Source: Patiria pectinifera
Taxonomy: Eukaryota > Echinodermata > Asteroidea > Valvatida > Asterinidae
Assembly (NCBI GenBank): GCA_029964075.1
Contig: CM057144.1
Location: forward strand, 5,355,281-5,419,280
DNA: 64,000 nt
Direction: 5' to 3'
The stretch's first letter is position 1; every line of letters starts with the position of its first letter. The position numbers were made by a program, and so were the translations under genes. Below are positions 1 to 64,000 of this stretch, in pieces. A model generated the notes under the pieces. It made no database searches and was not told the DNA's origin. It worked only from the letters and a program-made list of their open reading frames with translations.

Positions 1-396
1 GAGTAGTCTATAATTGCCACTTGCCGTGTTAAGAAGAAGCACAGTGTGGGCATATTGACATTCTGATAATATCAACGTCCCTTATCTATAGCCAATTGCA
101 ATAAAATTGACCTAAATTCCCACTATACCTCAGGCTCAATAGTAGGGCAATGTGGGAATAATACCTATGGGTACTTTGACCTGCCCTTATCTATAGCAAA
201 TTACAACTGCCAGGGCCTAGAGTAGGAAATTTTGGAAATGTTATCAATGGGTACTTTGAAAAGCCCTTATCTAAAGCAAAACACGTCAAAATGTCTAGTA
301 TTTCTCACTTCGCTCAGGTTCTGTAGTAGGGCAATGTGGGAATATTACCAATGGGCACTTTAAACAGCCGTCTATACTATAGCAAATTACATTAAA
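1..396. repeat. Degenerate tandem repeat, about 80-105 bp period
   Basis: The segment CCCTTATCTATAGC (or a close variant) recurs near 79, 184, 265 and 368, each time followed by an AT-rich stretch and a GGGCAATGTGGGAAT-like stretch. The array resumes at 552 after the insertion at 397-538. No coding sequence is visible. Confidence 0.6.
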
Positions 397-403
397 GTTT
401 AGA

Positions 404-461
404 GTATAAGCACTCCCCTGAAGACGGTCAAGGCATACTGACCGGAACGTCGAGTTTATAC
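404..461 (+). ncRNA. Hammerhead-ribozyme-like motif (degenerate)
   Basis: CTGAAGA at 418-424 matches the CUGANGA core. It is followed by a 6-bp stem II (CGGTCA 425-430 with TGACCG 439-444) and GAA (445-447), then CGTC. An outer stem forms between GTATAA..ACTC (404-415) and GAGT-TTATAC (452-461). The base after GAA is C where A is expected, and two unpaired C sit next to the core, so this copy may not cleave. Penelope-like elements are known to carry hammerheads with a minimal stem III, which fits GAA(A)CGTC. Confidence 0.4.
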
Positions 462-465
462 CTCT

Positions 466-481
466 GGTTCTTTTCAGAACC
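466..481 (+). promoter_or_regulatory. Histone 3'-end type stem-loop, copy 1
   Basis: GGTTCT-TTTC-AGAACC makes a 6-bp stem with a 4-base UUUC loop. It fits the metazoan histone mRNA stem-loop pattern (GG/CC base, pyrimidine 5' arm, U-A closing pair, UUUC loop). No histone coding sequence is nearby. It lies 4 bases after the hammerhead-like fold. Confidence 0.6.
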
Positions 482-551
482 ATTCTCTTAGTTCAGAAAT
501 TATTCGCACATGGTGTTTCCGCAAACCTTTCATTATTTAAATTACATTAAA

Positions 552-1500
552 ATTGATCGAAATTCTCACGTTGCACTGGTTCGGTTGTAGCACAATGTTA
601 AAATTTAGGTACATTCAGATTTAGTGCAAGGGGGAATGTTGTCCGTTGCTCGTGACGTGATCTTCCTCCCGAGTTTAAAATGTAGTAATTTACGGCTGAT
701 TCCCAAAATAATTTTGTGGGTTAGGTGGTAACAAAATAAAGAACTAAAGCCAATGAATATTTAAATACCTCCCTCCAGCAGCGAATGTTTCGCAGGTGAT
801 TTTATGAAGAGTTATTGACAACATTTCCACTTCGCCGCACAGTGTTGGAATTCCCACTTTGCCCTGGGCAAATTCCGAGTTAACCCAGATTTGGAGATTC
901 CCTGTCTACATTGCGCGTGACAGCTTTAAAGGGGTTCTCTTTGTATCTCTGTTTTTTAAACTTTCAACTAGTTATTACCTCCCGGGCACGTAGCGGTGGA
1001 TATTAAATGCAGTTCCCTCCCGACAGATTTCAGCTGTGCGATGGCTCAGTATTTAACTTTAATTTTTGAAGTTGATACAAAAAAACTGCTGTTGCCACAA
1101 GGCCAGGTTTATTTAAATTTGACTCATGTTTACACGCTGTATTACTAAACAACATTGATTGGTTTATTTTTTGTGTACTCATGATGAGATAAGCCGGGTA
1201 GGAACTCGAACCCATATCTCTTCAAGTTTGAAAAGCTCTGCAAACATCTTTGCGAATGGGTAGAAGGAAACAAAGGATACAAACATTGACTTGGGAGCCT
1301 GGCACGTACGTGATTGTGGCGGAGGTTATTTGAGCACCTTTCACATCAACTATAAAGACTATTATCAAGATTGAGTTTCGGTTTTGAGCTGAGCAATTGC
1401 ATTGGAACTAGAGAGAGAAATGCATCATCCGTGCTGATCATCAAGTGATCACTTTTAAGGTAGGTATGTGATGTGCATGTTTTTTTTAGTCTGCCATTTT
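552..1500. other. Non-coding stretch, no gene recognised
   Basis: AT-rich sequence without an ORF that resembles a protein. Around 1195-1220 the minus strand has a B-box-like GGTTCGAGTTCC, but no matching tRNA fold was found. Confidence 0.5.
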
Positions 1501-1516
1501 ACACAAATTTGTTTTT

Positions 1517-2290
1517 GTCTCGCCTGAACGAAGTTCAGGGAAGAGACCATGCAATCATTTATGTCTGTACGGTTGTCCGTCCGTACTATGTAGGCCTATG
1601 TATGTGGTATTTTAGTTTTGAAAATTGGTCTCTTTTGATAAGGTGAAGTCCAGTTGAAACCAAACTTGGGTCATAGATATAACATGGTAACCTTCATATG
1701 ATAATGAATTCGTGTAAATACTTCGTTAAGTGTCCACGCTCAAAAAATCGATTTTTTTTTTTACTTTGTGGGATGAAAGGACTTTGAGAGCAAGTAACCA
1801 AAATGGACTTTTTAACCCGATATGGTTACGGGCCATTATGTGTTTTGGCCATTTTTGGGCAATTTTGAGGCTGCAAAAAATTCATTTTTTGCGTTATTTT
1901 CAAAGGTCATCAAGCCAAACTGCAAAGTAATGTCACAAAAGTAACTATATCACGACAAAGTATCATCCTTACCCTTGCTAGAAAAAAATAGAAACAATTC
2001 TTAAAAATCTCTTTTATATTATTTTCAGGTCCTATAATACAGCATGTTTTTATAAATAGCAAAACTGCATTTTGTACCCCATTTTTATCCCTCCAAAATG
2101 GCACTTGCCAAGGCACTCAGAATAATTCCCCTTCGGCTATGGTTAGTTCAGACATTGGTCTTTTCATATCATGTGAGAAAAGTTTGGGTTATTGTATAGC
2201 CTTTGTGCAACAGCGCTCCAAAAATGGTAAATTTCACAAAAACCTTAAAAAGTGTATTTTCAGTGTTTTCCTTTGTTTTTTGTAATAAAC
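1517..2290. repeat. Possible non-autonomous element starting with a hairpin
   Basis: GTCTCGCCTGAAC at 1517-1529 pairs imperfectly with GTTCAGGGAAGAGAC at 1532-1546, followed by a GTCCGTCCGTAC stretch. The layout resembles the element that starts at 51,016 (hairpin around CGAAG). The right end was not found. Confidence 0.35.
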
Positions 2291-2379
2291 TTGTATAATT
2301 GGTATTGTTCATGAATCTAACACATTCTCACAAACAGAATCAGACTGTTTATCATTTTTAGACCATTGGATGAATAGCA

Positions 2380-2960
2380 GGTAGTGTACTTCCCCCACAC
2401 CTGGGTAGGTCCCGCCCAATCCCCCTGTGCCACCAAATTTTGAACTTGTATGTTGCATAACGAAACAAATGTAAATAAATAATATGCAAATGAACACTTT
2501 AGAAATAGCATAGACTTCCTTTTCACAGCCTCCCCTTCCCCAACCACCGGGGCATTGCTTGGGGTTGAGGGTGGGGTGTGACCACCCACCAATAACTTGG
2601 CATTGTTGGTACAATCATTGTCACATGGGCAAAACTCATATGATTGCAAGCCGCAATGAATAATAGTGGCCATATCCATTGTCCTCTGATTGATGTGCAC
2701 CATTATTCAAATGATGTCCAGTCCTCCCCTCCCAGCTAGGCCCCGCCCCTTCCCTTGCCACCAAATTCAGCTTTTGATTTCTGCATGTATTTGCCTAAAT
2801 TTAATTGTAAATACTAAACATCAATTTGCAAGTGAACCTTTTACAATCTACACCAACAGCCGTCTCACAGATAGCCCCTTCCTCTGCCACCCCCACTCCA
2901 GAAGCTCAAAGAGAACCACGCCTTCCCCCCTCCCAACAAGTCAACAAGTACAATTTTGTT
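2380..2960. repeat. Two diverged direct repeats, about 328-bp period
   Basis: C-rich stretches with GCCACCAAATT occur at about 2429 and 2757, each followed by an AT-rich part containing TAAATA and then a second C-rich stretch. The long minus-strand ORFs here are by-products of the C-rich repeats. Confidence 0.45.
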
Positions 2961-4789
2961 GAGATTACATACATGCATATGGCCTTGGGGAAAGTCTGAA
3001 TTATGTACGGTGGCTTTTTTACAACACGGGGCAGCTAGAAATGTCCGAAAAGCGAGGAGGAGAAGGGTGTGTATGTCGCGGGGGTGGGAAGGGTGATCTG
3101 GAAACACGCATGTACGCTGTACACATTTGTTGATATTGCAAGTTACTTTGGAATTATAGTAAAAGGTGTGGTGAACAAAATGACGTTTATTTTATTATTT
3201 TCAAAACGGAAAAGATCTGTCGATTTAGAGAGCAACTAACTCTTATTTGTTTATATTGAAATACAAGTACTTTAAAACAAGGATCACTCCAGTGAAAGCT
3301 CCGAGAGAACACAGCATCAATTTGATTGCATGAATTTCACTCTGACTTGACTGGGCTATATACATGTAGTTAGGGTCTGAAGTATTTTTCTAGTGGAAGT
3401 GTCCTCCAAATTTGTATTTGCCTAATCAACATGAAATTTTGTGGCACCAAATACACTTCTGTCATTTTGTCTGTAGTGTGTTTATTATTACCATGGCAAC
3501 CGTTGTAAAGACATTGGTGCTCATAAACTAAAGTAAAAAATACTTCCATTCTCAAAGACTATCACGGAAGTATTATCCTAGGACTGAAATTCATGGCTAT
3601 ATAATTAACAACAACATATGCTCAGTATGTATAACGTGGCCGCCATTGGTGCGAGAAGCGTATGTAATTTTCACCTTTCAATCTGTACCATTTTCTTTGT
3701 TTTGATCTACGTTTCTGATAGTTATTACATGAATCAATTGCAGAGCATTAAATAACATCACCACAATTGTGTATATTTACTTTAGTTTTGCCGATTCGGG
3801 TTGAAGACCCACACATTTTTGGAATAAAATCAGTAAGTATATAGTCCATATGGCAGTGACAATGGATGCATACAAGTGCTTGACTGGGATGAATGTTTAC
3901 ACAAAAATACAGAAATTATGCCCAAAATGTTATCTAGACAAGAGTTTGGAAAAATATATAAAAAAAACACCTCTAGTGGTAACCACAATGGAACCGAGAA
4001 TGTCATATTATAGAGTAATGGTGAACCAATATTTTCCTGCCAAATCGGTTGTAGGAAAATCGGTCAAAGTATAAGCAAATCAACATGGGATCACAGTGTG
4101 CTGTACCCCTCCCTTTCAGAAAAAAACAACAACCCAAATACCCGCCAGAAAGGGTTAAAATCTTTAAGCACTTTTGGTTCGGTGGGGAAGTTGATATTTT
4201 TTTCTAATTAACACATCAACAAAAAATGTCCTGCTTGTATACAAAAAACCCTGTAATTTATAAGCACCAATACATTTAGATTGCTTGCCATGTAACAATG
4301 GATGCACCACAGAAGTGTGGCCATGTTGACTGCTGATGACAGTTTGGAAGAGACTCGAAATGTCATGCTGATTACGAAATAACGATTTTGGAGGGCATAG
4401 CAGCACCCACAACGGTACTATATTCGACTTTATATGTGCTTGATCTGACTATATTTATACGTTCAATTCAATCAATCAAAATAGAGGCCATTTTGAGTTT
4501 TAACTAGAGTGATAGTTGTTTTAAAGTACATGTATTTTAATATGAAAATATGAGATATTTGCTCTCGTAATCGCCTTATCACTTCTCTGTATTGAAAATA
4601 TAGTAAAATAAATGAAATTTTGTTCAAAAAAATTACAGCACCATGTACATGTATCCATATTCCCCCCCCCCTGCGCTTTCCAATATTCCAAACCACTCCC
4701 ACGTTGACAAAAAAAATAGCCAAACCTACATAGTGCATATAAATATGTGGACTTTCCGCAAGGCAATATGTAACCTTAACAATATTATT
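2961..4789. other. Non-coding stretch, no gene recognised
   Basis: No ORF with domain character, no clear terminal inverted repeats and no RNA gene were seen. Confidence 0.45.
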
Positions 4790-4972
4790 AACTATACGGT
4801 TTTCACCAAACGATTGGTCAAGGTAACCAATATGTCGCAACCCAAAAAAATGGTTACCAGTTGACCAACCGATGGGTTAAGATCTAACCAAATTAGTAGT
4901 TATGACAACCAAAAGTAGCGTGACATACAAATAAATTTGGTTATTTTTAACTGATTGGTTTTTGAGTGTATA
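4790..4972 (+). mobile_element. Fragment of the TTGGTTA-rich DNA element
   Basis: In reverse orientation this matches 11,148-11,320 over most of its length (for example GATTGGTCAAGGTAACCAATA). It ends in TTTTTGAGTGTA, equivalent to the TTTTTAGAGTG terminus of the longer copy. Confidence 0.6.
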
Positions 4973-5341
4973 AATGCGTCGGGAGAACAAAAAACAATTT
5001 GAGCCACTGAGGACAGCTGCTCAACTGTGATCCTTAACATATTCCTTGTCAAAAAAAATGTTGAGGAAAAAGTACTTTTTTTATATTTTTAACCAGGCTT
5101 TTCCGCCCTCTAAAAGGGTTACGATACGCCTACACACAAATATAATTCGAAATTAATAATTTCGCAAAAATAGCATTCGAATTCACCTTGATAGTGGCCA
5201 ATTTGAAGCGAAGTAGCGCCCTGCTTTCATTCCCGTGGTTCGTATTAGATTTCAGGCGTTCAAATTTGTTTTAAGATCTGACATTTTCATGTGTAGCACA
5301 TCCTAAATTGAAGTTATGTCATTCGGTTTAAGTGATCATTC

Positions 5342-5517
5342 AATACGGGCGATTCCCAATAGTGTGCCTCCAAGAATTTGCAACGCGTTGGCCAATCACA
5401 ATGCGCAAAATCTGTCGACCCAATGCGCGTTTGGAAAAGGTCGACTGATTTCGCGCATTGTGATTGGCCAACGCGTTGCAAACTCTTGGAGGCGCACTAT
5501 TGGGAATCGCCCGTATT
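5342..5517. mobile_element. Near-perfect snap-back palindrome (hairpin MITE)
   Basis: Arms of about 79 bp (5342-5420 and 5439-5517) are inverted copies with very few mismatches, separated by an 18-base loop. The outer ends are AATACGGGCGATTCCCAAT and its complement. Each arm holds a CCAAT box and GCGCATTGTG. No clear target duplication was seen. Confidence 0.75.
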
Positions 5518-6324
5518 TAGCAGTTGGTTTGGTTAAGGGTTATTTGCATGAGATTTTTGTTATCGTTTTCATTTCCACGCATTCTATTTAGCACTTTTTT
5601 CTTTCCAAAATACAAGTCAACGAAGGTATACGATGCGAGTCTTTAATTTCGTTCACCTTTTCATTATTTCTGCTTCATAGCGTGGTCAATTTTTGTGTTT
5701 CTGGCCCCTCCTCTTGTCAGGTTTTCCCGTCTGCCAGATCTCAGATACGTTGCTACAATTTAGCTGGCAGTAGATATCTTTTTATGCCAAGATTGTCTGT
5801 AAGTTCAAGATAGTTTGGGGCATCAAATGACGGTCTACAATTGAAATTTTCTTGTAACGCCCATGAGCTGGCATATTGATATTTCTCGAGCTTCAATCTA
5901 ACAGTTTGCATGGTGATCAGAGTAGTGGCAGAGCCTTGTGGGAGACAGGTTTTTATATCTATATTTCCAAATTGGAACAAAAGCACTTAATCATCTTATT
6001 CTAACAAACGACTTAACGACAGAGATATATTTCGAATTAGTTTGCTTACTTTTCACATTTGCTTGCTTAATGATCAATTCGAATACCAAATGTACGCAGC
6101 ATGGAAGCTCCGGCGAATTTGTATGCTCGTTTGTGCATTTTAAATTGGAATGCCCTATCGTTGAAATTGCATGATTAAAATGTGAAATTGCATGCTTCTA
6201 ATGTGAAATTGATTGGTGGTTTTAGGTAATTGAATGTTGATCTCAACGGGCATTCAAAGTCGTGCAGAAACGGGTGATTGCTCGCCGAAATGAGGGCGCT
6301 CTTCAACATGGTGGTTTTGTTATT
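5518..6324. other. Non-coding stretch before the LINE
   Basis: No gene recognised. A short word, ATGTGAAATTG, is repeated around 6179-6215. The LINE 5' end probably lies in 6250-6500 but could not be placed. Confidence 0.4.
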
Positions 6325-6507
6325 TTAGCTCTCCTCTTGCCTTGAAAAAAAGGCTGAGTTTTTAGCCTCTATTGAACAAGTTTTCCCAATTATTTTCATA
6401 GTATTGGGCTCTGTAGTTTTTCTACATCGTTTGTACTTCATTTTGGAAGTTTTAGCTGCGGTCTTTGCCTGGATGTCAATGGATTTGGATCTGATGATAA
6501 GCCACCT

Positions 6508-9500
6508 ATGAAATTCAATATGGTGTCCATCCATCTTTTCCCACTTATTCTCGGGATATGTGTGCTTACAAGCTGGGGATCATCAGCTGGACTCGTATTT
6601 CAGTGCTACGGTGATGAGGACTCGGATATCACCCCTCTACTTTCAGCTGTATTGCCTGGATGGATTGAGCACTACGCCAACCATGCAAATCGCCGTTTTC
6701 ATGGCCGCCCAGTAAGTCGATACTCAAACTCAATAAGTACCTTACACGTCGACCATTGCACTGTACCATGCCAGTTATTATGGAGGATTACCCTGGGTGG
6801 TGATATTCATGCTAATCCTGGCCCTGAGGATCAAGATGGCTTGAACGCTCCCCCATCGCCTATCCCTGAAGCTACGCAACAACCAGGTACATCCAATAAA
6901 CATGTTACAGGTTTGATCTTCAATGCAAGGAGTCTCAGAAATAAACTGAACGAGCTGCGTTTGCTTCTCGAATCTACTGCACCTGACATCCTGGGTATTA
7001 CAGAAACATGGCTGACATCTGATGATATTTCAGTGGAACCTATCCTTCAACAATACGACTATATCACATTTAGACGTGATCGTAACTGTGGCCGGCGTAG
7101 AGGTGGAGGAGTTCTGATTGGTGTCAAAGCCTGCCTGAGTCCTTGCCACGTCCCTGAACTTGAACATGCTGATCTCGAAATTTCCTGCGTGGAAATTACA
7201 CTCAAAAGGAGTAAGTGGCTACTCTGTGTCGTGTACAGACCGCCTAATTCAACTGCCGACTACTGGGATAAATTCCAGACAGCTATAGATGATATACACC
7301 TGGCCACCTCAAGTCATCAGGGAGTCATTGTCACCGGTGACTTCAATGTGAACTGGGCTAACCCTGATACAACCAACATGCAAAACCTCACACGCATTGT
7401 CTCAGCTATGGGCTTAATTCAGCTCATTGATGTACCTACACGCCAATGTTCACACGAACCAGCCAATGGAACCATCATCGACCTTGTCTTTACAAATCAA
7501 CACATCCTAGTCAACAATGTATCAACTTGTCCTAATCCTGTGGGGAGTGACCACCACGCCGTTGGCTTCCACATCAAGTGCAGTAAGACTCAGCCACCAA
7601 GATCCACCATGAGACAGTTTTTATCCTTTAAACATGCCGATCTTGAACATTTTAATACATTGCTTGATTTGGCGCCATGGGACCTTTTTATGAACAGCAT
7701 GCCTGACATAAATTCTGCATGGGATGGGTTCCTAGATCTCTTTGAAGCTGCAGTACGAGATGCAATTCCACGTAAAAGACAGCGTTCAAGGAGATCTAGT
7801 CCCTGGATTGATGACCATATTAAAAGTATGGTTGTTAAAAAACGTAGGGCCTTTAAGCTTGCCAAGCGAACTGGGTCGGATGAGCACTGGCATGCCTATA
7901 AGAAAATTCGGAATGAGGTTAAAAGTGCTGTTAATATTTCCTATACCAGACATGTTGACCAGCTTTTTCGTTCTGAGAATGATAACAAAAAAAGATTCTT
8001 CTCCTTTGTTCGTAGCCAGAGGAAAACACCGTGTCCCTCTGTCATGAATAATCATGGTGAGATTGTGCATAAGCCTGAAGTGATTTCCACAATGTTTGGG
8101 GATTACTTTAACTCCGTTTTTGTTCCAGGAGATTCAGAGCTTCCTGATACTCCTCCCACGTGTCAATTCCCACTCCCACCTGTCAGTGCCACAATCAGAA
8201 GTGGCGATATTCAACGAATTATCGATCATTTGTCCAATGATAAATCCCCGGGACCTGACAATATCACGCCCCGGCTGTTAAAATCATGCTCGGCGATAAT
8301 CTCACCTATTCTTCGTGACCTGTTTTGTATATCCTTGTCACAAGGCAAGCTTCCTACTCTTTGGAAAAGGGCAAATATCACCCCAATTTTTAAGTCTGGT
8401 GACACAGGCTTGATCTGTAACTACCGTCCCATCGCATTGACTTCGGTGGTTTGTAAAATCATGGAATCCACTCTTGCCAATGCCATAACTTCCCATGTCA
8501 CAAATCATTTGCTTTTGTCATCCAAGCAGCATGGGTTTGTAAAAGGGCGATCCTGTGTGACTCAGCTTCTGAATGTTACCAACAATTGGCTAACCATTCT
8601 TGATAAACCTAGTCCACCCAAAATTGACGCCGTTTTTCTCGATTTTGCAAAGGCCTTTGATGTAATGCCTCATGACATTCTACTTCAAAAGCTAGCTTGT
8701 CAATACAATATTACTGGCAATGTTTGGAAGTGGATTAAGTCTTTCATCTCAGGTCGTTATCAGCGGGTTCTGTACAAAGGTAGCTTTTCACCCTGGCTTC
8801 CAGTATCATCAGGAGTACCCCAGGGTAGTGTCTTAGGGCCGCTTTTGTTCAACTTATTTATTAATGACCTTCCCTCATGTACTTCTTCTGCCTGTCTATT
8901 GTTTGCAGATGATACATTATTATTCAGACCTATATCTTGCCAACAGGATGAACGTATTTTACAGGAGGATCTTAACCAAATCCACAGGTGGTGTGTAGAC
9001 AACAGGATGAATCTAAATATTAAGAAAACGAAAGTTATGCGTATAACTTGTTCTAGAAATCCCGGTGTTCCTACGTATAATATTAATAATTCTCCTCTTG
9101 ATGTTGTCGCAAATTACAAATATCTGGGTGTTTTTTTAAACAGTAAATTGACTTGGAATGATCACGTGAACTATGTTGTTTCTAAGGCCAACAAAATGTT
9201 GGGCTTCATATTTAGTGTTGCCAAGGACATATCTCAGGAGGCCAAATTAGCACTCTACAAGGCCTTGGTTTTACCCATTTTAGAATATGGTCAGCCAGTG
9301 TGGCACATTCATAATAATAATCTCATTGATAAGATTGAAAGTGTTCAGCGTCGCGCTACAAGAATGATCTTAAAACAGAGAAGAATGGAAATGAACTACA
9401 CTGACCAACTGAATCTTTTAAATTGGTCCTCTCTTGTGGCACGACGCAAGTTCCTTTTAATCTCATATGTCATGAAAGCACTGTATGGCCTCATTACTTG

Positions 9501-9720
9501 TAACATTGTTAGACACGGCATTGTGGTCAACGGTCGACACACTGAAACAGTGCGGTTTTGTCATCTTAGAGCTCGCACACAAAGACTTCACGGCTCTGCA
9601 GTGAATGTGTTTGCTCGTGAATGGGACGAGCTACCGGAATCTCTGAGGTCTGGCGTCGTTGAAATGTCATTAAATAGCTGGATCAATTCCCTAAGATGCC
9701 ACCTCTGCCGACCACAGTAA
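6508..9720 (+). CDS. LINE ORF: 2A-like leader, AP endonuclease, reverse transcriptase
   Basis: 1070 codons without a stop. Residues 5-28 are hydrophobic and signal-peptide-like. Residues 98-106 read GDIHANPGP, a variant of the 2A ribosome-skipping motif, which would release a leader of about 105 residues. The endonuclease spans about 132-360 with N139, E166, Y243, D278/N280 and S347-D348-H349 visible at the expected places. RT covers about 580-860: NYRPIALTS, GVPQGSVLGPLLF and FADD at 799-802 (catalytic aspartates present). The C-terminal thumb-like part contains LEYGQPVWH. Known family function is target-primed reverse transcription. The start could be M1 or M5; M5 gives the cleaner leader. 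All catalytic residues being present suggests a young, possibly active copy. Confidence 0.9.
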   Translation: MKFNMVSIHLFPLILGICVLTSWGSSAGLVFQCYGDEDSDITPLLSAVLPGWIEHYANHANRRFHGRPVSRYSNSISTLHVDHCTVPCQLLWRITLGGDIHANPGPEDQDGLNAPPSPIPEATQQPGTSNKHVTGLIFNARSLRNKLNELRLLLESTAPDILGITETWLTSDDISVEPILQQYDYITFRRDRNCGRRRGGGVLIGVKACLSPCHVPELEHADLEISCVEITLKRSKWLLCVVYRPPNSTADYWDKFQTAIDDIHLATSSHQGVIVTGDFNVNWANPDTTNMQNLTRIVSAMGLIQLIDVPTRQCSHEPANGTIIDLVFTNQHILVNNVSTCPNPVGSDHHAVGFHIKCSKTQPPRSTMRQFLSFKHADLEHFNTLLDLAPWDLFMNSMPDINSAWDGFLDLFEAAVRDAIPRKRQRSRRSSPWIDDHIKSMVVKKRRAFKLAKRTGSDEHWHAYKKIRNEVKSAVNISYTRHVDQLFRSENDNKKRFFSFVRSQRKTPCPSVMNNHGEIVHKPEVISTMFGDYFNSVFVPGDSELPDTPPTCQFPLPPVSATIRSGDIQRIIDHLSNDKSPGPDNITPRLLKSCSAIISPILRDLFCISLSQGKLPTLWKRANITPIFKSGDTGLICNYRPIALTSVVCKIMESTLANAITSHVTNHLLLSSKQHGFVKGRSCVTQLLNVTNNWLTILDKPSPPKIDAVFLDFAKAFDVMPHDILLQKLACQYNITGNVWKWIKSFISGRYQRVLYKGSFSPWLPVSSGVPQGSVLGPLLFNLFINDLPSCTSSACLLFADDTLLFRPISCQQDERILQEDLNQIHRWCVDNRMNLNIKKTKVMRITCSRNPGVPTYNINNSPLDVVANYKYLGVFLNSKLTWNDHVNYVVSKANKMLGFIFSVAKDISQEAKLALYKALVLPILEYGQPVWHIHNNNLIDKIESVQRRATRMILKQRRMEMNYTDQLNLLNWSSLVARRKFLLISYVMKALYGLITCNIVRHGIVVNGRHTETVRFCHLRARTQRLHGSAVNVFAREWDELPESLRSGVVEMSLNSWINSLRCHLCRPQ
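6799..6825 (+). promoter_or_regulatory. 2A-like ribosome-skipping motif
   Basis: Encodes GDIHANPGP (residues 98-106), preceded by LLWRITLG. The NPGP core is intact; the usual E of D(V/I)ExNPGP is H. 2A-like sequences are documented in echinoderm and amphioxus non-LTR elements, sometimes behind signal-like leaders. Activity of the H variant is not known from sequence alone. Confidence 0.65.
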
Positions 9721-9819
9721 CTGTACTTGGTCCTTTTAGTTCTCTGTGTATTTTTAACTGGGGGGGGGGTGACATTTTTTCTCATCTCTTGCTTTATAGT
9801 GAAAAGGGTTTCGGATGGC

Positions 9820-9903
9820 GCCGTGTGGAGGGAGATCTCTTCTTGAAAACCGGTTCTTTTCAGAACCATACTTCTTCCAGGAAGAGATTTCTTTCCACAT
9901 GGC
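9820..9903 (+). promoter_or_regulatory. Histone-type stem-loop with downstream purine box (copy 3)
   Basis: GGTTCT-TTTC-AGAACC at 9852-9867 is followed after 10 bases by CAGGAAGAGA (9878-9887), similar to the sea urchin histone downstream element CAAGAAAGA that pairs with U7 snRNA. Flanks 9820-9851 and 9868-9903 form a larger imperfect inverted repeat around the loop. Confidence 0.5.
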
Positions 9904-9989
9904 ATTGCCCGTGATTCTGTCCACTTTAATGCCAGTTGCCATGCATAGCTTCAAGGCGTATATCGTTTGTTTAATAGGTTTTTTTTATC

Positions 9990-10060
9990 ATTTCGGTTTG
10001 CAGTAACACCATGTGGTGATAACTGCTGCTCAGCAGATGTTTAGTTCTGAAAAGAACTTG
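9990..10060 (-). repeat. Stem-loop family copy 4, reverse strand
   Basis: On the minus strand AGTTCT-TTTC-AGAACT (10,043-10,058) is followed by a segment containing CACATGGTGTTACTGCAAACC (20-base core), matching copies 1 and 2. It faces copy 3 convergently. Confidence 0.55.
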
Positions 10061-10690
10061 TCGTGCTTGTTTTGTTTTGATTTTGCTAATTCTCAACTGT
10101 TTTTTTTTCTCCAGGGTAATATTACGTCTTTTTACTTGCAACGAAACTTTTTTACTGGGGGGGGGGGGGGGTGGCATTTTTCTCATGTTTTGTTGAATTA
10201 TTTTCTTTATTTTTTCTAATATTTGTTTTCTTTTTTATTGCGTGTATTGAAACTTTTTAACTTTTTAATGTTTAATGTGGACATCCACAATAATTGGGTC
10301 TTTTGAACTATAATGGGGGGGGGGGAACATTTTTTACCTGTTTTTTTTGTTGGACTATTTTTTTGGTTTTGTTTTTTTGCTTTTTATCTTGTTTTTTCTC
10401 AACATGGTATTTTGATGTTAATTTTAGGGGACGATAACTTTTTAGCATTTATACCTCTGCCATTTTTAATATATGCTTTTATTGTTAACACATTTTTATA
10501 GATTTTTATAGATTTATATATATTCTTTGTGTAGCCAGAGGTATTGGAATTGAAGGCCTTCGGGCCACAGTTTTTAGGTAAACTTTTTTAATTCCGGGCA
10601 TATGCCCCTGGCTTTCGTCATGTTCGTTTTTGTTTTCTTGGTTTTTGGTTTCCTCTATATGTGAATGTTTGTTGTTTGTGTTTTTAATGC

Positions 10691-10696
10691 CGAATA

Positions 10697-10729
<33 letters not shown>

Positions 10730-10732
10730 TTG
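10691..10732 (+). repeat. (TAA)n LINE tail
   Basis: Trinucleotide run directly after the 3' UTR; typical LINE 3' terminus. The minus-strand poly-Tyr ORF over it is an artefact. Confidence 0.85.
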
Positions 10733-11147
10733 GCCGCCAAATCTGGTAACTTTTAAGTTGGACGGGAAAACCTATATAGCACAACTAAGCGTGTGGATTG
10801 CACTTTTTGTTCGATGACTCATAAAAAAAACCACTGTTTGTATTTCTGTAGAGATTCACAAACAGATTCTTTGTTCGGGTAAAGTTCGACAATAGGACGG
10901 GGAGACGAACATTAATCATAAAATGCATTGTTTATAATTCAATATTGTAAGTGTAATCGTGGAGAGTAGATATTGTTTCTAAGTTTAGCGTCGAGCATGT
11001 TTTTGTCTCGGAGCTTTGGACATATCCTTAGGTTAATGATTCACGATGGCAAGATTGCATTATTTACACAAAACAATACAGTGCATATAAGAAGCTCCCA
11101 AATCTATATATATAGACCTACTATCCAGAGATTTTATCTTCAGTGTA
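10733..11147. other. Non-coding stretch
   Basis: Nothing recognised between the LINE tail and the next DNA element. Confidence 0.4.
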
Positions 11148-12166
11148 CACTCTAAAAACAAATTGTTAAAAATAAACAAATATATTTGGTCACGTTACTT
11201 TTGGTTATTATAACCAGTAATTTTATTAGACCTATACCCATCGATTGGTCAACTGGTTATCATTTTCATGGGTTGCGACGTATTGGTTACCTTGACCAAT
11301 CGTTCAAAACCCTTAGTCAATTAACAACCAAACAAAACAAGTGGTTAAATAGAATTGGTCACTTTAACCATGCTGTTTGTTACAAACCAATAGATTATGT
11401 CAATGATAACAAAAGTGTGTTGAAAATCGTGTTCATTAAGTTTACCAACGTTTTGGTTGAATATTAACCATTGACATTGGTTAATTGCGTCTGGTACAAT
11501 AATCGATATTTTAACCAAGATAAATTGGTTCAACCATGTTTCACGTAGCCTTCACGTGATCAACTAGGCATGACTATCAACTGCACAACCAATGTGTAGA
11601 ACTAGAGTATGCCGCACTTTGCGCCGAACACTCTATAATAGTTTCACAACTGTTTGGGAACAGTTTAGGTTGCTCGATGGACACTGGAGAGTGGAGACTA
11701 GACTCGGTGAAAGACTTAAAGTTCGTGAGGAATTACCACAAACGAAACTAATGTGACAGCTGCGACCATTTGTAGACCAATGTGTTAGTCGACGCAGTAT
11801 CAAATCTTTAATGCTGTTGTATACGTCTAAGTAATTCGTTTCTAACCACGGAATAAATATGCAGTTAAAGCGAACAACAAACTGAAGTGCCGTTTCGAAG
11901 CTTTCTTCGGTCTGGTATCTCCTAATAGGCTACCTAAAAGCTAAGGCGGTAAGAACGGTTTTTCATGGTCCATTTGCGTCATTTGGTGTTTCGCTTTTAG
12001 AAGGAAAAAAAGCATGTGGTAATAGGGCAGTCGCGAGTGTTTATTTTACGTATTAATTTTTTTTTTTTTTAGAAAGCTAGGGGGGATGGAGGTTCAACCA
12101 ACGTCCATTGGTTGCAGGACCGTATCATTGGTTTGATTAACCAACCAAAAAATGATTTTTAGAGTG
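11148..12166. mobile_element. DNA element packed with TTGGTTA/TAACCAA words
   Basis: Terminal inverted repeats CACTCTAAAAA (11,148-11,158) and TTTTTAGAGTG (12,156-12,166). The short word TTGGTTA or its complement recurs throughout both flanks. No transposase ORF. Its right end lies 280 bases before the start codon of the large gene, so it may supply promoter-proximal sequence. Confidence 0.6.
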
Positions 12167-12446
12167 CATAGGTTACATTTTTAAGCATTGATTTAAGGTT
12201 TTAGTCTTTATTTTAATTTTCGTTTTTAGTGTTGGTTTTCTTGGTCTTAGTTTTTGGTCAGTTTGAACTTAAAGTTTCTGGTTTTAGGTTATTTTAAGTT
12301 CTTGTAGATAAGTTCCTTTTTATATTTTTTTGATAAAATTTAGAATTTGTGTCTGTGTCCCCGGCCTCGCGACCGTTCCTTTCAAAGATCCAGAGTTAAG
12401 TTTACAAATGTAGTTTGATCAGTAAAATCCCCCAAGTGTGTCCTTT
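12167..12446 (+). promoter_or_regulatory. Likely promoter/5' UTR region of the large gene
   Basis: T-rich sequence ending in a GC-richer stretch (CCCCGGCCTCGCGACC, 12,359-12,374) just before the ATG. No convincing TATA box at a fixed distance; AT-rich TTTTTATATTTTTTTGAT occurs near 12,317. The start of transcription cannot be fixed. Confidence 0.3.
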
Positions 12447-12555
12447 ATGATCCAGGTTACAATTGCAACAATGTTCCTAACGCGACGAGGCGTAGGAGGA
12501 GGTGCCATTAGACTTGTGGTGTTACTGCTGATTGTTAAGCCACTTCGTGCACTAG
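12447..12555 (+). CDS. Exon 1: start codon and signal peptide
   Basis: Encodes MIQVTIATMFLTRRGVGGG, then AIRLVVLLLIVKPLRALG: a basic n-region, hydrophobic core LVVLLLIV and a plausible cleavage site after LRA. It ends in phase 1 at donor GTAAGA, exactly the phase needed by the WSC exon 14.4 kb downstream. A second ATG at 12,471 gives a shorter leader. The link to exon 2 is inferred from phase, strand and logic, not from a transcript. Confidence 0.6.
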
Positions 12556-13196
12556 GTAAGAACATAACTTTAAAAAACATTATATGACTGACGAACAGAG
12601 TTGTAATGACTCGAGTCAATGGGTCGTATGCATATAAAAAAGAACAAGCATTTGCTTTTACTACCTATTTTTAAGCATTTACTTGCATTTGTATGAAAAA
12701 AATGAAGCAAATGCTTTTACTGGAAAGCATTTGCTAAAAGCTAAACGCATTTACATTTTAATTTTTAACTTTTGCTAGACTGGAAGTGTTTCCTTCATTT
12801 CGTATGACTATAGTTACTGGTAATTTTTTAAAGCTGGGTCGGGGCTAACTAGAGAATATAAAGCCAATACTTCTGCGTAAAAATTGCTGCATTTTTTAAT
12901 ATAAATCGCGCCAACCTTAACACAAAACGTTAAACAAACTACATGTAATACCGTACACCTTAATAACCTTTTATTGAAGAACATTTTATACCAATTTAAA
13001 TATTTTTTAATATTTATTCCATTACTAGGAGAAAAGATAATTTCGCGTTTTCTTCACGATATGCGAAAATATTACATATACTGTATACAATACCGCATGT
13101 ACTGTATACATTACCTTAATTTGGACTATTACCCTATACGTATGTTCACGAGCATTATGTCCTTTTGGTCGATTACGTCCGACAACAGATTTTGAC

Positions 13197-13490
13197 GAGC
13201 AATGGCCGATTATGTCCGACCCATTATGTCCGACGTCCAATTATGTCCGACCTATTGTGTCCGACGTCCGAATATATTCGACCCATTGTGTCCGACGGCC
13301 GATTATGTCCGACCCATTGTGTCCGTCGGCCGATTATGTCCGACCCATTTTGTCCGACGGCGATTATGTCCGACCCATTGTGTCCGACGGCCGATTATGT
13401 CCGACCCATTGTGTCCGACGGCCGATTATGTCCGACCCATTGTGTCCGACGGCCGATTATGTTCGACCTATTGTGTCCGCCGATCGAGGA
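13197..13490 (+). repeat. Left 31-bp minisatellite arm
   Basis: About nine units of the 31-bp repeat with CCATTNTGTCCGAC as the core. Because 31 is not a multiple of three, all three frames stay open by turns and give look-alike ORFs rich in CPTHCVRRPIMSDP; these are not genes. Confidence 0.85.
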
Positions 13491-13859
13491 TTTTGTCCAA
13501 TTTGCCTGTAGGTCTACATTGTTGATTATGTAGGAGACAAATCTTATCTTTACCCCGTACTGTGACAATGCGGCCGTATTTTAATAGAAGAACTCGCTCA
13601 TAAAAGTGAGATTGGACTTGAACAGAATTGGATACCAGGAATCCGATTTTCTCTGACCCAATTTTGTCCGGTACTCTCTGAAAGTTTTTTGTCATAAATT
13701 TTGGCGTCCTATGAAATCTGATTTATTTCATCCTCTATTTTGGGCTCGAATTACTCTCACCAGTGACTTTTCAATGTCATTATGTTTTGCACTCTGTGAA
13801 GGAATCTCTTCATAGAGAGCAATTGCCAAACTGAGTACAATTGCAGCACTTATCGGAAT

Positions 13860-14235
13860 CAGGACGGACACAATTGGTCGGACATAATCGGCAGTCGGAC
13901 ACAATGGGTCAGACATAATCGGCCGTCAGACACAATGGGTCGGACATAATCGTAGGTCGGACACAATGGGTCGGACATAATCGGCCGCCGGATATAATGG
14001 GTCGGACATAATCGCCGTCGGACACAATGGGTCGGACGTAATCGGCCGTCGGACAAATTTGGTCGGACATAATCGGACGTCGGACGCAATGGGTTGGACA
14101 TAATCGTACGTCGGACATAATGGGTCGGACATAATCGGCCGTCGGACATAATGGGTCGGACATAATCGGCCGTCGGACACAATGGGTCGGACATAATTGT
14201 CGGACATAATGGGTCGGAAATAATCGGCCGTCGCT
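13860..14235 (-). repeat. Right 31-bp minisatellite arm, inverted
   Basis: Reverse-complement version of the left array (GGTCGGACATAATCGGCCGT core), with slightly more units and more substitutions. Confidence 0.85.
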
Positions 14236-14293
14236 CGTCAAAATCTGTTGTCGGACGTTATCGACTAAACGGAAATAATGGTCGTAAACATAG

Positions 14294-15290
14294 TACCCTA
14301 CGTGTGTGTGTACACACAATAGATACACTATTGTTGACAACTATTCGTCCATCCAATAGTATAAAGCATTTGCTACCTCTTGTCTAGTAAATGCTGAACA
14401 GTAAAGATACATGTTGATATTTTGTCAAAAGCTAGTTTAGAATCTCCAGGGATTGAAATATTGAAACTAATGTAAATCTGTGTATCATCCGCATAAATGT
14501 GGTAGTTAAATATTAATGGCAACATCGTTCCCGCCATCTTTTCTCAATTTAAGAACAATTTCATTCATAATAAGGCCCTTATCCAAACTTTTAACATAAC
14601 AAAAGCACAATTTTTATAAATATATATTTAAATTTAAAAAAACACATAGAGCACATACATTTAATAAAAATATGAAATCGGAACTATGAACAATGAAATA
14701 TAAACACTTCCAAATATATTGATCTTACACATAAAACTGTATAAAAACGAAGTATTAGACAAAACTAAAGTGAATAACTTGAAAGAGATTAATGAAGTCA
14801 TTACATGTTCTGATTAAAACATTCGAATAGGCCTTTTCTGCGTATATAGTGCCTACATGTGCAGGAAAGAAACAAACAAAATCTTCAACAAACGGCTTGG
14901 CTTCAATAATAATATAAAAAATACAAATATCAGTCACATCTTCTTATGTACGAAAAGTCAAAGTTGGCATATCATGAAATTAAATAAATAAAAGTGTAAC
15001 TCCCAAGCGCCAGAAAAAAAAATAACTTAGATTATATAGCACAGATAATAAAAAAATCGTGATTAAAACAAATTACCATTTTACAAGCACCATTGTCTAT
15101 ATACTCTTTAAATTACACAAAGAAAAACTGAAAGTCCAACAGGAATTTAATTAAAAAAAACTAGAAATGTGTTTATGGACAAACACAAGCTGTTTCAAAT
15201 ATTTGAAATACTCTGTGCATGTGATGAACACTTGACATCACTTCAAATGTCATTTATAACAGCACATTATTCGTACATATCAAGTTATAA
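14294..15290. other. AT-rich intronic stretch
   Basis: No gene, no clear termini seen. Confidence 0.4.
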
Positions 15291-15299
15291 CAAAATCGA

Positions 15300-16060
15300 G
15301 CATGGTTTTGTAGATAAAGACCTTTAATAGAAAAATGCCCCTTTAATTATGTCCCATGATATTTGATGATGCCATCACTTGATTTCTCACAACACATCCC
15401 GGTATGGGTACATATCGAGTAACAATCTAAACAGACCATGGTTCTGTAGATATAGACCTTAGAAATTGCCCTTTGAATGTGACTCACATGATATGTGGTG
15501 ACGTCATAATGACGTTCACTTCAATTTCCATCTATAACTCATCCCTGTGCAAGTGCATACCATGTTTTCACCCAATTCGACTTGTACTTCAGAAGTTAAA
15601 GCGATTTGGAAAAAAATGCACATTTAATGTGACATCACATGACACTTGATGACGTAATTGTTAGGAAATTAATCGGGAACCATCTTCGTCTGCTGGTCTT
15701 AGTGTCTGCCAAGTGTAAAATCAATCAGACATATGAAAGTTCCAAAGTGTAACGTTTGAAGAAAAACGTGGACAAAACCTATGGGAAAATGAATCTTTAA
15801 TGTGATGTAACCTGACACCTGAAGATGTCACGATCAAGAATTTCTTCTATGTTTTATGTGGATGGTGGTCTAGGTGTGTACCACGTCTAAAGTCGATCGG
15901 ATTAACGACAGTGCCAAAGTGGAGCATTTTAAAACGTGTACAAAGCCTATGGGGGAAATGCAAATTTAATGTAACGTAACCTGACACCTGATGACGTCAC
16001 AATCACGAATATCTTCTGCGACCATCTGGGGTTGGTGATCAAAGTGTCTACTAAGTCGTA
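15300..16060. repeat. Degenerate array with CRE-like sites
   Basis: Five diverged units spaced about 130-175 bases, each with a TTTAATGTGAC-like stretch and a TGATGACGTCA-like stretch (15,367; 15,498; 15,648; 15,822; 15,988), followed by GTGCCAAAGTG-like sequence. Related in style to 33,700-35,240. Confidence 0.55.
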
Positions 16061-16339
16061 AGTTGATCGGATTAACGAAAGTGCCAAAGTGGGCTGGTAG
16101 GAAAAAAAACGTGTACAAAACATATGGGGATAAATGACTATTTTTTTTGCAATAGAACATAGGAATTTTCCGCATTATGTTTTGTTTAATCAATAGCACG
16201 TCCCAGACTATGCATGTACAACGTTTCAAAGTATACGGTAAAAGAATTGCTGCTCTCCTCTTCGCGCACGAGCACGCACGAAACAGATCTGCACAATTGT
16301 CTGGTACTGCTAGCAAGTTACGCTATTGGCTGGTGGTTT

Positions 16340-16500
16340 CGGAACTTATTTATTTATTACATTTATTTACCCAAGGTATGCCCTAACAGTTTAAAACTGG
16401 TTTCCATTGGGGCCCTGCATACAATAAATAATGACTACAAACACATACAATACATTACAATTAAGTACAATGGGATTAAACATTATTTGATTAATGCATA
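16340..16500 (-). mobile_element. LINE 3' tail, reverse strand
   Basis: On the minus strand: GGGCCCCAATGGAAACCAG, then GGGCATACCTTGGGTAAATAA and an AATAAATAAATAAG end. This is the usual look of CR1/L2-type 3' UTR tails. No RT sequence remains here. Confidence 0.6.
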
Positions 16501-16519
16501 GTTGTTAAGCAAATATTGT

Positions 16520-17341
16520 AAATACAATATATTTTAAAACTATAATAACTACATGTACAGTGTGAGGGCTTTACTATAAGGTGTAGTCAGAGAACACGAA
16601 AAATTTGGATCTATCTTGTAACATCAAGAAGGAAAATATTGCTGTAATTTTATCCGCTGATTACGGGAGGGGCAAAAACCCCGCGAAAAACCCTTTTGGG
16701 AGAAAACACGGGAAAAGTCCCAACCGGCTTCTTATTATATCCTTATTATTTAGGCAACAAGTTTGTTAACTCCGTAGATCAGCACACATCTAGATTTGTA
16801 TAATCAGAGACGACCGCGACAAATACACACACAATTATTTCTAGAAGTTTGTTTTTCTAAAGTTGTTCCGGTTCTTAAGATTCCCAGGTTCCTAATATTC
16901 TTGGTTCTAATATTTTAATCAGGTTCCCAGAACGCCTGGCCAGTGTACGGCTGTGTAGTAAACTAGGCCTCCAAATTGCACCTGATATGAAACTGTCGAT
17001 TGCAATAAATCAACGTGTGACTTACACGATGGACACGGTGATTAAAACTTTGAGATAACGAAACTAATTTACCCCAAAATCACTCCTTTCGTCAACATGA
17101 AATAAACTAACACCTAGCCCTGCGATAGCAGAGTACTTGCATTGTGGCATTAGAATGTAAACAAAAAACCCACAAATTTCGCTCGTTTGAAACTAAAATG
17201 TTGGTTTTCAAGCACAAAACCATGCACACGATACTCACACTTTGGTGTGCAGGCAGAAAAGGGTTGCTATTCACGCGTTCACGGCACTGAGTGCGCGTTT
17301 GTATACATTCTTGTTGGCTGTGTGCCAATTGTACGGTGCCT
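16520..17341. other. Intronic stretch without recognised feature
   Basis: No gene or clear repeat termini found. Confidence 0.4.
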
Positions 17342-17473
17342 CGTAAAAGACGTCTCACTACAGAAACGTCCAGCAGAACCTAAGTATACGGTGCTGCATT
17401 TTAACCTTCATAATAAACTGTACTGTGCCTTGTGTTCCTTAATCGTCCATTTTGTGGGTGACTCGAATTGATT

Positions 17474-17530
17474 CAAGCAGTGGCGTAGCCACCGGGGGGG
17501 CGTGGGGGGGGCGACCGCCCCCCCCCCCCC
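17474..17530. mobile_element. hAT-like end fragment with G/C runs
   Basis: AGTGGCGTAGCCACCGGGGG followed by G- and C-runs lies exactly between inverted repeats A and B. The right-hand counterpart lacks it, so it was gained or lost on one side. Confidence 0.4.
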
Positions 17531-18226
17531 AGTGTTGCCAACCTCTTAGTAAAAAAAACCGAATTCATTCAGTTAAATACTGGTAATATGACCTCAATAA
17601 TGCTTGCTGTACATGTTGAACTATTTTTTGTGAACACTTTAAGTGTCATGAAATAAAGTTCGAAATTAAAAAAGGTGATGTCCGGAAATTGGGCACACAT
17701 TCGGCCGAGTGTTCCCCAACGTGGCGCACTTGAGCAAATGTCGGAAAATCCCACATTAACGTCTGAGAATTCATTAAATTCTGATAAATCACGACTACTA
17801 TTTTAGACTTGAAATCAAGTCTGTAATGAGTGGTTTTAATCGCGTCCGCCGCGCGCGACTGCCAAGCTCTGTGCCGGGGGTACGACATACCGCATGCTGT
17901 CCTAGTAGCGGGGACGGTACGTACATTTTCGACCCCATGCGTGTGCGATCCCATGCGTGTACTGCATTACAGACTTGAATAACTCGTTGTCAGTTTGTGC
18001 ACAGGCAATGAGACTTGCTACCAAAATTGGACGGAGCAGTCTGATTGGTTAAGAATCAAGAAAATATGAATATTCAACAGGCATCTCTTAGCCGATGCGT
18101 TTTGGCTTGCACGACGCGACGACATGCACACACGTACACTGTACATGTACACACAACGCCTGATTATCGCGGCGTCTTCACAAAATATTCTCAATCGCTT
18201 CGGATTTCCTATCGCCCAACGTTAAA

Positions 18227-18399
18227 ATGGAGGAGTTGGAAGCTGGCACCGAAAAGTATAGAGGTTCCATTGACCATGGGTTGCGAAAACTGGGGATTAC
18301 CAGTGCTCTGAAACCCCAACAAACCGAGGCAATCACAAGTTTTCTTGACGGCAACGACACCTTCGTGAATCTACCCACCGGGTATAGGGTCATTCTTCA
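18227..18399 (+). pseudogene. RecQ-like helicase first exon with damaged P-loop
   Basis: Encodes 57 residues starting MEELEAGTEKYRGSIDHGL, with ALKPQQTEAITSFLDGND (Q-motif-like) and FVNLPTGYRVILQ. In RecQ helicases the last part is the ATP-binding motif I, TGYGKS or similar; here GK-S is replaced by RV, consistent with a small deletion. A strong donor GTAAGT follows at 18,400. No later helicase exon was found up to 26.9 kb. Likely a transposon-carried or duplicated helicase remnant, unrelated to the surrounding large gene. Confidence 0.6.
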
Positions 18400-19388
18400 G
18401 TAAGTGTCTACTTTCACGTTTCTGGAAAACCGATTTTAAAAACTTAATTTTTGCAGCTTAGAATATTTGTTCATATAGATTAACATCTCTGGCATGGTAA
18501 AATCATGTTTGGCGCAATCTTTACCAGAGTTATATTTAATATTTCTCTTCTTTTTCCAGGTTAGTCATTGCATTTAGTCATATCCGTCACATTTTTGGGA
18601 CAAACAACCCTGGAAAATATAACTGAATTTAGACTACAAATCCATGTTTATGTCCCAGTCTATAAAACTATAGAGTATCGTCCTCAAATAAATCCAAATA
18701 TTTTATTGTTTCAGTATAAAGTACCGATTTTAAACCCTCGTAACAGTTTACTGCCTCAAAAAGTGGTGATTTTCAGCGAAAATGGGGACTGTGACATTAT
18801 TTTTCACCAAATTCCTCCTAAACAACATAAACTTCAGATGAATTAGCAGATGCACACTGTTCATTTATCAATTACAACTGATAATTTTATTCACTCCTGT
18901 ATTATTTCACACATGATGGACATACAATAGTCATGTGACGGATATGACTAGCCGTGACGGAGATGATCAAGTTCAGGAGTGTAATGTGTTGGAGATGACT
19001 TCAACTGTCATCAGGCTCCAACAGTTTCTTATGGTTGAGAACAAGATGTAATACTCAATATTAAATTGTCAAAACAAGTTTATATATTTCCACAACTTAT
19101 AATATGCCATTCGACCTTCTAGAATGCACAGATTTTGTATGTTTCAATGCTAAAGCTACGGTTAGTAAAAGTTTTCAATGCAACATTTTTCAACAGTATT
19201 CAATGCAACAATTTGAATTTCTAACAGTATTCAGTCATCATTGTGTTGATTCAATGCAACACTTTTCAACGGTATCCAATGCAACAATTTTCAACAGTTT
19301 TCAACACAACAATTTTCAAAACAATTCAACTGTATTACAAGCTAATCACCAGCACATTTCTGTATTGTATTAAGTGTGAGAACTAGAC

Positions 19389-19500
19389 CATTACTTTAAA
19401 AAATGGTCTCTTGGTGAGGTCTGGCTCGCATTTAAGGCATGTTTTGGTACTCGCCCGTTTAATAATGCGAGCTAGACCTTAGTTCCAAGAGACTATTATA
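19389..19500. repeat. Small imperfect hairpin
   Basis: AAAAATGGTCTCTTGG and ...AGCTAGACCTTAGTTCCAAGAGACTATT face each other across about 60 bases. Possibly a short MITE; ends not defined. Confidence 0.3.
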
Positions 19501-19719
19501 TCTGGTAATGCTCTAGTTTGAACCGTATACATGTATAAATCTTTCATACAGGTGGAAAACCAATTCTTGTATTGGTGTAAAATGTAATACATGTATTTCC
19601 TAATGTTACCGGAAATAAAGTAAGGAGTACATTTTCATGAAACAAATCACTGGAAATATCAGGATGGTAGTCACATACATGTGTTTGCACACGTTTTTGT
19701 TTTCAGCCTCGTTTTTCTG

Positions 19720-20380
19720 TTTTTACCAAATTTCGCACAATTCATATTTGAGTCATTTGTTTCTACATTTACATGTATTGGATATAATGGCAAGAACATA
19801 TTTTTTTAAATGGCTCAAGAAGACATTTATGTGTCTCCCAGTAGGCCACACACATTTTGTTATTCAGAGGAATTGCACTGCATCTTGTTTCTAAAAAAAA
19901 ACCCGCATGGATGTGTGTTTCAAGAAGCTACATTTTTGCACACTTTGTTTTTAAATTTCGCACCATTCATATTTGAGTCATTTGTTTCTACATTTACATG
20001 TATTGGATATAATGGCAAGAAAACATTTTTTCTTAAATGGCCCAAGAAGACATGCTCCCAGTAGGCCACACACATTTTGTTTTTCAGAGGAATTGCACTG
20101 CATCTTGTTTCTAAAAAAAAACACCGCATGGATGTGTGTTTCAAGAAGCTACATTTTTGCACACTTTGTTTTTAAATTAAGCACAATTCATATTTAATTT
20201 GATTCATTTGTTTCTACATTTACATGTATTTGATATAATGGCAAGAACACATTTTTTCTTAAATGGCCCAAAAAGACATGCTCCCAGTAGGCCACACACA
20301 TTTTGTTTTTCAGAGGAATTGCACTGCATCTTGTTAAAAAAAAACCTGCATGGATGTATGTTTCAAGAAGCTACATTTCT
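19720..20380. repeat. Three tandem copies of a 220-226-bp unit
   Basis: TTCATATTTGA and the following ACATTTACATGTATT recur at 19,741, 19,967 and 20,187, each with CCCAGTAGGCCACACACATT and AGAGGAATTGCACTGCATC. Similarity is high, so the expansion is fairly recent. ORFs here repeat the same short reading and are not genes. Confidence 0.8.
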
Positions 20381-20390
20381 ACACTGCATA

Positions 20391-20562
20391 CAGTCGAACA
20401 CTGATAAGAAGAGCACTGTTACTACAACATCCCGCTTTTAAAAAGGAAAAGATTAGGTCCCAAGTTTTTATTTTTCTTTGTTTTCAATACTGTTAATACA
20501 AGGTATAGTATAACAAGGTATTTGTAAAGTCCCAAGGACCTCTTCTTATCAGTGTTCGACTG
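20391..20562. mobile_element. pogo/Tigger-type MITE with TA duplication
   Basis: Perfect inverted ends CAGTCGAACACTGATAAGAA (20,391) and its complement ending at 20,562, over at least 20 bases, flanked by TA on both sides (20,389-90 and 20,563-64). CAGTCGAAC is characteristic of pogo/Tigger termini. 172 bp, no ORF. Confidence 0.8.
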
Positions 20563-20581
20563 TATACTTGTTTTATTTCAA

Positions 20582-20866
20582 TCATTCAACATTAAGGTTT
20601 ACTATAATTTCTTTCCAGTAATCTACAGCAACCTGGTGATGCCTGTTAGTCACCTTCTCGGGTGGTGGTATCCAAGTGACGATATCGTCATATTCATACC
20701 ATATCTTGTCTTCCCTCAGTGGCCAAAAAAATCTATTTTTCCCCACTCTTGCCATGGAACTCACTTCTATTGAGTCTTGATCTATATCACAAATTAGGCC
20801 CGGATACGGTTCGCCCTCATATCCTACAACGCAGAATTCACCAATCTTGGCATTCGCGAATGTCAT
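20582..20866 (-). CDS. 94-codon ORF, SH3/Tudor-like domain, probably last exon of a transposon-type gene
   Basis: Residues include FCVVGYEGEPYPGLI, RFFWPLREDKIWYEYDD and IPPPEKVTNRHHQVAVDYW. This pattern of Y(E)G..YPG, FFWP and a (I)P.P...R end recurs at the C-terminus of many transposon-linked proteins in fish and invertebrates; a Tudor/chromo-like barrel is my inference. The frame stays open upstream of the ATG through three in-frame TEQRT pentapeptide repeats (20,899-20,943, 15-bp units) to a possible acceptor TTATTACAG near 20,955. It runs against the large gene. Confidence 0.5.
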   Translation of the reverse strand: MTFANAKIGEFCVVGYEGEPYPGLICDIDQDSIEVSSMARVGKNRFFWPLREDKIWYEYDDIVTWIPPPEKVTNRHHQVAVDYWKEIIVNLNVE

Positions 20867-20944
20867 AGGCTTTATAACTCTGTTTTGTGGTCTTACTGTC
20901 CTTTGCTCGGTTGTCCTTTGCTCGGTTGTCCTTTGCTCAATAAT

Positions 20945-21056
20945 CTGTAATAACGAATTAAATAATCCGTAATAACGAATTAATAATCCGTTATAAAGAA
21001 TTAATAATCCGTATAAACGAATTAATAATCCGTAATAACAAATTACATAATCTGTA
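20945..21056. repeat. About 20-bp tandem repeat
   Basis: Five units of AATAATCCGTAATAACGAATT with small changes. Directly upstream (minus strand) of the TEQRT repeats. Confidence 0.75.
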
Positions 21057-21588
21057 ACATATATACTTGCAGTGGCGCAAATGGGCTTTCGTAGAGATCA
21101 ATGGTGTCATACAAGAAAATAGACTGTCACACGAAACATCCAATCCAACAACTCTTCAGTACTGCATCAATCAACTGTTAGCTGACTGTGCCCCCCAGAA
21201 AATTCTATAGGATGTCGGGTACTAGGTCACTATTTCTACACATTTTTCCTTAGTCAGGCACCGGACTAATGACAAAGAATGAAGAAGTCAGTCTAATCAA
21301 ACAGTTAGACCATGGATGGACATGTATAAGTTTAGTCTGTAGCCTTAAAGTTTGCCTGATCTTCTTTTGCATCGTTTTCAGCAAGTTAAGGTCTAACGTT
21401 AAGGTCTAACGTTGGGCCTAACGTGGCGCAGCTATCGATATAGGCCTGACGTGGGACGCTCTGATATTACGCCTGTAGCGCCTAACTAGAGCAAAAGTTT
21501 TAATCTAAATTGAGAGAAATTTAATCAAGGTCTAAACACTCCCGTGCATAAATGACGAATTTATCTACCCGTTACAAAGTAAGAAGAA

Positions 21589-23483
21589 AAATTTCGGCGT
21601 GATTTTCCAATTTTAATTCAAAGTAAAGCCTGCATTCCTGTATCGATGTATTATCGCGGCATCCCTATTAATTATTGCGGTATGGGAAATTTCTCATTTT
21701 GCGTTGCCAAAACTCCTTTTATGTGGCGATTTCTATTCAGTTCACCAGGCATAAAGGACTTTCCGCCGAGTGGTATAAAAAGGACGATTAAAAAAAACCG
21801 GTCCGTTTCGGGACTTTTAACGATTTTCAAGTAATAAATATTTATTAACTATAAGTTAACGTTTGAAAGTAGGCCTACCGTCTGCATTTTGACATAAATC
21901 TTTAATCGTGCTCTGTCCATGAAAGTTCCATTGTTCCTATTTAATTCTACAGCTGCAAAAGCAAAATGAAGTCAAAGGACGATATTTCCAAGAAATCGTA
22001 AAAAAAACTTTTATGGAATCAAAATAAGGACAGCGTGCCAAAAAAATCAAACGGCACACAGTGTAAAGTAAATGGCGCCCCCAATCGCAAATCAGTGGAC
22101 TTTTCTCAGTGGCTTTTGTTCTCCTTTCGGGAGAGGGGTTAGTCTGAGTATCACCCGTTATACACGGAGCAAGACTCCTGTATAAATTTCTGATATTTCT
22201 AGACATATACATATATGTAAGCCGCGCGAAGGCCAATCGATGTCGACTTTACTATATCGTGACGTCATTTCATTTCTAAATCAGGACTAAATGTTTGATT
22301 GGTCAATTCGAAAGCAGTGTGTTGTAATGCGACAAGAGCAGGGTGCATTAACGCGTGACATGATACAGAGCGCGTGACGCCGTTTTTTTTTTAAAATCCA
22401 TTGTCATTGACGCACAACGTGTTAATGACCGAAGACCCAATATATAGAAAGCGCCCGCTGATTGCTCAAAATCTAGGAGGTCAAGAGGCGGGGTCTTGCC
22501 TATTAATCAGCGAATCTGCCCATATGTCATAGACCAACGGCATTCGCCGTGGGTCTATTACATAGACTAGGGAGGGGAAGGGCCTTAAGAAATCATCCTG
22601 CAGGCATTTAGTCTTTAATTGGGGTCTGCTCATAAGTCTGACACCTCATAAGTCCGGAGCTAAATTAAACCCCTCGTTTTTCCGTTGTCGGACTTATAAA
22701 AAAATTGTGTCATTTCTGCTCCATTTCTGCCTCGATATTTATTCTCATACATCAGCATCACATTTGGATGAAACAACACTGAAATTCATTTCACTGACTT
22801 ACCTGAAACAAAGAAATCACGTCTTCAAAATCCCCAAATTGTTTAAGGTCTCACAAGCGGTGGCCATCTTGTACATGAGTGATACGCGTGCACAATATTG
22901 GGTAAACGTTGTCACGTGCGTCAGTTTACCCCGCACCGTGGTAACGTTTTTCTAATGTCGTAGTAAATTGTACTCTTCGACGTGTACAATGAAAGAATTG
23001 TTACACAGTGGTGGGGTAAATCCAGTTTCTTTAACCCATCACCTGGGTAAAAATACCATGATCTTACTAATATTGCCTGTGCGGCTGGGACTTGTAGTCA
23101 ATGTTGGGTACTATTTTACCCTTTTTACGTGTAACACATTTGACACAAGTAGGATGTACAAGCAATGTTCAATATTGAGCAGAAATGACATAATTTTTTT
23201 ACACAACAGTTTTACACAACATAAATTTACCCTTCTTTTTTAGAGTGTACACTGTATCTCAACAGAGGGCGCTATACAAAAAAGTGTAATCATCAGGATA
23301 CATTTACATTAGTGTTTTACCAAAGCATTCCCTGAACAAAGTCTGATATTTTCCCCAGTAGCATTCAAGTTGATTAAAGCGGCTGTATCATAAGTCCGAC
23401 GCCTCATAGGTCCGACGCCTCATATATTAAGGCGTCGGGCGTATGAGGCATAATATATATTTATTCCGCCTCATAGGTATGAC
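21589..23483. repeat. 1895-bp tandem duplication, unit 1
   Basis: Begins AAATTTCGGCGTGATTTTCC and ends GCCTCATAGGTATGAC. Nearly identical to unit 2. Differences seen: GTTATACACGG versus GTTATATACGG, and a 2-base difference in the GGGAGGGG stretch at about 22,570. Contains a GGGTAAA-word-rich part (22,900-23,248) ending TTTTTTAGAGTGTA. Confidence 0.9.
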
Positions 23484-25376
23484 AAATTTCGGCGTGATTT
23501 TCCAATTTTAATTCAAAGTAAAGCCTGCATTCCTGTATCGATGTATTATCGCGGCATCCCTATTAATTATTGCGGTATGGGAAATTTCTCATTTTGCGTT
23601 GCCAAAACTCCTTTTATGTGGCGATTTCTATTCAGTTCACCAGGCATAAAGGACTTTCCGCCGAGTGGTATAAAAAGGACGATTAAAAAAAACCGGTCCG
23701 TTTCGGGACTTTTAACGATTTTCAAGTAATAAATATTTATTAACTATAAGTTAACGTTTGAAAGTAGGCCTACCGTCTGCATTTTGACATAAATCTTTAA
23801 TCGTGCTCTGTCCATGAAAGTTCCATTGTTCCTATTTAATTCTACAGCTGCAAAAGCAAAATGAAGTCAAAGGACGATATTTCCAAGAAATCGTAAAAAA
23901 AACTTTTATGGAATCAAAATAAGGACAGCGTGCCAAAAAAATCAAACGGCACACAGTGTAAAGTAAATGGCGCCCCCAATCGCAAATCAGTGGACTTTTC
24001 TCAGTGGCTTTTGTTCTCCTTTCGGGAGAGGGGTTAGTCTGAGTATCACCCGTTATATACGGAGCAAGACTCCTGTATAAATTTCTGATATTTCTAGACA
24101 TATACATATATGTAAGCCGCGCGAAGGCCAATCGATGTCGACTTTACTATATCGTGACGTCATTTCATTTCTAAATCAGGACTAAATGTTTGATTGGTCA
24201 ATTCGAAAGCAGTGTGTTGTAATGCGACAAGAGCAGGGTGCATTAACGCGTGACATGATACAGAGCGCGTGACGCCGTTTTTTTTTTAAAATCCATTGTC
24301 ATTGACGCACAACGTGTTAATGACCGAAGACCCAATATATAGAAAGCGCCCGCTGATTGCTCAAAATCTAGGAGGTCAAGAGGCGGGGTCTTGCCTATTA
24401 ATCAGCGAATCTGCCCATATGTCATAGACCAACGGCATTCGCCGTGGGTCTATTACATAGACTAGGAGGGAAGGGCCTTAAGAAATCATCCTGCAGGCAT
24501 TTAGTCTTTAATTGGGGTCTGCTCATAAGTCTGACACCTCATAAGTCCGGAGCTAAATTAAACCCCTCGTTTTTCCGTTGTCGGACTTATAAAAAAATTG
24601 TGTCATTTCTGCTCCATTTCTGCCTCGATATTTATTCTCATACATCAGCATCACATTTGGATGAAACAACACTGAAATTCATTTCACTGACTTACCTGAA
24701 ACAAAGAAATCACGTCTTCAAAATCCCCAAATTGTTTAAGGTCTCACAAGCGGTGGCCATCTTGTACATGAGTGATACGCGTGCACAATATTGGGTAAAC
24801 GTTGTCACGTGCGTCAGTTTACCCCGCACCGTGGTAACGTTTTTCTAATGTCGTAGTAAATTGTACTCTTCGACGTGTACAATGAAAGAATTGTTACACA
24901 GTGGTGGGGTAAATCCAGTTTCTTTAACCCATCACCTGGGTAAAAATACCATGATCTTACTAATATTGCCTGTGCGGCTGGGACTTGTAGTCAATGTTGG
25001 GTACTATTTTACCCTTTTTACGTGTAACACATTTGACACAAGTAGGATGTACAAGCAATGTTCAATATTGAGCAGAAATGACATAATTTTTTTACACAAC
25101 AGTTTTACACAACATAAATTTACCCTTCTTTTTTAGAGTGTACACTGTATCTCAACAGAGGGCGCTATACAAAAAAGTGTAATCATCAGGATACATTTAC
25201 ATTAGTGTTTTACCAAAGCATTCCCTGAACAAAGTCTGATATTTTCCCCAGTAGCATTCAAGTTGATTAAAGCGGCTGTATCATAAGTCCGACGCCTCAT
25301 AGGTCCGACGCCTCATATATTAAGGCGTCGGGCGTATGAGGCATAATATATATTTATTCCGCCTCATAGGTATGAC
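23484..25376. repeat. 1.9-kb tandem duplication, unit 2
   Basis: Second copy, 1893 bp. The 2-base deletion joins frames and creates a 134-codon ORF that is not real. A reverse-strand ORF in both units reads GDTQTNPSPERR, a decayed NPGP-like motif. Confidence 0.9.
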
Positions 25377-25609
25377 GCCTCATAAGTCCGACAACGGAAA
25401 AACGAGGCGTTTATTTTAGGTCCGACGCCTCGAGGCGTCGGACTTTATTTGGTTAGGGGGCTTTATTTGGTTAGGGGATGCGATTTTGTCAGACTTATGA
25501 GGCATCGGACTTATGAGCAGACCCCAATTAAAGACTAAATGCCTGCAGGATGATTTCTTAAGGCCCTTCCCCTCCCTAGTCTATGTAATAGACCCATGGC
25601 GAATGCCAC
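24427..25609. mobile_element. DNA element with about 100-bp inverted ends
   Basis: Left end 24,427-24,533 (in unit 2) and inverse right end 25,499-25,609 share GGCCTTAAGAAATCATCCTG and beyond. Unit 1 carries only the left end. The right end matches unit 1 at the GGGAGGGG site, so the 2-base loss happened in unit 2 only. The inside is rich in GACGCCTCATAAGTCC words. Confidence 0.6.
25420..25443. repeat. Perfect 24-bp palindrome
   Basis: GTCCGACGCCTC followed directly by its reverse complement GAGGCGTCGGAC, with no spacer. Confidence 0.9.
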
Positions 25610-25984
25610 TTATTTCATGACACTTAAGTGTTCACAAAAAATAGTTCAACATGTACAGCAAGCATTATTGAGGTCATATTACCAGTATTTGACTAAATGA
25701 ATTCGACGGTTTTTTTTTAACGAAGAGGTTGGCAACACTGCATGAGGAAAGTCGGGAAAACACCACTCTATCTGTAGTTCCACTTGTTTTGTGTGTAATG
25801 TCTTTTCGGAAAGGCCCTCTTTCGTTAATTTCTTCAAAACGATAGCTTGCCAGAAAGAATTGCACAGGGATTTTATAGTCCCCTTGCTGTCTTTCAACCA
25901 AGCATGTTTTTCAACAATACGTCAGTTGCTTTTTGGATAGCTGCAATTTGATGGATCGTTAATCCGCAACTAAGTCTGGGTCTC

Positions 25985-26165
25985 AGCAAAATTACATCAG
26001 CGGAGTTGATTTTGCGACTCGAGTGAGTCGAGTCATTTTAAGTGACTCAACTTTCGACTGAGTCGAGTCGGTCGCGTCATTGGGTGAGAAAGGTCCAGTC
26101 GATTCGAGTGTGAGTCGATCGAGTAAAACTGTGTGATCGAGTCGAGTCGAGTCGAGTAAAATTTA
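25985..26165. repeat. GTCGA-type simple repeat
   Basis: GAGTCGAGTC words repeated with drift, densest at 26,125-26,158. Related GAGTCC/GAGTC-rich sequence recurs at 62,440-62,870. Confidence 0.7.
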
Positions 26166-26303
26166 TGCTTGAGTCAATTCGAGTCACCCACAAAATGGAC
26201 GATCAAGGAACACAAGGCACAGTATAGTTTATTATGAAGATTAAAATGCCGCACGGTATACTTAAGTTCTGCTGGACGTTTCTGTAGTGAGACGTCTTTT
26301 ACG

Positions 26304-26948
26304 TCTTTTAATAGTCTTCTATATTATAATTCCATTAATAACATTATTCACGGTATCGTTTTAGACATTTCTTCTACAAGATCTTCTGAACAATGTTTAA
26401 TATTCTTCAATATCGTAATTCATTATTTAAATTATGCGTAATAGCATTTTAACAGTTCCACGAAATCTTCGAGAAAAAGCATTCTATTACCTCCTGCTAA
26501 ATTGCTCCCTAATTTTAAAGAATTATGGATCAAACAGGGCAGCTGTTGGGGGAGATATTTTGTTGAGAAAATTAAATTTTAGATGCCAGTAATTATCTAT
26601 CATAGCTCCAATCCAAGTCCCGTAGCCTTCAGACCTCCACGAAAGTAGAAGGCACAGAGGTGGATTCTAATTCTAGAAGTACATGTGTTATATGTATACA
26701 TTATGTTTGAACGGCACCCCTTAACCCCAAAGCTAGCGTTAGATGCAATTGTTTTTCCAAGTGCTTGAATCAAATGCACCACACCACTTATTTCTCATGA
26801 AATCCTACCTACGGGCCTGTCATTGTGAGTCCCCGCCCCCTCTCCCAAACAACAAGCACTCCTTTCCCCTATGTATTACGTTTCCCATTTCCCCAAATTC
26901 ATGTACTTACCTAAATATTCATTTTGTTTTATATTCCTGAGTTCTTAG
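26304..26948. other. End of intron 1
   Basis: Nothing recognised apart from the acceptor TATATTCCTGAGTTCTTAG. Confidence 0.4.
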
Positions 26949-27224
26949 GGCCACCTGGTCATATAGGGTGCTATAAGGACAGCATACACGATCGTGCTCT
27001 TCAAGGAAGCGAAGAGAAGGGTGTGAGTTCCATGTCTTGGCAGTGGTGCATGTCTAACTGTAAGAATTATAATTATATGGGACTGGAGTTTGGTAACGAA
27101 TGCTTCTGTGGAAACAATCATAACTATGACAGGCATGGCAATGGTGGAACTGACTGCAGTATGACGTGTGCAGGAAAAAGCAGTGAGACATGTGGTGGAT
27201 CAGATCGCATTCAAGTCTACAGAG
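26949..27224 (+). CDS. Exon 2: WSC carbohydrate-binding domain
   Basis: Residues about 37-128, phase 1-1. GCYKDS, WCMSNC, YMGLEFGNECFCG, DCSMTCAG and ETCGGSDRIQVY give all eight cysteines and the GLE..ECFCG signature of WSC domains, known in yeast stress sensors, polycystin-1 and Kremen. Donor GTAAGA. A complete domain on a single symmetrical exon. Confidence 0.9.
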
Positions 27225-27613
27225 GTAAGACATGAATCAATATTCCCCTCGCCGCTGAGGTGCTTTTGCCGCCTCTCGCGCAATTTACACATTGAGCCCA
27301 TAGTGACTGTAGGCATAGGTCATTCAAAAGGAGACTATTATTAACAGAAAAAGCGTCGGACTTATTAAGTGGTGGCCGAGTGGGAGGAGGAATTTAAAGA
27401 GGCCAAAGAGAACAGAGTTGAATGGGACTAGACGAGAGGGATTCCCATCCCAGCCCCCTCCTTCATTACCTTTTTCTGTTTAGAAATTCACTTATCATCC
27501 TCTTTTTCAACGATGCAGTTAAACACTCTTTAAAAAGACATGCTTACTATCATTTTCACAATTTTAAATAAACTGTTTACATCCCTCACCATCAATTTTT
27601 GTAATAATTGCAG

Positions 27614-27823
27614 CAAAAAATGCTCTGTGCAACAAGCCTGTGCAACCAAACGATGGATCATACTCCCTATCCCGTCCTTACAGTTACAACCTGGGTAACA
27701 ATGAGTATATGGGAGCTAGTTTACGTTATACCTGCGATAGAGGTTACTATTTTCCTGCCAAGCCTCCAACTGTCACATGTATGTTAGGAAGGACATGGAA
27801 GCCTGCCTTTAGCACCTGCCCAG
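27614..27823 (+). CDS. Exon 3: sushi (CCP) domain
   Basis: Residues 129-198, phase 1-1. Four cysteines (NALC, RYTC, TVTC, STCP) with the GY, GRTWKP and FSTCP marks of a complement control module. Acceptor ATTGCAG, donor GTAAAA. Confidence 0.9.
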
Positions 27824-29113
27824 GTAAAAATGATTTAGAGTGCCATTCAGGGCCTATTAAGTTTTGTATAACTAACATGCATATTCAATGTCATTTGATT
27901 GATGGAACTCACATCACGTGACATTCGTTATGCTCCCATTCAAGCCGGGGCTCGAAAAGTCCCTTTCGCCCATAGAGAATGGGAAATATTATTCAACAGT
28001 TAGGATCAGTCTTGTTCCATGACGTGGTATTTGTGTGCAAATGCATGATAGAGTGCGCGTTCAGCGTTGCGCGTAGCGTGTATTGTTCCAAAGAGCCAGC
28101 GCTACAGAGTTGGGTCCAAATATCTTTGTGAGGGATGATTTGGATTTGGAGAAATACATTTTCCACCAAATTTATGTTGAAATAAAAGTTCAAATCCATC
28201 AATTGACAAGGATCTGTATGTCAGTTATATAAAACAAATATTGAGTGGCTTTAAATTGTGAAATGTGAGGAGTATTATCAATCGGTAAAATCTGGACTTT
28301 TCCAGTTCACTCTGCTTCGCCTCGTGAAATGGAAAAGTTCAGAGTTACCTTGCGATAATATTCCTCCCATTCCACGCTGAGCCACTCAATATTTGTATAC
28401 CAACCGCATAAGTACAATATCATTTCGGACACAGTTTGGAATTCAAAATTTAGGCATTGGTCATTAGAGGGAAACTTTTTCCTTACTCTTTTTTTAAGCA
28501 AAAGTCGAACTTGTTTTGAAAACACAATACACATATTGAAACTATAATCGCCAGATGCATAGATTATCAATTGACATTCAAACGCATTACAATTACTACA
28601 GGCGTACATTAATCATGAATATGACAGTGCTGTAGTCGAGGTACTTATGATGGGTCCCAGGTACGTCATGAGTCCATTAAAAGTAAACCTCAAAGTATTC
28701 ACTAGTCCGGTCACAAGTTAATGAGGATAAACAAAATCAAAGGAATGCCTTTGTCATAATTCAATTGAATAGCTTGTGACTTGACACACTTTGCAGTTGA
28801 AAAAACTAGTCCACATAGTCCCATACTTAATATTTGTTAACCAAAAAGGTAGTATAGAAAAATGAATTATGTATGCTGCTCTTCATATAGTTGATAATTT
28901 GGTGTGTGTACTTGTGGCCGTACCAATTCTTGCTGTTGTGAAACTGTTTCGTAATAAGCAGAATTCATGGAGAATTCCCCTGTGACCTTGTGTTGTGACT
29001 TTTTTGGCAGCAGTTAATTTTACTGCCTGATGTGTTATCCTCATGATATTTTAAGAAACACATGTTACAAAGGTTTTAATTGGTTAAATTATGCATTCTC
29101 TTTTTTCCCCAAG

Positions 29114-29254
29114 CATGTACACCAATACCACACTGTGTTTCTGGCCAGTTACATTGCACCACTGCCACTGACCAACAATGTGACCAGTGTGATGGAGACT
29201 TTGGGCCCAATGGAGCAGCCTACTCAAGAGTCAATAATGGAAGAGAATGCAGAA
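29114..29254 (+). CDS. Exon 4: six-cysteine EGF-like module
   Basis: Residues 199-245, phase 1-1. Six cysteines in ACTPIPHCVSGQLHC, QQCDQC and NGREC. Spacing is unlike a standard EGF; it resembles the C-x-C-rich modules found between sushi and EGF domains in invertebrate mosaics. Acceptor CCCCAAG, donor GTAAGT. Confidence 0.8.
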
Positions 29255-29406
29255 GTAAGTTGAATAATCAATCTGATTTAACATCATATCAAACTACAAT
29301 GACTTGTTTTTACTAAATAAAGACAACGGCTCATGATGAAATGTTTGTACTGGGACATTAAAGGTAGAGTGCTTAAGTAAGTTTCCACAGGGAAAAATGG
29401 CTTTAA

Positions 29407-29833
29407 CCCTAAAGGGGCCGGGTTATTTTGACCATCTCTCAGCCGGAAGGGGGGAGGGGGCGAAATCTGCCCCCCTAAGATCTCGGCCATCGAGTGACGA
29501 AAACTCGGTACATGCATAGAGCAACTCTTCATAAACATACCCAAGAAATTTCATGACTAAAGGTCAAAGGATTTTGGAATTATGGCTAATTAATTATTCA
29601 TATGTATGAATGGCAATTCTGGTCTGTGTATACAACACATATGGGAAAATTCAGTTTTCACGGCGCGTAGCGTCAAAAAAATTTTCGCTGCGCGACAACC
29701 CCTTGTTTTTGGTGTCAAAAGATGCGCAAGGGTCGAGGCTAAAAAGTCATAAAAGCTCGGGTCGCAAATTTTTTTTTTTAAAGGCTATCGCGGAAAAAGT
29801 TGAGGGGGGCGGAGCCCCCCGGCCCCTTTAGGG
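29407..29833. mobile_element. piggyBac-type MITE
   Basis: Flanked by TTAA at 29,403-29,406 and 29,834-29,837, with inverted ends CCCTAAAGGGGCCGGG and CCCGGCCCCTTTAGGG. TTAA duplication plus CCC ends is the piggyBac signature. 427 bp, no transposase. Intron 4. Confidence 0.8.
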
Positions 29834-29856
29834 TTAAGGGAAATAAATAAGCATCA

Positions 29857-29972
29857 TATACCTCTGGTTCTTTTCAGAACCATTCTCTTAGTTGAAAAAT
29901 CATTCCCACATGGTGTTTCCGCAAACCTTTCATTATTTAGTATCTCCTTTATGCAAAGCCTCAAATCTTACT
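29857..29972 (+). mobile_element. Stem-loop insertion, copy 2
   Basis: 116 bp starting TATACCTCTGG, bounded by a 13-bp target duplication TAAATAAGCATCA at 29,844-29,856 and 29,973-29,985. Stem-loop GGTTCT-TTTC-AGAACC at 29,866-29,881. Matches copy 1 from its stem I end onward, but runs 34 bases further (to CTCAAATCTTACT). It lacks the hammerhead core: its 5' end falls 5 bases after the site where copy 1 would be cleaved. Confidence 0.7.
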
Positions 29973-30009
29973 TAAATAAGCATCAGTTATAATTTGTGCA
30001 TTATGTTCG

Positions 30010-31248
30010 TTTGAGCAACAAAAGTGCTCAAAATCTTAAGAAATGTGCTTAACAATTATCATGATGACTATTTAAATAGCTCAGTTGTATTCCGAGAAAA
30101 CCAATATTTCAGGATTTCGATTACAAATCAAACGTTGCCGAGTCATGTTTTGAATTGTGCCCGAATCAGCGTCTGGGACACGTTCTCATTCAGCAGATTG
30201 CAGTTACGCGATGTCGCGCACTGAACCATTGAATGATAGCAACCGTGCGCATGTCCGTCGTGTCAACGCTTAGACGCGCTTCGCCAAATTAAAAACGAAC
30301 TACTAACAGGAATTTCAAAAAGTTGCGTCTTTAGACGCGTCGGTTGAAATGCTTTCTTTCATTGTCTTCTTCAAAATGACAGCTTAAAAGGATAATTTCA
30401 CGGGGAATTTAGTCCCATAATTACTATTGAAGGATTTATCTCTGCGATGTCTGTCCATAAAATAAGAGCGTGGGCAGCTACCCAGTTAGAACATACATGT
30501 ATTTAAATTACAGTATGTCTGGAAGGCCTACTATTGCAAGATACTAGAACACTGCATGTGCTGTACAATGTACTGACTAATGCAAAATTGGGTCCAGCAT
30601 GCAATCACTGTACAATTACCCACCGTACTGTTCTCATTGTGACTTGATTGTATGCTTCTTGTGACAAAGCCTAGCGTTGCCCAGGCAACATACAGCAACG
30701 GCCAATAGAAAGACTTCAGCTCTGGGTGCGCTTGAGACGTTACATGTCTCTTTGTGCAAGTTGTGACCGTTCGTCGGTTCTTGTCAACGCGTAGCTGCAA
30801 TCAACTGAATGAGAATGTGGCCTGATGCTGATTTCAGCCGCAATTCAAAACTAACACTGCATCTTACTTTTGAATTGAAACCGGGGTCGTTTATATTGCT
30901 TTCTCAGAATGTACAGCATTAATTAACCCTTACCAATTAAAGCAACACATTGCATCAGGTGGAAACGAATTGATTAACTGATGCATTCAGCTACCAACAC
31001 TAGGTCATGAATGGCCAGCTCTGAAACAATGAGAGCTACCGATGCCACATTTGTGCCTTGAGACTTTTCCCCTGATGGATCTTGCTACATTTGGCAGGCT
31101 TGTCACTTAGTCAAGTGTTGCATGTTGCTACATTTGGCAGGGTTCTCGCAAACATACCCTGGTGGGTTGGGTTTAACAGAGCTAAAAGCTCATCAGATAA
31201 GTCTTTAAGTACCTGTCATTAGATTTTCAGCACTTTTGTTGCATCAAA
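30010..31248. mobile_element. DNA element with 28-bp imperfect inverted ends
   Basis: Left end TTTGAGCAACAAAAGTGCT, right end (inverse) AGCACTTTTGTTGCATCAAA. 1.24 kb, no recognisable protein. A diverged relative of its right part is at 36,790-37,262. Confidence 0.55.
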
Positions 31249-31325
31249 TGGGAATAAAAATCCCAAATGACAAATGAAATACCCTAAATAATCAATGTAC
31301 ATAAAACTCTTTCTGATACCATTAG

Positions 31326-31430
31326 AACAATGTTCATGGAGGACTGACAGCAATGCCTGCTACCCAGGCGCCTGCACAGACGCCAGTTGCATGTGCAACA
31401 GTGGATTCTCAGGAACGGACTGCAGAACAA
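31326..31430 (+). CDS. Exon 5: EGF-like domain
   Basis: Residues 246-280, phase 1-1. KQCSWRTDSNACYPGAC, then CMCNSGFSGTDC: six cysteines with the C.C..GF.G..C end of an EGF fold. Acceptor CATTAG, donor GTGAGT. Confidence 0.85.
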
Positions 31431-31601
31431 GTGAGTTTGTATATTATGTGTAAATTGGAGCATGTGGACCCTGAGTGCAAACTTAAGAGAGCACAGTTAA
31501 GTTATACTTTCGGAGGACAACTTACTTCCTTCGTGATTGGACCTAGTTTATGTGCTATATATGGCTAAGACTTTGATATGTATGCTTTCTCACGATTTTA
31601 G

Positions 31602-31859
31602 TCGGCAGCAGCCAAGCACCAGTCTTATCAGAGTATCGTGCCACCCTGAAAGAAGGGACGACAACTCTGGAATCTCCTGCGGTCCCGAACAGTACAGACA
31701 CGGTCTACACCAATGTACACAACTTTGAGAGCTTGATGATCAATTTGATAAGCTCCTACCAACCGACTGGACTTCCAGACCCTTCTGCCGGTGGACATCC
31801 GTACATCGATAGTGCTGGGTTGGGTGTGGTGGAGGCAACAGTTGATGCTGTTGTGAATC
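31602..31859 (+). CDS. Exon 6: extracellular block, no known domain
   Basis: Residues 281-366, phase 1-1, no cysteine. Contains PNSTDTVYTNVHNFESLM and GLGVVEATVDAVVNR; one N-glycosylation site (NST). May be a linker or the start of a beta-rich domain continued in exon 7. Confidence 0.75.
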
Positions 31860-32784
31860 GTGAGTTCATCCTCCAAAAAAATTACAGTAGAAGTCTTCAT
31901 GTGCCAAGGAATAGGTCGTTAGCAGCCCAGGCACGCAAAAAGCACTTTTGGGGATAAACGAGTTAAACATTTTGTGCTCCCATTTCTAAATTAAAAATCA
32001 CATAAGGCTAAAATGTTCACATAAAAAAATGGTTAAGAATTAAAATAGTACTGTGCATTTTTTATTTCAAAATATTACTTAATATTGAAGTTATTTTAAG
32101 TTTTTGCTAACGACCTTTTACCGGGAATTCCCCTGCCTTACACGAGCACGCCCTCTGCATTAAATCTTACTTACCTTTTGTGGTAACAGATTCACTTTGC
32201 GAACCCACTTGAGTGAGATGTTATAGCGCACTTGGAACATTTTTTGTTACATTAGCATTACACCCTAATAACCTTTTGCTGGGCACAAATAATGAAAAAC
32301 CTGCTTACGACTTTCTCACACTGTTAATTACATCAGTATGACTTAGATCTTTCAGACAAATTGTATATCAAATGAGAGATATTTCCATGCTCTATCGCTT
32401 ACCCGAAAAATCTGCATTCGACCTTTTGACCCATTTTTCGTCCTAACGACCTTCTTCCACGCACCCGACAAATTGTACACAGGTGATTCGGTTTAGAGGT
32501 ACATTCTTCGCAAGTTGGATGTTGGCCATATTTGTTTTTATTTTTATTTCAGTGTGCATACATAACTTTTAGGTAAATATGGATAAAAAAACCCTTAATA
32601 TCAAAACACCATGCTATTCTAAAACTTAATTTTTTAAAAATTTTAAATGGTCAACTTCCAGATTGAGCTTGAATTGTGTGCTTTTTACAATTTCTCTCCA
32701 TACTTGCCCTGAACCCTAGTCCCCCTCCTTTATCTAGTGAATAACTAGATTGTAATACTGTACCATTCTATTTCATGCATTAAG

Positions 32785-32938
32785 GAGGGGCATCAATGAT
32801 ATATGAGATCGCATCACAACCCTGCTCACGAACAAATGCAGCGTATTTCAGTCGAGACAACCCTGCTACAGACCTAGTTGTCTGTGAAAACACAAACAAC
32901 TTGAACTACAATCACTGGACCCCAGCAACTGGAGATGT
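32785..32938 (+). CDS. Exon 7: extracellular block continued
   Basis: Residues 367-417, phase 1-2. PCSRTNAAYFSRDNPATD and ENTNNLNYNHWTP. The donor is GTAAGC after GATGT; the stop that follows in the same frame is intronic. Confidence 0.7.
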
Positions 32939-33117
32939 GTAAGCCATAACTGTTTGTATACTTGTATCTTAGGGGCATGTTTGATAAAACAGCTAAGAGC
33001 AAAGGGACAAGGCGATTGCCATGCAACTGGTCTAGGCCAGAGCACACGAAATTCTGTACAATGGATTCAGACTTATGGCTATTGACTGGAAGTCTAGTTA
33101 TAATCTGGTGTACACAG

Positions 33118-33305
33118 TTATGTTGTGCATCGGGTTGGGTTAACCAGGCCATGCCGACCCCAAACAATATGGATATACATTGTAAACCAAGTCTAAACCA
33201 AAACCGTCATGAACTCCCCAAATCCGAGCCGACCCGACAGAAATCAAGCAAAAATCGATCTGAACAAGGCCGAAACCAAACTGACCCCCCCCAAAAAAAA
33301 CCCAC
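33118..33305. mobile_element. GGTCGGGTT-word element, copy 1 (fragment)
   Basis: Starts TGTTGTGCATCGGGTTGGG and ends near CTGACCCCCCCC. Shares termini and words with 41,690-42,270. Confidence 0.5.
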
Positions 33306-33699
33306 GAATGTCTGTACACAACTGTACACTTTTTGTGTCTGAACTTTGTCCAATCATACCGTATACAGTACGGTGAAGACTCGTAACGTTACCTACTAGT
33401 GGGCCTACACGTTGTAGACTGTGCGTTATAGACTGCAAACCACGAACATATTCGCGCGGTGGGTTGACGATCGTACAGGGCACAGTATATTGCGCCGCGT
33501 GAATTACTGAAATGTTTTGGGTTTTTTAGGTGTTGGCTTTAGCCCAAAACCAATTGTTATTGTATGAATTCAATATTTTTGTTTTTGTTTTATTTATTCT
33601 TCTTAAAAAAAACTTCTCCGGAACTGTTTGCCAAAATATAAACATATATGAACTTCAATTTTCAATACCTGAATGCACAACCCACAGAAGATGTAGTTT

Positions 33700-35240
33700 T
33701 TTTGCAATTACGTCATCATGACGTCATCGTAGGTCACGTGAAGTCACTTCAAAAAAATAATAAATTTAATCTTTGAAATTCAATATAAAATAAATCGTGA
33801 GAGACCGGAACTTGAATTTTGCGGGAATCGATATAATAATACATGCTCATTATTTTATCGTGTGAGCGTAAAATCACGAGACGGTCGAAACCGGAAGTGC
33901 CTAGTGATTTGAAAGTGGAAAAAGATATGAACTTGCTTTTAACCATGTTAGTGTCTGCCTGGATTGACCTTTCAAAACAATGACGGGTGACGTCATGAGG
34001 TGTTAGAGCGCCCTTTAGTGGCTGGTAAAAAAGCGTCAAAAACGCATTTTCACTTTATGTCTGTGGCGAATTTTGCGATAATCGCTTCAAAATTAATGTA
34101 CATGATGACCATAATGCAGGCGAGACCTGTGCGCGAAAACAAAAAACCTTTAAACCTTCAAAAATGACTACAAAAATAAACCGTGGTAGATATATTCACG
34201 ATTTGGCTATATATAGCACAGTTACCATAGCTCTTGAACTCTCTGGTGATGACGTCACAATGATGTCATCAAGTATCATACCGTATTACAAGCAATCAAA
34301 GATTTCTAGATTTATTCTTAGAAAATCAATGTTAAATCAACTGCTAAAGATTTGATTTTGTTCTTTATGGCAATCGAAACAATATTGCAGGGTCGTAGTT
34401 TTCGGTATTAAATGCAAAATCATGTGACCCTTCCTTCCGGTCGAAACCGAAAGTGTCTAATTATTTGAAATTGGCAAAAGATATGAACTTACTTTCAACG
34501 ATGTGAGTGTCTGCCAAGGCTGTACTTTAGAAATACATTACACGTGACGTTATAAAATGTTAGAGCGCCTCTAGCGTCCGGTTAAAAAGTGTCAAAAACG
34601 CATTTTCACTTGATGTATGTGGCGAAATTTGCGTTAATCGCTTCAAAATTAAAATACATTATGAACTTAATGCAGACAAGATCTGTGCGCGAAAAAAATT
34701 GATTGCGTCATCAGACTGGAAGTAACAATAAAACGACCTTTAAACCTTCACAAATTGCAAAAAAAATCAACCGAGATAGATATAATCAAGATTTGGCTAT
34801 ATTTAGCACATTTACCATAGCTCTTGAACTTTCAGGTAATGACGTTACAATGACGTCATCAAGTGTCATATTACAAGCAATCAAAGATTTCTAGATTTAA
34901 TCTTTGAAAATCAATGTAAAATCAACTGCTCTTGGATTTTGTTTTTTAGGGCAATCGATACATTATTGCAGGGTCGTAATTTTCGGTATTAAGTGCAAAA
35001 TCATGTGACCCTTCCTTCCGGTCGAAACCGGAAGTGCCTTATTATTTGAAATTGGCAGAAGGGATGCAAACTTGCTTTCAAAGATGTGTGTCTGCCAAGG
35101 CAGTACTGTGCACAAATATTACAGGTGACGTCATCAAATGTTAGAGCGCCCTCTGCCGGCATGTTGAAAAGTCAAACATGGATGAAACATGCATTTTGAG
35201 TTGATGTGTGTGGCAAAGTTTACAGTAATCCGTGGCCCAA
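33700..35240. repeat. Three tandem units of about 550-580 bp with CRE palindromes
   Basis: GTCAAAAACGCATTTTCACT recurs at 34,036 and 34,588, with a decayed form near 35,171. Each unit has GGTCGAAACCG-AAGTG and TGACGTCA (33,719; 33,990; 34,247; 34,850; 35,126). Intron 7. Confidence 0.75.
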
Positions 35241-35264
35241 CACCGTGTGGTTGTTCCTACAACC

Positions 35265-35441
35265 TCTAGTTTCGGTTTGTTTTGGTTAGTTGGGTTTCTT
35301 TACAAGATGACCTGACCCCCCCCCCCCCCAAAAAAAACCCCGCAAAACTGAAACCGACTGACATGATGGTAAAACTGACCCGACCCGAAGTCAGTTTCGG
35401 GTGGGGTTGGTTTCAGTTTCGGGTCGGGTTTGCACAACATT
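35265..35441. mobile_element. GGTCGGGTT-word element, copy 2 (fragment)
   Basis: C-run then ACTGACCCGACCCGAAGTC, ending GGGTTTGCACAACATTAG. Copies 1 and 2 flank the array at 33.7-35.2 kb in the same orientation and may be halves of one interrupted element. Confidence 0.5.
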
Positions 35442-35982
35442 AGTACACAGTGGGTAGGATAAGCCCATTACGGCGTAATCCCAAACAACCAGGCTAAGTC
35501 ATATGTGTCAGCCAAAGAGATTGCATGGATATCTTGGACCAGCAAATATACCTTCATGATGCTACCATTTCAGTCATGTTCCCCGTATCCAATAAGAGTA
35601 CTGAATGATAATGTTTTTTATTCGACAGGGAACCAGAGTATTTTTTCTTCCAGCCTCCCTTTGGTTACTTTGATTTAAATGGGAAATAATCAAGAGGGCA
35701 GCAACAAGAAATAATGGTCTATAAGTAACCAAGCAGCTAACATTTTTTGTACATATGACTTTGTAAATTTAGCATGGTTAAAAAGGTTTTTATCTCTTTC
35801 TCAACAGCCATGTGAAATTTGTCACTGATGATTGAAATGTGATGCAGGCATTCTGATTTATTTTACTCCCCTTGAAACACAAATGAATGAATTCCTTGAG
35901 AAAACGCAAGCCACGAGTGCAAGAGATGAAGCTCGACTCAAAGAGTGCATATTTTATCTCCAAACTTCTTTGTCTGTTACAG

Positions 35983-36196
35983 ACTGAGATGTGATGTATC
36001 TACAACCAATGGTGGGTACCTGAAACTCTACAATAGAGACAATTATGACACCATCATAACACGCTACTATAATGGACAGACAGTTTCTAGGAAATCAACT
36101 TTCACCTTTGACTTTGATGACCCCTACCACTGTGTGGATGTCGGCAGTGGATGTCGAACCACCATGCTGAATGCAGGGAATGATGTCACCTCACAG
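35983..36196 (+). CDS. Exon 8: beta-rich extracellular block
   Basis: Residues 418-489, phase 2-0. LRCDVSTTNGGYLKLYN, then DDPYHCVDVGSGCRTTML: three cysteines. With exon 9 it begins the series of FN3-like units. Confidence 0.8.
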
Positions 36197-36330
36197 GTTA
36201 GCCATCTGATACTTTTGTGTATACATCGTTTGGATTAGGTAGTGGGTAAATAGGTACATGTAAGACTATAGCTACAGTGTTGATTTTCAATGTCACCGTG
36301 TAAGTTTTCCAGACTTCTATATCATGACAG

Positions 36331-36511
36331 GCTAATGTGACAGTCACTTGGCAAGGCTGGGCAGATGATCTCGCTGACATCAAAGAATACGATCTGCTGG
36401 TGCGACAGCTGTCAGGTAGCCATGGCAACGAGATGACAGAAATGTTTGACAGTCCGGCTGTTTATGAAGGAGTAGCTAGCTCTCGGCAGACTGTCACCCT
36501 GCCCCATGTTG
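36331..36511 (+). CDS. Exon 9: FN3-like unit, first half
   Basis: Residues 490-549, phase 0-1. ANVTVTWQGWADDLADIKEY has the V.W.G..D....I..Y pattern of the B-C strands in FN3-like folds; it ends RQTVTLPHVG. Confidence 0.8.
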
Positions 36512-36789
36512 GTAGGTTTTGTTGGATTTCATTTGATGTCTCAGCAATTGTATTAATGAAACACGGACTTGAAAGTAGAGTTCATTTGTTGTTATCCAAA
36601 AAAGTAACCTACCAAATAGCTTACTTGGTTTAAAGATATTAATGACACGAAACTCCCTGTGCAATTATTCTTTCTGGCATGCTGTCATTTGAAAAAAATA
36701 CTGAAAGCAGGGAATTTCCAAAGATGAGTCAAGTGACGCATTTTGGGAAAGTTCAATTAGTAGTTGGTTTGTTATTGGGCGAATCTGTG

Positions 36790-37262
36790 ATAGGGGTGTG
36801 CACATTGTTGACAGACGCACACGCATGTGTGTTCCTGCATTGCATTACGCTCGAGGACAGACAACAAAAAGAGCACAAAGGGGCCATTCATCCTCGAACG
36901 ACGGTGCCTATTGTCCTCGAACGCAGGTTTGTGCACTTAGTCTATGGGAAAGGTTTAGATCAGGGAACAAAGGAAAACACAAAGCCAATCCTTGGAAGCA
37001 TAGCAAAAAACGACTGTGTGGTTGCTGTTATTTGTCAGTTCAGTGCATGGCATCGCGTAGCTGCAATCAGCTGAATGAGAACATGTTCCCGATGTTGATT
37101 TCGTGTGCAATTCAAAATATGACTTGGCAACATTTAAAATTAAAATTGAGATCTTGTAGATATTGTTTTCTCGGAATATACAGCATTCACAGAGCTAAAA
37201 CTTCATCATTTGGTTGTTGAGCACCCGTCTTCAGATTTTGAGCATTTTTGTTGCTTTATTAC
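36790..37262. repeat. Diverged relative of the element at 30,010-31,248
   Basis: CGCGTAGCTGCAATCA-GCTGAATGAGAA is shared with 30,788, and the right end GATTTTGAGCATTTTTGTTGC matches the terminal repeat. Confidence 0.45.
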
Positions 37263-37587
37263 GAAGCAAATGCCCAAAAGATCTACTCTACCTTTAATAT
37301 GCCTAAATGTAATACATGAGCAGGAAAATTCATGCCTGATTGATAAAAATTTAATAAGAATTCAGATGTATTGGGGTCTTCATTTTTAAGGTTCTTTCAG
37401 TTGAATTCCATATGAAGTTACTACCCGGTGCTTCTAGTCCAGAATTATAACAGTTTAAAGTTTCAGTGCATTATGAGGGCATCACATCATGTGACTGAGT
37501 CCTACTAAAGTGCACCAATATTGTTAGCCTTTATCCACATTTTCTCCAGTAACACTCTTCTCATTATACATCCACTCTTCTCCACAG

Positions 37588-37881
37588 GTGTTTACTCCGT
37601 CATCCTTACCGCTGTTGACAACGCTGGCAATGTTAAACTCAGCAGGCGTTTTGTCTTCTTTGACGACGATCCCGATGACGTCACTGTGCAGAGCAACGCA
37701 TCCGTGCGATTACTTTCAGCGACTGAAGACACTCACTACGAGTGGCTGATTGACCTCGACTCCAGCGGAGGGATGACATCAGTAGTTCTTGATTGGATGA
37801 ACAGATTCATTAATATTCATCACATGAGTCAGGGATTGCTGAAACCCATAGGGAATTACGTCAGTGCTAATATTGACAGTG
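37588..37881 (+). CDS. Exon 10: FN3-like unit end and linker
   Basis: Residues 550-647, phase 1-1. VYSVILTAVDNAGNVKLS is the typical F-G strand end (Y.V.L.A.D.AGN). The following part contains DDDPDDVTVQSNASVRLL. Confidence 0.85.
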
Positions 37882-38050
37882 GTAATTATTTGTTTTAGGG
37901 GGAAAATAAATGAGAACGAGGTTTTGCATCAGCGATAGTCATTTCTCAATCTGTTAATAATAGCAAGATTTTGATGTGGTCAGACAATGTCCTGTGTTCA
38001 TCATAAGAAAAATAGTTGCTGAACCTTCCAAAGTTTATCGGTGAGTAAAA

Positions 38051-38430
38051 ATGTAGTGGCTATCTTTACGGCAGCCGTAACGAGATTTTCAACTGCTATC
38101 GCTAAGCATTGCAAAAATACCATTACGAATCTGTTTCACATATACCTACCCGTTCATCCAACGCTTTGGTAGCTCAATTGGTTAAATTTAAATAGTTTTG
38201 TTTACTTTCATGTTTTTAATCAAATCGTTAGTTTGGGCGATTTTATTTTCTTCTTTGCATTGTAGTCAGTGGCTTTGGAGGATTTTTTTTTTAAGGAAAA
38301 TAAAGTTAAGGTTTTGGTTAATAGTCAGGAAACCAGACGGTTGATATAGGTTCGAAATTGTGTTATTGCAATGCCGTAACGATAGCTGTTGAAAATTCTG
38401 TTACGACTGCCGTATTAATAGCCACTGCTT
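38051..38430. mobile_element. MITE with about 70-bp inverted ends
   Basis: TAGTGGCTATCTTTACGGCAG at the left (20-base core) matches the inverse of GCCGTATTAATAGCCACT at the right; similarity extends over about 70 bases. Intron 10. Confidence 0.65.
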
Positions 38431-38601
38431 TCTTCCAAACATCAGACAGCTTTTCAAATGGAAAGTTATGGTGCAATTGATTTTTTTTTCAAGGAACATT
38501 TTAGTACTCTGAAATAATTAAGACCTAAAACTACGAAGGAAGCATTAAACCTTCAAGAACAATATACCGGTAAAGATTCTTTATGATTTGTTTGCTCCTA
38601 G

Positions 38602-38968
38602 ATTACGACCAGAACTTTGGACTTCGTGGCCGTGCAGCCATCCCCAATGCCCGTGGCGTGACAGAATTCCGCGTCTTCTACGACATCGACCACAGCGGGG
38701 GCAAGACCACTGTCAACGTCAGCGACGACAACTCAGACCACTGGAGTAATGAAGCTGCAAAGACACAGGCGACCTACGACCTGACACTGGTGGACGGTGA
38801 TTCCATTCGGTTCTGGGTGGAGGCCAGGGACCTTTCTGGTCACTTTGTGAGGGACAGCGCGTTGGTGCACGCTGATTCCTCCCCGCCTATAATTGAAGAC
38901 TTCTGGCTGGTACGGGACGGGGAGGTGAATGCATCCATTCATAACGCAGTTGAATTGCATAAAATGAG
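38602..38968 (+). CDS. Exon 11: long FN3-like exon
   Basis: Residues 648-769, phase 1-2. RVFYDIDHSGGKTTVNVSD, SIRFWVEARDLSGHFVRDS and ADSSPPIIEDFWLVRDG: a complete strand pattern plus the SPP linker. GC-rich codons compared with the introns. Confidence 0.85.
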
Positions 38969-39334
38969 GTAGGATTATTTCCTGTGTGCCATGTTTCACT
39001 TGACAATTGTTTGTTGACTGAGTGATGTGGGATATGGCGCATAGCACTTTCACCTCGGATGTTGCATGTATATGCGCCCCGAGGGTGTTCAAAACACAGC
39101 AGTCAACATGTTTGATGTGAAAATCACGAAAACAAACGGCAGTAAACACAACAATCGAACGTCAACTCACATGCATGTCGCGTGCTTGAAACAGCTGATC
39201 TTCTGCTAGTTCGCTGCTCCCACTCATGTGTGAAAACATGGTGAAAATTGCATAATTACAAATCCAAAGCTTTATTTACATTTTGAGTTGATAGACGGAT
39301 TATTACATTGTTCTCTGCTTCTTCCTATTTTTAG

Positions 39335-39509
39335 TGTTGAGTTTAGGACATACGACATTCACAGCGGTATCAGAACCATTGAATGGCTTCTCTTTGACAA
39401 CTATACTGACATAGAAATGGAATATGGGAACCAGACTCTTCCAGATAACGACACTGGGCCACAGATGGTACATGGCCATGGAAAAGTAGCTGCAAGAAAA
39501 TTGAACGCG
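39335..39509 (+). CDS. Exon 12: FN3-like unit
   Basis: Residues 770-828, phase 2-0. SVEFRTYDIHSGIRTIEW, with D..SGI..IEW as in Ig-like repeats of bacterial and animal surface proteins. Two NxT sites. Confidence 0.8.
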
Positions 39510-39773
39510 GTAACTATAGGGCAATTGAGACTGCAGTGTTTAAATATGTTCAGCTATTGAGAAACAAAATCTCACATTTTTTTCCATTATAAAAATACCA
39601 TGTACTATTCTTTTCGTAGTAAATATTAGACATGTATTTTGCAGTAAGTTTAAGGATTTTACGTATCATTTAATGCTTTCAAGAATGTTTAGTCCAATTA
39701 TCATATAACTTTATTACGAAGCACATTTCCAAAAGCATTAGACATTTTTAACAGTGACTTTTGCTTTTCATAG

Positions 39774-39938
39774 GAGGATTGTGATCCGGTCAGCTGTATG
39801 TGTGTTCCAATCGGTGACTGTTACGCTGTAGACTACGGTTTTAAGCCAACATTTCACATTGGTACCCATGACTACGATTACTTCATCACTCTGACGGTTA
39901 CCAACCATGCAAGAGTGGTAACCACCCAGACAATCCAG
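39774..39938 (+). CDS. Exon 13: FN3-like unit, second half
   Basis: Residues 829-883, phase 0-0. CDPVSCMCVPIGDC has four cysteines; HDYDYFITLTVTNHARVVTT is the closing strand pair. Confidence 0.85.
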
Positions 39939-40107
39939 GTATGCTTGACGTTGATGTCTATATGTGCAACAATGCCATGGTTATAGTCAAGATATATTGG
40001 GAGGCCCCAGCAGAGGATAAATAGCTCAGTCGGCAGCTGAAAGAATCAATTTTGACCAGTGTTCCAGATGTTGAAGATATATCCACCCACTTCAGATATA
40101 ATTAAGG

Positions 40108-40694
40108 GAACAAATGTGTGCTTGTGTTGAAGACCCGTTGGAGTCTGGATGGGTGATTATCAGCATCCAGACTCTGACCGGTCTTAAACAGAGTGTTTAA
40201 TACCGACTAAGCACATATTTATTCCCTTTCATAAATGTAGCTGTTCGGTCAAAAAATCAAAACATTTTGGTCCAAAAGTCAAAACAAGTTAAAAAATAAA
40301 ACTTCATCAGTTTCACTTCATGTTTTTCGAAACACCCCTCTAGCTAAATAATGGAGTCTCTAGCTCGCGAGTAAAACGTAAAAAACTCTTCTTCTTTTTT
40401 TAGAATGGTGCGTACTGTGCGATGTCGCGCAGATACAGCTGTAGCAAGTGCGTTGTGAATTTAGGACTATGAAATACTGACTCACTGGTAATATTTCGCG
40501 TGCCTACGTGAGGATTGTGAACGTGCAACCAATAAAACGGTAAAAGACACTGGATTTCACTGGAGTCCAAATTTCATGTGACACTGGAAAAGTGTTTTTG
40601 AACAGCCAGCCATGCATGTCCTTATCATTCGTTTAAGACCGGCCATGTGATGGGCTCTCGACCAATGGGAATGGGTAAACTTTCCTAGGTATTA
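40108..40694. mobile_element. MITE pair copy 1 (hairpin core plus ATTCATAAATACCT element)
   Basis: A short hairpin unit (ACAAATGTGTGCTTG ... AAGCACATATTTATTCC) is directly followed by an element ending CCTAGGTATTAATGAAT. The same order occurs at 40,708 and 44,811. Intron 13. Confidence 0.55.
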
Positions 40695-40707
40695 ATGAAT
40701 AAGGAAA

Positions 40708-41287
40708 TAAATATGTGCTTGGTGGGTTTTAAACAAGTACGTTTTAAACCGACTTATGGCCTGATAATGATAATGGCCCGAGCCGAAGGACGAGGGACAT
40801 TATCGGTGACCAGGCCCCATGAGGGTTTTAAACGTACGTGTTTAATACCGGCCAAGCAAATGTTTATTCCCATTCATAAATACCTTCGAGTCAAAATTAT
40901 AAATTTGCAATGATTTTGTTCAACAATTTTACGTCATGTTTTTAAACACCCCTAGTTATAGTATGTGCCTTTCCCGAGTAGTAATACAAATCTCTTTATA
41001 TGGACATTGGCGCAAGCGTGACGCATGTGCGATGTGGCGCAGATGCAGTGGTTCCGGTGTAGTGTGAATTTAGACCTCTTATACGGGCATTGATAGTATT
41101 GCGCATGCCTACGTGAAGATTGTGAACGTTCAACCAATCAAAGAATAAGACTTAGACCAGATTTCATGTGACACCGGAGAAGTGTTTAAAACCAGCCCGC
41201 TGGTGTTTTATCAACAGTTTAAAACCGGCCACGTGACAGGCGCTCGACCAGTAGGAATTGGTAAACTGTCTTAGGTATTTATGAATA
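40708..41287. mobile_element. MITE pair copy 2
   Basis: Hairpin unit 40,708-40,873 with about 46-bp inverted ends (AAATATGTGCTTGG ... CCAAGCAAATGTTTATTCC), then an element from ATTCATAAATACCTT (40,871) to AGGTATTTATGAAT (41,285). In tandem with copy 1. Confidence 0.65.
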
Positions 41288-41343
41288 TTAATTCCCATAC
41301 TTCCTACCAATGCAGGTATTCTTATTCCTACTGATTTATGCAG

Positions 41344-41550
41344 ATAACAGTAGACACGTCAGCCCCTCAAGCTGGTGTGGTGCATGATGGGATACGCGGG
41401 TCCAATGAAGTAGATTTTCAGGAAGGCAATGACCTCTCAGCTCATTGGGAGGGGTTCTTTGACAAGGAGAGTGGGGTCAAGTTCTACCAGTATCTGTTTG
41501 ATGATTCCTGCTGGACCGGCAATACATCAATCGGCAGCGTCAGAGATTCG
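41344..41550 (+). CDS. Exon 14: DTSAPQAG linker and FN3-like start
   Basis: Residues 884-952, phase 0-0. ITVDTSAPQAGVVHDG is the repeat linker; LSAHWEGFFDKESGVKFYQY is the start of the next sandwich. Acceptor TTATGCAG chosen over the AG at 41,314, which would add bases out of keeping with phase 0. Confidence 0.85.
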
Positions 41551-41689
41551 GTAGGTTTTGGATCGAGGATTTCGGTTGTGTCACAGTGTTGTTTTGGTAG
41601 TCAGACTGTTAAAGAAATACAGACGTTGAATACGTGACATTATCTGACCTGCTGAGTTCATTACCAACAGAATGAAACGTAGGATGTGC

Positions 41690-42270
41690 ATTAATGTTGT
41701 GCAAACCCGACCCGAAAGCGAAACCGACCCGACTTCGGTTTGGGATGGGTGGGTCGGTTTTTCCATCATTTCAGTCGGGTTGGGTCAATTTCGGTTGTAC
41801 GTTTGCAATTTTGGGGTTGGGTCGGTTCAGCTGAGCCATTTTGTGAAAAACCCGAAAAAACGACAAAAATCCCGAAAAAAACTTAGGTGCAATATATATT
41901 GCAGAATTATTGTGCCTGACATTACCAACGTCAACCCACTGTTCAATTGTGCATAATGGTTTGTAGTCTTTCACGCACAGTCTATATCCGTTATGAGTCT
42001 TCACTGCGCCGTACAATATGATTCTTAATACCGAGTGATGATTTTCACCCGAAGCGGGTAGCTAGGTTTAGGCACAAAAAACGGACACAGTTAGTCAAGC
42101 CAGATATTCGGGGTTCTCTTTTAGGTCGGTTCGGGTCGGCTTCTGCTTGAATTTTTGTCGGGTCGGGGTCGGATTAGGAGAGTTCACATCAGTTTCGGTT
42201 CGGAATCGGTTTAAATCAATGTTTCGGGTTGGTTTGGCCTGGTCAACCCGACCCGATGCACAACATTAAT
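41690..42270. mobile_element. GGTCGGGTT-word element, full copy
   Basis: Inverted ends ATTAATGTTGTGCA and TGCACAACATTAAT. The interior is saturated with CGGGTCGGTTTCGG-type words in both directions, with no ORF of interest. Intron 14. Confidence 0.7.
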
Positions 42271-42636
42271 ATTGGGATGTTGGGCCGAGGCTAAACATAT
42301 GTTTTGAACACATTTTAGCATGATATAACTTATTCAAATTTCATAAACAAGAATGTAACTGAAATGATTTATGTTTTCACCAAACAACATTATGACGTAA
42401 TCCTCTCAACATTTCTAACTCTGTTTTCCACACTCAAAGTTCACAATAATTGCGAACATTTTTCTCATCATCCACTTACCCTGAATCTGTCCAACTTGAA
42501 ATATTTTTTTTTCAAACGAAGTCCATTTTGAAGCAAGGATGCAAGTAAGGTGTAAAGGATAGCAGATGACAATCTACCACTTTTTGATACAACCACCCTG
42601 ACATAATTTAGGATTGCCTCTTTACGCCTGCTGTAG

Positions 42637-42911
42637 ATGAACAGAACAACCTCCACGCATGCACGTTGGACAGCGCCCTCACCTGGCCAGTACTACGTCA
42701 CCGTCATCGCTTACAACCGAGCCCTTGAACCCTCAGAGGCCGTCTGTTCTGACGGTGTCGTCATCGATACCAGCCCTCCTGAGTTGACCCAGATTGCTAT
42801 CAGCTATGCACGGATGTGGCCTGGTCTGGCCAATGATGCTGACGGTCGGGTGTGGTTCATTAACGAGCATCGCAGGAAGATAGAGCTGATGAATGCATCC
42901 CGTGACTGCAG
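42637..42911 (+). CDS. Exon 15: FN3-like end, CSDGVVIDTSPP linker
   Basis: Residues 953-1043, phase 0-2. THARWTAPSPGQYYVTVIAY, then EAVCSDGVVIDTSPPELTQ, the clearest copy of the linker. It ends MNASRDC (NAS glycosylation site). Confidence 0.9.
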
Positions 42912-43075
42912 GTAGGGACCACATGGGGTGGGGGGCCACATTTTGACCGGGGGGGGGGATGGGCCATTGGATCAACCATCCGCCATCCACATTTTTTTGG
43001 TGAGAAACAAAAAATGCAGATTTTAAGTTATGTTTTAACTTTTAAACATTCCAAACGTTCCATGGATCTGTCATT

Positions 43076-43190
43076 CTGTTGTTTGTGCACTGGTACTCTC
43101 ACGCCTTGACTACTGCAACTCTCTTCTCACCAGACTTAAACAACATGATCTCAACCGCCTTTAAAAACTCAAAAAACAAGGCTCCTTGAC
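43076..43190 (+). pseudogene. LINE RT fragment
   Basis: Reads HSVVCALVLSRLDYCNSLL then TRLKQHDLNRL and a stop. (T/S)SRLDYCNSLL is a hallmark of CR1/L2-type reverse transcriptase C-terminal parts. A short dead piece in intron 15. Confidence 0.6.
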
Positions 43191-43364
43191 TGATCCATCT
43201 GAAGCCAAATTATTTCCATACTTTACTGCAATCAGTTTTCCCCACCAAGAAGTACAAATTTATGAAATAGGAGATGCTCTGCAATGGGATTAACATATAC
43301 CACGTACATGTTGCTATATATTATTGACATTCTCTACATTACATTCATGTATTTTTAAACACAG

Positions 43365-43509
43365 TGCTAAGGCTGCTCTAGTAGATGATTTGTCTGTTTA
43401 TCCTGAAATGTCTGGCACCAACGACACCTCAGCAATCCTCCAAGGAGACCTAGACTGCCTCTGGATCTCAGCCGTCCAGCAGAAGTTCTACCTTCCGACC
43501 GACAAACAC
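43365..43509 (+). CDS. Exon 16: extracellular segment
   Basis: Residues 1044-1092, phase 2-0. SAKAALVDDLSVYPEMSG and DLDCLWISAVQQKFYLPT. Donor GTACGA is weak but keeps phase. Probably part of a diverged repeat unit. Confidence 0.7.
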
Positions 43510-43802
43510 GTACGATCTACAGATATGCTTGACTGGGCTTAGCTGGGCTAAACTGGACTGCAGGGCTTGTTTGGAGGGGATGGGCATGGCTAAGTTGGAC
43601 TGAGATAATCTGGTCTTGGCTAAACTGGGTTGGTTTGGGTCGAGTAGTTGGTCTGGGCTGGGATTGGGTAAACTAGACTGGGCTGAGATTGGCTGGCATG
43701 GGCAAAACTGGGCTTACATGTAAATATGCAAAGGATATTTCATTACTGAAGTCTACTTTTCTGATTCTGTGCTTGATTGTTGTTTTTCGTCATTAATAAC
43801 AG

Positions 43803-44021
43803 GTGATAATTTCTTGGACTGGAGAGGATGAAGAAAGCTCAATCTATGACTTTGAGATCGGTCTGAGCACTGACCCCTCCAATCCGACCCCTGACCTTGT
43901 GACCTTCATGTCTACATCGGGTCATGATCACTTTGTGATGTACCATCCTCATATCAGCCATGGATCTGTGTTCCATCTGGTTCTGAAGGCGATCAACAAG
44001 GCTCAGTTATCTCTCTCCAAG
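43803..44021 (+). CDS. Exon 17: FN3-like unit
   Basis: Residues 1093-1165, phase 0-0. VIISWTGEDEESSIYDFEIG to VFHLVLKAINKAQLSLSK: full B-to-G strand pattern of one unit on one exon. Confidence 0.85.
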
Positions 44022-44204
44022 GTGTGTGAAAAATATATTGTGCAGAACAGATAATATACAACAGATAATATACCAACCAGATAACTAAATGTCTATGCGG
44101 ATGGAACATTACGTGATCTATTGGGTTCTATTCCCGGTTGGGATGATTTCACTTTCCCCTTTTTAAGTTTAACTGACCGTCCTGGCTGTTTTCCTGTTTA
44201 CTAG

Positions 44205-44355
44205 GTAATTGGGCCAATTATTGTAGATACCACGCCGCCCATGTTTGTTGGACGTGTCTCGGTCGGTGTGGAGGATGAACACTTGATTGCTGAATGGGGA
44301 GATAGTGGCTTCATTGATGATGAGGATACCAGCCTGAGATACCAAGTTGCCATCG
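44205..44355 (+). CDS. Exon 18: IVDTTPP linker and next unit start
   Basis: Residues 1166-1215, phase 0-1. VIGPIIVDTTPPMFVGRVSV, then LIAEWGDSGFIDDEDTSLRY and QVAIG. The 100-base intron that follows is read through by a longer ORF; the clean GTGAGT donor and TTTCAG acceptor support the split. Confidence 0.85.
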
Positions 44356-44460
44356 GTGAGTCAATCAAACTTATGAAATCAATGAATGGAGCTTGTGTAT
44401 CATTTCATTATTTGGATCTTTCTCCTGATTTGATAAAGAGTTTTTTGTGCATTGTTTCAG

Positions 44461-44744
44461 GGAGCAGTCCAGGTGGCACGGAAACTCTTGATTTTCAGTC
44501 AGAAAAGGACTACAAAATGGGACCATGTACATCTCTGACATCTTGCGCTGCGTTCTTATTGGCTGACCTAGACTGGCATCTCCATGGTGATCATGAGTAT
44601 TACGTGTCGGTCCGAGCACAGAATGGTGCTGGGTTAGCTACAGTGGGGACGTCATCAGTTTACAGACACATCGTGCAGTTACCATCCATGGGTGTTGTAT
44701 TGGATGTCGCACCCCCTGGGGAAGGTGCAGTCGTCAACTTAGGG
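44461..44744 (+). CDS. Exon 19: FN3-like unit end and linker
   Basis: Residues 1216-1310, phase 1-0. HEYYVSVRAQNGAGLATVG, then GVVLDVAPPGEGAVVN. Two cysteines (GPCTSLTSC) match the position of paired cysteines in other units. Confidence 0.85.
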
Positions 44745-44810
44745 GTATAACTTTGATGTACTGTCTTTCCTGTTGTTTTTCATTGTAAACTGACATCATT
44801 TGAAGGACAA

Positions 44811-46178
44811 ATATGTGCTTGGCCGGTTTTAAACAAGTACGCGTTAAAACCGGTTTGGGGCCTGGACGCTGATAATAGCCTGGGCCGAAGGTGAGGGACA
44901 TTATCGGCGACCTGGGACCAAGCTGGTCGTAAACGTACTTGTTTATACCTGCCAAGCACTTATTTATTCCCTCATAAATACCTATTCTGTCAAAAAGTAA
45001 AAAGTTATAATTTCCAATGATTTTTTCAACAATTTTAGTTCGTGTTTTTCAAAACAGAGATGCCACTTTTCCGGTTTTAGCCGGAATTCAGTTTTTTGAA
45101 AAATCTCACAAAATTCCAGTTTTTCCAGCCGTAAAAAAACCTGGAAAAAGATATGAAAAAAACCTTTTGAAATCGTTGATTTTTTACCTCGTTAGCGCTC
45201 TCAAGTTTATTACATGTAGGCCTATGGATTGCGCACGCACGGAACATTGTTGTTTGTTGAAGTAGTCTTAAAAACAAGTCTTTGTTGTTGCCGAGTCTGC
45301 ATGAGATACAGGCGGCCAACGTACTTGCACGCAGTGTACAACGGCGCCTCGTGGGCTGCACCGCGTGCGGGCATGTTGTGTGCTAAGCACACGTAGCATT
45401 CAGCCTGGAAATCAAGTCTATCGTTTCAGTTATCGATGGTTCCCGATCGCAGTGAAATATGTGAATACAAAATAACACCGGGTACCAACCACGTTTTCGT
45501 CGCGCTATCTTGTTGTGCAAAGGTCATGTACACCGACAGTGTTGTGGAATCGTGCATGTTTCGTGTCGAATATTACTTTGGAAATTCAGGTAGGCAGGAT
45601 AAATGATAGGAATATGGAAAAAGTCAAAGTGATTGAACGAGCCGACAGCTTAAAGGCCACAGAAGCAAAAATAAACAATAAATGGAACTGGGCTTGGCTA
45701 CAAGAGAAAGATGACAACGGGAACTTTGTGTCGGAGTGGCTTGTTTACAAAAAAAACCAAAGTTCCTGTTTTTTTTTTCAAACAGACCCTGTGGCATCTC
45801 TGTTTGAAACACCCCTCTAGCTCTGTTATCGTATGTGCCTCTCACAATCGAGTAGTACTAAAAATCTGCTTATGTGGTCATTGGCACGTGCGTGGCAGGT
45901 ACTGCGCGATGTGGCGCAGAACGCAGCGGTACTAGTGTAGTGACTGTGTAAAAAACGGACTCATTGGTAGTATTGCGCATGCCTAATAGCAAATATTGTG
46001 AATGGTCAACTAATAAAGGGGTAAAAAGGACCAGATTTTATAGTAGTCCAATATCATGCGACACCGGAAAAATGTTTAAAACCAGTCAGCTGGTGTTTTA
46101 TAGACCGTTTAAAACCACCCACGTGACGGGTTTTCGACCAGTAAGAATGGGTGAACTTGCTTAGGTATTTATGAATTA
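44811..46178. mobile_element. MITE pair copy 3, interrupted by a hAT-type element
   Basis: Hairpin unit 44,811-44,972 followed by CATAAATACCTATTC and ending CTTAGGTATTTATGAAT at about 46,172. The uninterrupted copies show the second element is normally 415-460 bp; here 748 bp are inserted. Intron 19. Confidence 0.65.
45055..45802. mobile_element. hAT-type non-autonomous element nested in a MITE
   Basis: 12-bp inverted ends CAGAGATGCCAC and GTGGCATCTCTG. Flanks TTTCAAAA and TTTGAAAC are a candidate 8-bp target duplication (6 of 8). The interior reads KWNWAWLQEKDDNGNFVSEW, a fragment resembling the N-terminal zinc-finger region of hAT-linked proteins. Confidence 0.7.
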
Positions 46179-46421
46179 AACATTAGATAACTGTCAGTTG
46201 TTTCTGCTCATCTGGTTTTGAGATAACAATTTTTGAGAGTGGTTTCGGTGACTGTGTACAAAGGCTTCAAGGCAATTGCTTCAAGCCCTTCATCAATACT
46301 ACGTCTAATTAATTTAGATGGTACAACCACATTTGTAATGTGCTTTTCTTTATGGTTTTTCTATTATAGAGTAATATATTAAAAGAAATTTAACCCACTG
46401 CTTTTGTTTGCTTGCTCGTAG

Positions 46422-46622
46422 GTAGCCAAGGATATTGACGTTCAGATGAACACCACAAGCATCTCAGCTCGTTGGTTTGGTTTTGAGCATCCTCATCTTG
46501 ATATCAACTATGAGATTGCCGTCGGATCAGAAGGAGATGCTACTGATGTCAGCGGTGGTTTCATTGATGTTGGCAACGAAACCTCGTATCGACTGGATGG
46601 ACTGGATCTCACACTCCTCGAG
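46422..46622 (+). CDS. Exon 20: FN3-like unit start
   Basis: Residues 1311-1377, phase 0-0. TTSISARWFGFEHPHLDINY, then EIAVGSEGDATDVSGG: the ISARW..F.....I.YE.A.G signature of the repeat. Confidence 0.9.
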
Positions 46623-46728
46623 GTAATAAGAACATGGATTTGAAACGGTTGAAATTATTGAAATGAATTTCCCTTATACTGAGATCTGACTTCATTTTGT
46701 CATCTTTGTGGCCAAATCTTATTGACAG

Positions 46729-46867
46729 ACCTATTACGCGACCATCCGCGCAAACTCTGAAGCAGGTAGCGTCAACGTTACTTCAGATGGTGTCAAAGTC
46801 ATTCAGGCGGGTCAGGCACTGGAAGGAGCTGAGGCCAAAGACGGACTGGGCTGTGATAAAAATGAAA
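46729..46867 (+). CDS. Exon 21: FN3-like unit end
   Basis: Residues 1378-1423, phase 0-1. TYYATIRANSEAGSVNVTSD, then GVKVIQAGQAL and GCDKNE. Donor GTAAGG. Confidence 0.85.
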
Positions 46868-46992
46868 GTAAGGCCTTTTAAATTTCCTAGACATTGCATT
46901 CTTTAGATTGGTTGAAAATATTTAAAATTGGTCACGTGTTTAAGTTTGAAAGACGTCTCTCCAGATCGGTGGCTGTCTGTTGAACTATCAAC

Positions 46993-47022
46993 CTCGGCTC
47001 GTTGGACCATCCTTCTACACTC
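46993..47022 (+). pseudogene. Decayed exon-22 copy, 3' piece
   Basis: CAACCTCGGCTCGTTGGACC matches the 3' half of exon 22; no acceptor remains. Confidence 0.4.
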
Positions 47023-47126
47023 TTATCAAACAGTTGCACAGATATTTAAGGTTGATACTTTGATTCTCTAGATCTGTCTTTCTTTTCTCTACTCTTTATT
47101 CACATTTTCTGTCCTCCTTCTTGCAG

Positions 47127-47159
47127 TGTCTGTGCCATCAGGATCCTCCCATCACTCAT
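47127..47159 (+). pseudogene. Decayed exon-22 copy a, cut by an insertion
   Basis: Acceptor TTCTTGCAG and TGTCTGTGCCATCAGGATCC are intact, then the match stops at the 2.1-kb insertion. Confidence 0.7.
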
Positions 47160-49254
47160 TGTCACAAACCCGAATCCCCCCTACCCTCTCACACGCAATG
47201 TGTCCCCGGTCTCATCATAACAACGCTCAGACAAAATAATAAATGCAGGCAAATTTATAGGGTACAACTATTTATTTACACTATCTACACAAATATATCA
47301 AAATCAGCAAATGGGGAGAATTCTGCCAACACCAGATTCATACTGTAATTTCATGACCTATAGGACCAATATTAATACATACATATTAACCATACATTGA
47401 CATTCCCAAAACCGAAGGGCTTTACAACCTGAAGTCGCTGAAAGGCGAAAAGCTAACAGTTCTTAGGATGAGTCTTTGTCCAGCGGTCCACGAACCGGTC
47501 CTTGCTTGACAATGAAGCGGTGGACGATTCTTGGGGCTTGGAGGATCAGATATCCGCGACCTTGGTCTTGAGCGGAAGGGCCTCAGGGATGTATCGGCCC
47601 GTGGGATGTATCGGCGCAGTCCCCAACCAATGGGTGGATCCAACAGTGAACGACGTGTGGACTTAACTCCACAAAAAGGAGCCCTGAAATAATATTGAAT
47701 ACAATAAAAACCACCTACCCTATTTTCAGGCTGTAATTATAGAATCAACTGATCCCACAAAAATATTTCTATCAGCCCAAAAGGGGCGTGTCCCATAAAG
47801 CAGATTTGCAACGCAACGCATTCAAATATGCACAAGGTACAATACAGATCCAGCAAAATTGATACATTCACTGATGTTTAAATGAATTACTTTATACTAA
47901 TGAAACAAATATTAAAATGAAACTTACAGTATATTACTGGCTCCTAAAACTTGGACCACCGTCAGAGGATGCAAAATTCGCTGTCTAAAACACATCTCTT
48001 CAGACCAGGCAAACTTCCGCCCAAAATGGCAGGAAAAATCTATCTGCAACTAACGCTGCTGAAGGGTAGGCTATCGCCTTATCTGGATTCTCAAACATCC
48101 ACTCAGTAGTAAGACTTCAGCAAAAAATAGCTTTATCTCCAAAATGTTGGAGCTATCGCTCTACAGTGTGCTATCGCAACACGAGCCTGTCTGCTTCTAA
48201 CTAAAAACTGCACCCAATACATGTATGTGCACACTTCAGTGAGCCAGTGTAGTATGCTAATTTAACCTTTAGAAAGTTTACCTGCACATGCCACACATAA
48301 AAGTAAACTATGCAGGGCCACACCTTAATGTGCATAAAATGTGTATATAAAAGGAACTAGGGCAAACTTCGCCACACGTAGTTCAAACAAATCCTAAGGA
48401 ACTTATACTTGGCGTAAAATATCAGGCTGACCTGTGACACTCATCCGTTTTGGTGGAAATCTACCGCCCGATTGTGAATGAGTGTTGACTATTAACCTCT
48501 GTTAATTAATTGCACAATAAACCTGTAAACATTAACACCGGAAGCAGAATTGTCGGTAATCTCAAGCAACCAAAATCATAATTTATTCATCAACCATCAA
48601 GTACATTAATTAGGAGGTGATTGGGTGGGTTGTTTTATTAACTGGGTCCTTAGTTACTGGAGAAACCTGCTGCTCGCCTCTGCAACAACGCACACGGCAT
48701 TAAGCACAAGACAACAATGCGCATCAGCTAAGCCCAAATTCGCACTCGTACAGCTATAACGGCTTAGTACTTGCAACACAACAGCTAAACATACCAGCGC
48801 AACCCCAGTACAGCTCAACAGACTTTGGTCCAATCGCCTAAGCAATTACACATACGCAGAGTACAAGTAATTTACCTGCCCGCTGCCGCAGCTATACCAC
48901 TAAACCAAATCTCCGCTCCAGGCCCCCGGCACTAACAAGCGCCTAAAATAGCAGAGCCTCAAAACTAGACACTCAACAACTGATCACAATATTGCCAAAC
49001 AGTCGATTCCTAAACCACTACCACGATCATTCCTTAACAGAGCGCGCTCTCCCAGGCACGCATTTATATACCAGGTACGTGTAGACGCTATGTGCATGTA
49101 CTAAACCTATGGCGCGTTAACCCAATGGGAATTATTAACCAATCATGTACGTGCAGCAATTCTCGGAGCTCGTAAGCTGCGCCCAGTCACTAACACAGAG
49201 TGATTAAGCGTTAATGCTATGGTATGATGTCACAAATAATCACTTTCCGCCACA
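47160..49254 (-). mobile_element. Unclassified 2.1-kb insertion, LTR-like
   Basis: Begins TG and ends CA on either strand (TGTCACAAACC ... TTTCCGCCACA). The minus strand has a TATA box (TATATAAATG at 49,061-49,070) and looks promoter-like. TGTCACAAA also occurs at 49,228, so the true edges may be 47,169-49,227. No gag/pol sequence. A solo LTR is possible; no clean target duplication. Confidence 0.35.
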
Positions 49255-49296
49255 CTACTCTCCCTTCATTCACAGTTCCTTGCCTCCTTCTTGCAG

Positions 49297-49412
49297 TGTC
49301 TGTGCCATCAGGATTCTCCCGTCACTACTGATCTATTGGTCATCAACCCTGTGAGGATGACATCACCTACCAGTCCTCAACCTCAGACATCTCAGCTTGT
49401 TGGACCATCCCT
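49297..49412 (+). pseudogene. Decayed exon-22 copy b
   Basis: Acceptor TTCTTGCAG kept; frame reads SVPSGFSRHY then TGA stop. Later part still recognisable (AGGATGACATCACCTACCAG). Confidence 0.75.
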
Positions 49413-49466
49413 CTAGATCTCTCCCTACTCTCTCTTCATTCACAGTTGCTTGTATCCTTCTTGCAG

Positions 49467-49582
49467 TGCCTGTGCCATCAGGATTCTCCCGTCACTACTG
49501 ATCTGTTGGGTATCAACCCTGTCAGAATGACATCACCTACCAGTCCTCAACCTCAGACATCTCAGTTTGTTAGACCATCCCT
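49467..49582 (+). pseudogene. Decayed exon-22 copy c
   Basis: Same early TGA as copy b, so b and c share a recent duplication. Acceptor kept. Confidence 0.75.
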
Positions 49583-49600
49583 CTAGATCTCTCCCCACAG

Positions 49601-49712
49601 TTTTTGTGCCATCAGGATTCTTTCATCACTCATCTGTAGCTCATCAACCCTGTCAGGACATCACCTACCAGGCTTTTACCTCAGACATCTTTGCTCGTTG
49701 GACCATCCCTTA
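49601..49712 (+). pseudogene. Decayed exon-22 copy d
   Basis: Acceptor CCCCACAG. Frame open through FARWTIP and then TAA; no donor. The least damaged of the copies. Confidence 0.7.
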
Positions 49713-49757
49713 AACTCTCTCTCTCTTCATTCATAGTGTCATGCCTCCTTCTTGCAG

Positions 49758-49937
49758 TGTCCGTGCCATCTGGATTATCCCAACCTTCATCTTCTGCTGA
49801 TCAGCCCTGTCAGGATGACATTACCTACCAGGCCTCCACCTCTGACATCTCAGCTCGTTGGACCATCCCTGAGATGCTGCAGCCCTTTGTGACAAACATC
49901 ATCTGGGCAGTTGAGCAGGAGGTTGAGATTTATTTTG
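49758..49937 (+). CDS. Exon 22: FN3-like unit start (functional copy)
   Basis: Residues 1424-1483, phase 1-1. SVPSGLSQPSSSADQPCQDD, then TSDISARWTIPEMLQPFVTN. The only copy in the array with an open frame and a donor (GTAAGC). Confidence 0.85.
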
Positions 49938-50149
49938 GTAAGCTTAATCTGAAAATTGTTCAAGAGAATGTCAGTGGTTTTCCTTGCAAATTGTGCTTCA
50001 TAGTCCAAACAAAATGAGAAATTGGTCTTTTTTTCAATAGTTTTCCATCCAGTCTTCATTGTCACAAACTCAGAGTATTTACATCAAATGTATTAATAAT
50101 AGGTTCCAATCTGTAGTTTGAAGTGGGATATATGTTGTGTCACTCACAG

Positions 50150-50265
50150 ATGATGAGCAATCTACAACCGTGTGGATCCCAGTGCACGATCAAGATCTTG
50201 GCATGGCATTTCATCATGTTGGAGATGGTATAGGATTGCACAGTGGAGCTCACTACAGATCAAAG
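50150..50265 (+). CDS. Exon 23: FN3-like unit middle
   Basis: Residues 1484-1522, phase 1-0. DDEQSTTVWIPVHDQDLGMA, ending LHSGAHYRSK; continues into exon 24 VKFCHVSVC. Confidence 0.8.
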
Positions 50266-50417
50266 GTAGCAGAAACTTCTCCATTTATGGGGAAAAAAAC
50301 CAAAGATATTGTCCATACAGTGCAAATCTCACTCTAGTTTGTTCGTTTCCACAGAAAATTCATTCCAAGATAATCCTCTCAGTTATCCATGCGGTCTCTA
50401 TATGTATTTTTGTATAG

Positions 50418-50708
50418 GTTAAATTCTGCCACGTTAGTGTCTGCTTCCAACCCATCGTCACTGACGGATTCTTGGTATTATCACAACCTCCCGAGGTCGG
50501 TCAGATCACAGTCAACAACCCTGAGACTACGCAAGGCGGGACAGAGCTCCGTGTGGTCTTCCAGACATTTACGCATGATTACGTCCTTCATGACGACCCG
50601 CGGGAACTGATGGATTTCTATGAGTGGAGCATTGCTGAGGATGGTAGCGATGGAGCACTGCTGAGTCCCTGGATGAGAATCCAGGATTTGGTGTTGGCTG
50701 GAGATGTG
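50418..50708 (+). CDS. Exon 24: FN3-like unit end, linker, next unit start
   Basis: Residues 1523-1619, phase 0-0. VKFCHVSVCFQPIVTDGFLV, LSQPPEVGQITVNNPETTQG, then ELRVVFQTFTHDYVLHDDPR. The linker PP is kept but GVVID has drifted. Confidence 0.85.
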
Positions 50709-51015
50709 GTAAGTGCACAATTGAAGCAGAAAAGAGGGATAGAGTCGAGGGAAAGTACTTTTCAATTATTGAATTTTGAACACAAAGACAGTTTTAAATG
50801 TTGTCCATGGATCACATTTAAGGTACGTGATATTTAAGAAAAATGAAACCACGTCGCACCATGAAAACGATATCAGAATAATTCCATAAGTCTCTGGGGT
50901 AGCCAAGTAGAAGCCAGGGCAAGACTATAAAACTCTTGACATTATAAAGCATGTTGTTTAAATGTGAAGATAAGTGCCAGTTATCATGGTTATAAGAGTG
51001 TTCTGACATGTTTTT

Positions 51016-51990
51016 ATGCCCCGCGGCGAAGCCGAAGGGGCATACTGTTTCCGCCTTGTGGGTGGGTGTGTGTGTGCGTGTACAAACAATGCCTTGTGGG
51101 GTACCGAGGTACCCCACAAGGAATGCCCACCGACTTGCGGGGTACAGTTTTTCACGAAATAGATATATGGATTTCACTCAAAAACTAGGAATTTCCAAGG
51201 TAGGTTGATCCGTCGCAAATGGAAGAGTTTTAGAAAAGGGATATTAAGAACAAATTTTAGCCCAGGACATTAACTCTGGTTAAAATAAGAGCATTTTGAC
51301 ATAAGTGTGCGACGTTGCAAAATTTTAGTTCACGTACGAGAACAAAGGAAGAACTTCTAAGGCTGTGTAAGCGTGCGTGTGTGTCCGGATAAATCTTGTC
51401 ATAGAGCGCGATAACTTGAGAAATACTTATCATATGAACTTCAAATTTGGTTTGTGTATTGTTCTTGATAATCCTAAGAAGCCTATTGCAATTGGGGCCG
51501 AAAGGTCAAGGGTCAAGGTCACGCTGGCTAAAACAATAGCAATTTTGTCAGCGCGATAACTTGAAAATACTTTACATGTGAACTTCCAATTTGGTATGTG
51601 GATTGTCCTTGGCAATCCTAAAAAGCCTAATGCCGCATTTGGGCCGAAAAGTCAGGGGTCAAGGTCACAGTGGCAAAAACAAAAGAAATTTTGTCATGGC
51701 TTTAACTTGATGAATACTTTACATGTGAACTTCAAATTTGGTTTGTGGATTGTTCTTGGTAATCCGAAAAAAAGCCTATTGCATATTGGGGGTCGAAAGG
51801 TCAGGGGTCAAGGTCACAGTGGCTAAAACAATAGAAATGTTGTATTTATTCTGAGATCATAGGGATTAATTCATATAAAACCTACAGAAAACACTAATGC
51901 TGTCAATGAACGTGCCATGTGACCAAGGTACATGTAAGTTGATGTTAAAAGAGTGGTGTTATGCCGTGGGAACAGTCACGGTTGCGGGGC
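51016..51990. mobile_element. Element with hairpin start and three 147-bp internal repeats
   Basis: Starts ATGCCCCGCGGCGAAGCCG with a hairpin to GGGGCAT and ends near GTTGCGGGGCATTTG. Internal copies of GAACTTCAAATTTGGT(TT/AT)GTG at 51,432, 51,579 and 51,726, each followed by AAGGTCA(A/G)GGGTCAAGGTCAC. ORFs here come from the 147-bp period (a multiple of three). Intron 24. Confidence 0.7.
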
Positions 51991-52631
51991 ATTTGTGTTT
52001 GTAAACACACCTGACTTGTTTTTATTTATGAATTGTCTTCATTTTGCTAAAATATCACCTACTTTTGTGATCTTTGGACAAAATGATAAAACTGTGTTTG
52101 TGTTTAAAAGTCTATAACTGGAAAAAAACATGAGCGATTTGAATGATTCTAAAATACTTGGGCTTTCATACCCTAGATCTTGAACGCGCTACATGCAGAA
52201 CTTTTTCAAAAAAAAGGTGGCGCCATTTGGGTTTCTTTTTTTTTTTACTCACTTTGTATAACATTTAAGTAAACAAACTTTCTGGACAATTAATGCAATG
52301 GTACAATTTGTATTCCGGGATTTACTTGTCTAAGGGGCGTTGTGTTTTAGGGTAGGATGGTTATATACAACAAATGGCACTGTTTTGAGAGTAATTAGTA
52401 AATTCTTTCTTTAAGCTCTAGGCCATTTGTTAACGTTTGTCTAGTTAAAAGATCAGTGGGTAAGTATGGTTTGGTTTCTATGGGAAAAAAATGCTCCTGG
52501 CCTTAATGATGAACAGTGCAGAACCTGTGAACTGTTACTTCAATTGATCATGAAAATTCCCAGTCATTTAGACACCAATATTTCACACCCTAAGCTTTGA
52601 TATAAATCGTCTTATTAATCTTTTTGAACAG
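51991..52631. other. Rest of intron 24
   Basis: No feature recognised. Confidence 0.4.
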
Positions 52632-52797
52632 GCTCGCTTTACAGCATCCTACAGTGGGTTGCTAGACCTAGATATCTGTATCCGGTTATCAGTGAGGGGC
52701 TACAATAAGGCTGGTCTGTCTTCCATCGCCAGCACGGAGATTGTTGACTGTGATGACGTGAAGCTGATCGTCCCCCATACTGTCATTGATGCTGATC
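52632..52797 (+). CDS. Exon 25: FN3-like unit end
   Basis: Residues 1620-1674, phase 0-1. LDLDICIRLSVRGYNKAGLS, then STEIVDCDDVKLIVPHTV. Same G.N.AGL mark as exons 10 and 19. Confidence 0.85.
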
Positions 52798-53170
52798 GTA
52801 AGTTTCTCTTCGAAATTTCAATAAAGGAATCAAGCCAAGGATTCGGCAGAAATTTTTAACTTTGAAATACGGCGGGTTTCTCTCATTGTCTCGATTTCAC
52901 GGTACTGCGATATGCTGTGCTTAAAGTATTGCACAACAAATGAAAGTGCCAAGAATCACACGAAAGTTTCAGGAAATGTTCAGAAGAATGGTTCTGATCA
53001 GTGCATAATCAGAATAACATCCATCATGTGCCATATGCATGTGCTAACCAATGCTTGCATACATTGGGTTCCTCCCACCTAACTTTCACAATAATCCTGC
53101 AATACCTGTTTTTCTGTTCATGCATCGTGTCCACAACGAACGCTTCATATTTGTATCCTTTTTTGAACAG

Positions 53171-53386
53171 ATGAAGTCATCATTGAGCAGAATGCATTGT
53201 GGCGGGAACCAGACAAGAATTACATCTCATCTACGTCTTCATTATCAGCAGTCTGGCCTACTCTACGTCACAGGGCCTACACCTGGGCCGCCATTTTGGA
53301 TACCGGATCCTCTGCATTTGGCAACTTGGACGATGGTCTGCAGTATCCCTGCGATCATCCGATGGCGAAGGCTTGTGGGGAAACAG
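53171..53386 (+). CDS. Exon 26: FN3-like unit
   Basis: Residues 1675-1746, phase 1-1. KNYISSTSSLSAVWPTLRHR, then YTWAAILDTGSSAFGN and PCDHPMAKACGET (two cysteines). Donor GTTGGA is weak, but no better site keeps phase. Confidence 0.75.
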
Positions 53387-53905
53387 GTTGGAAGATTAAG
53401 AATAAAATTGATGTAAATCCGTGAAGTTACAAGTAAAAAATTATCTTTTTGAGGTTTTAATCGGATTTCATTTAAATTTTTATTTGGAAAAGACGTTTTT
53501 GGACAATGAAAAAGTTTGAAAGGAACAGTGGGGAAAGGGAAGTGACTTCGTCATTGGTGAGGTTAACCCTGATGTAGTCACATCAGGTCCAGAAAGAAAT
53601 GCATTATTACGCAAGCTCAATAGACATTATATACGAGGAAACCAGTTTTGAGTGTGTTCCCTGAATGTATTTCATAAACTTTCATTTTTTAAAATGTAAA
53701 TTAAAACTTAAGGATACGTAAATTGTTCATCAGAGCAGACTGGTATTAATTTGTAAATAAGTTTATTTCATTGCTTTCATTTCTGTTCCCAAGTTCCATA
53801 AACTGAAGATTTGACCTCGCTTTCAATTCAGTGTGGCTGACTGGTGAATAAAGCCTATTGGGATTAGGATATAACACACTGTAATGTTGGTTATGGTTTC
53901 GACAG

Positions 53906-54117
53906 GTAAAGAATTTGTCAACGTTCGTGATTTGGTCCTGCATTATGGCCAGCGCTATCGCATTTGCATCCACGCCGACGAAGTGACATTGGAGCATGAG
54001 TTTTGGAATGAGCCGCTGCCTGCTGTGTCCAGCTGTAGCGATGGCGTTGTCATAGATACGACCCCACCAACCCCTGGCTCTGTCTGGATTGGATGGGATC
54101 AGCATCAAACTTACCAA
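53906..54117 (+). CDS. Exon 27: FN3-like unit end and CSDGVVIDTTPP linker
   Basis: Residues 1747-1817, phase 1-0. RDLVLHYGQRYRICIHADEV, then SCSDGVVIDTTPPTPGSVWI. A new unit clearly starts (GWDQHQTYQ) and must continue downstream, but exon 28 does not resume the pattern. Confidence 0.85.
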
Positions 54118-55500
54118 GTAAGTTTCTCATTTTTCTGCGTTTTATTAAGCTTTTGGGGTACAAGAAAGGAGAGATTTTCACTATCAGATGCGGTAGTCAG
54201 TTGTAAATTGTTTTAGTTGTGGTCATGAGGTGATTTTGCCTTTTAAGAACCAGGGTCTTTTCCGTACCAAGATTTAATTATTTATCTTTTTATTACCCAG
54301 CCCACTGTAACATTATCTGGTTAACCCCTTCAGGTAACTAGCTAAAACCACAGGTGATTAGTGCACACACTCTGAACACACTGATCTGATATACCGTCCC
54401 CTCTGGAGACGTGCACACAATAGGGAACAAAAGATTGTATACCTCTCCACAGGACAATTTCTATAGATGAATACGTCTCCACAAGAATTTCACTAAATAG
54501 ATATGTGGATTTTACAACAAAGAAATGTCTCCACGAGAATACAAAATTTCAGTATGTGTGCATTACACACATACACCATGTATTCACACTGCACATGTGG
54601 ATGCAAATTCCCACAATTCAGGATTTCCGTTGTTCATGCATTTTTTTTCAACGATACAATAAATAATAGATTGTTTCATTACTTGATAAAAACAAGTATT
54701 ACGTTGGATGTGAAATGTTTGAAAATCTGTATCATTGTTTTAAAAGATGTAGGCATGCCCCACGTGCCATTCAGCCATACGATACTAATTGTTCCCTGCT
54801 GGTGTTAGGCATTCATCTGGCAATATACCATTAAGGGAATTACAGCTTGAGATTAGAGAGGGGTGGAAATCCTGGTACGGGATCTGGCAAAAACCAAAAT
54901 ATATACTCCGGTTTTCTGGTATAAGGCGATCGATTCACGGCATGTAATTTATGTCTGGTTCATGAGGTGATTTTCCCTTTTCAAAGCCTGAGCCCTTTTT
55001 TATACCAGGAGTTTGGATGTTAATCTTTGACTGAGCCCAGTGTAGCATTATCTGGTTAATCTCTAAAGACAATTAGTTACACCCCTGGAGGCCATTGGTA
55101 GGCATTCATACACTAACTCTCTGCAGTTCACGCATGCGAAATTCAGCATTTTTGTTGTTTGTGCATTAATTTAACTGATTGGGGGAAAAACAACACGTTT
55201 TCATTACTCGACAAAAAATATATAACGTCGGATATTAAATTGATGAAAAATCTATGTGCGGTTAGGCCTCTGAGAAGAGATCAGTAAGTCTGGTTGAGAT
55301 CAAAAACCAAAATATAACTGGCCAGCTGGGGTTTACTGCTACAGGATGATTCACGGCATGTACCCAATTCTTCATTTTTTGGGGTAGTGATCTCTTCCTA
55401 ACCACTTAATTTGTGAGGTTGGTTCACGAAGGTAACATTCCTACTTTTTCCTCCGGTCGTTTTTCTTTAATCTAGAGTTCTGTGTCTGAGTTAGTTCTTC
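54118..55500. other. Intron with two related segments
   Basis: ATGAGGTGATTTTGCC-TTTT and a following stretch occur at about 54,226 and, diverged, at 54,961. No exon found before the gap. Confidence 0.4.
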
Positions 55501-56000
55501 NNNNNNNNNNNNNNNNNNNNNNNNNNNNNNNNNNNNNNNNNNNNNNNNNNNNNNNNNNNNNNNNNNNNNNNNNNNNNNNNNNNNNNNNNNNNNNNNNNNN
55601 NNNNNNNNNNNNNNNNNNNNNNNNNNNNNNNNNNNNNNNNNNNNNNNNNNNNNNNNNNNNNNNNNNNNNNNNNNNNNNNNNNNNNNNNNNNNNNNNNNNN
55701 NNNNNNNNNNNNNNNNNNNNNNNNNNNNNNNNNNNNNNNNNNNNNNNNNNNNNNNNNNNNNNNNNNNNNNNNNNNNNNNNNNNNNNNNNNNNNNNNNNNN
55801 NNNNNNNNNNNNNNNNNNNNNNNNNNNNNNNNNNNNNNNNNNNNNNNNNNNNNNNNNNNNNNNNNNNNNNNNNNNNNNNNNNNNNNNNNNNNNNNNNNNN
55901 NNNNNNNNNNNNNNNNNNNNNNNNNNNNNNNNNNNNNNNNNNNNNNNNNNNNNNNNNNNNNNNNNNNNNNNNNNNNNNNNNNNNNNNNNNNNNNNNNNNN
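55501..56000. other. Assembly gap (500 N)
   Basis: Fixed-size run of N, so the true length is unknown. The protein logic on both sides suggests at least one coding exon is missing here. Confidence 0.95.
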
Positions 56001-56028
56001 CCCTACTTTGAATTCTCTCTTTGCACAG

Positions 56029-56181
56029 AATGTAAGATTTTTGTCTGCAAACGCGGTGGCCCGACTGTCCAAGTTCGACCCAGATCAGCTTCCTCCTTCT
56101 TTCAGGGGAGTTATCAAAGTAGTCAACAAGGCTGCTCAAATATTCAGTGACATTAAGACAGATGTCATGGAGTTCTACCAG
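56029..56181 (+). CDS. Exon 28: helical segment after the gap
   Basis: Phase 0-0. NVRFLSANAVARLSKFDPDQ, then GVIKVVNKAAQIFSDIKTDV. Heptad-like hydrophobic spacing predicts helix, unlike all earlier exons. Acceptor TTTGCACAG; donor GTCCGA is weak. Confidence 0.65.
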
Positions 56182-56595
56182 GTCCGAAGCTTATTTTCTG
56201 TTTGCCCCTTTTATACATTTATATTACTTTGCATGTTTGCAACTGGAATGTAACAGATTGAGTAATGTTATAAGTTAGCATACATTGTAAGGATCTTTAA
56301 ATTCACACAGGACTGCATTGTAAACTGATCTACTGCTGTTTGATATAAATTTTCAGATACATTGCATATTGAGAATTTCTGCCAATGCAATATCAATGTA
56401 AAACGTCATCTCAAACATTTGAGTCAGTGTTCTGGTCATGACAAATTCTGGATTGTTTGCGTGAGTTTGTTTCTGCATTCCATAGGTTACGTTGAACAAT
56501 GGAGGACAATAGGGTCCCCAATTCCCGAGTGGTCCCCAATATGGATTAGTGTAAAAAAAAAATGGCAGGTCTTTCTAAAAACGTTGGGTACAAAC

Positions 56596-56992
56596 CAGGC
56601 GCGGTTCTAGAACCAATATTTTTGGGGGGCTAGCACGGTGGATCCAGAATTTTTTTCAGGGAGGCGTGCTGAAATGTTGACCGGTTATTTTTTCCAGACA
56701 CTTAGGCCTCCGAAAATCAATAGGGGGGGGGGGGGGGCTCATGCCATATTTTCAATGGGGAGCGCAAATAAAATCCTAAAATCATTCACACTATATTAAC
56801 TATATTAACTAATGCACCCTTGTAACGGCTATTTCTTCTTTAGGGGGAGACCGTTCGCATGTACATCACAATCCTTCTTTTTGCTAATGCAATTTTTTTT
56901 TTTTACGGAATTTATTTTGGGGGGCTAGACAAAGATTTTGGGGGGCTACAGCCCCCCCCCCAGCCCCCCCCCCCCCCGTAGAACCGCGCCTG
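56596..56992. mobile_element. hAT-type MITE with perfect 8-bp target duplication
   Basis: GTACAAAC at 56,588-56,595 and 56,993-57,000 flanks inverted ends CAGGCGCGGTTCTA and TAGAACCGCGCCTG (one base extra near the right end). 397 bp with G- and C-runs. Intron 28. Confidence 0.9.
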
Positions 56993-57350
56993 GTACAAAC
57001 AAAAAATGGAAACACAGGGGGGCCCAATTGTAGGCAAATACACACTTTGGTGTGTGTACAAGCATTACATTCACTTTGTATGGAATTCCAAACGAAATAT
57101 GTCCACATAGACCATGTAGCAGCGACGTCGTGTGGACTTGCCTACGTCTGCACAATGTTTCCCCCCTCTCTTGAAGACAGGTTTAGGCATTAAAGGCAGG
57201 TTAAGTTTATTTGTAGTAAAAGGAAGAAAAATCATGGAAAAAAGTGTGAGTAAAATGATTTGTTTTTTCATAGGTTTTTCTTAACTAAACGAAAACAAAG
57301 AAATGTTTATGCTAGGTATGTTACGTAAACATGTGTGTGTGGGTGTGCAG

Positions 57351-57493
57351 GCTGTCAATGAGGCAATCACAGTCACCTTGCCCTGGGCAGCCGAGCAGAT
57401 CTGGGATTCCATCAAGTCCATCTCAGATACCATCGGAGATTTACTGAAGTCACCCTTGAAAGCCATTGGGGATATCTTCAAAGGAATCATCAA
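57351..57493 (+). CDS. Exon 29: amphipathic helical segment
   Basis: Phase 0-2. AVNEAITVTLPWAAEQIWDS, then ISDTIGDLLKSPLKAIGDIF and KGIIK. Regular I/L spacing with K/D faces suggests long amphipathic helices. Donor GTGAGT. Confidence 0.8.
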
Positions 57494-57881
57494 GTGAGTG
57501 CTTTATCACCTTAACAGGGACAAGGCAAAGGTTACATAGTACACGGGCCCAATTTCATGTCACTGCTTAACAGTTAGCAGAAGAGTTGTACTTGCTATAG
57601 CAGAAAATCATGCCGCTGCCTATAGCACTATTTCGTGGTGTGGATGTGCTAATGATTGAGCGTGTATCGAGTTGTCTATTGTTACGTCACTGACTTAAGC
57701 AACTTTTTCCTCGGTGCTTAAGGTTGCTCTCACTGTGCTGACTGCTTAGCGGTCTCTGTGAAATAGACTGAGGCTCTGTTAGCACAAAATGAAGAGCTAT
57801 GTTAGATGTCAGGTTTCCACATATATTTGAAGATTAAACAACATTTATTATGCAACTTTGTCGTATTATGGTGTCTTTCAG

Positions 57882-57954
57882 AGTCTTCAAAGCAGTCAAA
57901 AACCTCTTAAAAAAAGCTTCTCTTAAAGATGTACTAAAAAAATCTGGAAGATAA
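57882..57954 (+). CDS. Candidate alternative last exon with a lysine-rich helix
   Basis: Acceptor GTGTCTTTCAG in phase 2 fits the exon 29 donor. It reads KVFKAVKNLLKKASLKDVLK, then KSGR and stop TAA. Eight lysines and regular hydrophobic spacing give a strongly cationic amphipathic tail. Using it would end the protein here and skip exons 30-33. No clear poly-A signal follows closely, so it could instead be a dead exon. Confidence 0.4.
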
Positions 57955-58001
57955 TTTCTTGTGGTCATTATGATTCTCTATTTATAATCCTTCCCTCTCA
58001 G

Positions 58002-58069
58002 CATCAAAATAGCTGTTGGAGCCATTCTTGAGGCCAAGATGGAGGTAAACAAAGCCAATTTCAAGGAAG
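58002..58069 (+). CDS. Exon 30: short helical exon
   Basis: Phase 2-1, 68 bases: IKIAVGAILEAKMEVNKANF then KE. Acceptor CCCTCTCAG, donor GTAAGG. Too short to be seen as an ORF. Confidence 0.75.
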
Positions 58070-59400
58070 GTAAGGGTGCCACCTGTAAATAGCCCCAAAA
58101 TTGCCTATGCGAGCCAATTCACAATTTGTGTGCCCTCAAATTATTTGCCATTACAGCTTTTTGTGGGCAATTAACTTAAAAGTTTGTAAAAAAGACGGGT
58201 GGGAGCCATGCACAGGAGTATGAGCTGGTGTTTCTGTGAAATTCGCATGAAATTCGGCCCTAAATTTGCTCTTTTTGCAATGGAGCGCAGGTGTCATTTT
58301 GTTTAAATGGCGATGGGCCACAGGACAACTTTTCGGGGTGATTATATTTAGATGGAATTTTCTTGCAAAATTCATCAGATAATTAAACAAAAAGTGAACA
58401 GAAAATGAAAGATAATGAAATAAGCTTTGATGGGTGTCTCAAACACCTTGAAGAGTTGTGAGTATTTTGAATATTTTTTGGAAGTGTGCGTTATTATTAC
58501 TGAGGCCTATGGGAGTCGATTTACAGGTCTCAAACCGTAAAGCAGTTTTCAAAAGTCATATTGAGATTAAACAATTTTCAAATGTTTATTAGCTCATGCA
58601 GAATAGTAGGTCTATGGAATATCGCCTTGCACAGCAAGAGTCTTTGATGTGCGGGCAAATTCAGCGATATATTATGCAAAACAAGACTGTGTCTTGAACT
58701 CGAGCTTCTGGCCATTCAGTGGGCGCCTTTTGTCGGATCTTTAGTGCCAAATTGACCAATAACAGCTAAGTCCATATTTCTCATCGAAATGATGTCATGG
58801 TTTCTAAAGTCGACTCCGATTGGCTGGTGCATGGGGTCGCATAACATTTGCACGCTCACCATATATTAGAGGTTGGTTACGGAGAAAGGGCTCCGTTGAA
58901 CAACTGGATGACACCCAGAATAGCAGAACGATGGAGTTGTTCCCAGGAAAGACAGGGAAACATGAACTAACAGCTTGAAATAATGTGAACGAAATACGGA
59001 AAATGAATCCCTTAAAAACCTTGATGAAGTGCTGAGGACCTAAGCTCAAGATGAGACCTTTTTACAATTAACAACGCAAAGGGAACAAATTGAATTGAAC
59101 TGCCTAGGTGCATTACAGTAAATGTTTTAAAGAAATTGACTGAAGTAGTGTTTGAGCCTGCGACCTCCACATTGCAGTCTCACTGCAACATCCGGATTGC
59201 GATTCTCGTGGATTTTAATGAACACTATGCTTTCATACCCAAGTCAGAGATAGACAGTTCCAATTCAGATGTTGATGACACCCCTCCCCCCCCAAAAAAA
59301 AAACAGAGGCTGAGGTCAGGGAATGTGCCTTCAGTAATGGTTCTCTTTACAGCGTTAAGATGTACCGATTTTATTGTGTCCACTACTCCCTGCTTCACAG
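58070..59400. other. Intron 30
   Basis: No clear element. 59,136-59,340 keeps an open frame with VDFNEHYAFIPKSEIDSS and a KKKQRLR stretch that looks protein-like (possibly a transposon piece), but has no supported exon borders. Confidence 0.4.
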
Positions 59401-59564
59401 GTCAGAGGCCCTACTGGTTTGATCTGCCCAAGGTCATCAGTGATATGCTCAAAGAGCTGAGAGAGCACCTGGGCAACATCACAAGGGACCTTGCCATCTG
59501 GGTGGATGAGATCGCTGACTCCTCAGATCCCATCAAGAAGCTAACTGGTGGTGCTGTTGATTCG
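59401..59564 (+). CDS. Exon 31: helical segment
   Basis: Phase 1-0. GQRPYWFDLPKVISDMLKEL, REHLGNITRDLAIWVDEIAD, then PIKKLTGGAVDS. Continues the helical region; one NIT site. Donor GTGAGA. Confidence 0.85.
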
Positions 59565-59565
59565 G

Positions 59566-59985
59566 TGAGATGTTTACTGCGGAATGGACTTGATCTGTCT
59601 ATAGAATCTCAGTCCTCGTCCTCTCTAGGCAGATTTAAAGTCAGTTTCAAGAATCATCTTTTGTCCCAATATTTAGCAAAGCATCTTTCTCTTTCTCCTT
59701 TTCCGTCATGATCAGCTTTCTGCCCTTTCTTTCCTCGTAGTATGTATCTACCCTGCTGTATGTTTGGTCATCAGTCTGTCCTTATTGTTTGTGTTGGTTT
59801 GTACTAGTCCATTTTCGGTCTTTCTTTAAGTTATTCTAAATTATCAGAATTATTTGTCAGTTTTGCATTTATGTGTTAAGACATAAGCTTCAGCTTTTTA
59901 TAATGATGCGTCAATCTTTACATAGCCTATTGGTTCTTTTACCTTGCTTTTGATGGAAATAAATACTATTGAATTGAATTAATTA
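59566..59985 (+). pseudogene. LINE 3' fragment in intron 31
   Basis: Starts within a few bases of the exon 31 donor. Reads LRNGLDLSIESQSSSSLGRF, then KVSFKNHLL, the usual end of CR1/L2-type ORFs, then stop and a 3' UTR ending in an ATTGAATTGAATTAATT tail. Same strand as the host gene. Confidence 0.65.
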
Positions 59986-61376
59986 GTGGGCATTATCTGT
60001 TAAACATAGCTCAACAGTGTGAAATTGTAGTGCAAGAGCGTCAATCTCTTCTCAAAAGCGGGGGGGGGGGCACATACCTTGATCAAAACATTAGATGCTC
60101 TGATTGGAGGCAATTTCTGACCACTTTAACCATTTTTTTTAGCAAAAGATCATCATTTAAACATAACTTTCAAATTTGGAGACATTGATTCAGCTTTTCT
60201 AAGATATATAATCAACTAGAGGAGCAAATTTTATTCGGTGACGAAAAAAGTGGGGGGGGGGAACAAATATCCCCTTTTGTGTTACACAAATACAACATGG
60301 TTTGAGGCGAAGATTGGAAGCATGGGGAGGTATTAAGAACTGGTCGGTTGTCAAGTACCAGTTGGGAGAAAATACCTCCGTCACATGTGTGCGTGTGCCG
60401 TGTATAGCTACCTTTTACTTCTCTGACGTGTTGGAAGATTGACCAATGCGAGAAGCCCATACCAAACGCCAAGTATCAGAAATCAAATAAGAATACATAG
60501 GCTTGTGTGATGATTATAGTCGCACATAAAATGAGAGATTATTAGATGCTTGTGGTTCGGTGGCATGTTCAGCTTTGCCTGGAGTGCCTTGTGCGTTCCT
60601 TGGGTGTACAAAATGCCAGGGAATGGCATCACAGCAGAGATCAGTTACATATCTATGAAAGCAATCAGCATAAGCATGTAGTGCTAATAATACTATTTCA
60701 GTGCAGTGCAGCTGTGTGTGTATGTATTGACAAACTGAATTTTCCCTAATATATCACATTTTCCTCCTACTAAACCTCGTTCTACAACGTCACATTTTGA
60801 GTGGCATTCAGCGGCTTAGCCGGGGGGACGTGGGGAATTTGACATCCAGAGAAAAGAACAACCGCATGACTTATCATTATTAGCGGGAAGAACATATCCC
60901 CTTTCCCGCGATTTTGTGCGTATTTTTCCCAAATCCATTTGTTTTCGCGAGTTATCTTTTGAAACGAATATTGGTATATTTATTGTCTAAGAATAACCGT
61001 GATATAGGTTTTGAACAGTGCCCCCATGGTAGGATGGTGTCCAGCTCCCCCCCCCCCCCATGTCCGGTGGAAAAAAACCTGTCTACCTTCAGCACAGTTG
61101 AAATTTTTGGGTGCCCCTCTATTATAACCTCAAGCCCCACCTCCACACACCCACCTACAGGATGAGAACCCTGGCTACGCTGCTGGTGGCATTTAGCCCA
61201 TGAATGTATACTAAAAATTCATGCATAAGTTCTTAGTACTTTTCACTCACTGTGCTGGCTCTCAATTTTGCATACAAAAAGATATAGTGATAGTAAAAAC
61301 TAAGGTCTATTATCTGTCATATTGTTATGTAATTTGGGATTCTCATGACATTTATTGTTTTCATCTCATCCTACAG
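59986..61376. other. Rest of intron 31
   Basis: G- and C-runs at 60,060, 60,252 and 61,050; a GCGGCTTAGCCGGGGGG stretch at 60,811 looks like the hAT-type end at 17,474. No gene. Confidence 0.4.
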
Positions 61377-61543
61377 AACACACTGAGAAGACGGATCGCT
61401 GATGAGATCAAGTCAATCATTTCAGAGCTGATAGGTCCGATAGAACCCGTTACAGATTTGCTTGCACTTTTCTTTGACTTGTACGATGTTGTCGTCAATA
61501 CAATTGGGAATATTAAGGAGGCGTATCTGACACTGAGGAATTC
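61377..61543 (+). CDS. Exon 32: helical segment
   Basis: Phase 0-2. NTLRRRIADEIKSIISELIG, PIEPVTDLLALFFDLYDVVV, then IGNIKEAYLTLRNS. Acceptor CATCCTACAG, donor GTGAGT. Confidence 0.85.
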
Positions 61544-62093
61544 GTGAGTGTACAACCGAAACTCTCCTTTGTGATCGAAAGATTTTATTCATCCTCATTT
61601 TAAAGCCAAAAGTGAAGAAAAAAAACATGTTTAACATCCAGGTTTTTGAGGGGAAAAGGGGAGCGGGAGGGGCTTTATATTTTTTAATTTTAATATTTCA
61701 AGATGGCTGCCATTCAATTTTAATCTCCGACATCCTTTGGATTCTCCTCAGTTCAAAGACACAAAAATGAAAGCGACGTGTTGAAGAGGAGAATCGTTCC
61801 TTGTTATGCACAAGGAACGTGAGTATGTTAAGAAGTACCAAATGGTAATGGAGTTTAGAGGCAAAATGTACCGCGGTTTTTGAGCACCGTGCCAGTATCG
61901 AGTTGTTGTTTTCTGTCTTTCAGACGTGTAGTAGTAGTACCACATGAATGCAAGTCATCTATATTGGGCTCAGCTTGTGCGGAGCCCCATAGTTTAGGGG
62001 TAGGGTTTTTCCATTGTGTTAGGAAATGTAGGAAATAGCAAATACATGTAGGCATAGTGTTAAACTTGCTTTGATTGGCAATTGTCTCATCAG

Positions 62094-62277
62094 ATATCAA
62101 GAGTCTCAAACTCTCATCATGAAACTCTTTGGACCCAAGGCCCACAAGAGCTTCCCAAGGAAATTCCGTGAACCTGCAGGCCGCAGGGGTTGTGCATCGG
62201 GGGGCTTCTACCCAACCGACTCCAACGGACATTTTGCAGACAAGGGTGTAGATCTGGAGATTAAACAAGGAGAATGG
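62094..62277 (+). CDS. Exon 33: start of a LECT2/M23-like domain
   Basis: Phase 2-0. RKFREPAGRRGCASGGFYPT, then HFADKGVDLEIKQGEW. GG.YP....(H)..KGVDLE...GE resembles the entry to the lysostaphin-type (M23) fold as in LECT2. The zinc-ligand His that normally precedes KGVD is D here, so a non-catalytic fold is likely. The frame continues into an exon beyond what I can identify. Confidence 0.7.
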
Positions 62278-63378
62278 GTATGCAAAGAGGACTTAATTTC
62301 TGGTTTCAGGGCCTGAAATATGAATCACTCAATCGTGATAATTTCGCTGCTGTGTTCTAAAAGAACGAAATGGCTGTAAGTTTAGGAGTACTCTGAGTAG
62401 CCTAGACTGTTATGCCTTATGTCCAGTGATGTAGTCGTGTCCACCTCGTCTGAGCTGAGCTGAGTCCACGAAGGCTCGAGTCCATGCCAAGTCCGAGTCC
62501 ATTTTTGACCGAGTCTGGCTCAAGTCTGAATTCAAATTTTTAAGAGGTTTTTTGTTGCAGAACACGTGCGTGCATGAGTACACTGAGAATAAAATGACTG
62601 TCGAATCAACCTTTTGCGATTATTTTGCAGCCTAGTAAGGTATCTGAAAGAGATTTTTTCAGGCAAGAATTAAAATTCGTAACAGACGGGGGACCGTTTT
62701 TAAATCAATATTAACTTTTTATCAGGTTTAAACATGACATGAGTCCGACAGGTAGTCTGATTCAGCCACTAGTCGAGTCTAAGCCAGGCCTATTGAAAAC
62801 GCCAGGAGTCGGAGCTGAGTCATGAGTAAAAAGCATGGACTCGAGACCCGACTCGAGACTGCGTCCGAACCTATAGTTCTCAATCACTGCTGATGTCCTC
62901 GGTTAAGAATCTACAAACTAAACGAAACCATGCCCGGCGCTTACCAAGAGCAAAATTAGTGGCAATAATTATCTCCTCTTGTTGACCAAAAGATTGTGAA
63001 GCAAATAGTTTTCGTGTAGACGGTCGTAAATCTGCTGATGTCTTTTAAGGAGAAGTTTGATGAACCACAAGAGTAAAGAGGCTAATAGTCAAGCTGTGTT
63101 GGGTACATTGATGGAGAGCCATATATTCTAAGGCTACTAGGCCGGGCCAAATTTTATTAAGAAATTATACAAGGCCAAACCACACTATTACTAATAAACA
63201 AAACTGAGGGTAGAAAGTGGATTGAAAATGAAAAACATTTGCAACAAGGTTTGCACAAGACATAGGGAGACAGCTAGGGAGGGTGGGAAAAAATTGTTGA
63301 CGTCAGAGCTGCTAAACCGCAATTCAGAATGATATTGAATTCACCTGCCCTAACAATTTAAACCACGTTATTGGACAT
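62278..63378. other. Intron or 3' region, no exon recognised
   Basis: GAGTCC/GAGTC-rich decayed simple repeat at 62,440-62,870. No further exon found. Confidence 0.4.
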
Positions 63379-63838
63379 TCATAAATACCTATCAAACACT
63401 TAACCCATTCCTATTGGTTGAGAGCCTGTCATGTGGCCGGTTTTAAATGGTTGATAAGGTCCGGCTGGCTAGTCTCAAATTCTTTTCTAGAGTCACATAA
63501 AATTTTGATTCCAATGAAATCTGGTGCCTTTCACGTAACCGTTTTTATTGGTTGAATGTTCGAAATCCTCGCGTATGCATGAGCAATACTCAGTCAGTAT
63601 TTCATAGTCCGAAAAAGCTGCGTTCTGTGCCTCATCGTGCAATACGCGTGACGCGCGCCATATAAGGAGTTGTTTATGACGACGCGAGAGAGACATACCA
63701 TAATATAGCTAAAGGGGTGTTCCGAAAAACATGAAGTAAAATTGTTGAACAAAATTGTTGGAAATTTATAATGTTTGACTTGTTTTGATTTTTGGACTAA
63801 AAACTTTTTTTGTTAAATACCTAAAAGGTATATATGAA
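63379..63838 (-). mobile_element. ATTCATAAATACCT MITE, reverse copy
   Basis: From ATTCATAAATACCTATC to AGGTATATATGAAT, containing CATGTGGCCGGTTTTAAA and GGGGTGTTCCGAAAAACATG as in the copies at 40.2, 40.9 and 45 kb. The hairpin partner unit is absent here. Confidence 0.65.
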
Positions 63839-64000
63839 TGGACACAAATATAAATTTGACCTTTATTCTCTTATGTGAACAGAACAAACTTATTTCATGG
63901 AATTGGCTCTGATGAATTGCTTATCTGTTCTTAAATGAAAAATGTTGAAAACACGTTGTGGGGGCCTCTTGTGTGGGGCCATTGTCCAACACTGACCATG
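63839..64000. other. Window end
   Basis: Nothing recognised. Confidence 0.4.

Follow-up and report, generated by a model that had tools for sequence, protein, structure and literature searches.

A hammerhead-type ribozyme motif and a histone-type stem-loop occur as a pair inside a Penelope-like element (PLE), upstream of its start codon. The pair was found in a 142-bp unit near the beginning of the window (the whole stretch of DNA analysed, 64 kb in length), and this unit is a 5'-truncated solo insertion of the terminal (pseudo-LTR) part of such an element. Hammerheads in PLEs are already known, and the histone-type stem-loop appears to be the new part. The original prediction, made from the letters of the sequence, knew of no described family combining the two; among the papers listed in searches of the open PMC literature, judged by titles and abstract openings, none describes such a pair or a histone stem-loop in a PLE.

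The insertion and its parts

The unit occupies positions 397-538 and is flanked by identical 13-mers, AAATTACATTAAA, at 384-396 and 539-551, in line with the 142-bp unit and perfect 13-bp target duplication originally proposed. Once joined, the flanks give an alignment spanning the junction with a degenerate repeat close by, at about 237-337, which scores 94 where the best of 200 shuffles scored 56; this adds a paralogous empty site and marks the unit as a true insertion. The features are as follows.

384-396, + strand: target site duplication, left copy AAATTACATTAAA; identical 13-mer at 539-551, and the joined flanks align to the repeat at about 237-337
397-538, + strand: PLE pseudo-LTR end, family A, 5'-truncated; identified by 44-mer copies genome-wide, a shared 3' part and the PLE frame upstream in a long copy
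418-451, + strand: hammerhead-type motif with predicted cut at 451/452; supported by the family alignment with stem II 100% paired, with no Rfam hammerhead match at E<=10
418-448, + strand: parts of this motif, namely CTGAAGA (418-424), unpaired C (425), stem II (426-430 with 439-443) and GGAAC (444-448)
466-481, + strand: histone-type stem-loop GGTTCT-TTTC-AGAACC; RF00032 at 27.0 bits (gathering 34), pair counts, and gathering reached in family B by 16 of 17 loci
489-505, + strand: place corresponding to the histone downstream element, of which family A has a degenerate version and B and the family C locus an intact one (CACAAAAGAGAT); placed by alignment of families A-D and host histone genes
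508-527, + strand: block ACATGGTGTTTCCGCAAACC, kept in families A-D, 5' of the element's start codon; placed by alignment, the ATG (MQSLKSY...) coming next in the tandem array
539-551, + strand: target site duplication, right copy; same 13-mer as 384-396

Folded alone, the whole unit is no more stable than its shuffled versions (z=-0.53), and both the hairpin and stem II still appear. No match at gathering was obtained when the whole 64-kb window was compared with Rfam. Elsewhere in the window, positions 6508-9720 hold a 1070-codon open frame that resembles a LINE endonuclease/reverse transcriptase by eye.

The insertion belongs to a Penelope-like element

Across the 613.5 Mb of genome searched, the family A 44-mer is present at 1607 places with at most two mismatches, and its reversed control at none. 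Copies compared at 27 loci have the 3' part in common and an upstream extension of differing length, and in a longer copy a 303-residue open stretch lies upstream, with the motifs CYVDDTF (reverse transcriptase) and GVY..YTG (endonuclease). One array (C87) contains two complete units in tandem, with a period of 2903 bp and 9 differences between units, each with an 896-codon open stretch in which MQSLKSY... comes after CCACCATG; a further pseudo-LTR adjoins these units in inverted orientation. Pfam comparison of the array frame gave RVT_1 at 37.2 bits, and, in a separate scan of the C-terminal piece, GIY-YIG at 28.0 bits, above cut-off; a scan of the whole 896 residues at E<=0.1 gave RVT_1 only. 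In 14 of 36 rows of copies (13 by pattern, L020 by eye) the sequence extends about 35 nt more, into the frame start, which resembles the optional "tail" described for PLEs (PMC11167929).

A single frame with a reverse transcriptase and a GIY-YIG endonuclease, together with tandem and inverted units bearing pseudo-LTRs and an optional tail, identifies the element as a PLE, and the PLE connection suggested at the outset is thereby borne out. In the tandem array, every pseudo-LTR separates one reading frame from the start codon of the next, and the parts run ORF, hammerhead motif, a gap of 10-14 nt, histone-type stem-loop, (downstream element), conserved block and ATG; the hairpin is 69 nt before this start codon. 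The small separate retroelement originally envisaged does not survive this comparison, given that other copies continue upstream, a long one into the PLE reading frame.

Four pseudo-LTR families

A protein search of the genome returned 139 matches at 47-100% identity. On the 3' side of 20 divergent PLE loci, inspected by eye, 13 carry a complete hairpin, three (L051, L056, L058) form five of the six pairs and four (L053, L054, L059, L062) are without it. The hairpin is carried by four pseudo-LTR types, A (that of the window), B, C and D, with family C resting on one locus, L060; in L054 the hairpin is deleted. Common to A-D is the order hammerhead core, hairpin, ACATGG...CGCAAAC block and CCACCATGCAA. 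Family B reads GGTTCTTTTCAGAACC ACACATACTCACAAAAGAGATTT, and the first 37 bases of this sequence are present at 957 places genome-wide with up to three mismatches (reversed control 0). Family D has two hairpins, TGTTCT-TATC-AGAACA and AGTTCT-TTTC-AGAACT, and the loop is CTTC in some A copies and in the family C locus. Viral and prokaryotic contigs gave 0 matches to the hammerhead end plus hairpin.

Several local arrangements were observed along the way. The region C1:37839-4408289 accounts for 76 of the 100 exact matches to the family B hairpin segment among the matches listed, many as -/+ pairs about 1.7 kb apart, and 2 of those 76 recur among the matches listed for the longer exact pattern, which takes in the downstream element; this is an amplified unit of one chromosome region. 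Tandem hairpin modules occur at L108 (C8:7964880-7965330), with 55-bp spacing, and at L115 (C7:38819120-38819900), with spacings of 144-287 bp. Between the end of the family C PLE frame and its hammerhead and hairpin, L060 carries at 301-373 a sequence resembling a tRNA (Rfam tRNA, 40.6 bits); this is probably an inserted SINE of tRNA origin.

The hammerhead-type motif

The CUGANGA core claimed for the unit is present as CTGAAGA at 418-424. The six-bp stem II followed by GAA is the weaker reading; comparison with related families, which have GAAAC where A has GGAAC, provides a better parse: CTGAAGA, an unpaired C, a 5-bp stem II (GGTCA/TGACC) and GGAAC. The aligned families read CUGANGA, one extra pyrimidine, stem II and GAAACGUY. 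The Infernal search with Rfam hammerhead models that had been recommended was negative, with no match at E<=10 in 340-600 and none at E<=1 in the loci of 13 relatives. The covariation sought in stem II was nevertheless observed in seven hand-chosen rows, where all cells pair (100%) and two of the five pairs change on both sides; the pair count of this structure was reached by 45 of 500 shuffles and its covariation score by 0 of 500.

A core that is not conserved had been named in advance as evidence against the motif, and this applies to family A at one position. Families B-D keep GAAAC in 14 of the 15 rows caught by pattern (L054, outside the pattern, is mutated), and among 33 distinct family A rows GGAAC is found in 32 and GGAGC in one. 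The altered position is A13, which probably matters for catalysis.

5' ends of sampled copies at the predicted cut

If ribozyme-cut RNAs served as templates, shortened copies should start at the cut. The 5' ends of copies were sampled from among the matches listed, mostly on C1-C3. The family B sample comprised 64 rows from 58 loci, the tandem loci L108 and L115 being omitted; removal of seven of eight rows sharing one junction, and of one row from each of two duplicated pairs, left 55 rows, and in 43 of these the break falls inside the 90 nt examined. Eleven of these 43 start between the cut and cut+3, the 4-nt window that ranks first (P=2e-6, uniform null), and five start exactly at the cut. 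Without an internal deletion (L114) and a repeated junction (L110/L111) the figure is 9/41 (P=6e-5), two of the nine (L131 and L145) matching poorly. For family A, 20 rows were obtained from 19 of 20 loci (L170 gave none), and six of them fall in the top 4-nt window at the cut, four exactly (P=6e-5); eight added loci contributed none, which gives 6/28 (P=5e-4), or 5/27 (P=0.003) once one doubtful row is excluded.

Copy 5' ends at the predicted ribozyme cut, as expected from the 5' self-cleavage first suggested, are thus seen in samples of both families, in family A despite its altered core (GGAAC). The distance from hairpin to cut is 10 nt in B and 14 nt in A, so the pile-up tracks the cut rather than the hairpin. 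Family B also has pile-ups at 39, 44 and 51 nt, and several cut-site junctions adjoin another PLE copy instead of plain flank; because of both, stops at structured RNA stay a rival cause.

The histone-type stem-loop and its downstream element

The sequence GGTTCT-TTTC-AGAACC at 466-481 is of histone type, as had been claimed. In the RF00032 scan that was to check it, the window copy matches at 461-506 (E=8.3e-6; 4227 families, 261 bases) with a score of 27.0 bits, which is below the gathering threshold of 34. Family B scores higher, 16 of 17 loci (picked by exact 37-mer) lying at or above gathering at 35.2-40.5 bits and L116 falling short, and 6 of 13 loci in the first set of divergent PLE loci also reach it. 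The upper family B value of 40.5 bits may be set against 39.2-43.9 bits genome-wide, among the 75 RF00032 matches listed, host histone genes included. The same model gave a match in one of 14 prokaryotic controls, with none above cut-off.

The resemblance to host histone genes continues beyond the stem. The host H1 gene (L068) reads GGCTCTTTTCAGAGCC ACCACAAATTCACAAAAGAGATTTG, and H2A and H4 have similar strings. Family B carries CACAAAAGAGAT 9 nt after the stem, and the same 12 bases lie 10 nt after the stem in host H1. PLE and host stems are one compensated pair apart (C-G in the host, U-A in the PLE), and in family D the first stem pair is swapped to A-U and U-A. The downstream element is intact in B and the family C locus and degenerate in A and D, though the hairpin is kept there. 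The A-rich stretch found upstream of host histone stems is absent from the PLE rows.

Covariation in the stem depends on which rows are compared. Among 16 hand-chosen hairpins (13 PLE and 3 host), the share of paired cells is 95.8%, and two-sided changes occur in three of six pairs; this three-pair count is reached by 9 of 500 shuffles and the covariation score by none. For two of these three pairs, all variation lies between host and PLE or within the host rows. When the comparison is restricted to the 13 PLE rows, the paired share is 94.9%, three of six pairs are invariant and only the first changes on both sides, the pair count being reached by 375 of 500 shuffles and the covariation score by 7. 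Considering that pairing is this complete and two-sided change is confined to the first pair, the PLE stem is conserved and its covariation is thin; across the PLE families, the stem-loop covariation sought by the original prediction is present at the first pair and absent from the other five of six.

With respect to the protein and RNA that act on histone ends, the SLBP RNA-binding domain has two adjacent matches in the genome, the second with an in-frame TGA, and these are probably exons. A candidate U7 match, with 27.5 bits against a gathering score of 34 and E=0.17, does not rise above noise and provides no evidence, given that sub-cut-off matches also appear in 12 of 14 prokaryotic controls.

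Histone-type ends were also observed in other settings. A dispersed repeat at L072-L076 and L083, six of the 28 places with RF00032 E=8.8e-9 and 42.3 bits, consists of an H1 histone gene end with stem-loop, downstream element and C-rich tail. At L069, L071, L080, L081 and L082, perfect histone stem-loops and downstream elements follow sequence unlike histone genes; Pfam gave no match for the frames at L069 and L071, and L080 resembles L082 by eye. These five may represent further genes with histone-type ends that are mobile or were copied recently.

The 3' ends of copies

The sampled copies pass the hairpin and end about 57 nt on, or about 92 nt on inside the next ORF, so the hairpin seemingly does not form the 3' end of the template, and the suggestion that an SLBP-like fold guards the 3' end of the mobile RNA is not supported. 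Copies ending at the histone cleavage position were not seen. Most copies were fetched by patterns reaching beyond that position, so that pattern counts alone bear freely on such ends: exact patterns of growing length match 364, 266 and 136 places with no clear break, and on C1 from 8.8 Mb on, among the matches listed, the short, middle and longest patterns give 17, 13 and 11, a steady fall. The lack of AATAAA/ATTAAA in the array unit was considered as a sign of non-polyadenylated RNA and set aside, 60% of simulated units being without them as well. Short tandem units at L108, L173 and L182 extend from near the hammerhead cut to TTATT just beyond the downstream element and look as if template switching had occurred there.

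Proposed mechanism and alternatives

In the reading that we prefer, the ribozyme would cut array transcripts and thereby generate templates that start at the cut. The stem-loop and downstream element would have been acquired from the host histone 3'-processing signal, or have evolved to match it, and SLBP and U7 could cut array transcripts after each ORF, releasing non-polyadenylated PLE mRNAs for translation. Uncut read-through RNA would be the insertion template, since copies end about 57-92 nt past the stem-loop. This proposal is in our judgement evenly balanced between right and wrong. Histone-type processing of PLE mRNA is possible in general and doubtful for families A and D, where the downstream element has been lost and the hairpin kept. 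A stronger form of the proposal holds that a PLE lineage took over the complete host histone module (stem-loop, cleavage site and downstream element), and that transcripts would be cut twice per unit, by the hammerhead and by SLBP/U7, to yield S-phase-linked non-polyadenylated mRNAs together with uncut RNA for insertion; it is tentative, and we lean against it.

In a different reading, the hairpin would be recognised by the element's own reverse transcriptase/endonuclease close to where priming takes place, and its histone likeness would be due to convergence. The position of the hairpin, about 57-92 nt from copy ends, would suit such a site, as would its retention without a downstream element in A and D, which have long open frames, and the presence of at least two such hairpins in family D. 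Convergence would, however, have to explain why ACA and the 12-nt downstream element, at like spacing, are shared with the host by B and the family C locus, and why the stem is one compensated pair from that of the host, with loop TTTC in B as in the host (CTTC in C). Moreover, the RNA required by the anole PLE is the first 172 nt of its ORF, downstream of the hairpin position (PMC11167929). This explanation is regarded as unlikely, if still a serious one.

Alternatively, a histone 3' end may have been captured once by a PLE ancestor and carried as a passenger since, decaying in A and D. The degenerate downstream element of these two families and the scant covariation of PLE hairpins are what such decay would leave, and the dispersed H1-derived repeats with the same signal show that histone ends do get copied in this genome. 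Yet the window copy and family B share an identical 16-nt hairpin, although protein identity among one A and two B loci is 54-56% over 151-155 aligned residues, and family D has altered both sides of the first pair; the passenger reading seems improbable. It is highly implausible that the unit is, as the original prediction had it, a retrozyme-like element, small and non-autonomous and equipped with a hammerhead of its own, for although its 142 bp, single hammerhead motif and target duplication, and the almost identical first base of copies L028 and L034, would fit, it holds only that one motif, and longer copies share its 3' end and are homologous without break to the PLE pseudo-LTR. Continuity of longer copies with the PLE likewise led to rejection of assignment to the animal retrozymes (hammerhead-bounded small repeats apart from the coding element) or to SINEs.

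Comparison with known systems

The PAc element of Anolis shares with the element described here a frame with reverse transcriptase and GIY-YIG, tandem copies with pseudo-LTRs, reverse transcription that starts internally and an optional "tail" (PMC11167929). In its printed 361-nt template, read by eye, the hammerhead ends GAAACGUC and has one extra base before stem II, as here, and no histone-type stem-loop is seen in that template, unlike in the present element (PMC11167929). The PAc ORF starts at hammerhead stem II, whereas here it starts about 100 nt after the cut (PMC11167929). The PAc ribozyme reportedly required added protein for cleavage, and none of the RNA-seq reads was found to begin or finish at its cut (PMC11167929).

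Minimal PLE hammerheads, in the passages devoted to them in PMC6155905 and PMC7761336, are without helix III and lie in pseudo-LTRs, like the motif reported here, and have GAAAC where family A has GGAAC. Their in vivo activity and role are called a mystery in the corresponding passage of PMC7761336, where it is left open how the ends of PLE RNAs arise and whether minimal hammerheads are active in cells. The 5'-end pile-up bears on this in vivo role, and RNA ends may be recorded in the breakpoints of the copies, well over two thousand in number, that this genome contains.

Should the histone module be functional, a retroelement would be borrowing the histone RNA-processing machinery, with an mRNA that lacks poly(A) and is tied to DNA replication. 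Like the histone signal of RF00032, family B has a 6-bp stem, a UUUC loop, ACA and a purine-rich downstream element at like spacing; the PLE version differs from that signal in lying within a retroelement pseudo-LTR, in having no upstream A run and in being followed by a start codon.
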